Below, piece after piece: positions 1 through 64,000 of a DNA stretch of 64,000 nucleotides (positions are counted from its first letter, which is position 1; each line of letters starts with the position of its first letter). A program made the position numbers and the translations under genes. Origin of the DNA: Scolanthus callimorphus. Its lineage: Eukaryota > Cnidaria > Anthozoa > Actiniaria > Edwardsiidae. The stretch is taken from contig CM066919.1 of the NCBI GenBank assembly GCA_033964015.1, positions 26,804,204 to 26,868,203 of the forward strand, read 5' to 3'. Below the pieces are notes generated by a model that made no database searches, was not told where the DNA came from, and was given only the letters and a program-made list of their open reading frames with translations.

Positions 1-574
1 ATAATAGAACTTAATTTAACAGAACGAAAAAAACGCGTTCCGCCCTTGCCAGATTTCCGGCTTAGAATACTTTAGCGGCAACCATTACACAGCAGACAGC
101 GCACACAACGGAAGAAGACAAAAACGCCGACTTCTCCCTTGTGCTGAAGCAAAAAATAATAATTCTAAAGTCCTCTTTCTGAGATTTGTGAACTTATGAA
201 ATCTTGTCAGTAAATTATCACATTCTTTCGTAGCGAAAGCTAGAGAGGATTTTATAGAGTTGACCTATTGTTAAGCACAATAGCAACCATTTTGAATGCT
301 TTACTACTATTATGAAGTTTAGAGCTCTGGCTTTCTGAACATTCAAGTTTTTCTCTAGACTACACAGCCACAGCAGCTCAACATTTGCTAATTCTGAACT
401 ATGGATTGCACTGACTGACTTCGGCTGAGCGTCTCCTTAGAGTTTTTGGTGATTTATTAAATGTCACGACCAGTTTGTTGTGATGTTTATAATTTTTATT
501 GTCCGCCAGTGACAACAGTCTCAGAGGTCTCAAGCACACGTTTATGAAGAACAGCTCTTCTTTAATTTGCGTCC
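1..574. other. no gene recognised
   Basis: AT-rich sequence with no conserved protein signal that I can recognise on either strand. The short open frames here have no domain-like composition. Confidence 0.4.
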
Positions 575-704
575 CTTTGCGAGTCACGTGATCTCGTCAT
601 CCAATCATAAACGTTACCCAAGACCTTTTGCGGGCCCTTTGCGAGTCACGTGATCTGATCATCCAATCATAAACGTTACCCGATACCTTTTGCGGGCCCT
701 GCTC
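575..704. repeat. two-copy tandem repeat with CACGTG and CCAAT motifs
   Basis: Two adjacent copies of about 65 bp. Each contains GAGTCACGTGATCT (a palindromic E-box) followed by CCAATCA and ending TTTTGCGGGCC. The motif pair looks promoter-like, but no gene start could be tied to it. Confidence 0.65.
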
Positions 705-839
705 CGACGGATCGAGATTTTTTCTGCCATATGTACCATATACCCTTATATTTTCTCTTTACGCGGGGGATTCTATAATGCCTCCTCGGAGGCCAAAACC
801 CTGCGGGGGCAAAAATCGCGATGAGGACGATGTAAAACA

Positions 840-911
840 ATTAAACCCTTAACCCTAAACTCAATCTAACCCGAACTTAAATCTAATCCGAAGGCTAAAC
901 CTAACCCTAGA
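840..911. repeat. degenerate telomere-like tract
   Basis: Contains CCCTTAACCCTAAA, ATCTAACCC and CTAAACCTAACCCTAG, which resemble decayed CCCTAA repeats (complement of TTAGGG). Unit spacing is irregular, so this is an interstitial remnant at best. Confidence 0.4.
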
Positions 912-1079
912 AGTGGCACTAAGCCAAGGGTTTTGCCTATAAAGCAGCAAAGATTTGTCTATTGTTTTGAATTCAAAAGAGCTTTTCATCCTACCTGGCG
1001 CATTGTTAACCCTTTGTAGCCCGAATTTATCTCTGTAATTTCGCTTACTTTGCAAGGTTCTTCCACTTGAAAAAGTAAA

Positions 1080-1242
1080 AGACTTCCTGCCCCCCCCCCC
1101 CCCCCCCCGAAAAAAAAAACCCGCTGTTTGTAAAGGGCTCACCCTTTTCAGTGAAGGCCATTGGATTCTTGGTTTCGCTTGTCGAACAGAGAGCGAGCCA
1201 TGAATTCGCTTTTTTTTTGGGGGGGGGGGGGGCAGGAAGATA
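1080..1242. repeat. foldback with poly-C and poly-G arms
   Basis: The left part reads CTTCCTGCC followed by a long C run and A9-10. The right part is its inverse: T9, a long G run, then CAGGAAG. The halves can pair into a hairpin about 160 bp long. Homopolymer lengths may be inexact in the assembly. Confidence 0.6.
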
Positions 1243-1301
1243 AATTCTATGAGACAGCAATATACACTAGCGCATAAAAATATATTTGAGTTAAAAAGAT
1301 A

Positions 1302-1673
1302 TCATACTTTGACGTGTGCGTTATTTTTCTTAATTAGGTGTTTCTTAAGGACCCTGGTGAACATAGGATAGGTGTTTATTGTTCTTATGTCTGCTGGCAA
1401 GTTATTAAAAATATTTGCTGCCTGATCTTGGAAGGTCCCGATTTCGCGTTTTGTTGGACGTTGGAGAGTTGGGGCGTGAGAAGATCTCAAAGTATAAGAG
1501 CCTGTGTGGTGTAGATTTAGTGTAAGGGGGCAGCCTTGATCGTGCATAGCTTTATGTGCTAGTTTACCTATGTTGTGCGCTATGCGGTCCTTTATAGGCA
1601 GCCACCCAAGCTTGTTCACATCCTCTAGAGATGCATACTTAGAAAGTACAAAACCTGCACAGGAGTTCTGCAC
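1302..1673 (-). pseudogene. non-LTR retrotransposon ORF2, C-terminal fragment
   Basis: A 123-codon open frame ending at a stop. It has the look of the extreme C-terminus of animal LINE reverse-transcriptase proteins: WLPIKDRI, then SYTLRSS, then FQDQAANIFNNLPADIRTI and FTRVLKKHLIKK before the stop. The segment with a hydrophobic residue, N, LP and I, followed by a basic tail, is the recurring C-terminal signature. Catalytic reverse-transcriptase motifs are absent, so this is a 5'-truncated dead copy. AT-rich sequence and an ATT microsatellite lie downstream on the same strand. Confidence 0.75.
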
Positions 1674-1679
1674 CCTTTA

Positions 1680-2677
1680 TATAGTATATTTTTATCTATT
1701 TTTATAATAAAGATAGTTATTATTATTATTATCTTTTAGTTTTTTTTAATTTAGATATTAGCAGGCGAAGAGCCACTTTTTAGTGGATGTACTGCTAATT
1801 AGTTCATTATTATTATTATTATAAGTGCTTTTTTCAAGTCATTTTCTACTACAGGAGCCACTTTGCTTGCATCATAAAGCAAACAAAGTCGGTGTGACAA
1901 ACTTGTGGAAGAAGTCACAAGTGAGGAGCAAATTTTACGAGCAAAATCGAGTCACAAAGAATTGGGCAGGCCGTGTGATGACTCGTCTAGTATTATGAAG
2001 CTTCTCTGTTGTTCTGTAGCAGGATTTCAGCACTGTCAAGACAATTTGGGTTAGTTTTGAATCCAAAAGAATGCATTCGGCGCAATATTCAGTTGACAGG
2101 TGCGAGTGACTAGGCACTTATAAAAAAATATCTGAAACCGGGGCTAGGGAGGAAGTGCTGTCAATTTTTTAAAGTTTTACCCATAATGCCTTGCGCTTGA
2201 AAAAGGGAAGACACCGTTTTACAGCGATCTTGCAGCGATTTTTGGGGGGAAATGCAGAGAGGCTAGTTTTAGGCTATTTTAACAATGTTTCTGCAGTTTG
2301 TTTGTCAAAAATCGAAAAACAGTCCGAATAGTCACTAAGGCGGTTCTTGCACCAACCCGTTCAAATGTTTCTCTATAAAATAAATCTGATCTTTTCCCTG
2401 AGCAGTGAATACTTAGCCATGAATTGTATAATTGATGAGGTTTACTACCTGACACAGTTATTCCCTAGTTAGCTGCTCATGATTATACCTCGAACATTAA
2501 TGATGTCAATCAAGCTAAAAAATCAACAGTTTTTCAGTTATAATCAGAAGTTCATAACTTATAATCTTATCAGACGGAATGTTATATGGATTTTCATGTT
2601 TATTTTTTAAACATCAATTCACTCTTGAAGGTACAAAGAAATATTTTAGGCAAAACAAACACATTCTTAACATGCAG
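1680..2677. other. AT-rich intergenic DNA with ATT microsatellites
   Basis: Contains short TAT/ATT runs near 1712-1735 and 1803-1823. No gene is recognised. It lies between a LINE remnant and a minisatellite. Confidence 0.4.
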
Positions 2678-3575
2678 TTACTCTAGTTTAGCTGTATAAA
2701 CCAGTACTGTAATCTGACCTACTGTACAGTAGCTATATTACTCTAGTTTAGCTGTATAAACCAGTACTGTAATCTGACCTACTGTACAGTAGCTATATTA
2801 CTCTAGTTTAGCTGTATAAACCAGTACTGTAATCTGACCTACTGTACAGTGTAGCTATATTACTCTAGTTTAGCTGTATAAACCAGTACTGTAATCTGAC
2901 CTACTGTACAGTAGCTATATTACTCTAGTTAAGCTGTATAAACCAGTACTGTAATCTGACCTACTGTACAGTAGCTATATTACTCTAGTTTAGCTGTATA
3001 AACCAGTACTGTAATCTGACCTACTGTACAGTAGCTATATTACTCTAGTTTAGCTGTATAAACCAGTACTGTAATCTGACCTACTGTACAGTGTAGCTAT
3101 ATTACTCTAGTTTAGCTGTATAAACCAGTACTGTAATCTGACCTACTGTACAGTAGCTATATTACTCTAGTTAAGCTGTATAAACCAGTACTGTAATCTG
3201 ACCTACTGTACAGTAGCTATATTACTCTAGTTTAGCTGTATAAACCAGTACTGTAATCTGACCTACTGTACAGTAGCTATATTACTCTAGTTTAGCTGTA
3301 TAAACCAGTACTGTAATCTGACCTACTGTACAGTAGCTATATTACTCTAGTTAAGCTGTATAAACCAGTACTGTAATCTGACCTACTGTACAGTAGCTAT
3401 ATTACTCTAGTTTAGCTGTATAAACCAGTACTGTAATCTGACATACTGTACAGTAGCTATATTACTCTAGTTAAGCTGTATAAACCAGTACTGTAATCTG
3501 ACCTACTGTACAGTAGCTATATTACTCTAGTTAAGCTGTATAAACCAGTACTGTAATCTGACCTACTGTACAGTA
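2678..3575. repeat. 60-bp minisatellite, left part
   Basis: About 15 tandem copies of a 60-bp unit (variants of 62 bp carry an extra GT). Each unit contains the 12-bp palindrome TACTGTACAGTA. Copies are nearly identical, differing at one T/A position in TTTAGC/TTAAGC and at the optional GT. The array resumes at 6585, on the far side of an inserted element. Confidence 0.95.
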
Positions 3576-3780
3576 CCCGTACGAAAACGTCAGGCCTTTC
3601 GTAGATCTTACGCGGGTCTTCATTATGTCTACACAGTCGAGGTGCAGGCCAAATGGGGTAAAATTTCAAGTCTGCAAGAATGCCGTCTGCCTCCAGAATA
3701 CATCACAGGAAATTTGTATTTCGATATCCGCTCATTGACTACAGGTTTACCTGCCGCACGTCCAGAAAAGGTCTTTTTTT
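3576..3780 (+). CDS. unrecognised coding-like exon starting in the TIR
   Basis: From the first base of the element a frame stays open for 67 codons. It includes YAGLHYVYTVEVQAKWGKI and LPPEYITGNLYFDIRSLTT, and stops at a T7 run near 3774-3780. Shifting the frame by one at that run reopens it for about 25 further codons (FEDISQFHDTTMMAYF...), suggesting an old coding sequence damaged by a homopolymer slip, or an exon end. There is no ATG at its start, so an upstream exon or a gene fragment must be assumed. I do not recognise the protein family. Confidence 0.35.
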
Positions 3781-4374
3781 GAAGACATTTCTCAGTTTCA
3801 CGACACAACTATGATGGCATACTTCATCACCTTTAGATTTGAAGCTAATTGAAACTGCAACAAACCTTTTCTGAAAACATTAGATAAACATTGGACTGGC
3901 TTGTTATGTTTGACTGCAATTGGTGTTTCGGTTGACCTTAAAATAATCTTCTGCAGTTCTGTTTTGAAAGTCGTTGCGCCAGCGGCCGATGCAGTTACGA
4001 TCCGACAAGGTCGCGCAAAAATGATCTACGCACATGATGAAAAGTCCAGCGATTTCATTGTTTTTCTTCGCCCCATGTTCTCCCTTCTGGATCGTATCAC
4101 GCCCGCCGTATACTCAGCAACATATAAGGTGTCTTGGGTCTACATTTTCTACGTCTGACAGACTTCAGTGAATGAGGTATTAGCTCATTTAACTAGTCGC
4201 TAATTTTTAGATCGCGTAAATAAAACGTAGCGTTGATAGCTGATATGTACAACTCGTTTTGAGAGGCATGCTCCTAGATTGATGGCGTGACTAAAACTAT
4301 GCAAACTGATATTTGAACGCAATCGATTGGTTGTCTCGGTATACTGAAATCCAATCTTGATTTTGAGTTTTGGC

Positions 4375-4611
4375 GCTCCCTTTACTCGTCAGTTGAAAAG
4401 ATCACAACATGCCTATGCCAAGGAAGCATTTGTCTCTTATCGGATTTCTCTAAGCGATGCCTTGGAAACTCGCCCTGTACAAGCAGAGGACAAACAAGTT
4501 AAAGCTAAGGAGCAATTCATCCTGCTCTTCAGGATAGGAACTAAACACTTTGATAGAGGTACCTTTGACGCGTGTGCGAAGAGAGTGGGGATGTGCAGTA
4601 TACAAATCGGA
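4375..4611 (+). CDS. unrecognised coding-like exon inside the TIR element
   Basis: An open segment of about 79 codons. CTCGTCAG at its start is a plausible acceptor and ATCGGAG|GTGAGA at its end is a good donor. It reads LKRSQHAYAKEAFVSY..., later FILLFRIGTKHFDRGTFDAC. Composition is protein-like, with mixed charged residues and no low complexity, but I cannot assign a family. It could be a captured host exon or a decayed transposase exon. Start and end are set from the splice signals. Confidence 0.35.
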
Positions 4612-5038
4612 GGTGAGATTATCTAGTTTGTTTGGTAGTTCTGAAGCTCTATATGTGACTTTGTGCTGTCTCTAAACATATTTGGGCTCATTAAATTTCT
4701 ATTAAAGAACGGAACACATTCCGCAGCACAGGATATTGTTCTCTGTTTATCGTTGCATGTTCAGGCCAGGTTGTAATTAATCACTTCATAGTTGATATAA
4801 GAAAGATGGGTAATCTTTGAAATTTCGAATGCTCTTCCTAGCCAAACGGAAACTATATGTGGATATGAGAGGCAAACTTGAAGTAAATAAATTTGAAGCC
4901 GTTTTTAGTCATGCAAAAGTTTATCTTTGCGTGTTATAGGTCATGTTTTGAGGTCTTATCTCAAAATTAATTTCTCTCGGGCGCCTGTGGTCTTTGAAAT
5001 AGAACGGTTTGAGTGACAGCTTAAAGGAGCTGAGTTTC

Positions 5039-5066
5039 CGGGGGGGGGGGGGGGGGGGGGGGGGGT
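5039..5066. repeat. poly-G tract
   Basis: An uninterrupted run of about 27 G within a repeat that carries the phrase GGCAAAATCGAAAGTTCC. Similar repeats occur near 12360, 14086, 14640 and 33500. Confidence 0.8.
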
Positions 5067-6584
5067 CGTGGGGCAAAATCGAAAGTTCCCGACGAGCACC
5101 CACGCCCCCAAAATAAGGGAGTCCCTCCCCCCCGGGCTTAATCCACGCCGAGGTTGTCTAACTTGCGAGCCACGAGCCTCTTAGCGAGCCGCGAGCCTTT
5201 TTTGGCGACACATTAAAACTAAAAATAAGTTAGGAGGGCAAAAAAACTAGTGCACATTTCATTTTGTTAAGCTGGCGAACAGGCTCCATGCCCGGTTAGA
5301 TAAAGCTACTTAAACTACAGGTGATCCAAGCTAAAAGCAAGGAAAGTTTCTAAATAGTAAAGATTTACTGAAAAATGAAAATAATTGTTTGGATTGAAAT
5401 AAATAATTGGCTTTCTAGCTCGTTTTCTTTTTATAGGCTTTGCTATGGCGATTTCATTGGTATCTCGAGTGTTTTTGTGGTTGATTTTATACCTATCCCG
5501 GCGTTATAATAAATTAACAATTTTCAAAACTATACTCTTCATAAAGTCCATTTGCTTTTTAGCTTGGATCGCCTGTCTATAAACAGATAGTAGATTATAT
5601 TTTTCGCAGTTCGTTGTAAATGCCGTGATAACTGAGTGGCGATTCATATGCTATTTTGAGACGTGAGTACGAGAATGGCACAAAGTTAATCAACATCAAT
5701 ATAACTAACGGCGCTTCTTTTAATTTATTTTCAGCCTACGTTAGCGCCGCCGCGACTAAGTGGAATGTCCCTCACCTAGTTCCTTTACCAAGACATAATC
5801 AAATAAGTGTGGTTCCGCGGAACGGGCATTACGCTCACGGATGAAGAAAACCGGAAATTAGCTAAGTCTGTTACGGATATAGCTGCTAAACGCAGGCGTG
5901 TGTATGAACATTGAACCTGATGCCACTGTTAGGACAGAATGACGAAATGTTGATGAAATATCATACATATTGTAGCTACATTTACCACTGTTTATATAAA
6001 TGTTTCTGTGAAGAGGAAATTTTTGCAACCGGATATTATTCTCTGTTTATCGTTGCGTGTTCAAGGTCACGTTGTCGGTTCTTTGATGATAACGACACAT
6101 GCAGACGATTAAACTCTTGTAATTTCTAATGCGGTTCACAGCCAAACGAACATAATGTAGACATAAAAGACAGAAATCAAGTAAACTATTTCTAGCATTT
6201 GTTTCAAGTCATGCCAAGCAACTTAATGTGTTAACAGCAATTTGTCTGTAGTTTAATCTAATTGCAGGTCAGTAACAGATATCTGCAGTGTCGAGTGCGC
6301 TTGCATCAAGATAAAATCTTATCTCCAATGTCTCCAAAAGTCTGCAGGAGATATGCAGAAAACACATGCCATATCGTTTACACACTAGATTACTTGATAA
6401 CCCGCTAAGCACAAGCTCAAACGTTTTTATCTGCAATGTATGCAATTCGGCTAATTTATCCAGGCGACCAGCAGCAATTCTGCAAGTCTACAGCTATGAA
6501 CAATACAATGAGAAGTTAAGCTCAACTGCAGGTATGTTTTGGCTTAAATTAAGGCCTGTGAACGGCCTGCCATTTTCGTACGGG

Positions 6585-7684
6585 TAGCTATATTACTCTA
6601 GTTTAGCTGTATAAACCAGTACTGTAATCTGACCTACTGTACAGTAGCTATATTACTCTAGTTTAGCTGTATAAACCAGTACTGTAATCTGACATACTGT
6701 ACAGTAGCTATATTACTCTAGTTTAGCTGTATAAACCAGTACTGTAATCTGACCTACTGTACAGTGTAGCTATATTACTCTAGTTTAGCTGTATAAACCA
6801 GTACTGTAATCTGACCTACTGTACAGTGTAGCTATATTACTCTAGTTTAGCTGTATAAACCAGTACTGTAATCTGACCTACTGTACAGTAGCTATATTAC
6901 TCTAGTTTAGCTGTATAAACCAGTACTGTAATCTGACCTACTGTACAGTAGCTATATTACTCTAGTTTAGCTGTATAAACCAGTACTGTAATCTGACCTA
7001 CTGTACAGTAGCTATATTACTCTAGTTTAGCTGTATAAACCAGTACTGTAATCTGACCTACTGTACAGTAGCTATATTACTCTAGTTTAGCTGTATAAAC
7101 CAGTACTGTAATCTGACCTACTGTACAGTAGCTATATTACTCTAGTTTAGCTGTATAAACCAGTACTGTAATCTGACCTACTGTACAGTAGCTATATTAC
7201 TCTAGTTTAGCTGTATAAACCAGTACTGTAATCTGACCTACTGTACAGTAGCTATATTACTCTAGTTTAGCTGTATAAACCAGTACTGTAATCTGACCTA
7301 CTGTACAGTAGCTATATTACTCTAGTTTAGCTGTATAGACCAGTACTGTAATCTGACCTACTGTACAGTAGCTATATTACTCTAGTTTAGCTGTATAAAC
7401 CAGTACTGTAATCTGACCTACTGTACAGTAGCTATATTACTCTAGTTTAGCTGTATAAACCAGTACTGTAATCTGACCTACTGTACAGTGTAGCTATATT
7501 ACTCTAGTTTAGCTGTATAAACCAGTACTGTAATCTGACCTACTGTACAGTGTAGCTATATTACTCTAGTTTAGCTGTATAAACCAGTACTGTAATCTGA
7601 CCTACTGTACAGTGTAGCTATATTACTCTAGTTTAGCTGTATAAACCAGTACTGTAATCTGACCTACTGTACAGTAGCTATATT
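6585..7684. repeat. 60-bp minisatellite, right part
   Basis: About 18 copies of the same 60/62-bp unit as at 2678-3575, beginning exactly at the TA duplicated by the inserted element. Copies are nearly uniform, with one A-to-G variant (TATAGACC) near 7336. Confidence 0.95.
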
Positions 7685-7860
7685 GTATATTAAATACATT
7701 AAATACAAGTGATAAATTCTTACTCGTAGAAATGATCAAAGTTGAGAGCAAAAGCATGTGGAGAAAAACTACATTTTGAGCAGACCAATTTCTACACTTC
7801 ATTGTATACAACATCACTACACAGTAAGCACTATTTGAATTTATATTTAATTTCTTCCAG

Positions 7861-7912
7861 GGGTCGCTACGACAGGCAGAGAAGTAGATCCCCAAGCCCA
7901 GGTCACAATTGA
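7861..7912 (+). CDS. orphan terminal exon of an SR-protein-like gene
   Basis: A strong acceptor (AATTTCTTCCAG) is followed by one base and then codons for GRYDRQRSRSPSPGHN and a TGA stop. The phase, RS-rich content and ending match the last exon of the complete SR gene in this window (ending [10 protein letters not shown], stop at 23940). No RRM exon lies upstream within the window on this strand. The rest of the gene is therefore outside the window beyond large repeat-filled introns, or this is a duplicated exon fragment. In life it would encode part of an RS domain used in splicing-factor contacts. Confidence 0.5.
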
Positions 7913-9615
7913 GAGATGTCAAGCTTGATATTTCTCTACTTACAGGTAAACCTGTACTAATAATTACAACAAAGGAATTCATTTGCTTGTTCATTTATTT
8001 CTTCATTCATTCGTAATGACCATCCAATTTTCCTATATTTAGATTCTTAAAGGCCCATAGTCAACCAGCAACCTTTGCGCTTTATTTTCATTCGGATCTA
8101 GTAACAGTTACTGACTGCTGTGTGAACTAGCTGATCGACTCCCAAAGGGTTTCCTACTGTATTGTTCTTCGCATTTCATAAGTTAAACTACAAATTAATA
8201 ATAATAATAATGGATAAAACCCAGCATATCCACAGAGTGGCTCTTCATCTGGGACTAGCTAAATAAAGTTATAAATGTAATAATATTTAATGTAATGTAG
8301 TTAAAATAATCTAAACTAATTTATACTTATAACATCTAAAAGATATATGAAGAATTATGTACATGGTAAAAGTGAGATAGTTTTATAGATAATTTTGTAG
8401 AAAATTGCTTTAAAAGAAAATATGACCAATCACTATTAAAAACAACAACAACAACAAAAATTTGCATCGACTTTTCATATATGGAAAGTCAACCCATGCC
8501 CTGACTAGGACTGCAAACGATGTTGGTTGACTATGGGGCTTTAAATGTAAAATGATATGCATGTACAAAAAGAAAATATGTGTCCCGTCTGCCAAGAGTG
8601 CTCGATGCGAGGCAGAGCGTATATACAATGATATGCATGTAAAAATTCAGTGATTCTAAATGGTTGCAACTTTTCAAGCAGAGCACGTACTGTTTAACAG
8701 ATGCATTCAAAGAAAAAAGATTGAATATACCAAATTTTTGTATGTATATTACCTATTAATAAGTAATCCTAAAACTTTCTTGTTCAATTTGAAATTTACT
8801 GTGCAAAAAGCTCAATTGCACTTGCTAAGCGACTCATACAATTTTGTTACTTTTTGAAAAACACACTCCTGCAATTAATTTCCAAATTCAACTCAAATTC
8901 ACATGATGATTACCGACAATCATGTCATCAATTTGTAAATTTTCTGTCAAAGTCATATTGTTATTTAATGTGCAATTCAGCCTTTGCCATGCTGCCATGT
9001 AAACTTATGAAACTATCTACCGATTCATTCAAGATAAATAATGATAATAATAATAATAATAGTCTGACAGACACAAATTCATTTGGTTTGCCCTTCTAAT
9101 AGGAGGATCCTTTGTTTACAGTCTGAACTCATTTGCATAAGCAGGGTCTAGATTCAGAATGTTTGAAGGAGATCAAAAATAATCAGTATTGAATATCAAT
9201 AGCAGAAAAGTAATAAAGCCTACTCAGAAATTTTGAAGGTTGTACCTTCAGTTGTAACAGCGCAGGGAGAAAAATGTTTGGTTAATGAGCCTTTTGCCAC
9301 ACAGCAATCCACTAATTTTTTTAAATCTTCGCAGAGCCTCTAAAACTTTATGAAAACGTTAATACATTCTTGGGAATATAGTAATTTTAATAGTAACAGG
9401 TGTAACAGTTGATAAAGAAAAAAACTGGAAATCATGGGACTTTCACTTAGTCATATGTTTCCTTAAAAGTCTTGAATGAAATTTCCCTTTGATAGATAAA
9501 GACGATTTGCTGATGATTTTGTAGTGTACAAGTTTTTATTCAGTGAAATACCAGGATATCTCCCGCACAAATAACAAGTTACTTCACAGTTTGAAGATAT
9601 CACTCTGGCCTGTTC
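7913..9615. other. AT-rich sequence, no gene recognised
   Basis: May include the 3' UTR of the SR-like exon just upstream. Contains short AAC and AAT microsatellite runs (near 8440 and 9040). Open frames here are short and low in complexity. Confidence 0.35.
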
Positions 9616-9619
9616 TTAA

Positions 9620-10250
9620 AGCGGGACTGTCACGGTACGCGCATGTGCGAATTTTGATCACTTTGGTCCGGGCCGGAACGATGGCTGTGAGAGGGAGGAA
9701 TTACGCTGGTAGAATCTGTTGAAATCTTGTTGTTTCGGGGTCCATCTACCCTTAATTCTTAACGGGTATACTCTCCTGAGATCTCCTTAGTATCGTGACC
9801 AAATTTTGGAGTCGATGCAATATTGTTTGTCGTTTTAAATTAAATGAGACTCGAGCGTCATTTTCACTGATGGCTGCCCAACAAGAAAGGCCTAATCGAG
9901 GTCGTCCTTACGCCAAAATGGCTTGGGAACACAATAAAAGCAGGATCTGGATATCGAAAAGGGTCCACGAGACATGGAATTGTTCAAGGGCTACGGTATC
10001 TTCACCTCAGACAACGATTTTGCAGCTCATTTGCCTAAAAACCCCTAAAAACTTACCATAATGTCGCCTCCTGACGAATGAACTCCAAATTATGTTTTCC
10101 CTGAGGCGACGTCGCGCGGGCGTGGGTACTTTCCCGCGAAAACGAAGTGTTCCGTGATTGGTTTATTTAAACAGGGAATCCCCGTTTTGAATGATAGTTA
10201 TGGGATCGGCGGTCTTTGCTCGAGCATGCGCGTACCGTGACATTCCCGCT
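9620..10250. mobile_element. 631-bp MITE with TTAA target duplication
   Basis: Terminal inverted repeats of about 26 bp begin AGCGGGA, then C/A, then TGTCACGGTACGCGCATG. TTAA flanks both ends (9616-9619 and 10251-10254), which is the target duplication of piggyBac/Kolobok-type elements. A related empty site near 10519-10562 has the same flanks (TACTTCACAGTGTGAAGATC ... CTCAAAGCCCC) without the element. No transposase domain is recognised in its 88-codon internal frame. Confidence 0.9.
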
Positions 10251-10254
10251 TTAA

Positions 10255-11670
10255 AGCCCCTTTTCGGATTTTCTAAAACAAGTCATGAATTAGTATTTCA
10301 CTGATGTTTGTATTATAAACAAAACATTATACATGAACACTTCAAGAAACAAATTTTATTTCCTCATGTTAAAAATTTATCCCACTCATTCACTATGCTC
10401 ACTCGTGAGATAAGTTTTAAACACTTGAAATTTGCATCTCCACGTGGCCATGTAACATCATCTATGTAACCAGGACAAATACAATGAAAAATGCTACTTT
10501 CATCCAAGACTTCATAACATGTTACTTCACAGTGTGAAGATCACTCTGGTCTATTCTCAAAGCCCCTTTATATTATCATATCATGTTTGTATTTTAAAGC
10601 AATGCTTTTCTTTCTTTTTCAGCATTAAGAGAGTCACGTGCAAGGCATCCTAATTTTTAGCTCCTTTTTTATTTCATTGTTAGAGATTTTCTTTACATGT
10701 ATTCTGTATGTTTTATTCTTGTTAGAGATTTTCTTTGCATGTATTCTGTATGTATCTATCAAAGTAGTACAAAATAACACTCCTTTATAGAACGAAGATT
10801 ATAGAGACAGAAGCAACTACAGTACGTCCTCACTGGAAAATGTAGGGCAAAACTTTGAATAAAACGTTTAGGCCCAGTTCATGATGGAAAATAAAATATA
10901 CAGGTATGTTTCAGAAACTTAACATCTACCCCTCCCCCCCATACTATACTGACATTTAACTTTAGGCTCCCCCTTTGAATTTAGACCTCCCCCCCCCTCC
11001 AGATAATTATTACACAGTCCCTAACCTGTGAGCAGTGGTTTCCCCCTCTCTTAGCCGACAGCGAGTGAGGGAGAGAAGGCAGAGAAACCACTTGCCATCG
11101 GTCTAAGAGAGCAGGAGACCACAAGTAGAGTGTAGATGTTGGATTATTAGGATATGTATAAAATGAATAAAATCATTAAAAATTATGTGCTCAGTGATGC
11201 ATTATATTAACCTCCCGTTGACGAAAATCAGAATGTAGCAAAAATGATCACCCACCTCTCCCATCTCCTAGATCGAACCATGTAGTACATGAATGGCAGA
11301 ACAGGTTTTAAAGAGAGAGAGAGCTCATTAGAGACAATGTATGGCAAAGTGGGGGAGGGGAGGGCTGAATTTACAGAAAACATGAAATTACTCTGCGCCT
11401 CCAAAGAACATCGGTCGCGGATCCAGGAATTTTCTGAGGTTTTTCGGCGATATTTTCGAGAGGTTTTAAAAATAGGACACCACATTTTCAGTAGCTGTTC
11501 ATTTTTTCATTACACATTTTGGTATGGGTAAGTGTTAATTCGTTACCATGGTAATGGATTAAGCCTTCATCCAAAGTTCATGCCAGAGCTGTCTCTGGAA
11601 GTTCCTTTCTCCGCAGGCTTTCAATTATAGTGTCTGATACGGTATCGTGATTAAGACTTGCTATCTTGCA
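10255..11670. other. repeat-rich intergenic DNA
   Basis: Holds the empty-site paralog of the neighbouring MITE near 10519-10562, a short duplication of TTAGAGATTTTCTTTGCATG around 10681-10750, and a polypyrimidine stretch near 10925-10995. No convincing coding sequence. Confidence 0.4.
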
Positions 11671-11804
11671 GGGGCCGGTTCCTAGAAGGTCAAGAGTTAT
11701 CTGTAGATAAACGCTTATCCAACGGATAAATCCTGAACAAATCCTATACAACAGATAACTTTTATCCATGGATAACTTTATCCAACCTTTCAGGAACCGG
11801 CCCC
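11671..11804. mobile_element. 134-bp MITE, GGGGCCGGTTCC family, copy 1
   Basis: Ends GGGGCCGGTTCCTAGAAGGT and ACCTTTCAGGAACCGGCCCC form inverted repeats. The interior repeats TTATCCA and GGATAA. A close second copy in the same orientation lies at 13511-13647. Confidence 0.85.
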
Positions 11805-12526
11805 AGGGGAACAAGATACCTTAACTTGCATAAAAATTGACATTTTGGTGAATTCCTTTGCCAGACTTTGTGAGACTGAGTCTGTGGAAAGTTGGTCCAA
11901 TATGTAATGTATGGCACCAGAAACCTATAAATAGGTTTCTGATGGCACTTAAGTTGTGCACTAAAAAGAATTTAAACTGGTAACAACGAAAGAGCAGGGC
12001 AAAAAGTCAGCACTTTTTGGCTAAAATAAAACATTTCTTCTTTTTATCTGTTTTTGAAATGTTTTAATTGGAAATGAACTAAAACTAGTCAAGATGTAAA
12101 ATTTAGCTGCAATACGTCCCAATTCGTTGAGTTTTTTTGAAAATTTACAGGTTCAAGAAAATCCCCAGACCCCCAGCCGCGTTTAAAGATGCGAAATTTT
12201 TATCGGCAAGTAAGCTAAAATTTGAAGCAAGATAGTTACCTCTTAGGTGTCTTCTATGTAAACCAAGCAACAATGGTTTTATCAATATCACACTTGTTGG
12301 TACCTTTTAGGGGTCAAAATCAACTAAGCCGCGCCCTTGTTGGTTGCCTTTTAGGGGTAAATCGAAAGTTCCTGACGGGCACCCCCGCCCAAAAAATAGG
12401 GGATTCACCCGGGGTAAAAACAGGAAAAGCAATAAAGATGTGCACTTATTATAATAATCTAATTATTAATAACTGGAAAAGCAATCAAATCAGTTTGGTC
12501 ACTCTTATTCTAAAGCCACTCTGTTG
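11805..12526. other. repeat-derived intergenic DNA
   Basis: Includes a copy of the family containing TTTTAGGGGTAAATCGAAAG and CACCCCCGCCCAAAAAATAG (near 12300-12410), also seen at 5040, 14640 and 33500. No host gene recognised. Confidence 0.4.
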
Positions 12527-13500
12527 CTAATAATAGAGGTCCACTAAGTCAAAGTCAGAGAAAAACAGCCTGACCCAGCAGTCCCCTCTATCAAGTGCCC
12601 CGAGGATTATATGCATCACATAGACGAGGGCTTCAGTAGTGGACTTCAAGCCGACAGCAAACTGTAACGAGTTCAGCTGGTGCCGCATTTGATGGAATAG
12701 TGGCGCTGAAGCGTAAACCCTTCCAGCACCTTGGCCATCTGTGATGTCAAAGCAATCGGCCGCAGATTGTCTTCGACTACTTTAGGGCGGAGGCACTTGG
12801 GGATGAGGGAGATCTGCTTTAAGCCGGGGAAATACGAGGCACAAAATCCCTCAACTTGTCGCGCGACATTGCTGCGTTGCAAGTCTAATGTTTGTTGCTC
12901 GTTTTTCATCAAATTCACAACTTGTCGCGCAACATTTTGTTTTGATGATCACACATGCGAGACCAAGGCGAATTTTGGCCCCTTAGCACTTCATTTCTAT
13001 TGACCAACCAACTTGAATCGTAGGCAAAATGTTGCGCGACAAGTTGTGCGTTTGATGAAAAACGAGCAACAAAGGCAGAATTTGTGTCTCAAAGTAGACC
13101 CGCGCTCTACTTCGCGCAACAAGTTTTCACAACCTGCAACAAATGTATTTGTTGCGCGACAAGTTGTGGCGCGAGATGAAAAACGCGCAACATCGATCAT
13201 CAACTTGCAACGCAACAATGTTGCGCGACAAGTTGAGGGATTTTGTGCCTCGTATTTCCCCGGCTTTAGTGGGGCAGGTACGTATCCTTGAATGAGCGAC
13301 GCGTCGTATAGATCGCAAACCACGGGAGCTAGTTCGAATGCGAAAGTATTCCAGATGACTTGTTGGATTTCACCTGGCGTAAGGCCTGGTACGCACATCG
13401 ACCATCAATCAGAAGCACGTCAGGAACTTGGTAGAAGAATACAGGTGCTTGAGGTGGAAGTGGATCAAAGTCCCAGTGCGCAGTCAAGCTACCAAGAAAA
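12527..13500 (-). pseudogene. LINE reverse-transcriptase fragment interrupted by a TIR element
   Basis: Read on the minus strand from 13500 to 12527 there is a broken reverse-transcriptase. First come GLTPGEIQQVIWNTF and ELAPVVCDLYDASLIQGYVP. A 440-bp insertion follows. Then come KQISLIPKCLRPKVVEDNLR and PIALTSQMAKVLEGF, and after a frameshift QFAVGLKSTTEALVYVMHII, ALDRGDCWVRLFFSDFDL. The order matches the fingers and palm of non-LTR retrotransposon reverse transcriptases, including the start of the motif around the first catalytic Asp. Frameshifts and the insertion show it is dead. Confidence 0.8.
12825..13264. mobile_element. 440-bp TIR element nested in the LINE fragment
   Basis: Arms of about 65 bp start GCCGGGGAAATACGAGGCAC and are inverted at the other end. 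The interior carries the near-palindromic motif TTGCGCGACAAGTTG several times in both orientations. Removing it rejoins the reverse-transcriptase frame around YVPAPLK and KQISLIPK. Flanking CTTTA/TTTAG look like a short, imperfect target duplication. Confidence 0.8.
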
Positions 13501-13510
13501 TTGTTAATCT

Positions 13511-13647
13511 GGGGCCGGTCCCTAAAAGGTCAGTTAAGAGATATCTGTAGATAACGCTTATCCAACGGATAAATCCTGAACAAATCCTATACAACAGATA
13601 ACTTTTATCCATGGATAACTTTATCCAACCTTTCAGGAACCGGCCCC
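13511..13647. mobile_element. 137-bp MITE, GGGGCCGGTTCC family, copy 2
   Basis: Second copy of the element at 11671-11804, same orientation and internal order, with a few substitutions and an AAGAGATATC variant near the left end. Confidence 0.85.
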
Positions 13648-13689
13648 TGGAGGCTAGTTCAGCAGTCGCGTGACGTCCCACTGTCCCCG

Positions 13690-14310
13690 GTTAGACTGTT
13701 CCCCATGAAACAAGGATTTCAATATACAACTCCCTATACAGCCATATCTTGATTACTGTAGTGCTGTATGGGGGACATGCGGCAAAGGGATGTCTAAGGC
13801 CTAGTACATACGCCGCTCTTATCATGAGCCGATCCTAATGCAAAATCTCAATAAAACAATATTTTTTGACCATCTCTCGTCTGCTTGTAGCCTAAACTAT
13901 TCTAAATCAAACCGGGAATGTAGAATTGATTTCAACGCCGCGAGTTTCGAGTATTTCATGGTAACAGGTTGGCACGGCTCATGATAAGAGCGGCGTATGT
14001 ACTAAGCCTAACACCCTCCAGATACTTCAAAACAGGGCAGCCAGGTTTTGACCTTCTCAACATGATACACAGTCGAGGGATCTACTCCCGGGGGGACTCC
14101 CATATTTTTTGGTGGGGGATGATTAGGGGTTAAAATCACGGGTTTTAGTTTATTTTAGTGGTTACCACCTTGATCTGCAATAAAATGTAAGGGAGATTGG
14201 TATTGTTTAGGCCCTGACTTCAGCCATGTGGAATGGCCTCAATGAGGAGATACAAAACCAAATTAATCTGCCTTCTTTTAAATCTGCCCTGTCTCAACAC
14301 TGTAAATAGT
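13690..14310 (+). pseudogene. LINE ORF2 C-terminal fragment with nested MITE
   Basis: Plus-strand remnants in order: ISIYNSLYSH, then after a frameshift YLDYCSAVWGTCGKGMS, then (beyond the MITE at 13798-14008) NTLQILQNRAARF, and finally MWNGLNEEIQNQINLPSFKS before a stop near 14310. The YxDYCSxVW, LQxLQNRAAR and WNxL...FKS segments are the usual C-terminal landmarks of non-LTR retrotransposon reverse transcriptases. Frameshifts and the insertion make it non-functional. It lies opposite in strand to the reverse-transcriptase piece upstream, so these are separate insertions or a rearranged one. Confidence 0.7.
13798..14008. mobile_element. 211-bp Harbinger-like MITE with TAA duplication
   Basis: Inverted ends of about 33 bp begin GGCCTAGTACATACGCCG (right end GGCTTAGTACATACGCCG in inverse). 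TAA flanks both sides (13795-13797 and 14009-14011), and deleting one TAA plus the element restores the reverse-transcriptase reading KGMSNTLQ. A 3-bp TWA duplication with GG-starting ends is typical of PIF/Harbinger derivatives. Confidence 0.85.
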
Positions 14311-15059
14311 TAGATTTTAGTATTAAATAGTTGTTAGTTTATAGTATAGTGTATAGTATTTGAATGTCTAATGTACTTGTATTTTTGATATAATCGGCTC
14401 ACTGGAAGAGCATTTTAATGAAGTGACACCGAAATAAAGTTTTATAAAATAACACGACCGCAAACCTTCAAGAAAGTCCGAGTACTTGTTCAAGACGATA
14501 AAATTAGTCAACATCAAAGGCAGCATCTCAATCATAGACGGAAATTTCTTGATGGGTCCCAAAAGGACGTGGTAAAAATATTTTTTAGGGTAAAAATAAA
14601 CGTCCTTTTGGGTATCTTTTAGGGTTGAAAGTGAAAATTCCCGACGATCATCCCCAACCAAAACATATGGGAGCCCCCCCCCCCCCCCCCCCCCCCGCAG
14701 CTTGTTTTAGCCTTTGTTGTTCGCAGCACTTAAAACTCTTTTTACACTGTTTGTAAGAATGATTTTTATTGTAGCACCAGGCCGGCAAAACCCTGAATGT
14801 TTCTAACTTCCAAGAATGATCATTTCACGGTATATCTTTGGCAATGAAAATTGCCTGGGAGAACATTTTCTGATGTTTACGGAATTAAATTTTCAAATCC
14901 CGTACAAAGTCTATATTGAAAGCGGAAAATCGCGAAAAAAATTCGAAACTGAAATGCTCAAGTGCTAGATATTTATTTATAACTGGCTAGCGACATACAA
15001 ATCAAGTCTGTGAATCAAACCATGGCTCCTGGGTCAGAGAGAATTGAAGTGTTTCTGTT
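14311..15059. other. repeat-rich intergenic DNA with poly-C tract
   Basis: Includes an inverted pair of phrases around CCAAAAGGACG and CGTCCTTTTGGG (14540-14612) and a run of about 24 C near 14673-14696. No host gene recognised. Confidence 0.4.
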
Positions 15060-15783
15060 GTAGTCTAGTCGCCAGAGGGGGTTCACGTGCACCCCCCGGA
15101 ACATTTATGGGGACATATATTTTTAGAACCCTTAGGGTGTCTAGAATCTGGTTTGAGGTGTCCCCAGCCCGAAAAAGTGTCCCAACGGCCATTTTTTGGC
15201 CTGATTTTTTTATTTTTATTATATTCTTTAGTTATTTAATGAGATTCAATGAGGCAATTTTATAGACTGTAGCACTGTTCAGAAAAGCATTCCAGTCTTA
15301 CCACTTATGCTGTTATAGTGCCATTAATAGACTGAACACATATGTACAATTTACATTCCCGTATACATGTTATCTTCCTTACTGATAGATATTTTCTAAG
15401 ACTCTGTCAGCCTTTGTATTTCTATTAGCAGATTAGGAAATACAAAAACGATATGCGTATGTAACGGGAAAAGGCTGAGACAGCAATTTAACTAGTCTAC
15501 ATGTGATCAGAGTATTCCCAAGATCGTAAAAGTATAGTTTTAGAATCTAAAGAGCTTTTTTATACAGTGCTACAATCTATAAAATTGGCTCATTGAATCT
15601 CATTTAAAAATAACAAAAGAATATGATTAAAAACAAAAACCGGCCCAAAAAAGGGCCGTGGGACACTTTTTCGGGTTGGGGACACCTCAAACCAGATTCT
15701 AGACACCCTAAGGGTTCTAAAAAAATATGTCCCCATAAATGTTCCGGGGGGTGCACGTGAACCCCCTCTGGCGACTAGACTAC
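15060..15783. mobile_element. 724-bp foldback element
   Basis: Arms of about 230 bp are inverted copies, starting GTAGTCTAGTCGCCAGAGGG and continuing through the stretches around 15150-15280 and 15560-15700. The spacer is about 260 bp. No open frame of note. Arm identity is high but not perfect. Confidence 0.9.
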
Positions 15784-17247
15784 ACTATAGAATCACTTCT
15801 GGCTCGGAAGGCAAAGTGCCGACAAACTCATGAATAACATTTAAAATAAGAAAAGTCGGCGTAACAACGTAGGTTTTAGTTGTATTTTAGTACAATATTT
15901 CGGCTGGCCAAACCAGCCTTCTTCAGGTACTGTGAATACATAATGGCATAATAGGCTTATATATAAGGTGAAACGTGATACAATAAAAGTAATAATAATA
16001 ATATTTATTGACCTTATATCCAATAACTAGATACATCGGTTAATCATACATGTTATTAATTTACAATAATAATAATAAAACTTATTCAGAGACGTCCAAC
16101 AAGTTGACTTTGTTAAGCAATTCACTAAAATATCTTGCAGACAATTTAACGGCCAAATCATCTTTCATTGCTAAACTAGTAGTATCTAGTGCTCGGAGGC
16201 AGGAAGCTACTCTTTCTAGAATGGGATTTGTTTCCTAGTGTTTAAAATTTAAAATACACTATTAAGGTAATTCCCCTGAAATAAAACTTGTCGTAGAATT
16301 TTTTTCTTAATTTGTCTATTTACTATTTAGTATATAAGGAATGAAAATATGAAATAAAAAGAGGGGGTGCCCATGCTCGTTTAGAAACTGTGATGGCGCA
16401 AACATACCCCATTTTTAGTGCCTGAGGGCTATTTTGTGAAGGAATACGTGAAACAAGAAAATTGTGATAAAACGCTCACTAATGAAGCAATCCCGTTCGC
16501 TTGCAAGTTTGAACAGAACTGTTGGATGCTTCACTACCTAGGACGAACATTAGCTTGTTTAATTTTATATGTTTGTTGACGCTACTCTTGAAAATGTGCA
16601 AAAATGTGCGCACCGCTCGTGATAATTTTGTGTCTCGTTTTGGGGCTTTTTATGACGATAGCTCAAAAACTTGTCGTAGAAATTTCTTTAAACTTTTTTT
16701 ATAACGGGGGAATGAAAGTCTTATCAAAATGGTAAAATAAAAAATGGGGGTGCCCAATCTTGTTTTCGCGCAATATCCCAAAAAGGGACTTTTTCTTGGT
16801 GTTTCTAGCTCAAATAGTGATATTTAGCTTGCGCGCGCGCGCTCGATTGCGTCATTTTCGAACGAATTGATCGCGCGTCCATGCGCAGAACTGCGTGCGC
16901 CGTGCAAAACAGGGAAATAACCTTAATGCACCTATCAATGTTAAGCCCATGGGGGCTTGACAGGCCTTCTTGCCCCATGGTGTGGACTTTGACCTTCAAG
17001 GCTCACCCTAGGGTGGGGACGTATGCTCAATCCAGATAGAGAGATAATTGGGCACTATAGAAATTCTCTGCATGTTCAAGATGGCATTCAGATGAAAAGG
17101 TATACATGCATGTATAGTGAATGCATAAATCCAGATGTATTATCAAGAAAAATTCATCCAACCTGATTAATGATGTGTATATTGCCATTATTTGTAAAAG
17201 CTCTGCTTCTTTTTTGTAAAGTTTTAATTTTGAATGAAAAGATGAAT
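15784..17247. other. intergenic DNA with retroelement debris
   Basis: Contains the hammerhead-like core at 15898-15926, an AAT microsatellite near 15990 and 16066, and a GCGCGCGCGC run near 16830. No host coding sequence recognised. Confidence 0.4.
15898..15926 (-). ncRNA. hammerhead-ribozyme-like core (candidate)
   Basis: On the minus strand: CTGAAGA, then a hairpin GGCTGG-TTTGG-CCAGCC, then GAAA. This fits the CUGANGA / stem II / GAAA core of hammerhead ribozymes. Stem III and the cleavage-site UH could not be placed with certainty, so activity is unproven. The same block recurs at 26535-26563. Confidence 0.45.
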
Positions 17248-17426
17248 GTGTGGTTCCAGAAATTATCCATACCCCCCTACGGAAGGGATTGGAAATTCCA
17301 GAGGGGTGGGGGGAGGGTCAATTTACCTGATCTTTTCCATACTAAACTGTATTTTTCTTTGGGTGGAGGGGTCACTTTTCAACACCCTTCCGTGGAGGGG
17401 GTATGGATATTTTTTTGGAACCACAC
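17248..17426. mobile_element. GTGTGGTTCC MITE, copy 1
   Basis: Inverted ends GTGTGGTTCCAGAAATTATC and the inverse of GGATATTTTTTTGGAACCAC, flanked by AAT on both sides. The interior is G-rich, with CAATTTACCTGATC. Part of a local four-copy cluster. Confidence 0.85.
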
Positions 17427-17517
17427 AATAATGACGTATTATTATAGGAGTAGTTCTCAATGAAAGTGTTTAATAAGTGATAGAGGTAAGGAATATGTAG
17501 ATTTATTGTGTGGTTCC

Positions 17518-17590
17518 AGAAAATATCCATACCCCCTCCACGAAAGGGTGTTGAAAAGTGATCCCCAACCCCTCTGGAATTTCAACTTGA
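17518..17590. mobile_element. GTGTGGTTCC MITE, truncated copy 2
   Basis: Has the left end GTGTGGTTCCAGAAAATATC and an inverted subterminal block. The copy ends before the distal terminus, just upstream of copy 3. Confidence 0.7.
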
Positions 17591-17595
17591 GGAAT

Positions 17596-17784
17596 GTGTG
17601 GTTCCAGAAATTATCCATACCCCACCCCCCCCCCCCCCCCCCCCCCCCTATGGAAGGGCATTGGAAATTCCAGGGGATGGGGGGTCAATTTACCTGATCA
17701 TTTCCATACAAATACTGTGGGGTGGGGGGGTCACTTTCCAACACCCTTCCGTGGAGGGGATATGGATTTTTTCTGGAACCACAC
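17596..17784. mobile_element. GTGTGGTTCC MITE, copy 3
   Basis: A full-length copy with a C run of about 24 near 17625-17648 that is absent from the other copies. Same ends and AAT/ATT flanks. Confidence 0.85.
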
Positions 17785-18014
17785 ATTGTGTAAATAGTGT
17801 ACATACTGTAAATATTGTTAATAGGCTCTTTTCTATCAACATCCGCTGTAAATTTAATCGTTGTTTGATATAAATGTCATTATTATTATTAGTATTATCA
17901 TTGACAAGTACTAATGCTGTTCAATTTGAGGTTATAACCATTTTGTGACACCAGCGTTTTATTAAACCCCGTGTATTTTAATACAACAGGGTCCAGGAAA
18001 AGTAAATGTGCAAT

Positions 18015-18185
18015 GTGTGGTTCCAGAAATTATCCATACTCCCCCTACGGAAGGGATTGGAAATTCTGGCGGGGTGGGGGTCAATTTACCTGATCTTTTC
18101 CATACAAATACTGTATTTTTCTTTGGAAATTCCAGAGGGGTGGAGGGGTCACTTTTCAACATATGGATATTTTTTGGAACTACAC
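18015..18185. mobile_element. GTGTGGTTCC MITE, copy 4
   Basis: Same ends and interior, with a short internal deletion before the right terminus (GGATATTTTTTGGAACTACAC). Flanked by AAT. Confidence 0.85.
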
Positions 18186-18568
18186 AATTATTATGTACAA
18201 TAAAGGAGAGTTGTTGTGTGAAATATTTTTCCTGGGGCTTAACATTGATAGGTGCATAAATTGTATACACAATTTCGAATATGACTGATCAGTGTTATAA
18301 TATATCTTAATTAGTTCAGTTGTATCTGACCTGAAGGCTGCCATGGCCAGTAGCTGTTGCAGAAATGTTTATAGAGTTGTTTGAGCCAAGCACAGTGATT
18401 TGATTTCTAAACATGTGCTTCTCGGTAGTTAATTACTTAACTAATATCCAACTAAACTTAATATAAGTATGTTTCAGGAATTAGGTCCCAGGTTGTAAAT
18501 TCTAAAGCAGGATTTTTCATTGCAGTACCTTGGATTTGGATTCTGGTGTTGGTTGAATAATATTCTAG

Positions 18569-19375
18569 CCGGCAGGTCCAAAATGCAGACTGAAAAATGC
18601 AGACCGGAAAATGCAGACCAGAAAATGCAGACTGGAAAATGCAAATAGATTGTCACTGGCCCGACAAGGCCGATAGATTTTTACATCCTCGATAGATTTT
18701 CATATCCCGACATAATGTTTTGAAGTAGACGGCTGTTCAAAAAGAGTAGCAGAGGCTGCAAAGAAAAACCGACATGCAATTTCGTAGCTTCAAAGCAACA
18801 AGAGTTTCGTCGCCAAGCCAATTCTGACACAGACTCAAGGATTCCAGTTTTATTTTATTTTAGCAAACAATGCCTGAGGTGAGCTTCAGGCTTATGTGGT
18901 TCGAACCTTTCTCACATTGGGCAAAAAGTAGCCGCCGGTCGCCGGCTTCTTATGTTTTGACAGCTCTGCTGTATACCCGACAGATATTTTGTATCAAAAG
19001 CATACCTAAACACCTAAAACATATTGAATCGTAGTTGTAAAATGCTAAAATAGCGCTAAAAGCATCAAATCGTTTCTTTTCTATGGAAATTCCTGAAATG
19101 TGTGTGTAAGATCGGAGATGAAAATGAAACCCCCTTGAGATGTAAAAGATAAAAACCGCGTATAGTAACGGCATCCTTGAGGCATCCTGACAGTTCAAAA
19201 TTCTTTAATTGCATATTTCACCTTTTACGGCAGATTGGCAATGTTGTAATATAATTTATGTGCTAGCCATACCGTCAAACAATGACATAAAACTGTTCTT
19301 TTGTGCTTTCAGAGAGAAGAGACCTGGTCTGCATTTTCCGGTCTGCATTTTTCAGTCTGCATTTTGGACCTGCCG
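18569..19375. mobile_element. 807-bp element with 9-bp target duplication (Mutator-like)
   Basis: ATATTCTAG occurs at 18560-18568 and 19376-19384, directly outside inverted ends CGGCAGGTCCAAAATGCAGA. The ends consist of short tandem units (AATGCAGAC plus CGGAA or TGAAA). A 9-bp duplication is typical of Mutator-like elements. No transposase frame is present, so it is non-autonomous. Confidence 0.85.
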
Positions 19376-19384
19376 ATATTCTAG

Positions 19385-20394
19385 CTGTGTAGCCATTTTC
19401 CCATTTTGATTCAGTTCCAATAAATATCAGCCACATGATAGCTTCATAACAGACTTGACCATGCCAATCGCTAGAATCGCATTCGAGTTGTACTTCCGTT
19501 CCAAGCTCGCCACATATTAGATCACAAGACGATGTCGATAGATCAAAAACTCACATTTCGTAAACTGTTGGACTTCTAGTTCCGTTCCAAACTTGTCCCC
19601 AAATCGTGAAACTAAGCGAATTTCCGAGCGAATTCATCCCAACAAACTACTGAAAAACATCCACATAGATCGATAGATCAAAACCCCACGTTTCGTAAAC
19701 TGTTTGAGTATGGAAAGGACTTTGGAAGCCGGAAGCAATTAGTAGCCGTCTTCGCATGTTGCAAATGCCTACGAAGGAATCTATAAGGGTGCATCGCCAC
19801 CCAAAATCGAAATCGCCTCCCGAAAATATGAACGTCGTGCGCATGCGCGTGCCACAGGTAACCACAGGTAACCCACGCCGAATTTTCACGGAAAGAGATT
19901 CCGTTGCAAAAATGCATACCAACGTGCAAAGGAACGTGCAAAGCAGCAAGATTAGACTTGCTCTCCGCTCGCTGCGCTCGCTCCGAGCAAATAGAGAAAT
20001 AATGACCTTTTAGCAAAATGATAAATGATGATGATGACGTGTGTGAATAACAATAGCGCGAAAAGCTGCCGAAAGAACTCTTGCCCTTTCGCGTGGTCCG
20101 AATTTTGCCGATTTTTTTCCTTTGATTCTAGACGGTGTTAGGGACAATATTAAGAAGAAAACCGTTCTGTTGCAATTTGTTACAGGTTGTGTTATAAGTT
20201 GACAACTTTGGCACTCCAACCGGTTTTATAACCAAATAAGGAAGCCGATCCGAACCGAAATGCGAATAAGCGAATGGTAGCGCCATTCCACTTAACATTC
20301 ACTCGGTATTTCATCCCAACCGGATTGGACGCTGATCAAACCAACCGGTTCTTCCTTGACCAATGGTAAGCTCCCTTGTCTGCCTGCATTCTCT
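19385..20394. other. intergenic DNA, no gene recognised
   Basis: Contains sequence repeated within itself (GATCAAAAACTCACATTTCG near 19541 and ATCAAAACCCCACGTTTCG near 19677) and a short ATG/ATGATG run near 20020. No conserved protein signal. Confidence 0.35.
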
Positions 20395-20440
20395 TACCCA
20401 GAGCTCCCCGGCTCTCAGACGAGCCGGGGAGCTCTGGGTA
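20395..20440. repeat. perfect 20-bp hairpin
   Basis: TACCCAGAGCTCCCCGGCTC is followed by a 6-nt loop and its exact inverse. Part of the arm (GGGGAGCTCTGGGTACGAG) recurs at about 36577, so it derives from a dispersed repeat. Confidence 0.85.
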
Positions 20441-20499
20441 CGTGTATTCAGCTCTGCTTGCGATGCACGACGGGAAATAAACGCCATCTGCTCTCTTTG

Positions 20500-20584
20500 C
20501 TTTCAGCTTGCATTTGTAGTGAAAGAACGAAGAGAGCTCAGTCTTTTATCCATTTTATTAACGAACTACTCGAAATATTTGCTG
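20500..20584 (+). other. possible 5' UTR exon of the SR gene
   Basis: A donor-like GCTG|GTAAGCAG at 20584/20585 lies 475 bp upstream of the acceptor that precedes the SR start codon (CCCTCTAG at about 21059). A non-coding first exon ending here would fit, but its 5' border is not visible. Confidence 0.3.
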
Positions 20585-21063
20585 GTAAGCAGGTATGCTA
20601 AGATCCTTAGAGTCAAATGCTGTCGAGAATTACTTGAAAGCAAGAAGGTTGACCAATACCTCGAGGTTTTATTTGTTATTCCTTCATGCTCAGAGATTCT
20701 TTGTCGAGTTCACTATCTAGCACGTAAAGTCTAAAGACGCGAAAAATTGGCAGCAACTTAGCGTTTATATCAGCACTTAACCGATAGTTTAAGTAGTAAC
20801 CGATATGGAAAGGTTTTAAGGTTTCTAATATATCCCTTGCAAGCAACTTTTTTTAGCAGGCGAGTACCGGCTACAAAACTTTTCGGTTTTCCACCTTGTT
20901 TGACCAGCAAACGAAGTCCTCGATAACAAACTACTAGTGAAACAGTAGGAAATACTTCGCAACAGACTCGATTTCTCTGCTAATGCTTGATTAAAGCAAC
21001 TATTCAAGCAGGTGAAGTGATTAACAGATCTTACCTTTTTGTTTTCGTTTGCCCTCTAGAAAA

Positions 21064-23940
21064 ATGCCCTTTAAAGTTTATGTCGGAAACTTGGAAGATA
21101 ACGGAGACAGAAACACTATATGGAAAGCTTTTGAGAAATATGGCAACATTGTTGATGTATGGGTAGCTCGCAACCCTCCAGGGTTTGCCTTTGTTGAGTT
21201 TGAGGATGAACGTGATGCAGAAGATGCTGTACAGGAGATGAATGGCAGGCGCCTTTGTAACATGAAAGTGAAGGTTGAGTTGTCACATGGCCAAAGGAGA
21301 CGGAGGGGAGGAGGGAGAGGAGGCCACAGTGACCGTAGATATGATGATCGTAGACGCTCACCCCCACCTAGGAGAAGGTAAGGAAAGTTGATTTTTTGTG
21401 TTTTTGGGCAGGGCTGCTAATTGAGTCTACGTGTTTCACCAGTTGACACATGGACAAGTTGACACATTTTTGGAAAGGTATAGCTATACAGAAGGGGGTA
21501 TTGTGCAGTCGCTCCAAAAATCTGTACTTGTCTCCTGAGAGACAGCTCCACATTCAGAGATGCCAACTCTCCCACTTTTTAGGCTCGACTCCTGCTCTCC
21601 CACCTTGGGTCCAATTCTCCTGCTTTTCATAGAAATACTGGAATTGTAAAGTGATTTCACAGTGCAGAGACATTTTGCAGGTCTTACAGTTGTTTTCAGA
21701 ATAATTTACTGCTCCGGGTTGCGAAGTTGGTTCCCAAATTCCCAACTAGGTTCCCAACCTCACAACTTTGGTTCCAAACTAAGTTCGTAATTTGCCAATT
21801 CAGAATATGGAATATTCTGCTAAAACCATTTTAATTTTGACAGACCACAGCCACAGAAGGCTGAACAGCTAACATTTATATTTTCTAAACAAAATTTCTA
21901 ACCATAGACGAGAAGTTACGAACTTAGTTTGGAACCAAGTTGCAAAACTTTGGAACCTAGTTGGGAATTTGGGAACCAACTTCACAACCCGTGGCAGTAA
22001 AGTATTCTGAAAACAACTCTAAACACCCCACCCCCCACATTTTGAAGGTCAGAAGCTGGCATCTCTGCCACATGCTCTTTAATTAGCCACTTTTCTACTT
22101 TTTCAGTTTTTTGCAGCTCTACTTAAAGTGCATATGAAACGAAATCAGTTTTTGGATATGTGGATAGATGATTATTAGACAAACACGCTGCCCAAGTTTG
22201 AGAAAGATTTTATAAATAGCTGTGACGCTATGTCTAGCTAATTAGCAAACTTGCAGTGCTTACTTCTTTGAAAACGATGTGTGTAAAAATGTAAAAACTT
22301 ATTTCGTTTCATATGCACTTTAAGGAAGTAGGACTACCTTTAAAAGCTACAATTAGTAGTGTAAATAAGTAAAAGAGAAAGCAGAAGTTGGCGTGATTAT
22401 TTGGACTGGAAGGGAAATTACATCACTCAGTGAAGCCAAACCACTCAATTATAGGGTTAAACATTGTTCTTCTAATTTTCAAAATTTGTTCTCTGTTTTA
22501 ATTTGATATATTAGGTATACTCCCATTTTGGAAGTGCTGGTTATGAGTGGGATTGCTTAGATCCTGAATGGTTGTCATTTACCAAACTACAAACCTCTGC
22601 AAGTCATCAATTCACATTAAAGCAGTATCTCTGCCTCACAAAAAGTGTGATCTTCCATTTCATATCTTCAACTTCCCACTTCGGAACTTCAAAACAACCA
22701 ATCTTCTGCTTTAAGATAGGGGCTGCCAGATGTTTTTGGTTCTTCAGTCATCCCAATGTTATAAAAAGGCCTCTTCTGCCCAGCAAGTCTTCACTCTGAG
22801 CAACAATTCAACATCACCATCCCTTAGAAACGTGCAAAAAAGCTTCAACAAGTCTTCACCCCAAAAGATCCAACAAGTCATCTCACCACCCTGCAATCAC
22901 ACTTCAAAATTATCACCTTGTCAACAAATCTTCCCAAAACAACAGCTCCAAAACTCCAAGTCTTCAGTTGAGGGCAAAAAATGTAAAGAAAAAGCACCTT
23001 CAGGTCTTAGCTTCATTCTTCATTCCTCAAAACTTATCAGCAAAATTTACAACTACAATCCTCCATCCCAAATCCTTTATACTTGAAGGTAGTGGTTCAT
23101 ATTATTTGAATTAATTAAAACTACTAAAATTAAGAAGGTAATTTTCATTTCCTAGGAAAACTGCTAAAAAAGTTAATCTACAGAAAATCAAACTCTTATC
23201 CCAAAATAACTTTGTTATACAAAGCTAGAGGATGTTCTTTGAATAATTGTTGGGAACTCTGTTCGGAAGAGGTTAAATTGTTGTAGATATACCCAAGTCA
23301 ATATTTAGGTTGTTTGAGAAATAGGCATATTAATGCATGTAAACACTATAATAACATTGAGGGGGAGTATTCTAGTTTTTACAGGGCTTCTGATGATGTG
23401 GGAATGCACAATTTGGCAAAATGTAATTCAACTATATAAATGTTTTATTAATTAAAAATGTGTTGCTTTTAGTATTATCATTAGTACTTTTTAAATAAGT
23501 TTTTGTAATTATTTCTGTAATTCAGCCATATTGGCTGCAAAAGTTATATTATTCTATCCATCTGTCCATGATTATTAAATAAGATTATGCTTTTCCTCCT
23601 AGTCCTCACACCCTGTCAGAAGCCTTGTTTCTAATGGGAATACCAAACCCAGTTTTGTCACCCCACAAACATTCATATTACCATGTTTTGCTTGTTGGTA
23701 GGTCAAGGTCAAGATCTCCCTATGGTTATCGTGAAAGGTCACCATTTGGGTAAGAATCAAGGCTTTAAAATTGTAAGAAAGCCCATTTGCTTGTTTTGGT
23801 CCCCTTTAGTTAAATTTCCTGTTCAAAAAATGCTGCTTTGAAGAACAATCCGGTTTGTTTCAAAGTATTTTTTAATTTCTAGACAACAACGATATGGTAG
23901 CAGAAGAAGTCGATCTCGCAGCCCTGGATACCGCAACTGA
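21064..23940 (+). CDS. SRSF3: SR splicing factor, SRSF3-like
   Basis: Three coding exons: 21064-21377, 23702-23749 and 23883-23940, giving about 139 aa. The protein has an N-terminal RRM with RNP2 (KVYVGNL) and RNP1 (GFAFVEFE), and the [20 protein letters not shown] segment typical of the SRSF3/SRSF7 group. A short Arg/Gly hinge and RS tail ([27 protein letters not shown]) follow. No zinc knuckle is seen, favouring SRSF3 over SRSF7. SR proteins of this type bind pre-mRNA in the nucleus and guide splice-site choice and mRNA export. The ATG at 21064 sits just after an acceptor (CCCTCTAG), implying a spliced 5' UTR. Retention of intron 1 meets a stop at once, because the donor reads AGG TAA. The 2.3-kb intron 1 holds a candidate poison exon and two MITEs. 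At 139 aa it is somewhat shorter than vertebrate SRSF3 (about 164 aa). Confidence 0.92.
21689..22018. mobile_element. 330-bp MITE in SR intron 1
   Basis: Inverted ends AGTTGTTTTCAGAATA and the long inner pair GAAGTTGGTTCCCAAATTCC / its inverse. It lies entirely within the SR gene intron. Confidence 0.8.
22137..22319. mobile_element. 183-bp MITE with TTAA duplication in SR intron 1
   Basis: Inverted ends AGTGCATATGAAACGAAAT are flanked by TTAA at 22133-22136 and 22320-22323. piggyBac/Kolobok-type target signature. No open frame. Confidence 0.88.
22515..23088 (+). promoter_or_regulatory. candidate poison cassette exon of the SR gene
   Basis: The block sits between an acceptor (TTTGATATATTAG) and a donor (ACTTGAAG|GTAGTG). 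Spliced after coding exon 1 it reads [15 protein letters not shown] and then a TAG at 22558-22560, so inclusion would truncate the protein inside the RS region and expose the mRNA to nonsense-mediated decay. The block is strikingly G-poor and C-rich, full of CTTCAAC, TCTTCA and CATC-type words, which resemble known SRSF3 recognition sequences. Vertebrate SRSF3 carries a stop-containing cassette exon of comparable size in the same part of the gene. This is inferred from sequence alone. Confidence 0.6.
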
Positions 23941-24715
23941 GAGCATGATATGCCTGTGCTGGACAAGAAGGTTCTCTCATAACAGTAGTCATGCCTTTTA
24001 CTTCTTGCTTATACTGATTACCAACTGACCAAAAGGGAGGTGATGGATGTTATAATACAGTGATGCATGCAGCCTTGAGACAACAAAATGTCAAGTGTGT
24101 CAGGCTAATGGATAACGCTGTTCAATGAGGCATGATTTTTCCTTGTCACATGTTTTAAAATTCATGAGGCCCCTTTCAAAATGCAGCTTTACCCATGTGA
24201 TATTTCACTGCAAAGCATGCCTGTGCTGTGTGGTAACAACATACTAATTGGTTCTTTATTTATTTTAGGTGATGAAAAAGACACAGTTATTATTTGGAAT
24301 TTTAACAAGGACTACAATTGGCTTGGTTTTTATGTTTTTAAATGCTGGTTAAGATTTATTTTGAAAGCTGCTGCATTAGCCAGAAAATCCATAAAGTACT
24401 ATTGTATAAAGCCAACAAAATTTGTGGCCCTTAAGACTCGATGTAGGTTGTCAGGCTGAGAAAGTCTCTAACCAGAACTTCCAGCTTGGATTGGGCTTTA
24501 TTGAAGGTTTTCTCGCATTATACACTGGTGGACGCAGTACATGAATAAACATGGTGCAAGATATAGCCTAGTCAGATCTTTCAATGCCTTTTATATTTAT
24601 TCAGAAGTATTATGTAACAAAATCTGTTTTGTTTGATCAATTTTATTTATCAGTTAATATTGTATAATATGTATGCCTGATTCTGTTTTGATAAATAAAT
24701 TGTGCTGTCCTACGT
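23941..24715 (+). other. 3' UTR of the SR gene
   Basis: Follows the TGA stop. Candidate polyadenylation signals AATAAA occur at about 24543 and 24694. No conserved coding content. Confidence 0.6.
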
Positions 24716-24808
24716 TCCATATTTACTTTATCAGACCTAACTTTTACAGCCAAAGACGTTCAAGCGTCCCCCCTGTAGAGCGCAATAATGAGTTGATTCT
24801 TGGCATAT

Positions 24809-25245
24809 AGACCTTTCTCACGCAATATTGATTAATAATATATAATAGTTATCAGAAAATGGAATCCAGTATTCAATTCTACACATCCATATTAGTAAAA
24901 CTGCAAAGTTTGGTGAAGATTGCTTGAATACAGGCGTAGATATAAATTTTCAGAACTTCGCATTCTGGCTTACTTTTTACAAAGAAAGGTATGGGAAAAT
25001 ACCTCTAGTTGAGGCTGGATGGGCATCGATGCCCGTCCACCCTTGTTTCTATGTATTTTCCCATACATTTCTTGCAAAAAAATAAGCCAGAATACAAAGT
25101 TCTGAAAATTCATATCTCAGCCAGTTTTCAAGTAATTCTTTTGAAACTTTGCAGGTTTACTAATACGGATGTGTAGAATTGAAAACTGGATTCCATTTTG
25201 TGTTAACTATTATATATTAGTAATCAATATTGCGCGAAAAGGCCT
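24809..25245. mobile_element. foldback MITE, GGCCTTTTCGCGCAATATTG family, copy 1
   Basis: Arms of roughly 200 bp are inverted copies. Ends read AGACCTTTCTCACGCAATAT and the inverse of ATATTGCGCGAAAAGGCCT. Related copies occur at 29961-30995 and 35079-35430. Confidence 0.85.
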
Positions 25246-25620
25246 ATTGGATCCATTATTTGATTCAATAATACTTTCGGCTTGGGAAAACGTCTTTTGA
25301 TTTGAACTGGGTTTTCGCTTTTTGATTGGACGATAGACAATGGAGGCGCTTCCATATACGGTATGGAAAATTCCACAGGGAGCCTTTTGTTTGCAAATTT
25401 TGTTACCAATATGGCGGGCCTGGTAGACTTTACGAGCCTGGTAAATCTCCCTCGTTCATTAGAGAAGAAGTTGTTGATCAATATTATCAGGGATATTCCA
25501 AGAAGCATAAAGTCCTTGACTGGCACGGTGTCGGGTAGATAATCTAGCCGAAATCCGAGTTCAAATTGAAAGACGTTTTCCCAAGCCGAATGCATTATTG
25601 AATCGAATAATGGATCCAAT
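25246..25620. mobile_element. 375-bp foldback MITE
   Basis: Ends ATTGGATCCATTATTTGATT and the inverse of AATCGAATAATGGATCCAAT. Inner arms share TTCGGCTTGGGAAAACGTCT. The long minus-strand open frame across it is a by-product of the palindrome and not a gene. Confidence 0.85.
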
Positions 25621-25659
25621 ATTCCAAGAATCAACTCATTATTACACTCTAGAGGGGTG

Positions 25660-26119
25660 TCAGAGGCTTGCTCGATATTTTTTGGGGGGAATCACCCCCC
25701 CCCCCCTCCCCAATCAAGTATCAAATGGTCCGTCCCTTACAAAATTTGATAATAGGTGCAAGAACTTTAGAACCTGATGGTCTCAACAAACGAGATGAGA
25801 CCTGATTTGTATTTTCATTATGCCCTTTTGTTTTTTTATATATTAATGTACATAGTTTATCCGTAAGTCAGGTTTTTCAGGTTTTATTATTCTATTTTGT
25901 ACATATAACAAAATAAATAGCCAGTGCCCACAAATAGCTTGGCTAAACGAGGCGGGCAGAGGGTTAACATAAAGTTACAATATAGGACAATGAATTACAA
26001 AAATTACAAAGCAAAGCAAAGAAAAAGGAAGTATGGCTACTTTAGTATTATTTTTGTAAAGCTAATATATTATTTTTGTTTGTTTTACTTTTTTGATAAT
26101 TTATCAATTAAACTTGATA
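25660..26119. other. repeat-derived DNA with a C tract
   Basis: Carries ATCAAATGGTCCGTCCCTTA, the same terminal sequence as the element ends at 46497 and 49403. This suggests a solo end or remnant of that family. A C run lies near 25698-25710. Confidence 0.5.
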
Positions 26120-26350
26120 CATCAAGATAAGTATCCTCAGAACGAAAGATATTCAATAAATATTCTTGAAGGATTGATGAGAATTTATATTTTGATGAAA
26201 TCTGAATAAAATTGGGAATACTGTTCCACATTCTAGCGCCAATGCGTGAAAATGAATTTTTTAGATGATTGGTTCTAGAATGCTTAATATAATTTCCCCA
26301 TCGCTGAGGATCTCGTATTGTAGCTATGTATTTGAGACGTGGGTGAATAG
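26120..26350 (-). pseudogene. LINE ORF2 C-terminal fragment
   Basis: Minus-strand frame includes IRDPQRWGNYIKHSRTNHLK and SFSRIGARMWNSIPNFI followed by a Phe/Ser/Leu-rich tail. The R-x-WN-x-IP landmark is the usual LINE C-terminus. No catalytic motifs, so this is a truncated copy. Confidence 0.6.
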
Positions 26351-26534
26351 ATTAGATATGTTTACAGGTGCTTCATTATTGACAATATCGTGCATTAGTA
26401 TACAAACAGATTTAAAGTAGTGAAAGTGTAGAGGAAAATGTTCTAATGGATAAATAATGGTATTGCATGTGATCTATAAGGGGCGAAATTAATAAGTCAC
26501 GTCATAAGGTTCATATTTCAGATAGTATATAGAC

Positions 26535-26563
26535 CTGAAGAAGGCTGGTTTGGCCAGCCGAAA
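26535..26563 (+). ncRNA. hammerhead-ribozyme-like core (candidate)
   Basis: CTGAAGA, hairpin GGCTGG-TTTGG-CCAGCC, GAAA. Identical core to the minus-strand block at 15898-15926. It is embedded in repeat sequence ending ATATTGTA. Stem III and the cleavage site are not resolved. Confidence 0.45.
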
Positions 26564-26690
26564 TATTGTATAAAACTATATTCTCTACGTTGTGTCGACT
26601 TTTTCTGAAAAATGCCTTAGAAAAAGGGTATATGATTTTCGCAAAATACTCTAGAACAGGGTGTCGAATTTTGATTTTTTTTCCCTGTAA

Positions 26691-27592
26691 TGCACTAGTC
26701 ATTTGCTTCCACCGACCCCCCACCCCCGCGACATGCGGGGATTTTGTCAGGCAATACTGGGGGAAATATCAGTGGTTTGTCTTGTATTCTTGCCCCGATC
26801 CCCAGGGAGTTTACTTCAAATTTGCTATGGCTCAGATAACCGGCCGGGGGAATGGTGGGGGAAACATACAAAACACCTGTCTTTTTCACTTCGGCAAAGA
26901 CACTCTACTGGTTTTGACAGTATTAGGGAAGTTTCTTGTATCCATCTTGTGGAGGGTGGAATTTGTCCCTTGGGTGTCGGAGGGGGGCCTAGGGGTTTGC
27001 GGTGATGCGGTATTGGCTGTGTTTTTGCGCGGTTTTGCGGATAAAAAGCTTAAAAGTTACGGTTATGCGGTATTTTCAAAGTCTTTGGTGTGCGAAAATT
27101 GGTGAAATAGTCAGCGATCGATCACACGGTAATTTGTGTACAAAAATGCGGTATTGCCGTGTTTGCGAGTCCTACGGTTAACGGTATTTAGCGTCCCGAG
27201 ACTCTCGAATTGCCGTAAAACACAAGTTACACATTGGCGGATGGTTGTAGGTCTCAAGACAATCTTCCGCTCACGTTTTGCTTGAATAGAAGGTCTGATC
27301 GCCATTGGATACCACGGAAACGGCATTAAGATATAAAAGAAAAACGTTTTTTGCGGTGAGCGGTATTCCCGAAAAATCTGTGCGGAAAGGCGGTATTTTC
27401 GAATTTTTGTGCGGTTTTGAGAACCCCCCTAGGCCCCCCTCGTGTAGGAAATGTTTCCCCGGGTGTAGGGAATTTGCCAAGGCGTTCTCCCCTGGTAGGC
27501 GGTGGAATTATTTCAAATTTGACAACATCTGTTTCATATTCCCCTGCTATGTCGCGGGGGTTGGGGGTCGGTGGAAACAAATGACTAGTGCA
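26691..27592. mobile_element. 902-bp Harbinger-like element with TAA duplication
   Basis: Inverted ends begin TGCACTAGTCATTTG and continue with TTCCACCGACCCCC. TAA lies outside both ends (26688-26690 and 27593-27595). The interior has many GCGGTATT/GCGGTTTTGCGG words, which also generate long spurious open frames. Confidence 0.85.
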
Positions 27593-27595
27593 TAA

Positions 27596-27948
27596 CAGGC
27601 ACTCTGTTGTCAGGCCGCCTATCGTTTACATGGAACGCCTGTCTCATTTCTGGGTAGCCGTGGATCCGCCACCAAACTGCTGAAGTAGACGCCAAGTGAC
27701 AACTGAATATTATTATTCAAATGCCAATGAGTCATCATGAGGGATCATGAATATTCAGTAGGTTTGAATATTTTAAATTTATTGACAACATAGAGATGTC
27801 TGTAGAGAGTATTTTTCTATCGACCAATCAGAATCGTGAGCAATTCTTGGTATAGAAGCGCGAGTTGATCGGCACTTATTCTGCATATATTAAGAAGTCC
27901 AAAGGCATTTTTTGGCATCCAGCAAACGCTCATGATTCAGATTGAGCT
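27596..27948. other. upstream region of the phytochelatin synthase gene
   Basis: Contains CGACCAATCAGAAT (a CCAAT-type motif) near 27820 and repeat-like ATTATTATTCAAATG. It would include any promoter and 5' UTR of the gene starting at 27949. Confidence 0.35.
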
Positions 27949-28068
27949 ATGTCGACTCCTTCGTCCTTCTATTGTCGAGATCTACCTGGAGATCTTATCG
28001 ACTACCGCTCAAGCGAATCAAAATTGCGTCTCGCTCGCTGCTTGCTGGATGGCACTGCAGTCCCCTTA

Positions 28069-28256
28069 AGTAATGGTCCATGCTTAGCGTGCGTATATCC
28101 AGTTCTGGAAGCACGCGGATAGTTGAGAGAGCACGAAGGTAGCGTAAGAGTCGCACGAGGCGTTAGCCGAGTGCGACTCTAGCTAGCTGAGTGCTCTCTC
28201 AACTATCCAAGTGCTTCCAGAACTGGATATACGCACAGCTAAGCATGGACCATTGC
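28069..28256. mobile_element. 188-bp foldback MITE in phytochelatin synthase exon
   Basis: Inverted arms AGTAATGGTCCATGCTTAGC ... inverse of GCTAAGCATGGACCATTGCT extend through GTATATCCAGTTCTGGAAGC. The central part is GAGTCGCAC/GTGCGACTC. Flanks TTA and TTT suggest a 3-bp duplication. Confidence 0.85.
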
Positions 28257-28288
28257 TTTTATAACATAGCCAACAGATTTTCGCATAG

Positions 28289-29095
28289 GTAAGTGAAAAG
28301 GCAGCTCCGAACACGAATAACAACGAAGCGTTCAAGCGAACACGGTAAAACTGAAATTGAAAACATTGCATTTTCACTCGTCAAAACAAAGTCAACTGGA
28401 ATGAATATAATAAAACTTTCATAAACAAAATGTCAAATTACAATTTAATTAAATAAACTTAAGCTTAAATAAGTTTTTCATGGGTTTTTGGAATAAAACA
28501 AGAGAAAGCAAAAGTTTTTTGTCTGGGCGAAACAGGTGCACAAAAACCAACAGCACCATAAAACCAAAACAACATTTTATTTAGACGTATAAACTTTTCG
28601 AAAATAAGCTACAGAAATGCTAATTTCCATAAAACTAACAAAATTGTTTAAATACCTCTTGTGTTTGTCCATTTAGTCCCTTCATATTGAATCGCTTGCA
28701 ATTTCCATTGAGATTTGAATTGAATTCATGTAGATTTGTGAATTTCACCGGCCGGCTTTTCACCCTGATGTTTGACACACAGCATTCAAATTTCCACTAA
28801 ATCCATGTAAATTAACAGCCTTGTGCATAACCCACAAATTGACATGCTCTCAATAGCTTGATGAACTCCATTTTAGACTTGTTAGCCATATTTTTAGTGC
28901 CAATAAGACACGAAAATATTCCTTCAGCGAACCAAATCAATCTTTCGGCGAGTTCAAACCGTGTTCCTTCTTCGGTTGCCCTTGACTACGTGCGTCCCGC
29001 CAAAACTTCTTCATAAAAGTTGACCAATCAGAGCGCGCGTTATATCGTAGCTATGTTATAATTTCTAACACTGTCTTCTTGCTTTAATTCTCAAG
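28289..29095. other. phytochelatin synthase intron
   Basis: Starts GTAAGTGAAA and ends TTTAATTCTCAAG. AT-rich and with no further exon that I can recognise. It includes ACCAATCAGAGCGCG near 29020, a motif shared with local repeats. Confidence 0.5.
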
Positions 29096-29904
29096 CCGAA
29101 CCTGCATATTGTGGTCTTTCAACGTTAGCTATTATTCTTAACGCTCTGAGAATCGACCCACAAAGAATCTGGAAGACTCCTTGGCGTTGGTTCACCGAAG
29201 ATCTTCTGGATTGCTGTCGACCTTTAGAGGTCGTGAAGAAAGTTGGGATCACAATGGAGGAGTTTCTGTGTCTCGCCAAATGTAACGGTGCTGCCTGCAC
29301 TATAACTAGGCCAGATGAGAGCGATGAGAGCTACGAGCTATTTAAAAAGGCTGTTATTTGTGTGTGTACCGGTGGGGCAAAAGCTCAAAGATCACTGTCG
29401 GAAGAAAGCAGCTGTAGGATAACCCAAAACTTGTGTTATCCACAGCAGAACGGACAGGGTAGTAAAGTCGACGAAGAAAACCCAAATGAGTTAATTGCCA
29501 TATCATATAGCAGAGCAGCACTGAAGCAAACAGGCAGTGGCCACTTTAGTCCCATTGCTGCTTATGACCAAGAAACTGATTCAGCACTTGTACTGGACAC
29601 TGCACGCTTCAAGTATCCACCTTACTGGGCCCCAATGAAGTCACTATTCAGTTCTTTGCTCCCCATAGATCCAACCACTGGCAAATGTCGAGGGTATTTT
29701 GTACTACGAGCAAGAAATGATGTGCAGGGAAAGAGGGTTTGTTGTTTGTGGCAAGAACTGCTGGCCAGTACCCCAAGCCATAATGACATGTTGCCGGAGC
29801 CACACCCCATGTATGATAAAAGCATTACTTGTTATAAAGATGTCTGTCAGGGAAAGGATAAGGCCTGTCCAGGGATGGATAAGTGTCATACTCTGGAAAT
29901 GTAA
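29096..29904 (+). CDS. PCS1: phytochelatin synthase catalytic-core exon
   Basis: Encodes EPAYCGLSTLAIILNALRID and TPWRWFTEDLLDCCRPLEVV, then KQTGSGHFSPIAAYDQ and LVLDTARFKYPPYW. These match the phytochelatin synthase core. The catalytic Cys (YCG, codon at 29110-29112), His (GHFSP, 29542-29544) and Asp (LDTARF, 29596-29598) are all present, and the His-Asp distance of 18 residues equals that of the plant enzyme. The Cys-His distance is about 38 residues longer because of a Glu/Ser-rich insert. The frame ends soon after the core with a Cys-rich tail (CYKDVCQGKDKACPGMDKC) and a TAA at 29902-29904. It lacks the long variable C-terminal half of plant enzymes. It has no in-frame ATG before the catalytic Cys, so the upstream exon is needed for activity. 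Confidence 0.85.
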
Positions 29905-30046
29905 CTCTTTTCACTATCAGATGACTATTAAGAATGAGGTCAGTGCCTTAATCTGCCATACACCTTTATCAAGTTAATATTGATCTATAATATCTAATAG
30001 TTATCAGAAAATGGAACCCATTATTCAATTCTACACATCTGTATTA

Positions 30047-30221
30047 TAGCCATCCTCAGTTACACGTGGTCGCCGGGAAAAAAGCTTGCAAGCGAAAACT
30101 CGTTTTTTGCCAAAGTGTCCATGGCAACGCACATGCTTTCGCTGCTCAGACAAGACAGAAAACGAGTTTTCGCTTGCAAGCTTTTTTTCCCAGCGACCGC
30201 GTGTAACTGAGAATGGCTGTA
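30047..30221. mobile_element. 175-bp nested MITE
   Basis: Inverted ends around AGCCATCCTCAGTTACACG and the inverse of CGTGTAACTGAGAATGGCT, continuing with AAAAAGCTTGCAAGCGAAAA. TA-type flanks suggest a mariner-like origin. Confidence 0.8.
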
Positions 30222-30412
30222 GTATAAAAACAGCAAAGTTTCAAAAGAAGTACTTGAAAACTGGCAGAGATATGAATTTTGAATGCCTGTCCAGCCTCGT
30301 TTCGATGTAGTTGCCTATACATTTCTTTGTAAAGAATAAGCCAGAATAAAAATGTTTTGAAAATTCATATCTCAGCCAGTATTCAAGCAATCTTCACTAA
30401 ACTTTTACTAAT

Positions 30413-30625
30413 CAGGGACCCGACATTGTGACCATATGGTTGCCAATGGCGACTAAATGGCTTGGCGACCAACATTTTAGAGCTAGTCAGCAAATGGCAC
30501 CCCATCTTTCTAAGTTCGACTGAACTCCACGCTTACGTGGCGACTAAATGTTGCTTTTTGGCTACTAAAATGTTTTGAATTGGTCACCAATGGCACCTAG
30601 TGAAAAAAGTTAATGTCGGGCCCTG
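30413..30625. mobile_element. 213-bp nested hAT-like MITE
   Basis: Ends CAGGGACCCGACATT and AATGTCGGGCCCTG. The CAGGG...CCCTG form suggests a hAT derivative, but a clean 8-bp duplication was not found. The interior has GCGACTAAATG/CATTTAGTCGC words. Confidence 0.7.
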
Positions 30626-31218
30626 CTATATGGATGTGTAGAATTGAATACTGGATTCTATTTTCTGATAAACTATTATTTAACAATTAGTTGGTGAAGG
30701 TGACGTTAATATTGATGAATAGTCAATGAGTCTCAGTGACTATTTGCCAATATTTACGGAGCCTCAGGCGACTAATTGTTTTAGTATAATAATATAAGTG
30801 ACTTTTAAGATTTTCGACAAAAAATTTGCATTTAGGGGAATTTTTTTCAGTTCTTGTAATAAAGTACCTGCACGATCGGCTCCAATGCTTGTGAATATAG
30901 CAAAATATGTTGAACGTCTCGACCAATCAGCGCACAGAATTGCTTGAGTAATTATTCTAAAATATTATTGACCAATATTAATGTGATAAAGGCCTATTGG
31001 CATGCATGGAATGGGGTCCATGTGTAATAATATGGCTATAATAATAGTGTAGTTCTGCCAGGAGAGACAACTACATTGGATTTCATACTTTTAAGGGCTT
31101 TTAAACCCAAGGAAAGAAGACAAAACAAGAAGCAAGCACTTTTTAATTTCAATTTCTCATAAAGTGACCTTTTTATGTGTGTCTCCACACTCCTGTGAGC
31201 CCTGTGAACATAATATTA

Positions 31219-31515
31219 CAGTTAAAACCGTTGCATCCACGTTTTCAAAAACATCAAATTATTTTTGGATTTTTGACTTTACTGTTCCGCCAATCAAAAT
31301 ATCTGAGCCAATGAAACACTTGCCCTGTTTAGCCTAGTTCAGTCAACTGGCTTCCCTCTGCACTAAAACCAGGCAACGTCGCGACGGAAAGCCAGGCGAC
31401 TGCACTAGGCGAAACAGGACAAGAATCTGATTGGCTGATAATAATTGACTGGCGGAACAGCAAAGCCAAAAACAATGTTTTCAAAACATGGGCTGCGATG
31501 CAACGATTTTAGCTG
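31219..31515. mobile_element. 297-bp mariner-like MITE with TA duplication
   Basis: Ends CAGTTAAAACCGTTGCATC and its near inverse CGATTTTAGCTG, flanked by TA. Inner arms share CTGTTCCGCCAATCA / TGACTGGCGGAACAG. Confidence 0.8.
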
Positions 31516-32570
31516 TAAATAATGGATAAAAATATTTTCTAATAATTATATTATAGTTTAGAATATGCGCTACAGAATATTCCCAATTCACCTTTTGGGC
31601 GTCAGATTTCACGTGTAGTGGCACGTGGTAAAGATTTGTTGTTGTTGTTGTTGTTGTCGTGGTCTCAGGTGTCAGCAAACCCGAAAAGTTCGGACATTCG
31701 AGCTCGCCTTATCTGCTGAAGGTGACTCACGGTATGTACACATATCTAATAAAGATTTCCTAATTTCTAGTTCCCGTTTGTCAATCACAGCTTTTCTTTT
31801 TAGACTTTGAGTATTTCCCTCTTTGAATATTCATATATAGCTCCAGTTAGGCTGTAAAAGACTTGTTAGCTCCTTTTTGCAAACTGCACTTTCTTTTAGT
31901 ATGGTCACAACAAAGTGCGCTCACGCGCTCACTATTTGCAAAAATGATTCCCGGTATCCTGATCGATAGAGTTCTTCCATTTTCCTGGGGAAGTTCGAGA
32001 CCGTGACAGAAGGGATTTGTGGACACAGCGTTGTCAACAATAAGGACTCGTTTAAATGTACGAAAGATAGGTACATTTGTAGTCCATTTCGACGGTGAAA
32101 ATGGCCCTACATCATCGGAATATACAATATAAGGCCATGGTACTGAAAGTCATAGATTTGCGTCCGAACATTTGTTAAAACACATGCTGCCGTTTTTCAT
32201 TATTCATTATTTTCCTTTAAAGGCTCTTTTAGTCCTTTCGGATAGCCCTAGATGAACTAAGATGCTCAAGAAAATACGTCCTAAACCCTAACGTTGACAC
32301 AACTTTTCATCGATGACAGAACTTTAATCGAATGAGCAAACAGCTTCTCGTTGAAATTCTCTTGTAAAGTAAATATCTGGACATTGGGTTGCCTTGCATA
32401 CCCAGGGTAGAAATACCCGAAACTTTGGAGGATCCAGAGAGATTTTGTTTCCAAAACTTGTGTGTTGACCAGACGACCATAATAATTATTTGAGGGAACC
32501 AGGGGTTGTAACAAACATGTTGAGGGAGCTGTAGTGGCCATCCCTTGAGGGCAGACGGACTCTCTCTCGA
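31516..32570. other. intergenic DNA, no gene recognised
   Basis: Contains a TTG microsatellite at about 31637-31657. The long minus-strand frames at 32281-32724 show no family resemblance and partly oppose the LINE fragment downstream. Confidence 0.4.
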
Positions 32571-32837
32571 TTGTCCATGTTCCACCAGGTTGTTTATGGA
32601 ACTGTGGACATTGAGAGAGAGCCCTTCTTGGTTCCAATGGACCGGCCTTCAAGGAATGGCAACTCCAAGCGCTTCCATAGAGCACATTCAAAATGCAATC
32701 AACATGCGAATAGTTTTTTTCCATGGTGTACTAGGTTTTGGAACACACTGCCGGGCTCGATTACTGATATAGAGGATAAGGGCCGATTTAAAGGAGAGCT
32801 CCGAAAATATTTAATTGACAATGGCCACTGGTTTTAG
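32571..32837 (+). pseudogene. LINE ORF2 C-terminal fragment
   Basis: Plus-strand frame with FHRAHSKCNQHANSFFPWC, TRFWNTLPGSITDIE and FKGELRKYLIDNGHWF before the stop. The FFP...FWNxLP...FKxxL order is the typical C-terminal end of non-LTR retrotransposon proteins. Upstream reverse-transcriptase motifs are missing. Confidence 0.75.
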
Positions 32838-33138
32838 AGAATGTATTTTAAATTATTATTTATAGATTTATTCCATGTATTATGAATATCTAGATAGATT
32901 TGTATATTTTTATTTATACTGATGTGATACCGGAATTGGTTTTATCAGTTAATAAAGTAGATGTAGATGTAATTTTTGTATGTGCTATCTGATTAATAGT
33001 CCGGGAATGCTGTACTAACTAAAAAAACTCGTCGATTTTTTAAATTTAAATGACTGGGGCCCTGTGTAATTGGGGTATTCCACAAAAAATACCTCTCCTT
33101 TTAAGCCAATCACAGCGCACGCGAAAGAATAGAGGTAT

Positions 33139-33303
33139 ATGATTCTATAGGATTATTCAAAGCTTCAGGAGGCTAGATTCCGCTAAGAAAATGGCACGAA
33201 AAAAGCGATATCGCACGAGTCGCGGCGATATCATCTTTTTGAGTGCTATTTTCGGCGGAATCTAGCCGACTGAACGCTTTGAATATACTTGAATCCTATG
33301 ATA
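33139..33303. mobile_element. inverted-repeat element around ATTCCGC arms
   Basis: Left ATTCAAAGC...GGCTAGATTCCGC pairs with the right GGCGGAATCTAGCC...GCTTTGAATA, about 165 bp in all. Confidence 0.7.
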
Positions 33304-33496
33304 TCTCGTCCTCAATTTACACAAAAAAGAGATAGCATAGGATTCTACTTAAAAACCGGGAGATGAGGTAAAAATCCGGGAGAGTTGACGTCGCTGCTGG
33401 TAGGGTCCTCAACCCCTGGGTGTGGAAAAAAATGTGATCAGCCGATGTGGAAGAGAAGTCGAAAGGCAGGGGCGGCGAAGCACCGTAAAAAGTGCC

Positions 33497-33838
33497 CGGG
33501 GGGGGGGGGGGGGGGGGGGGGACTCCCATATTTTTAGGGCGGGGGTGCTCGTCGGGAACTTTCGATTTTACCCTAAAAGGTACCTAAAATTTATTTTGAC
33601 CCCAAAAGGTACCAACAAGACGTATTTTCCCTCGTAATTTTCTCTTGTATGTTTTCCGAGCGAAAATACGTCTCAAATTCAGGCTTCAAACAAGCGTGAT
33701 TTGCTTGATTTGCTAGAACGGACCCCTAACTGGTACCTACCTGGAAAAAATTGAAAGTTTTCAAATTTTACCCCTAAAAGGTACCAGAGGCCTAATTTTA
33801 AACCCTAAAAGGTACGACGAGCACCCCCCCCCCCCCCG
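33497..33838. repeat. repeat with poly-G tract and CCTAAAAGGTACC units
   Basis: A G run of about 24 is followed by GACTCCCATATTTTTAGGGC and GTGCTCGTCGGGAAC, then repeated ACCCCTAAAAGGTACC words, ending in a C run. Same family as near 5040, 12360, 14086 and 14640. Confidence 0.75.
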
Positions 33839-34173
33839 GGAAAAAGTGGGGGTGCCGAAGAGGCAAAACATGAAGTGGACACGTAATTTCGTTCGTTTTT
33901 CCATGTTTTTACCTTATGTACATTTTGAAAATATGTCACAATGTAATCTTAACCCTTATGGTCTCTGAGCCTAAGTGTCAAAACAGAAACAATCAAAGGC
34001 ACCGAGTGCCTCGGCGAAATCGTGGATACCTTTTTGTAAAGTGTCAGCATAGTCACCAGAGTCCAAAGACCTAGACCATTTGGAATGCACAACAGAGCAA
34101 TCAGACGCCCCAAAACTAGCTCTAACGCCTAGGTGATCCTAAGTATTTAACGTTAGGGCCTAAACATGAGTCT

Positions 34174-34385
34174 TATACCCCGTTCACACCAAAACATGTT
34201 TAGTTAAACCAAGGTTTTTCTTCACCTGATGACACGACAAGTTTCTTACTGCGATAAACTCTTACTAGTCTATTCAGTTTTGTCCTTGGAACTTGGAACA
34301 GTCTCCTCTTGGGAGATAAGGATTTAAACCAGTTTAATTAAACCACCTTTAAACTAGTTTAAGCGGCGAAGTGAATGGGGTATAG
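34174..34385. mobile_element. 212-bp MITE, ATACCCCGTTCAC ends
   Basis: Left ATACCCCGTTCACACC and right inverse ATACCCCATTCACTTCG, with inner AAACATGTTTAGTTAAACC and GTTTAATTAAACC. No open frame. Confidence 0.7.
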
Positions 34386-34416
34386 AGACTACCTTCTGAA
34401 ATACATGTCAAATGAA

Positions 34417-34442
34417 CTGATGAGGGCTCGTATGAGCCGAAA
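34417..34442 (+). ncRNA. hammerhead-ribozyme-like core, best match
   Basis: CTGATGA, then a G, then hairpin GGCTC-GTAT-GAGCC, then GAAA. This is an exact CUGAUGA / stem II / GAAA arrangement. The partner strands for stems I and III and the cleavage nucleotide were not established by eye. Confidence 0.5.
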
Positions 34443-34925
34443 GTACTTTTATTTTTCCAGGTGAGCTGTAAGTTGCAGAATATACAGGTATGGAAAGACC
34501 ATTTCACAACATGTCTAATGCGATTTTTTGATTGGCTATTAGGGAAGCCATTCATCGGTTTCTTGCAATATCAATAGTCTCTGATTGGCTAGTTACCAAT
34601 GGAAAGAACAGACGATACTATATCTTCTGTTATGTGTATCAGTTGAATTTAAATCCCCTACTCACTGAATTCTTCGACTGAATGCATTATTCCAGACAAA
34701 TGATGATATGTACATGTGCTTGCTACTAATAGACCCTTATTATATAGACACGAGTGTTTTACTGGGAAATACGCCACTCGTAGATCTCATACGAAGCTAC
34801 ATCCGGGTCCTCAGTGACATATTTTCCATATCCTCACTAGTTAGGATATCGGTCAAAACAAAAATGCTTGGAAATCAATTTGGAATATTTTTTTTCTGGT
34901 TTGTCTATATAATAAAAAGAAAATT

Positions 34926-35054
34926 ACACGGTGGCTTGGAGATATGAGTTTTATTTTCTCGTGTCAAAAACTATTTTACTCATTCGCTGCGCTCATTCGT
35001 AAAATATTGTTCTTGCCACTCGAAAATAAAACTCATATCTTCGCGCCACCGTGT
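34926..35054. mobile_element. ACACGGTGGCTTG MITE, copy 1
   Basis: Inverted ends ACACGGTGGCTTGGAGATAT and the inverse of ATATCTTCGCGCCACCGTGT. A second copy lies at 39719-39846. Adjacent blocks (34739-34925) recur in inverted order around 39850-39945 and 40304-40385, so both are parts of a larger composite repeat. Confidence 0.8.
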
Positions 35055-35078
35055 AATATCCTCTATTTATCACGTTAA

Positions 35079-35430
35079 TATGGATCATGATATCTTATAG
35101 TTATCAGGAAGCGAAGTCCATAAATCAAATTAGCACATCCGTATTAGAAAAGCTGCAAAGTTTGGGAAGAATTACTCGAAAACTGGCCGAGATATGAATG
35201 GGGAAAAAAACAATGTATGGGAAAAAAACATCAAAACGAGGCTCGTAGCGCGTCGATGCGCTACCACCATACATTTTATTGCAAAAATCATCAATTTAGA
35301 AAAATCATATCTTGGTCAGTATTCAACCAATCTTCACCAAACTTTGCATTTTTACTTATACGGATGTGCTGAATTGAATACTGGTCTTTGTTTCCTGATA
35401 ACTATAAGATATCATTAAGCCATATTAGCG
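35079..35430. mobile_element. foldback MITE, GGCCTTTTCGCGCAATATTG family, copy 3
   Basis: Ends TTATCACGTTAATATGG and the inverse of CCATATTAGCGTGATAAGG, with the shared interior ATCTTATAGTTATCAGGAA. It lies just downstream of the TRAPPC12 stop. Confidence 0.8.
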
Positions 35431-35647
35431 TGATAAGGGTCTATATAAGCTTTACTCCATTCTCGTACCACCCGCGCTCCTCGGTCGCCTTCTAATAAAA
35501 TGAGGCATAATAATCCATTGAAATTTAATATGGCATTCAGCCACGAGAGGAGGCCGTGTATCCCACACATCCCAGCATACAGTGCGCACCTTTCCAGCAT
35601 CATTAAATAAAGGCGCAAATGTCACGTGGTCAAATTCTCCATGTCGC

Positions 35648-38600
35648 TCATGCAATTTTTAAACACGACGCGTTGAATCCATCTCCTTTGTACTGGGCCA
35701 CGAGTTCTAGGAGCTTATGCTTTTTTTGCATGCTCCAGGAGGATTCGAGTTCATATATCGTACACAAATTAAACAGCAGGCCATCATTGAGGTTACGCGG
35801 AGGGTTGGACCATATGGCAGTTTCGAGGACTTGTAAGGCCTGAGGAAAATAAACAGGTACAAAGAGTGTCATGCCCGTCTTTCAGACACTGATCCACGGG
35901 CACCCTGTGCTCGCTATTGGTCTTCAAGGGTCAGGGCCCTCGAGGATTTAGCGTGAAAGGTAAGGAAAAGGCCTGTAGACGTCTCAATTGCAATCTTTAT
36001 CCCAATCAATGCCATGTATATGTATCAGAGAGTGTCATAAAGCTATGTATGGGCACTGCTAATAGTTCTATGCGTCGCTAGCACAAATGTACGTCATTCC
36101 AGTCAAGCAAACAGACGGCAAGAGAAATATAGTAGCTTAGACTAATATAAACAAGATATACCTCTTTTAGATTGCCAAGAAATAACAGACAGACCGCTAC
36201 GTTATTGATGGCCTAAAAAGAAAACATGAATTAAATAAATTATCAGAAATTTCGAGAATAAGAATCGTCAGAAAAGTGCGCATACACAATTAAAATTGTT
36301 AGAAAACAAAGAACAGTTGTGTATGGTAATAGCTAAGTGTGCGTTGATTATTAATATGAACGCTTGGACAACTAATAAATTGCCATTCTCGTAAACAGAA
36401 CTCCCCGACTCGTTACCTCGCGGGGTCCCTTACTCGCTAAAATGTCAAACTTCGTTTGCTAGCCGACTTTTTGACCTTTACTATACAACAAATTTAGAAA
36501 AGAACAAAAATATAAATATCGTATACGCATGCGTCAGTAGCTCTTAACCAAGCCTTTCCCGCGAGGTCGTGACGAAACGGGGAGCTCTGGGTACGAGGAT
36601 GGGGAAAAAGAATCTCGAGAAAACCGTGCGCAAAGGGAATGAGCAATATACGCGCTGGTTAAAAACATAAAACACCTTAAACATTGGAAAAGAAAAGAAC
36701 AGTGCGGGTAGATAATTAGAGGACAGCAGATCGGTAAGACGTAGAACAAAAGAGCGAACCAAACTCACCACGGAATTGTCTGGGTCAAGCTTGGTCACAG
36801 CGACAAAATGCTTGTGCGCATCTTCGTATGATCCAGTAGCGAGAGACATGAATCCTCTAAAATAGCCAGAGAATCGCAATCAGATTATCTGAATTTACGT
36901 CCTCTACGAGACAAAGATGACCGTAATTTCTGATTATGAAGGGCACCCAAATAGCACGAGGACTTCCTTCTTAAACACACGAAATTTAACACGCTTGGAC
37001 CTGTTACATATAAAATGTAGATGTTCCTCCTCATTAAGTTGATAATTTTCAAGTCTCACTACCTGTTTGCTAGATTACTGCTGACAGAAGGTACATGTTG
37101 ATCAGTTCTTACTTGTTCAGGACCACTGTGCTTAATGTCTCTGGATCTCCGCTAGAATTCTCCTCCACTAGTTTGAAATAGCTCTCGGCTCGCTCTAAAT
37201 CACCAAGCTACGAGAAATAAATAGCAAAACAACACTAAATATATCCGTTGGCATAAAAACCGAAATACATAATCAGATCTTTTTCCCTTTGCTCTTCCTC
37301 ACCTGAAGGTAGATTCTTCCAATACCAGAGTTCAGAGCTGTAGACTTGGATGGGTCATGTTTTTTGATAGATTCGAAGACGGAAACAGCAAGATTGTAGT
37401 CCTACGTGAAAATGAAAAGCAAACACAGTTGAACTAGAGAGCTTTTTAAAAACATTCAATAACCTACTGAAGCTTCCCTCTGACCCTCTTTCACTGTGGC
37501 CGCCTGTAAAACATTGCTAATGTAAGAAGCATCTTGATTATCTTCGTACACCCCATCCCCCAATCCTTTCTTCCACACGCACACTGCCACGAAACTGAAA
37601 GGCTATACAGCAAAACCGTCACCATTTCCATTCACCAACCTTTCGCGTGCAAAGACACAAAATCAAGAGACAAAATGTCTTACTTTGACAGCCAAGAAGC
37701 AGTTCCCTACTGCGTACACCACTCTTAACGAGCGCTCCTTCCATAATCTTATGGCAGCTGTGAGAAAAGAGAATGATACGATGACAAGGACGAAGAACAA
37801 GAACAGCTACAACTCAGTGTCAAAACCTGCCAACAACGGCAGCACATAGATCATCCGTACACAGACAAGTATGAGTAGTCACTTCTGTCGCCTGTCTCTT
37901 GATTTACTAATTTGAGAGACTGAGTGAGCTTAACATGCGCGGTACATAACCCTAGCATGACGAACCTTGACGCTGTTCGTTAGTCTTTTCCGATTCTGAA
38001 CCATCTTCATCCAGCCCTTGTGACAGATGTCTCATTACTCGAGTACACATTCGCTGTAGTTCGTACAGTCGGTCTAAAGCTTCATTGGGTTTTCCGATGT
38101 GCTGGGGTAACTCAGCATGTAAGATACGCAACGAGAAGGGAACCATGCAGCCTTTGAAAAGAGAAAAAGAAAAATCGCCAATGCATAAAAGTAAATTCCA
38201 GCAATTCAAGGAAATGATACCATGTGATACTGCATCCCAACATGAACAAAGGGGCAATTGGTGTCGGGAGTTCAATGTGAGAAGCAGCAAAATAGAGTGA
38301 CCATGATGCTGAAGATGGCAATACAAGCCCTGAATAAACTTTGTTATCAAGCGGTGTCTAAGGCAATACAAGCCCTGAATAAACTTGGTTATCAAGCGGT
38401 GTCTAACCCTATGGTCATGGCAATACAAGCCCTGAATAAACTTTGTTATCAAGCGGTGTCTAACCCTATGGTCATGGCAATACAAGCCCTGAATAAACTT
38501 TGTTATCAAGCGGTGTCTAACCCTATGGTCATGGCAATACAAGCCCTGAATAAACTTGGTTATCAAGCGGTGTCTAACCCTATGGTCATGGCAATACAAG

Positions 38601-41600
38601 CCCTGAATAAACTTTGTTATCAAGCGGTGTCTAACCCTATGGTCATGGCAATACAAGCCCTGAATAAACTTTGTTATCAAGCGGTGTCTAACACTATGGT
38701 CATGGCAATACAAGCCCTGAATAAACTTTGTTATCAAGCGGTGTCTAACCCTATGGTCATGGCAATACAAGCCCTGAATAAACTTTGTTATCAAGCGGTG
38801 TCTAACCCTATGGTCATGACAATACAAGCCCTGAATAAACTTTGTTATCAAGCGGTGTCTAACACTATGGTCATGGCAATACAAGCCCTGAATAAACTTT
38901 GTTATCAAGCGGTGTCTAACCCTATGGTCATGACAATACAAGCCCTGAATAAACTTTGTTATCAAGCGGTGTCTAACCCTATGGTCATGGCAATACAAGC
39001 CCTGAATAAACTTTGTTATCAAGCGGTGTCTAACCCTATGGTCATGGCAATACAAGCCCTGAATAAACTTGGTTATCAAGCGGTGTCTAACCCTATGGTC
39101 ATGGCAATACAAGCCCTGAATAAACGTTGTTATCAAGCGGTGTCTAACCCTATGGTCATGGCAATACAAGCCCTGAATAAACTTTGTTATCAAGCGGTGT
39201 CTAACACTTAGACAGTGGACGCCAGCTAGCAGGGCAGTGTGACTAGATTTCAGTTTTAGTCCCCAAAGTGGCGACGCGTTGTAAGCATACTACAAATTTG
39301 GTCGGAGAATTGCCGATTTTGATCGAACAATGTCCGATGACCGGCAGTAATTTCCAGCTCTGGACTGTGAAACGTAACACGGTACGGACAAGGCATTGCT
39401 CGCATGATCGTGACGACTTCAGCCAATCACATCCCGCGAAATTTATGATCAACCAATCAAAAGACTTAGACACGACACGGCACAATATCGTTACGGCGTG
39501 GCCACGGCACTGAAAGCACTGTAACTTTTTCGCAGTCACACGAAATCTGCTCCATCTATATATGGTGACAGAAACAGTGATGCAGATGATAAAGATGGTC
39601 AATGTGATGATAATAAAGGTCATCCTAATAATAAAACTGAATTCTAATGTGTTATAAATTAATGTTGATGATGGCATATATGCCATTATTATATAGAGAG
39701 AGGATATTACACGGTGGCTTGAAGATATTAGTTAGTTATTTTCGAGTGGCAAGACTATGAACAATATTTTACGAATGAGCGCAGCGAATGAATAAAATTT
39801 TATTTTTGAGAAGAGAAATAAAACTGATATCTTCAAGCCACCGTGTCATTTTCTTTTTATTATATAGACAAACCAGAAAAAAATATTCCAAATTGATTTC
39901 CAAGCACTTTTGTTTTGACCGATATCCTCACTAGTGAGGATATGGAACATTAATATACGACTTTTAATATACAAAATTGAGTGCAGATATGGAGCCGTAT
40001 TACACGGCTGAAAACTGTATTACACTGTAAGAAACCGGTTACGAACCGGTTTCTCGCGCGCACTTGAATGGCTTCCCGATCGTGTGCTAGTGAAATCACG
40101 TAAGTTTTCTAGTGCATTTGGAAAAGAAAAGGAATATATTTGTATAATAAATAACTCATTAGATGTTTTTTCATGTAATACTGGCGGACATTTTACTCGT
40201 TGCTCGCATTTTTCCTCACCCCTGCGGGGCTCGGAAAGATACGTCCGCAACTCGTAAAATATCCGCCCGTATTACATGAAAAAACATCTAATAAGATATA
40301 TATATATGTCACTCAGGTCCCGAAAGTAGCTTCTTATGAGATCTACGAGTGGCGTATTTCCCAGTAAAACACTCGTGTCTATATAATAAATATATATATA
40401 TGTACCTTTCCTCCCAGGGTATGTTTCGGGATAATATTCATAGTACAGGTCTGGTTGGTCAAAGTTCCTGAAAGCATCTAGCTCTGCTTCTGCTGTGCTG
40501 TACATCTGAAGCTTGAATAGCAAAGTGACTCTGAAAAACCAGATCTGGAAAACAGCCACCAAAGAAAAGCTGTAGTCACTAAGATTGCTTATTTACAAGG
40601 GGACTTTTGATACTAAAAGTTGTCTTTACAGCAATATTTACAATTGTTAAAATACAACGTTTCGACGCCGCCATGATGCCATTATCAAGTGGAATAAAGA
40701 TTAATTATGCAGAGTGTCCTGAGTTGCTAAATTAGCATATTGCACAGTGATTGAGTTGTACAAACAATTTTGCATGAATTACATCGGCCTGCACATTGAG
40801 CGTGGGCCGGATGGTGCAGATAGGCAAACATTTATTTCAAAAGACAACCAAATTTGCCTCTGCACTTAGCGAGCATGCCAAAATATGGGGGCAGGTCATC
40901 AGGGATAATGCTGTTTTGATTATTGCTTATAAAACAAGATGCTACCTGCAGTGTCTTGTGAGTGTGTAGAGCTCTCTGGCCCTGTTGACCAACACCCTGG
41001 CCATGTGCTGTCAGGAACCTTGCTGTGAACTCTAGCCCCGCTCTCCAACACTGGCCAGCCTGGGAAACATTAATATGCTAATGTTTGGATTAAAGCCTGA
41101 AGACAAGTGTCATCTCTAGCATGGAATGGCATGACTAGATGTTTTGATGGTGACGAGTGAGTTGTAAGATGTACGGTAGTGCCTTGCCAAGCCATGGAAG
41201 ATTTGCAGCACCAAAATGACCAAGTGCTGCATTTGGGACTAAAAAGTCAAAAGTGCCAGCCTGAATAAGTGCCACACCAAATCAAGATAACTTTTTAACA
41301 CAAAGACAAGCAAAAATTAGAATGAGATTTTAATATTTCTTAGAACTTAACCATGCCAAGTGTTTAATAGCCCCCCCTCCCCCCAAATAAGTGCTATGCT
41401 TGAATAAGCATCTCATCTATAGCACAAAACTAAGTGGGCTGTGGCACTTATTCAAGTAAATAGTGCATACTGCTTTGCACTCAAGTGATCTCTAGCTGTT
41501 ACAGGCTTCAACTCCCTTATCCTTTTCAGGTGTAGATTTTGCTACTTGTCTTACCAGAAGTTCTCTAAGGCCAGATTCATTGAGAGGCACACTGTCAACC

Positions 41601-43150
41601 GTCAGAATTTGTCTCTTCTCTGCTTCCTGCTCCCCAACATATCTTAACAGCATATCTTTTACTGGATCAATCTGTCGAAGGCACAAACTGTATATTAAGG
41701 ATTTTAAAGACTTATGGATATGGTCACTTCATCACCCTTGGAAATGAAAAATATCAGGCAGGAAATACCATCTTCAGGGTTTCTAACCAAATGATCTGTA
41801 GAAGATGACCCATTGGTCTGCAAATTAAATAATTCAATTGTCTTATCACAAAAAGGTTGCAGTGATTAAATGGTCCATTCCATCTTTCAACCAAAAAAAA
41901 AAAGAATGCAGGAAACATTTTATTCAGACTGGTAAAACAGTAAATGTGGAACAAATGCAGCTCTTTTCCTATTACATGTGGGAGAGCAATTGTCCATTCT
42001 AGGTATAAAATCCAATAGTCAGGATTATAGAGTTGCATTTGGCTTGCAACAATTTTAGAATGTAGCTACAGTAATCCAATGAACGTAATAATGACATAAG
42101 AATACTGATGGGTAACCTGTGGTCCATCGACTACTATTCCTGGGGAGGTAAGGAACTGCTGGTCAACATCAGCATTGCTCATCATCCCAGAACCAATGGT
42201 CACCAACAGCTGTCTGGTCTGTGGTGAGGGGATCCATGCTGAGCACATTTTATCTTCTTCTGTCTGATTACTTTGAACCTCTATGTCTGGTGTTATTGGC
42301 ATTGGAACCTGTTGTCGCTCATTGTCTAAGTCCAACCCTGCTAGAGGATCTAGCAGGGTAGGTTTTATAGCATGTAATCCTCCTAGAGGGTCATGGGTAA
42401 CCTGGACCATTTGGATGCCTTTAGGGGTGACAGGGATTGTAGGTGTTGGGAAAGACCCTTGGTGACTTTGCACTGATGGCAATTGATGCTGGGTGATCTG
42501 GGGTGATGAAAATGGCTGCTGAATGTACTGGAGAGTGTATGGTGCTCCTGCATGAGTTGGTACTGGTGATGTTTCTTCTTGCTGTTCTTCCTCTGGTGCT
42601 AACAGAACAGAGGTTTCTACTGGTTGTTGATCTTGAAGAGCATCCTGGGAACTTTCCTGATCCTGGGTACTCTGCAATTCCTGAAAGGGATCCTGGGTAA
42701 TCCCTTGCTGAGCCCTAAACACCCCTTGAAGTTGCTGGAATCCCTGACATACTGATGTATTTTCAGCAGTTTGAACAACATCAAGCTGAGAATCTTCTGC
42801 ACCAGCCAAAGTCTCATCCTGAAAAGTATCACCAGTAAGCAATAGTGGTTGTAAAGCCTCTTGTTGACCTTGTGATTGCTGAGCTTGGGTTTCTAACGAC
42901 TGTAGCTGAGTGTCCACAAATGCATCATTTGTTTTGGTTATGGTGTCAAAGAAGGTTTGGGCTTCAGTGGGTGTGGTCTGTGTACTGGTAAACAAGTCAC
43001 TAAGGGAACGGGGCTCTTTTTGGCCAAGTGGGATAGATTCTTCATCTAGGCGCTGTTTGAATGGACTAGTATGAGTGGGGGAGTGTGATTCTAAAATGCC
43101 AATCTTGGTAGTTGGACTATTGGGGGTTTCCTCATTCATCCAGTGACCCT
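35648..43150 (-). CDS. TRAPPC12: trafficking protein particle complex subunit 12
   Basis: Coding exons, in transcript order: 43139-42117, 41671-41555, 41059-40946, 40544-40406, 38151-37966, 37757-37684, 37401-37303, 37207-37113, 36856-36769, 36212-36162, 35839-35648. The total is 2178 nt, about 725 aa, close to the 735 aa of the human protein. The long first exon encodes a Gln/Pro-rich disordered N-terminus. Conserved parts include FDQPDLYYEYYPETYPGRKG, MVPFSLRILHAELPQHIGKP, IRLWKERSLRVVYAVGNCF and the ending YELESSWSMQKKHKLLEL ... FNASCLKIA. The C-terminal half is TPR-like helical repeats. TRAPPC12 is a metazoan TRAPPIII subunit acting in ER-to-Golgi tethering. All exon phases match. The first exon begins at 43150 after a strong acceptor (TGTTTTCTTAG), 11 nt before the ATG, so an upstream exon must exist. 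Confidence 0.95.
38317..39210. repeat. 57-bp minisatellite in TRAPPC12 intron
   Basis: 16 copies of a unit starting GGCAATACAAGCCCTGAATA and containing CTAACCCTATGGTCAT. The first unit is short (38 bp). Because 57 is a multiple of three and both strands lack stops in one frame, it produces long open frames on both strands (317 and 413 codons) that are not genes. Confidence 0.95.
39719..39846. mobile_element. ACACGGTGGCTTG MITE, copy 2
   Basis: Inverted ends ACACGGTGGCTTGAAGATAT and the inverse of ATATCTTCAAGCCACCGTGT. It lies in the TRAPPC12 intron 38152-40405. Confidence 0.8.
40151..40292. mobile_element. 142-bp inverted-repeat element in TRAPPC12 intron
   Basis: Left ATTAGATGTTTTTTCATGTA and right TACATGAAAAAACATCTAAT are exact inverses. 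Inner arms share ACTCG...GCTCGC and GCAACTCG. Confidence 0.8.
41672..42116. other. TRAPPC12 intron
   Basis: Lies between the exons at 42117 and 41671. Donor CAG|GTTACC and acceptor TTCGACAG are clear. No other feature seen. Confidence 0.7.
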
Positions 43151-44698
43151 CTAAGAAAACAGAAAAAAAAGAATTAAGGATACCGTAAACCTTTGACACC
43201 TTTGTGGGTACCCTTTACCCAAAATTCTCTGCATGGTGCATTTAAATAAACCCCAATAAACTAAAGTTTATGATGCCACAATTTTTATTCTGTGTTTTTG
43301 AAATCTGCTCTAATGCTGAAAGGAAAACAATAAAATGGTGCAATTTGAATATGCAAACTTCTTGCATAGAAATATGGTGTGCATTGGCTTGAATTCTGCT
43401 CAAATCAATCAACACATGTATTGAATTACTAAAGCATGTCAGCGATTTTTTAATATTTTACTCCATTCTACAATAATAACTTCCAAACGTTGAAGAAGGC
43501 CGAAACTCATAAAAAAATGAACCTAACAGTAATAAACGTGTGAGAAATCGCAGACACTCTTTCAAAGATCAATTTTATGATTAACTGCTGGACAAATTTG
43601 AAGGCAATTGTACAGATCCTTGTGGGTGAACATTTCACATCTTTCCATCAAATCAGAAGCAAAATCAATTAAGAGCAGGAGAGCAAGCAAACATGACATG
43701 ATCAGCCAATTGGAGGTATAAGCCATCTGTGTGCACAGGAAAGTGTGCTCAGACATCATGTTATGCTTCTGCTGTGGTAGTTGCTAGAAAAACTAGTGGC
43801 AATCTCTAAGAACTCAATTTATTCCTCTTTTCATAAATAATATTTCTATGTTAGTTCTTCCAATTAATCTTTTTCTTGATATTTCTACTTAGACTTTTCG
43901 GGAAGTTAACAAGAAAACCAACCGGTTCATTTAACTTCCCTCTCGCACTTTTCTTTTCAAATTTCCTTTATACGCTACCCCTAGATACTGCATAATAATA
44001 TTGTAACTTTTTAATTCATTTCATTATGAGTCAATAAAGATTATGATTATGATTATGATTAATGATCAATATCTCCCCCCGAAAAGTGTGCAATTTTGCA
44101 GTTCGTAAGAAATAAAACGGGCAAAGTACCACCAATAAAGACTGTAAAGTCAAAGGCTTATGCCTCCTCAACAAAGTAAGTAAACAGGATCAAAGATTAT
44201 AATGCCTGAATCATGTAATGCAATACAGGGAAAAACTTGATTTTTTTATTTTTGTCCACGAAATATAAGATAATTTAAGATTTTTTGGGGGAATGTTGAA
44301 GTTCTTACCCTTACTTATTGACTAGACTAAAAACAAAACAATCATAATGTCATAATGACATCTGTGAAGGTTTACGGTATCATTAAGAGTAATTAATGGA
44401 AACAGGATGTTAAAGGTGCCATTCTGAAGACAAATGGCACTGGAATGCAAATTTTGGATGGAAAATTACTTGGTATTTTTGTGTGCTTCTATTTGACTCT
44501 TGTATTGTGTGATCCCAGAAAAGATCTACACCTCCAATATTAACAAGGAATTCACAACTTTACAATGAAAATTACAATGATTATTATTTTTTGTTATTGT
44601 TATTACACTAAAAGGGATAATTTTTGATGATGATATTCAATAGCAATCATCAATTCCTTATAGTTATATAGATCAAATATTTTTATAAAGTAGCAAAC
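43151..44698. other. interval between EF-hand and TRAPPC12 exons
   Basis: Contains GTTGAAGAAGGCCGAAAC (43489-43505, a weak hammerhead-like remnant) and a LINE 3' tail ATTATGAGTCAATAAAGATT with repeated GATTAT (about 44025-44060). No separate promoter for TRAPPC12 is obvious. Confidence 0.5.
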
Positions 44699-47600
44699 CT
44701 TCTGGTCTTGGGCACTGCCATCCAAACACATTATCCATTATCTGGGGTGTGCGGTACAGCCAGTTCTCAAACTCCTGGAAAGTGGTAGAAAAGGAATAGC
44801 AAATACATAGAGATTATTACATGGCAAGAACTTGATTTTGTTTTTATTCACAATTTCTTTTTCATATACCCTGGTATGATACGAAAAACAAGTGAATAAA
44901 AATGATATCAAGTTCTTGCCATGTCATAATTTGTTTATTATATACTCTGAGTTAGATAAAAAAGCAAAAAATAAAGACAAATTGCATTTTATTCTTGCCG
45001 TGAAGTGATATCGTATCACTTCACTGAAATGATTTTTATTCACTGTTTATCACATGGATATCTGGTAACAGTATATAATAAAGTAAAATATAATTTTCTT
45101 AACAAGCATAGTTTTGTTTATAAATCAAAATCCAAACACCATTAGCAGTGTACAATAATTTTTTTTAAATATAAATGTTAAGAATTGTTTCACCCTGAAC
45201 TCATTCCTGGGTCAACCTATTTAATATACAATTTGCAAATTATGTTTTATTAATAATATAATATAATACATACCCCAAGGTACTGCTTTTTACCTTAGCT
45301 GATAACTTGCCACTCTTGGATATATCGCAAGTATGGAATGCTTCATCAACAAGCCTAGTACCAATAATTATTACAAGATTAATATCAATTTAGGTATAAG
45401 GAAGTACAAGTATATGGTAAATAAACAATCAATAGCACAATAAAACAAAACAATTATGAGCAGGTGTTATTTAGTTTCAAAAAAGCTGGAGCATATGAAA
45501 ATTTAGCACCATTATCAGCCCCATCAGCAATGCCTACACCAACAAAACAGTTCATTTGTACATAAACCATCAGAACATTAACCCCAGGGGGATGGGTTAC
45601 CTCAAGGGGAGGAGGGACTGTGATTACATTTTCAGGCTATGCATCTTTGAGCAAGATGTTTCATTAGGTTGTGTTGTGGAGGTATTGGTGGTAATTTTTA
45701 ACACTAGAGTTTCAAGTTCAAGTTTAATATTTCGCCACATACAATTTACATTATAAAAACAATACAAATATCAGTAAAGAAACATGAAGAAATATATATG
45801 GCGAGGAGAAACATATAAAAAATCACAAGGCTTATACGGGATGGTTCTCCTCATAATTACATATAATAAATAACGGATTAAAATCAGAAAGGTAGTCATT
45901 ACGGATTCATTAATAACTGAAAAAGTTTACAAAAACTTGATTTTAAGGTTTATGTAAAAAAAAAGATAAATCACTCACGTTTACAAACGAACACACAAAC
46001 ACAGAATGGGAAACTAATAATTCTCAAGGAGAAATGTGTAAATCTTATTTTGTTGGTTATTATACACTACTTCATTGCTTAATGCCATATGAGTCCCTTT
46101 CTTATGAAATGAGGCATAAAATAAGCAGATTTAGGGGGGAAAGGCCAAGGGGGCCACGGCCCCCCTTTCTCAGGAGATTTTCCCATACATTTACTGCTGA
46201 AAGAAATTTGCAAATTTTTGTCCCACATTTTCACTATCCAGCCCCCCTTTCTGAAATTCCTGGATCTGTCACTGAAAAGGGCCATTCATATTAAAAAAAG
46301 GCAACTATAAAGCAGCCATGAAGTTTATAGGGGAGTTTGCAATTGTAGACAGCCATTAGCTCCTGCTGGGGTAGCTATAGTAGTTAGCTATAGTAGTTAT
46401 AGGGCAAAATAATTCAATTTTTAAAAGGAAGAAGCCACTATAAGTTTATCCCTTGGGTGCAGCCTTCCTATGCCCCCACTGGGGCCAAACAGCTTAGGGA
46501 CGGACCATTTGATATTTGATGGGGGGAGTGGCTAATTTTTTTATGGCTCGATATTTTTTTCGCGTCCAGTTTTCCTGCTCGAATTTTTTTCCCTAGAACG
46601 TGACTGTGCTCCATTTTTTTCCTGGATATTTCTTTTAATTTTTTGGTTTGAGATGTCACTTAAATTATTGCGCCATCAAAACGACAATTGATCACTTCAA
46701 TAAATTACTACTTTTCAGCTCTCCTGTTATGTTAGCATTTTGCGAAATTGGTATGCTTATAGCATCCGAATCAGCTCGGGTTTTTGGTCAGCGGATTTTG
46801 GATTTTCGCTACTATGAAGATGTTCAGATTCAGGATTCTATTTCTTATCTAAGTGCTCTTTGGTGTATCAGTACAGAGCCTTGTAATGGAATTTGTTAAA
46901 AATCTGTGGCACTCGTCGGTAGATCTCCTACTGCTACTAAAAACACTGCAGTTTTCCTATTTCCAGAGGTGAAAGTTGAATTTCAAAATAGTTAATAGAG
47001 ACTTCTAAGATTGCACGAGATCGAGTCGAGGCATCTCTAATAATGCTTTCATTTTGCTCCTAACTAAACCATAGGCGGCGGAGGACCATAAAAAGTGGGG
47101 GTGCTCATTAGTAAGGATGTATGGGAACACAGGCTTACCATTCTGGGGGTGTGTGTAATGTGACTTCTTCTGTGTCATACATCTGCTCTTGGGGAGTTTG
47201 TAATGTGACTCCCCCTGTGTCATACATCGGCTCTTGGGGAGTTTGTAATGTGACTCCCTCTGTATTGATCAACGATCGGCTCACAAGTTGATAGTTAAAA
47301 GCATCTCGTATTATCATCTCTTGAAACAGAAAAGTTCTATAATAAAGGTTATAGTAAACGATAATTGTATTGTGTTTGTCCTCATATCGAAAACAGGGGG
47401 AAATATAAAGGTTTTCGGGTAGTTTATGAGAGTTTTTGGGGGGTGGGTAGCGAGGGGAGAGAGGAGAGAAGGAGTAAAGGCCAGCAGCTCTCACGCAGAA
47501 CCAAATCACCATCACGTCGATCAAGCGCTCCAAATTCTTATTCACAGAAAATCTCACGAAACACTTACAACAGCTCGATCGAGTGATCATTGATCTATGT

Positions 47601-50064
47601 CCCAGCCGAGTTTCAGGCTCGTAAATAAATTATGTGTACCCGAAAAGTGCACATTTTTCGGTCACCTCCGCCAAAACTCCACGCCGGCAAACGATAGAGG
47701 AACGCCGTGAAGACCCTTGGAATGTAGCGTCAATCAACGCATAGACCCTTGGAATGTAGCGTCAATCAACGCATGGCTGGTCGGGCTGGTCACGTCACGC
47801 TGCACTTCCGCTACAAAACGGAAGAGAATGCGCCAGCCAATCAACGAGCTGGGGAAGAGATACCCGAACAAAGGGGAAAGATACATGGGGACGCCATCGT
47901 CGAAGCGATCTCTAACGGGTTTTAACTGTAGCCAGTCACCCACAAGGATTACCTGTATTCCACCAAAAGGCCTCCGATCGTTTCGCACCTTGGAGCAAAT
48001 GGCGTGAAGTAACTCCACGAGGCGAGCACTTCCCATGGAACATTCGTCCCATAATACACATTTCAATTTCAAGATTCTTTTCTCCACAGCTACATTCTCG
48101 CAGGCGTTCTTGACGATCGCATCGAACGGTCCTTGCGCGGTGCGGATCCCGAAGTAACTGTGGACAGTGACTGGACGGTGAAACAAATTCTCGTCACCTT
48201 TAAACACCTCACATGCGATTCCCGTGGAACAGACGACTTGGACGTTCTTCCCCTTATTTTTACTGATACTAGAGACAACTATCGATTTTCCAGTGCCTGC
48301 TTCGCCGTAAATTGCAAAATTATGTCCAGAATTCGCAAGATGCACGCAGTCTTGTTGTTCGCTAGTCAATTTTATAGACATTTGCTCGCGAATCACATGT
48401 TACAACTGAAACGCACGTTTCGCGGGTTTCTAATATAAACAAACAGGGCAAAGTGTATGTTTTGACAGCCAGCTCGTTGATTGGCTGGCGCATTCTCTTC
48501 CGTTTTGTAGCGGAAGTGCAGCGTGACGTGACCAGCCCGACCAGCCATGCGTTGATTGACGCTACATTCCAAGGGTCTATGCGTTGATTGACGCTACATT
48601 CCAAGGGTCTTCACGGCGTTCCTCTATCGTTTGCCGGCGTGGAGTTTTGGCGGAGGTGACCGAAAAATGTGCACTTTTCGGGTACACATAATTTATTTAC
48701 GAGCCTGAAACTCGGCTGGGACATAGATCAATGATCACTCGATCGAGCTGTTGTAAGTGTTTCGTGAGATTTTCTGTGAATAAGAATTTGGAGCGCTTGA
48801 TCGACGTGATGGTGATTTGGTTCTGCGTGAGAGCTGCTGGCCTTTACTCCTTCTCTCCTCTCTCCCCTCGCTACCCACCCCCCAAAAACTCTCATAAACT
48901 ACCCGAAAACCTTTATATTTCCCCCTGTTTTCGATATGAGGACAAACACAATACAATTATCGTTTACTATAACCTTTATTATAGAACTTTTCTGTTTCAA
49001 GAGATGATAATACGAGATGCTTTTAACTATCAACTTGTGAGCCGATCGTTGATCAATACAGAGGGAGTCACATTACAAACTCCCCAAGAGCCGATGTATG
49101 ACACAGGGGGAGTCACATTACAAACTCCCCAAGAGCAGATGTATGACACAGAAGAAGTCACATTACACACACCCCCAGAATGGTAAGCCTGTGGTAAAAT
49201 GTATGAAAATTTGACAAAAAGTGGGGGTGCTCGAGCACCCCTGCCCCCCAGGGTCCGCCGCCTATGAAAACAAAGGGTCCACGAATTTACGAACGAGGAC
49301 TGACCAACTGAGTAGTTTGCTTTATGTTTCTCGATGTGCGTGAAGCATGGCACGATTTTGAAATCAAGTACTGTATCCCCATCGAGTATCAAATGGTCTT
49401 CCCTTAAGTAACTATGATTGAGTGGAAACATACTTTGTGACAGTCTCTATCAGTTTATCAGTGCCGTCACTGTCTTGTTCAGTTGTATTCTCTTCAATGT
49501 TATCCAGGATTTTCTCAGCTGACTCGACAGAGCTGAGGAGGACAGCGGTCAGTTCATCCTTACTCACACCATCATCCTCATCCTAGAACATGTCAAAAAT
49601 CTTTATTAAAGACGACTTCACTAACAGAAAACATACTAACAGGCTTATGACTTACCAGATCAAAGATTTTAAAAAGTAGTCTACATTTGTCCCTGACTGA
49701 TCCGTGAAGACAAAGAGCTATTCCTCCAATGAATTCCTCCAGCTCTATAGTTCCAGTCTAGGAAAAGCATGAAATGATGTTTTAACAATGTTAGTGCCAT
49801 AATATTAAAAGTAAAGACACATCAAGGAAACAAAAGTACCTCGGTCCTGTCAAATGCATGGAAGAGCCTTTCAGCTATAAACCCTGGCAATCGAAAGCGT
49901 TCGGCGAAATCTCGTCTATTTACAAGCGAAATTTCAACATGGCGACTTCCATCTTCCCTTCGCGTTGAGATCTCGTTGAAAACAGCCTCGATGTTTGTAA
50001 GTTCTATAGTGCTTAGCTTGCCTACAGCCTTCTCATAGCGTTCTCTGGACTTTCCCTGACCCAT
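44699..50064 (-). CDS. EF-hand calcium-binding protein, myristoylation-type N-terminus
   Basis: Exons, in transcript order: 50064-49840, 49757-49656, 49582-49434, 45354-45294, 44774-44699, giving 204 codons plus one base. The start MGQGKSRERY fits the N-myristoylation pattern (Gly2, Ser6). EF loops: DRTETGTIELEE (canonical), DLDEDDGVSKDE (Asp instead of Gly at loop position 6, so divergent) and DISKSGKLSAKE (canonical, across an exon border). The last exon ends WLYRTPQIMDNVFGWQ, then PRPEG. If transcription runs on without splicing, it stops within eight codons (LLLYKNI). If spliced at AAG|GTTTGC, the phase joins exactly to the TRAPPC12 first exon. The domain order recalls EF-hand N-termini of TLDc/MEAK7-like proteins, but no TLDc domain is present. 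Specific family not assigned. Confidence 0.8.
44817..44930. mobile_element. 114-bp inverted-repeat element
   Basis: Left TTACATGGCAAGAACTTGAT and right ATCAAGTTCTTGCCATGTCA are inverses. It lies in the EF-hand gene intron. Confidence 0.75.
45355..46496. other. EF-hand gene intron, 3' portion
   Basis: AT-rich with short repeat remnants, including GGGGGCCACGGCCCCCC near 46149, a small palindrome. No coding content recognised. Confidence 0.5.
47135..47590 (-). CDS. unrecognised 151-aa frame, left arm copy
   Basis: Identical to the protein in the right arm (48731-49186). Begins MITRSSCCKCFVRFSVNKNL and ends with three 15-residue repeats of the type GVTLQTPQEQMYDT. No known family. The repeats come from a 45-bp DNA repeat. 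It may be only an open frame in the arm. Confidence 0.3.
   Translation of the reverse strand: MITRSSCCKCFVRFSVNKNLERLIDVMVIWFCVRAAGLYSFSPLSPRYPPPKNSHKLPENLYISPCFRYEDKHNTIIVYYNLYYRTFLFQEMIIRDAFNYQLVSRSLINTEGVTLQTPQEPMYDTGGVTLQTPQEQMYDTEEVTLHTPPEW
47853..48381 (-). pseudogene. PIF1-like DNA helicase, N-terminal fragment
   Basis: Starts MSIKLTSEQQDCVHLANSGH, followed by Walker A (YGEAGTGKS), Walker B-type DECSM and GGIQVILVGDWLQLKPV (SF1 motif III). These belong to PIF1/RecD-like helicases, which unwind DNA 5' to 3'. Only motifs I to III are present. The frame runs into the left inverted arm at about 47852 and motifs IV to VI are missing. The whole coding part fills the spacer of a foldback. 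It could be a gene fragment captured by a transposon, or the 5' end of a longer element-borne helicase as in Helitron relatives. Confidence 0.75.
48731..49186 (+). CDS. unrecognised 151-aa frame, right arm copy
   Basis: Exact counterpart of the left-arm frame, pointing outward. With the helicase fragment on the opposite strand, the segment 48470-48730 would be a shared divergent promoter (CCAAT, CGGAAGTG). Function unknown. Confidence 0.3.
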   Translation: MITRSSCCKCFVRFSVNKNLERLIDVMVIWFCVRAAGLYSFSPLSPRYPPPKNSHKLPENLYISPCFRYEDKHNTIIVYYNLYYRTFLFQEMIIRDAFNYQLVSRSLINTEGVTLQTPQEPMYDTGGVTLQTPQEQMYDTEEVTLHTPPEW

Positions 50065-50200
50065 AGCGCATCACTATTTTGCAAACCCACAAAATATTCC
50101 AGCCACATTCATTTTCAGTGATAACTGATGATAACTACCAACAAATCCAAGATGGCTGCCTCTAATGGTACAATCCGCTAGAAACATTTAGTGCGGACTC
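50065..50200 (-). promoter_or_regulatory. putative promoter / 5' UTR of the EF-hand gene
   Basis: GGCAGCCATCTTGG (minus strand, 50160-50147) is a good YY1-type motif, which often sits at transcription starts, about 85 bp upstream of the ATG. Confidence 0.4.
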
Positions 50201-51610
50201 AATTTTTCCCGCAGCATTTGTAGGGGGAAATTATGAAAATCATTTGCGTTTTTTTATATTTATATTCTTGTAAATTAGGTAGTTTCAGAAGCTTATGAGC
50301 TTCTGAAACGGTATAATATAATAGTTATTGAATTCGGTTTTCGCATGACATCGTGAGTTATTTGCTAACTCACGAGTCATGCAATTCATCCAATAATTTG
50401 CTTAGTGTGATTCATCAAGAGAAAATGATCCCTTCCCGAGATATATTCTTTTTCTCCTATGATGACGTCTTCGACAATTTTCTCTTGGATTCATATAATA
50501 CCATATTATTATTAAAGAGGTTGAGCACGACATTATTATCCTGTTGGGCCCCTGGTTTTGTTGGTCATGGAGGTTTTTTTTATCTCAAGTACAAAACAGA
50601 AAAAAGAACAGAAATCAGATTTCAAATCTCTCAGTACGTGCAAAAATGGTCGTGAAGTTTCTAAAAGGCGGTACTAAAGGTGACTAGCAATCGATCCGAA
50701 ACTGCGAGTCGTGAGATTAAATACGTTTTATTTAGTTGGCAAATCATGATTTTATAAAGGGACAATTATAAAAGGGCTTCCAAGCCAACATTTTTGTTGC
50801 TTAAATTATTTCTACTAGTCGACTTTTGATAGTCTGAAACTATTGTTTATTTATTCCTTGCGTACTGAAAATTACGCTGATCATGGCCGTAACTGCAATA
50901 ATTCGAGGGACTTTCGTGGCATCTTTATTCGTCTGTCGTCTGGCGATGCTGTCATGACTATTCCGGTCCGGCATTTGTTAAAACAAATTTATAGGGAACC
51001 GGTCAAAACAATGGTACTCAGTAAGGTTCTCCGTTTTTTAGTGGACCTGACTTAATCGATCGCGAAATAATAATGATAATAATAATAATAATAATATAAA
51101 ATTTATATAGCGCTATTTCTTAAAAAATCCAAGAGCGCTTTACATTTCTTAGTTTAGCAATAAATATTAAGAATATACAGTATGATAAAAATTTACACTA
51201 ATATATATATAAAAAGGAATAAAAGAATAAAAACTGTGTAACCCTGATAAGAACTAAAAAGATAAAATAAAGTAAAAACGAGGGAGGGGGGGGGGGGGGG
51301 TGCCTAAAATAAGGAATCATACCGAAAGCCAAGCTTGCCATGTCACTTGGCGCTTTTTGAGCAAAAAAAAAAAAAAGAAGAGAGAGAGTATATGATAATC
51401 ATCAGATCTTCCTATCGCAGGCCACGAGGACAACACCGTAAATACCAAACAATTCCTACTTAACACTGTCAGAGAAAACACTCGTGTAATAGACACGGAT
51501 TCCAATTGGAATTTGCTTTTATTTCAAAAGCCTAAAACCTAGCCGAGAGGTTTTGTTTTAAACAATATTGTAGTATTAGTCCCGCGCTCTTAGTATACGC
51601 AAACGGTCTG
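50201..51610. other. intergenic DNA between divergent genes
   Basis: Contains a small palindrome GAAGCTTATGAGCTTC (50289-50304), an AAT microsatellite (about 51066-51096), a dispersed-repeat tail with AGCGCT...AGAGCGCTTTACA (51109-51145) and a G run near 51285-51300. No gene recognised. Confidence 0.4.
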
Positions 51611-51615
51611 AAGCA

Positions 51616-51779
51616 GGGCGTAGCCAGGATTTGAGAAGGGGGGGGGGGGGGGGGGGGGGTCACATCTGTACAAATGTATGGTGCCCTTTTCCAGCTTACC
51701 GATATTTTCTTAATGTTTACTGTATTTTTCTTCTAAAAAGGGGGGTCACATGCACTAGGACTCCGCCTGGCTACGCCCC
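51616..51779. mobile_element. GGGCGTAGCCAGG MITE with poly-G tract
   Basis: Ends GGGCGTAGCCAGG and CCTGGCTACGCCC are inverse. A run of about 19 G follows the left end. Confidence 0.75.
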
Positions 51780-52605
51780 AGCTAATAGAGTGAATATCAC
51801 TATGGTTTCGATCTTCGGATTTACTTATATCTTCTTTTTGGAGATAGCAACAGAATCTCTTGCTAGGAAATTGATAAAGTTTTGCCGAAGGAAAAACAAT
51901 GCCCCCAATTTTTCAAAACCTGGATCCGTCACACTGCATTGAAGCCTTTCGTACTCATTTCTCTCTCTGTGACTCAGACATGTTTGAGCCACCAGGATAA
52001 AGTGTCATTCTTGTACACAGTTTTACCACCGTGTCGTTGTGACAAGTCTTTTCCTAATAAACTATTGAAATCTCGTCAAGACATTTCACTTTCGACTTCT
52101 ACGGCAACTTTGACGGCGACGGGAAGGAAGAGGCGAGAGGGTGTGGAAATGCGGCGAGCGGGGGAACCACAGCAAGTCTCATACATTGTCTCTACTTTTT
52201 TACTGCTAGCTGTCAATAAAGGGATCCCTTGACAACATTCAACAATTAACCTCACGTTTAGCACTGTCTTTAAAGGTCATTAGAAAGCTATGGCGAAAGG
52301 CGAAAACGTTTGGTTGGGCTGATCCGGAAAATAAGACGTCTTGCCCTTTCATCATCCAACCTCGGATGGGGTATGGACAAAAATCGTCACGCTTCAGTGC
52401 ACGCCCGCGTAAACCAACACAAAAGCACGAGACAGCCGCAAATGTATTTTAAAATGCAATTCTGGCTATAGTAAATACATTTTAAACAATTCTAAAGAGC
52501 TGTTAGCACTTCGCAAAAGCAAATTTGGTCTCAACTTCAACTGTTGTTTGCGCCTTCACACAGCAAACGCGTCGACTCTGAGAGAGGGAGGTCTTTTCCT
52601 GAGAG
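51780..52605. other. ROCK upstream region
   Basis: No recognised gene. Open frames at 51882-52264 show no family resemblance. Confidence 0.4.
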
Positions 52606-52827
52606 TCACGTGACTAGCCCTTGCTTGCTGCAGGTTTCAGCCATGTTGGAAAGTAATGTCAACACAGAGCTAACTTGGAGGCTTCACTACGATTTTATTC
52701 TTGATAAATCCTAGTAATACTCATCAATGTCTTAAGCACAAGGTGCCTGGCTTGTTGGAGATTGACATTATTGCTTGGCGGGCTTGTTTTTGCACGAAAG
52801 CCTACGGCTTTGCAACTATAGCCCAAG
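52606..52827 (+). promoter_or_regulatory. putative ROCK promoter and 5' UTR
   Basis: A palindromic E-box TCACGTGA lies at 52606-52613. CAGCCATGTTGG follows at about 52638. An in-frame TAG at 52819-52821 directly precedes the chosen ATG. Confidence 0.4.

Positions 52828-64000
<11,173 letters not shown>

What the first reader, a model, noticed from the sequence alone, without database searches (positions are those of the whole stretch)
27949..29904. Phytochelatin synthase gene with its first coding exon split by a foldback MITE
The sequence encodes a recognisable phytochelatin synthase start (SFYCRDLP ... LLDGTAVPL), then a 188-bp inverted-repeat element carrying an in-frame stop. FYNIANRFSH and a good donor follow, and after an intron comes the core exon with the catalytic Cys, His and Asp. 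Taking out the insertion plus one 3-bp duplicate gives the same residue spacing as plant enzymes, so the insertion is well defined. The visible splice junction to the core exon is also out of phase by 2 nt. An animal metal-detoxification gene may be freshly inactivated here, or the insertion is spliced or polymorphic.
Basis: partly seen in the sequence, partly recalled or inferred. Interest (0 to 1): 0.78.

Follow-up and report, generated by a model that had tools for sequence, protein, structure and literature searches.

The report
Metal-detox gene broken by jumping DNA
In a sea-anemone-like animal, the gene for a metal-detoxifying enzyme (phytochelatin synthase) is cut in two by one young copy of a repeated mobile element about 1,000 letters long, so the assembled version very probably cannot make the normal enzyme, although the rest of the gene still looks well preserved.

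Summary
The phytochelatin synthase (PCS) gene and its interruption are real, but the anatomy given was wrong. Homologues read GTAVPFLSLSSCFNTQAEPAYCGL. The window reads GTAVP (to 28065), then FLTLSSCFNSQAEPAYCGL from 29062. "FYNIANRFSH", the "good donor" and the "intron" are mobile-element DNA: one 996-bp element (28066-29061) interrupts one open frame.

The foldback is one end of that element, not a separate MITE: 20 of 20 inspected hairpin copies (the window's included) are joined to the same partner sequence. The genome gave 463 first-look candidates, 40 scored. The window copy differs from the majority of 18 copies at one base and two gap columns, so it is young. No target-site duplication was seen; one other copy's empty site and the PCS frame fix the same two ends.

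Of 68 in-frame GT-AG combinations none keeps FLTLSSC. The gene matches 77 of 78 highly conserved columns, so breakage looks recent, or the insertion is polymorphic. No second copy of this gene was found. One triad-complete paralogue (C4) remains; two others (C3) lack the catalytic His.

The element's target preference (A-N-6 bp-N-T, no duplication) resembles tyrosine-recombinase sites; its enzyme was not identified.

The parts
27949..28065 (+). PCS 5' coding part, codons 1-39, MSTPSSFYCRDLPGDLIDYRSSESKLRLARCLLDGTAVP
   Evidence: ATG at 27949, reading frame; aligns with the N-termini of homologues
28066..29061 (+). One 996-bp non-autonomous mobile element, 5'-TTAAGT...TTATAA-3', no target-site duplication seen
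   Evidence: multicopy, shared ends; empty site of copy L023; longest stop-to-stop frame 65 codons
28068..28258 (+). Foldback (hairpin) end of the element; carries the first in-frame stop, TAG at 28120
   Evidence: inverted repeat and fold; 20 of 20 inspected copies joined to the rest of the element; stop
29022..29061 (+). Right end of the element, ...CGTAGCTATGTTATAA; its last 16 bp occur 143 times exactly in the genome, in the places read also beside other interiors
   Evidence: no stable hairpin here
29059..29061 (+). TAA in frame with and directly upstream of the second coding part; bars any acceptor inside the element from leading into it in frame
29062..29904 (+). PCS 3' coding part, 280 codons plus stop: FLTLSSCFNSQAEPAYCGL...; Gln codon 29092, Cys 29110, His 29542, Asp 29596; Cys-containing tail

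Best explanation
The region is an anthozoan phytochelatin synthase gene, one open frame at this point, interrupted recently by one 996-bp non-autonomous mobile element that lies between codon 39 (Pro) and the following Phe codon without a target-site duplication. Shown: the two coding halves, the element's ends, its multicopy nature, the absence of duplication in the copies read, the stops it brings, and the lack of any GT-AG splice that would give back the full protein. Inferred: loss of enzyme function from this allele; recency; that a partner element elsewhere supplies the recombinase or transposase. Not known: whether the insertion is fixed or is one allele.
For: Homologues carry FLSLSSCFNTQ (or close variants) exactly where the window resumes at 29062. 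The sequence 28258-29061 lies at 39 other scored places (40 scored of 463 first-look candidates); 16 of the 40, the window included, are 97-100% identical over all 804 bases. In 20 of 20 hairpin copies inspected (window included; 40 were scored) the hairpin is joined to this sequence. The empty site of copy L023 at a 94% identical locus gives the ends TTAAGT...TTATAA and no duplication; the same ends leave the PCS frame unbroken (CCC, then TTT CTA). The three other PCS genes found in the assembly (PF05023, 5 candidates, all 5 scored) run through this point in one open frame, so no intron is expected here. The first AG after 29061 is 29094-29095; of 68 in-frame GT-AG combinations (52 donors, 80 acceptors, introns of 40 or more bases) 0 keep FLTLSSC and 4 keep EPAYC. 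The window gene differs at 1 of 78 columns that are at least 93% conserved among 52 homologues; 32 of those 52 have 0 or 1 such change themselves. The window copy has 1 substitution and 2 gap columns against the majority of 18 copies, and is 99.7% identical, gaps set aside, to L009 and L015.
Against: No RNA or population reads were available. Two in-frame splices to the acceptor 29095 keep most of the protein: donor 28076 (311 aa...AVPLSN-AEPAYC) and donor 28070 (309 aa...AVPLT-EPAYC); that these products are inactive is inferred. The L023 empty site is a 94% identical locus, not a proven allele, and its junction was aligned by eye. The second haplotype of the animal was not seen. The PCS site lacks the two bases that most other insertion sites share (C, not A, at -2; C, not T, at +8).
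Confidence: 0.93

Rival explanations
1. The insertion is a presence/absence polymorphism: the assembled haplotype is broken, but an intact allele exists in the same animal or in the population. Compatible with the main explanation, but it changes its meaning (a segregating null allele, not a lost gene).
For: The element copy is very young and the rest of the gene shows no decay. Two pairs of element copies, each on a small contig and a chromosome-sized one, share flanks (L010/L011, L013/L021), which suggests residual haplotigs or duplications in this assembly.
Against: No second copy of the gene among the scored DNA matches (40 of 1128 candidates) or the PF05023 matches, and no uninterrupted 22-base site with up to 2 mismatches. 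A haplotype-purged assembly would not show one.
Confidence: 0.45
2. One reading: a 188-bp MITE with a 3-bp duplication splits the first exon, followed by FYNIANRFSH, a donor and a true intron before the core exon.
For: The foldback is real, TTA stands on its left and TTTTA on its right, and a consensus-like donor (CATAG|GTAAGT, intron start 28289) is present.
Against: FYNIANRFSH does not fit the homologues; FLTLSSCFNSQ does and lies at 29062. The sequence with FYNIANRFSH and the donor is repeated in the genome and joined to the hairpin in 20 of 20 copies inspected. The three other PCS genes found have no intron here.
Confidence: 0.02
3. The element works as an intron: it is spliced out with a donor near its left end (28070 or 28076) and the acceptor made by the coding sequence (29095), giving a shortened but useful PCS.
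For: These combinations are in frame and keep the Cys, His and Asp (309 and 311 aa). The acceptor TTGCTTTAATTCTCAAG is pyrimidine-rich.
Against: They remove FLTLSSCFNSQ, in which L, S, S, C, N and Q are nearly invariant in the 12-row alignment, including a Gln present in all 52 homologues compared, presumably the oxyanion-hole residue (recalled from the Nostoc PCS structure). Both donors look weak by eye; no splice-site scoring was run.
Confidence: 0.04
4. Assembly artefact: the element was placed in the gene by a misjoin between repeats.
For: The element is a high-identity repeat, the usual cause of misjoins.
Against: Both halves of one gene flank it in order, orientation and frame with no codon missing relative to the homologues; a misjoin would be very unlikely to do this.
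Confidence: 0.01

Closest known systems
Anthozoan phytochelatin synthase (glutathione gamma-glutamylcysteinyltransferase), e.g. Nematostella vectensis P0001
   Same: Pfam PF05023; Cys-His-Asp; same N-terminus and a Cys-containing tail; 65% identity over 96% of the 269-residue core used as query; the tree puts it in a group with Nematostella P0001 and Exaiptasia P0032 (14 rows, 81/90, drawn open)
   Different: Coding sequence interrupted by 996 bp; first stop after codon 57
MITEs / foldback elements with terminal inverted repeats
   Same: Short, without a long open frame, many copies, large terminal foldback
   Different: No target-site duplication (0 of 28 at 3 bp or more); the two termini (TTAAGTAATGG and TTATAACATAGC) are not clear inverted repeats of each other; the foldback sits at one end only
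Animal Cryptons (CryptonA) and their non-autonomous derivatives (PMC3212892, passages read)
   Same: No terminal repeats found in animal Cryptons; CryptonA reported from cnidarians, Nematostella listed; the paper says tyrosine recombinases typically recognise two inverted repeats of 11-13 bp separated by 6-8 bp, and the target here shows a dyad A-N-6 bp-N-T
   Different: No tyrosine recombinase gene was linked to the family (the search did not complete); a 190-bp hairpin end is not described in the passages read; only one base per arm is strongly preferred here
Helitrons / Helentrons
   Same: No target-site duplication; a right end shared with other interiors
   Different: No stable hairpin at the right end (z 0.11); no fixed A^T or T^T host dinucleotide (those rules are recalled)
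Spy transposons (no duplication; named in a passage of PMC10045372, and in the listing; AAA^TTT target recalled)
   Same: Insertion without duplication
   Different: AAA^TTT at 0 of 28 copies

Membership tests
Phytochelatin synthase (PF05023) | Match to the Pfam model above its cut-off | tested here: met
   213.5 bits against a cut-off of 24.9 for the second part; the first part alone scores 12.2 bits, below cut-off
Phytochelatin synthase (PF05023) | Catalytic Cys-His-Asp triad | tested here: met
   C, H and D at the aligned columns; codons 29110, 29542, 29596
Phytochelatin synthase (PF05023) | One uninterrupted reading frame, or one that splicing can join | tested here: not met
   TAG at 28120, TAA at 29059; 0 of 68 in-frame GT-AG combinations keep FLTLSSC
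MITE / cut-and-paste DNA transposon | Target-site duplication of fixed length | tested here: not met
   0 of 28 distinct copies with canonical ends match at 3 bp or more; 1-bp (7) and 2-bp (4) matches equal the shuffled means (6.8 and 4.0); other boundary offsets tried on 18 copies gave only the element's own conserved bases; none at the L023 empty site
MITE / cut-and-paste DNA transposon | Terminal inverted repeats | tested here: inconclusive
   The right end (TTATAACATAGC as reverse complement) recurs just inside the hairpin at 28259-28270, not at the outer left end (outer ends)
Crypton / tyrosine-recombinase element | Tyrosine recombinase encoded by an autonomous partner with the same ends | not tested
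   Search of the assembly with PF12012 was sent 10 times and never answered
Crypton / tyrosine-recombinase element | Integration without target-site duplication at a site with inverted arms around a 6-8 bp spacer | tested here: inconclusive
   A at -2 in 23 of 28 and T at +8 in 24 of 28; T at +8 in 33 of 37 further right ends. Only one base of each arm is strong, and the PCS site itself has C at both
Helitron | Short hairpin near the 3' end and fixed host dinucleotide (recalled) | tested here: not met
   Right-end fold z 0.11; the large hairpin is at the other end; host bases at the junction vary

The most novel reading that the evidence does not exclude
The element belongs to an undescribed group of hairpin-ended, non-autonomous animal elements that integrate by a tyrosine-recombinase-like reaction: a dyad target A-N-(6 bp)-N-T in which the element's own 6 bp (TTAAGT) stays at the left junction and the target's 6 bp at the right, leaving no duplication. 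It is young enough to be segregating a null PCS allele in a wild anthozoan population.
Probability: 0.28. Interest if true: 0.65.

Novelty: new member of a known kind. Interest (0 to 1): 0.42.

Why it matters
How far animals rely on phytochelatin synthase is poorly known. PMC3838358 (2013; passages read) says little was known about whether the genes are functional in animals; it reports that a C. elegans knockout is hypersensitive to cadmium and that arsenic raises phytochelatins in earthworms, and that arthropods and craniates appear to have lost the gene. A naturally interrupted but otherwise undecayed copy of an anthozoan PCS, with only one other triad-complete paralogue found in the genome, is a natural test of its role in metal tolerance. 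The element itself, young, numerous and inserted without duplication, gives presence/absence markers and a puzzle about its integration chemistry.

Tried and rejected
Rejected: the 188-bp foldback as a MITE with TTA duplication (20 of 20 inspected hairpin copies are joined to the same partner). Rejected: FYNIANRFSH as coding. Set aside: my own first idea of a hairpin nested in an older element (notebook), since every inspected copy shares the junction; it may hold for a distant ancestor. Rejected: rescue of the full protein by canonical splicing. Rejected: a Helitron-like right-end hairpin. Not settled: the element's class; PF12012 in the assembly did not complete (10 calls, listed below). Not settled: a second empty site, from copies L012 and L026. 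Led nowhere: prokaryote genome scan for PCS relatives (2 bacterial loci); species identity (nearest named proteins are from Nematostella: 65% for the window gene; 60% for the C4 paralogue). Solved structures by sequence: 5 distinct sequences, all Alr0975; no structure was predicted.

Rows dropped: of 40 element copies read, L024 and L025 and L058, L060, L069 and L071 had no clear junction or end and were left out, giving 34; 32 with distinct flanks; 28 with canonical ends. In one search I used 52 homologues of at least 235 aa, taken from 55 chosen among the 120 listed (583 found); P0018 and P0037 were taken out, leaving 54 rows with the four genes of this genome. The 40 right ends were taken from the first 100 places listed of 143; 37 had distinct flanks. 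They are not fully independent: L097 and L118 have near-identical flanks, L082 belongs to the tandem-array sequence, and L086 and L091 appear to be ends of copies of the window's own family. This corrects my notebook, which called all 37 'other families'.

Full report
Where the window lies. The window is G000:C9:26804204-26868203 of a 597-Mb, 302-contig assembly. The best match for its PCS among 583 proteins found is from the sea anemone Nematostella vectensis (65% identity), and the tree places it beside Nematostella P0001 in a group that also holds Exaiptasia P0032 (that group of 14 rows is drawn open, 81/90, and the smallest starred set holding the gene has 23 rows). The organism is therefore an anthozoan, probably a sea anemone (inference); the species was not identified.

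The gene. Homologues share ...GTAVPFLSLSSCFNTQAEPAYCGL... with small variations. In the window the 5' part (27949-28065) ends at GTAVP; the 3' part resumes at 29062 with FLTLSSCFNSQAEPAYCGL and runs open for 280 codons. The three other PCS genes found in the assembly (C4, and two on C3; 5 candidates, all scored) run through this point in one open frame, so these genes have no intron there.

The insertion. Everything from 28066 to 29061 (996 bp) is one repeat. The 804 bases 28258-29061 gave 463 first-look candidates, 40 scored; 16 of the 40, the window included, are 97-100% identical over the full length. The hairpin part (28069-28260) gave 756 candidates, 40 places scored (each also matches in reverse, being a palindrome); 20 were inspected, the window's included, and all 20 are joined to the same partner sequence. 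The element starts TTAAGTAATGG and ends GCTATGTTATAA in most copies (34 of 40 copies read could be delimited; 28 of 32 with distinct flanks have TTAAGT and TTATAA). Its longest stop-to-stop frame is 65 codons, so it is non-autonomous.

How it inserted. Copy L023 has a related empty locus on C6 (94% identity over the joined flanks): CAAACGAT|ACCTGG against CAAACAAT[TTAAGT...TTATAA]ACCTAG (aligned by eye). The element is thus flanked by host DNA without duplication, and with the same ends the PCS flanks meet at CCC|TTT CTA in frame. Across 28 distinct copies no duplication of 3 bp or more is seen (0 of 28), and shorter matches equal the shuffled expectation (7 against 6.8 at 1 bp, 4 against 4.0 at 2 bp). 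The host base at -2 is A in 23 of 28 and at +8 is T in 24 of 28. In 37 further right ends with distinct flanks, picked only by their 16-bp terminus, T stands at +8 in 33; at least two of these 37 appear to belong to the window's own family and a few are related to each other. Such a dyad with a 6-bp spacer, all of it on one side of the insert, is what a tyrosine recombinase with a 6-bp overlap could leave (the 6-8 bp spacing is from passages of PMC3212892). This is inference: the recombinase search did not complete, only one base per arm is strong, and the PCS site itself has C at both positions.

Effect on the protein. Reading from the ATG runs 18 codons into the element and stops at 28120. 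Because TAA (29059-29061) stands in frame directly before TTT (29062), and the first AG after it is 29094-29095, no canonical acceptor can restore FLTLSSCFNSQ. GT donors from 27960 to 29061 (52) and AG acceptors from 28069 to 29399 (80) were paired: 68 pairs keep an open frame, none keeps FLTLSSC, 4 keep EPAYC. The longest products that keep EPAYC (311 and 309 aa) lack the stretch with the Gln that is present in all 52 homologues compared; that it forms the oxyanion hole is recalled from work on the Nostoc enzyme. Re-initiation in the second part would start after the catalytic Cys (its first Met is in GITMEEF). Loss of function of this allele is therefore very likely, though untested.

Recency. 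The window copy differs from the majority (70% or more of the other 17) at 1 base and 2 gap columns and is 99.7% identical, gaps set aside, to L009 and L015. The gene differs from the consensus at 1 of 78 columns that are at least 93% conserved in 52 homologues; 32 of the 52 have 0 or 1 such change themselves. Both point to a recent event, or to a polymorphism. No numerical age is given because no rate was measured. No other copy of the gene was found: in the coding part the best other DNA matches are the C3 paralogues at 70-72% (40 of 1128 candidates scored, most of them a repeat just downstream of the gene), and the uninterrupted 22-base site is absent with up to 2 mismatches.

What is left in the genome. 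C4 (L004) is an intact frame of 264 codons stop to stop with Q, C, H and D at the four catalytic columns; it groups with Nematostella P0046 (100/93). It differs at 9 of the 78 conserved columns, so its activity is not assured. The two C3 genes (about 99% identical to each other) have Thr in place of the catalytic His, which all 52 homologues keep. For comparison, among those 52 the Cys is Ser in 2 and the Asp is Glu in 3, so loss of a catalytic residue is not unique to C3. The C3 pair differ by 3 silent and 5 amino-acid changes before a frameshift near codon 265; they look catalytically dead. If the window's insertion is fixed, C4 would be the only triad-complete PCS found in this animal.

Novelty. 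Inactivation of a gene by a mobile element is a known kind of event. Searches for 'phytochelatin synthase' with coral (23 papers), Cnidaria (7), Nematostella (3), and transposable element + pseudogene + animals (2) showed no title or abstract opening on this case; only listings were seen, apart from passages of PMC3838358. The element's integration pattern may be new but is not established.

Noticed in passing
L005 and L006 (G000:C3:1193397-1194131 and C3:385256-385990, minus strand): Two nearly identical PCS paralogues about 0.8 Mb apart with open frames but Thr in place of the catalytic His (present in 52 of 52 homologues compared); probably catalytically dead.
   Followed up: partly
28 element copies and 37 other right ends, G000: Target preference A at -2 and T at +8 with no target-site duplication: a dyad with a 6-bp spacer on one side of the insert, unlike usual DDE transposons.
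   Followed up: partly
L076 696-1391 (G000:C1 near 13694000): Tandem array of a 109-bp unit (6.3 copies) that contains the element's right end; the same right end (38-50 bp) also caps sequences in L077, L078/L079 and L080 that show no other match to the element in the 3.3-3.5 kb read.
   Followed up: partly
window 47128-47852 and 48469-49193: A perfect 725-bp inverted repeat (100% identical); its left arm overlaps the end of a PIF1-like helicase fragment at 47737-48399 on the minus strand, most of which lies between the arms. Looks like a very recent inverted duplication, a long-armed foldback element, or an assembly effect.
   Followed up: no
window 21025-21378 and 36547-36879: Probable host exons nearby: an RRM-domain exon on the plus strand (SR-splicing-factor-like by recall) and a weak TPR match, below Pfam's cut-off, on the minus strand.
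   Followed up: no
window 37955-39289: Long open frames on both strands made of short repeated units (HRLITKFIQGLYCHD... and AIQALNKLCYQAVS...), a minisatellite-like array; not examined.
   Followed up: no
window about 29950-30047: About 85-100 bp just downstream of the PCS stop codon are a common dispersed repeat (dozens of 83-93% matches among the 40 candidates scored of 1128), so a second repeat lies against the gene's 3' end.
   Followed up: no
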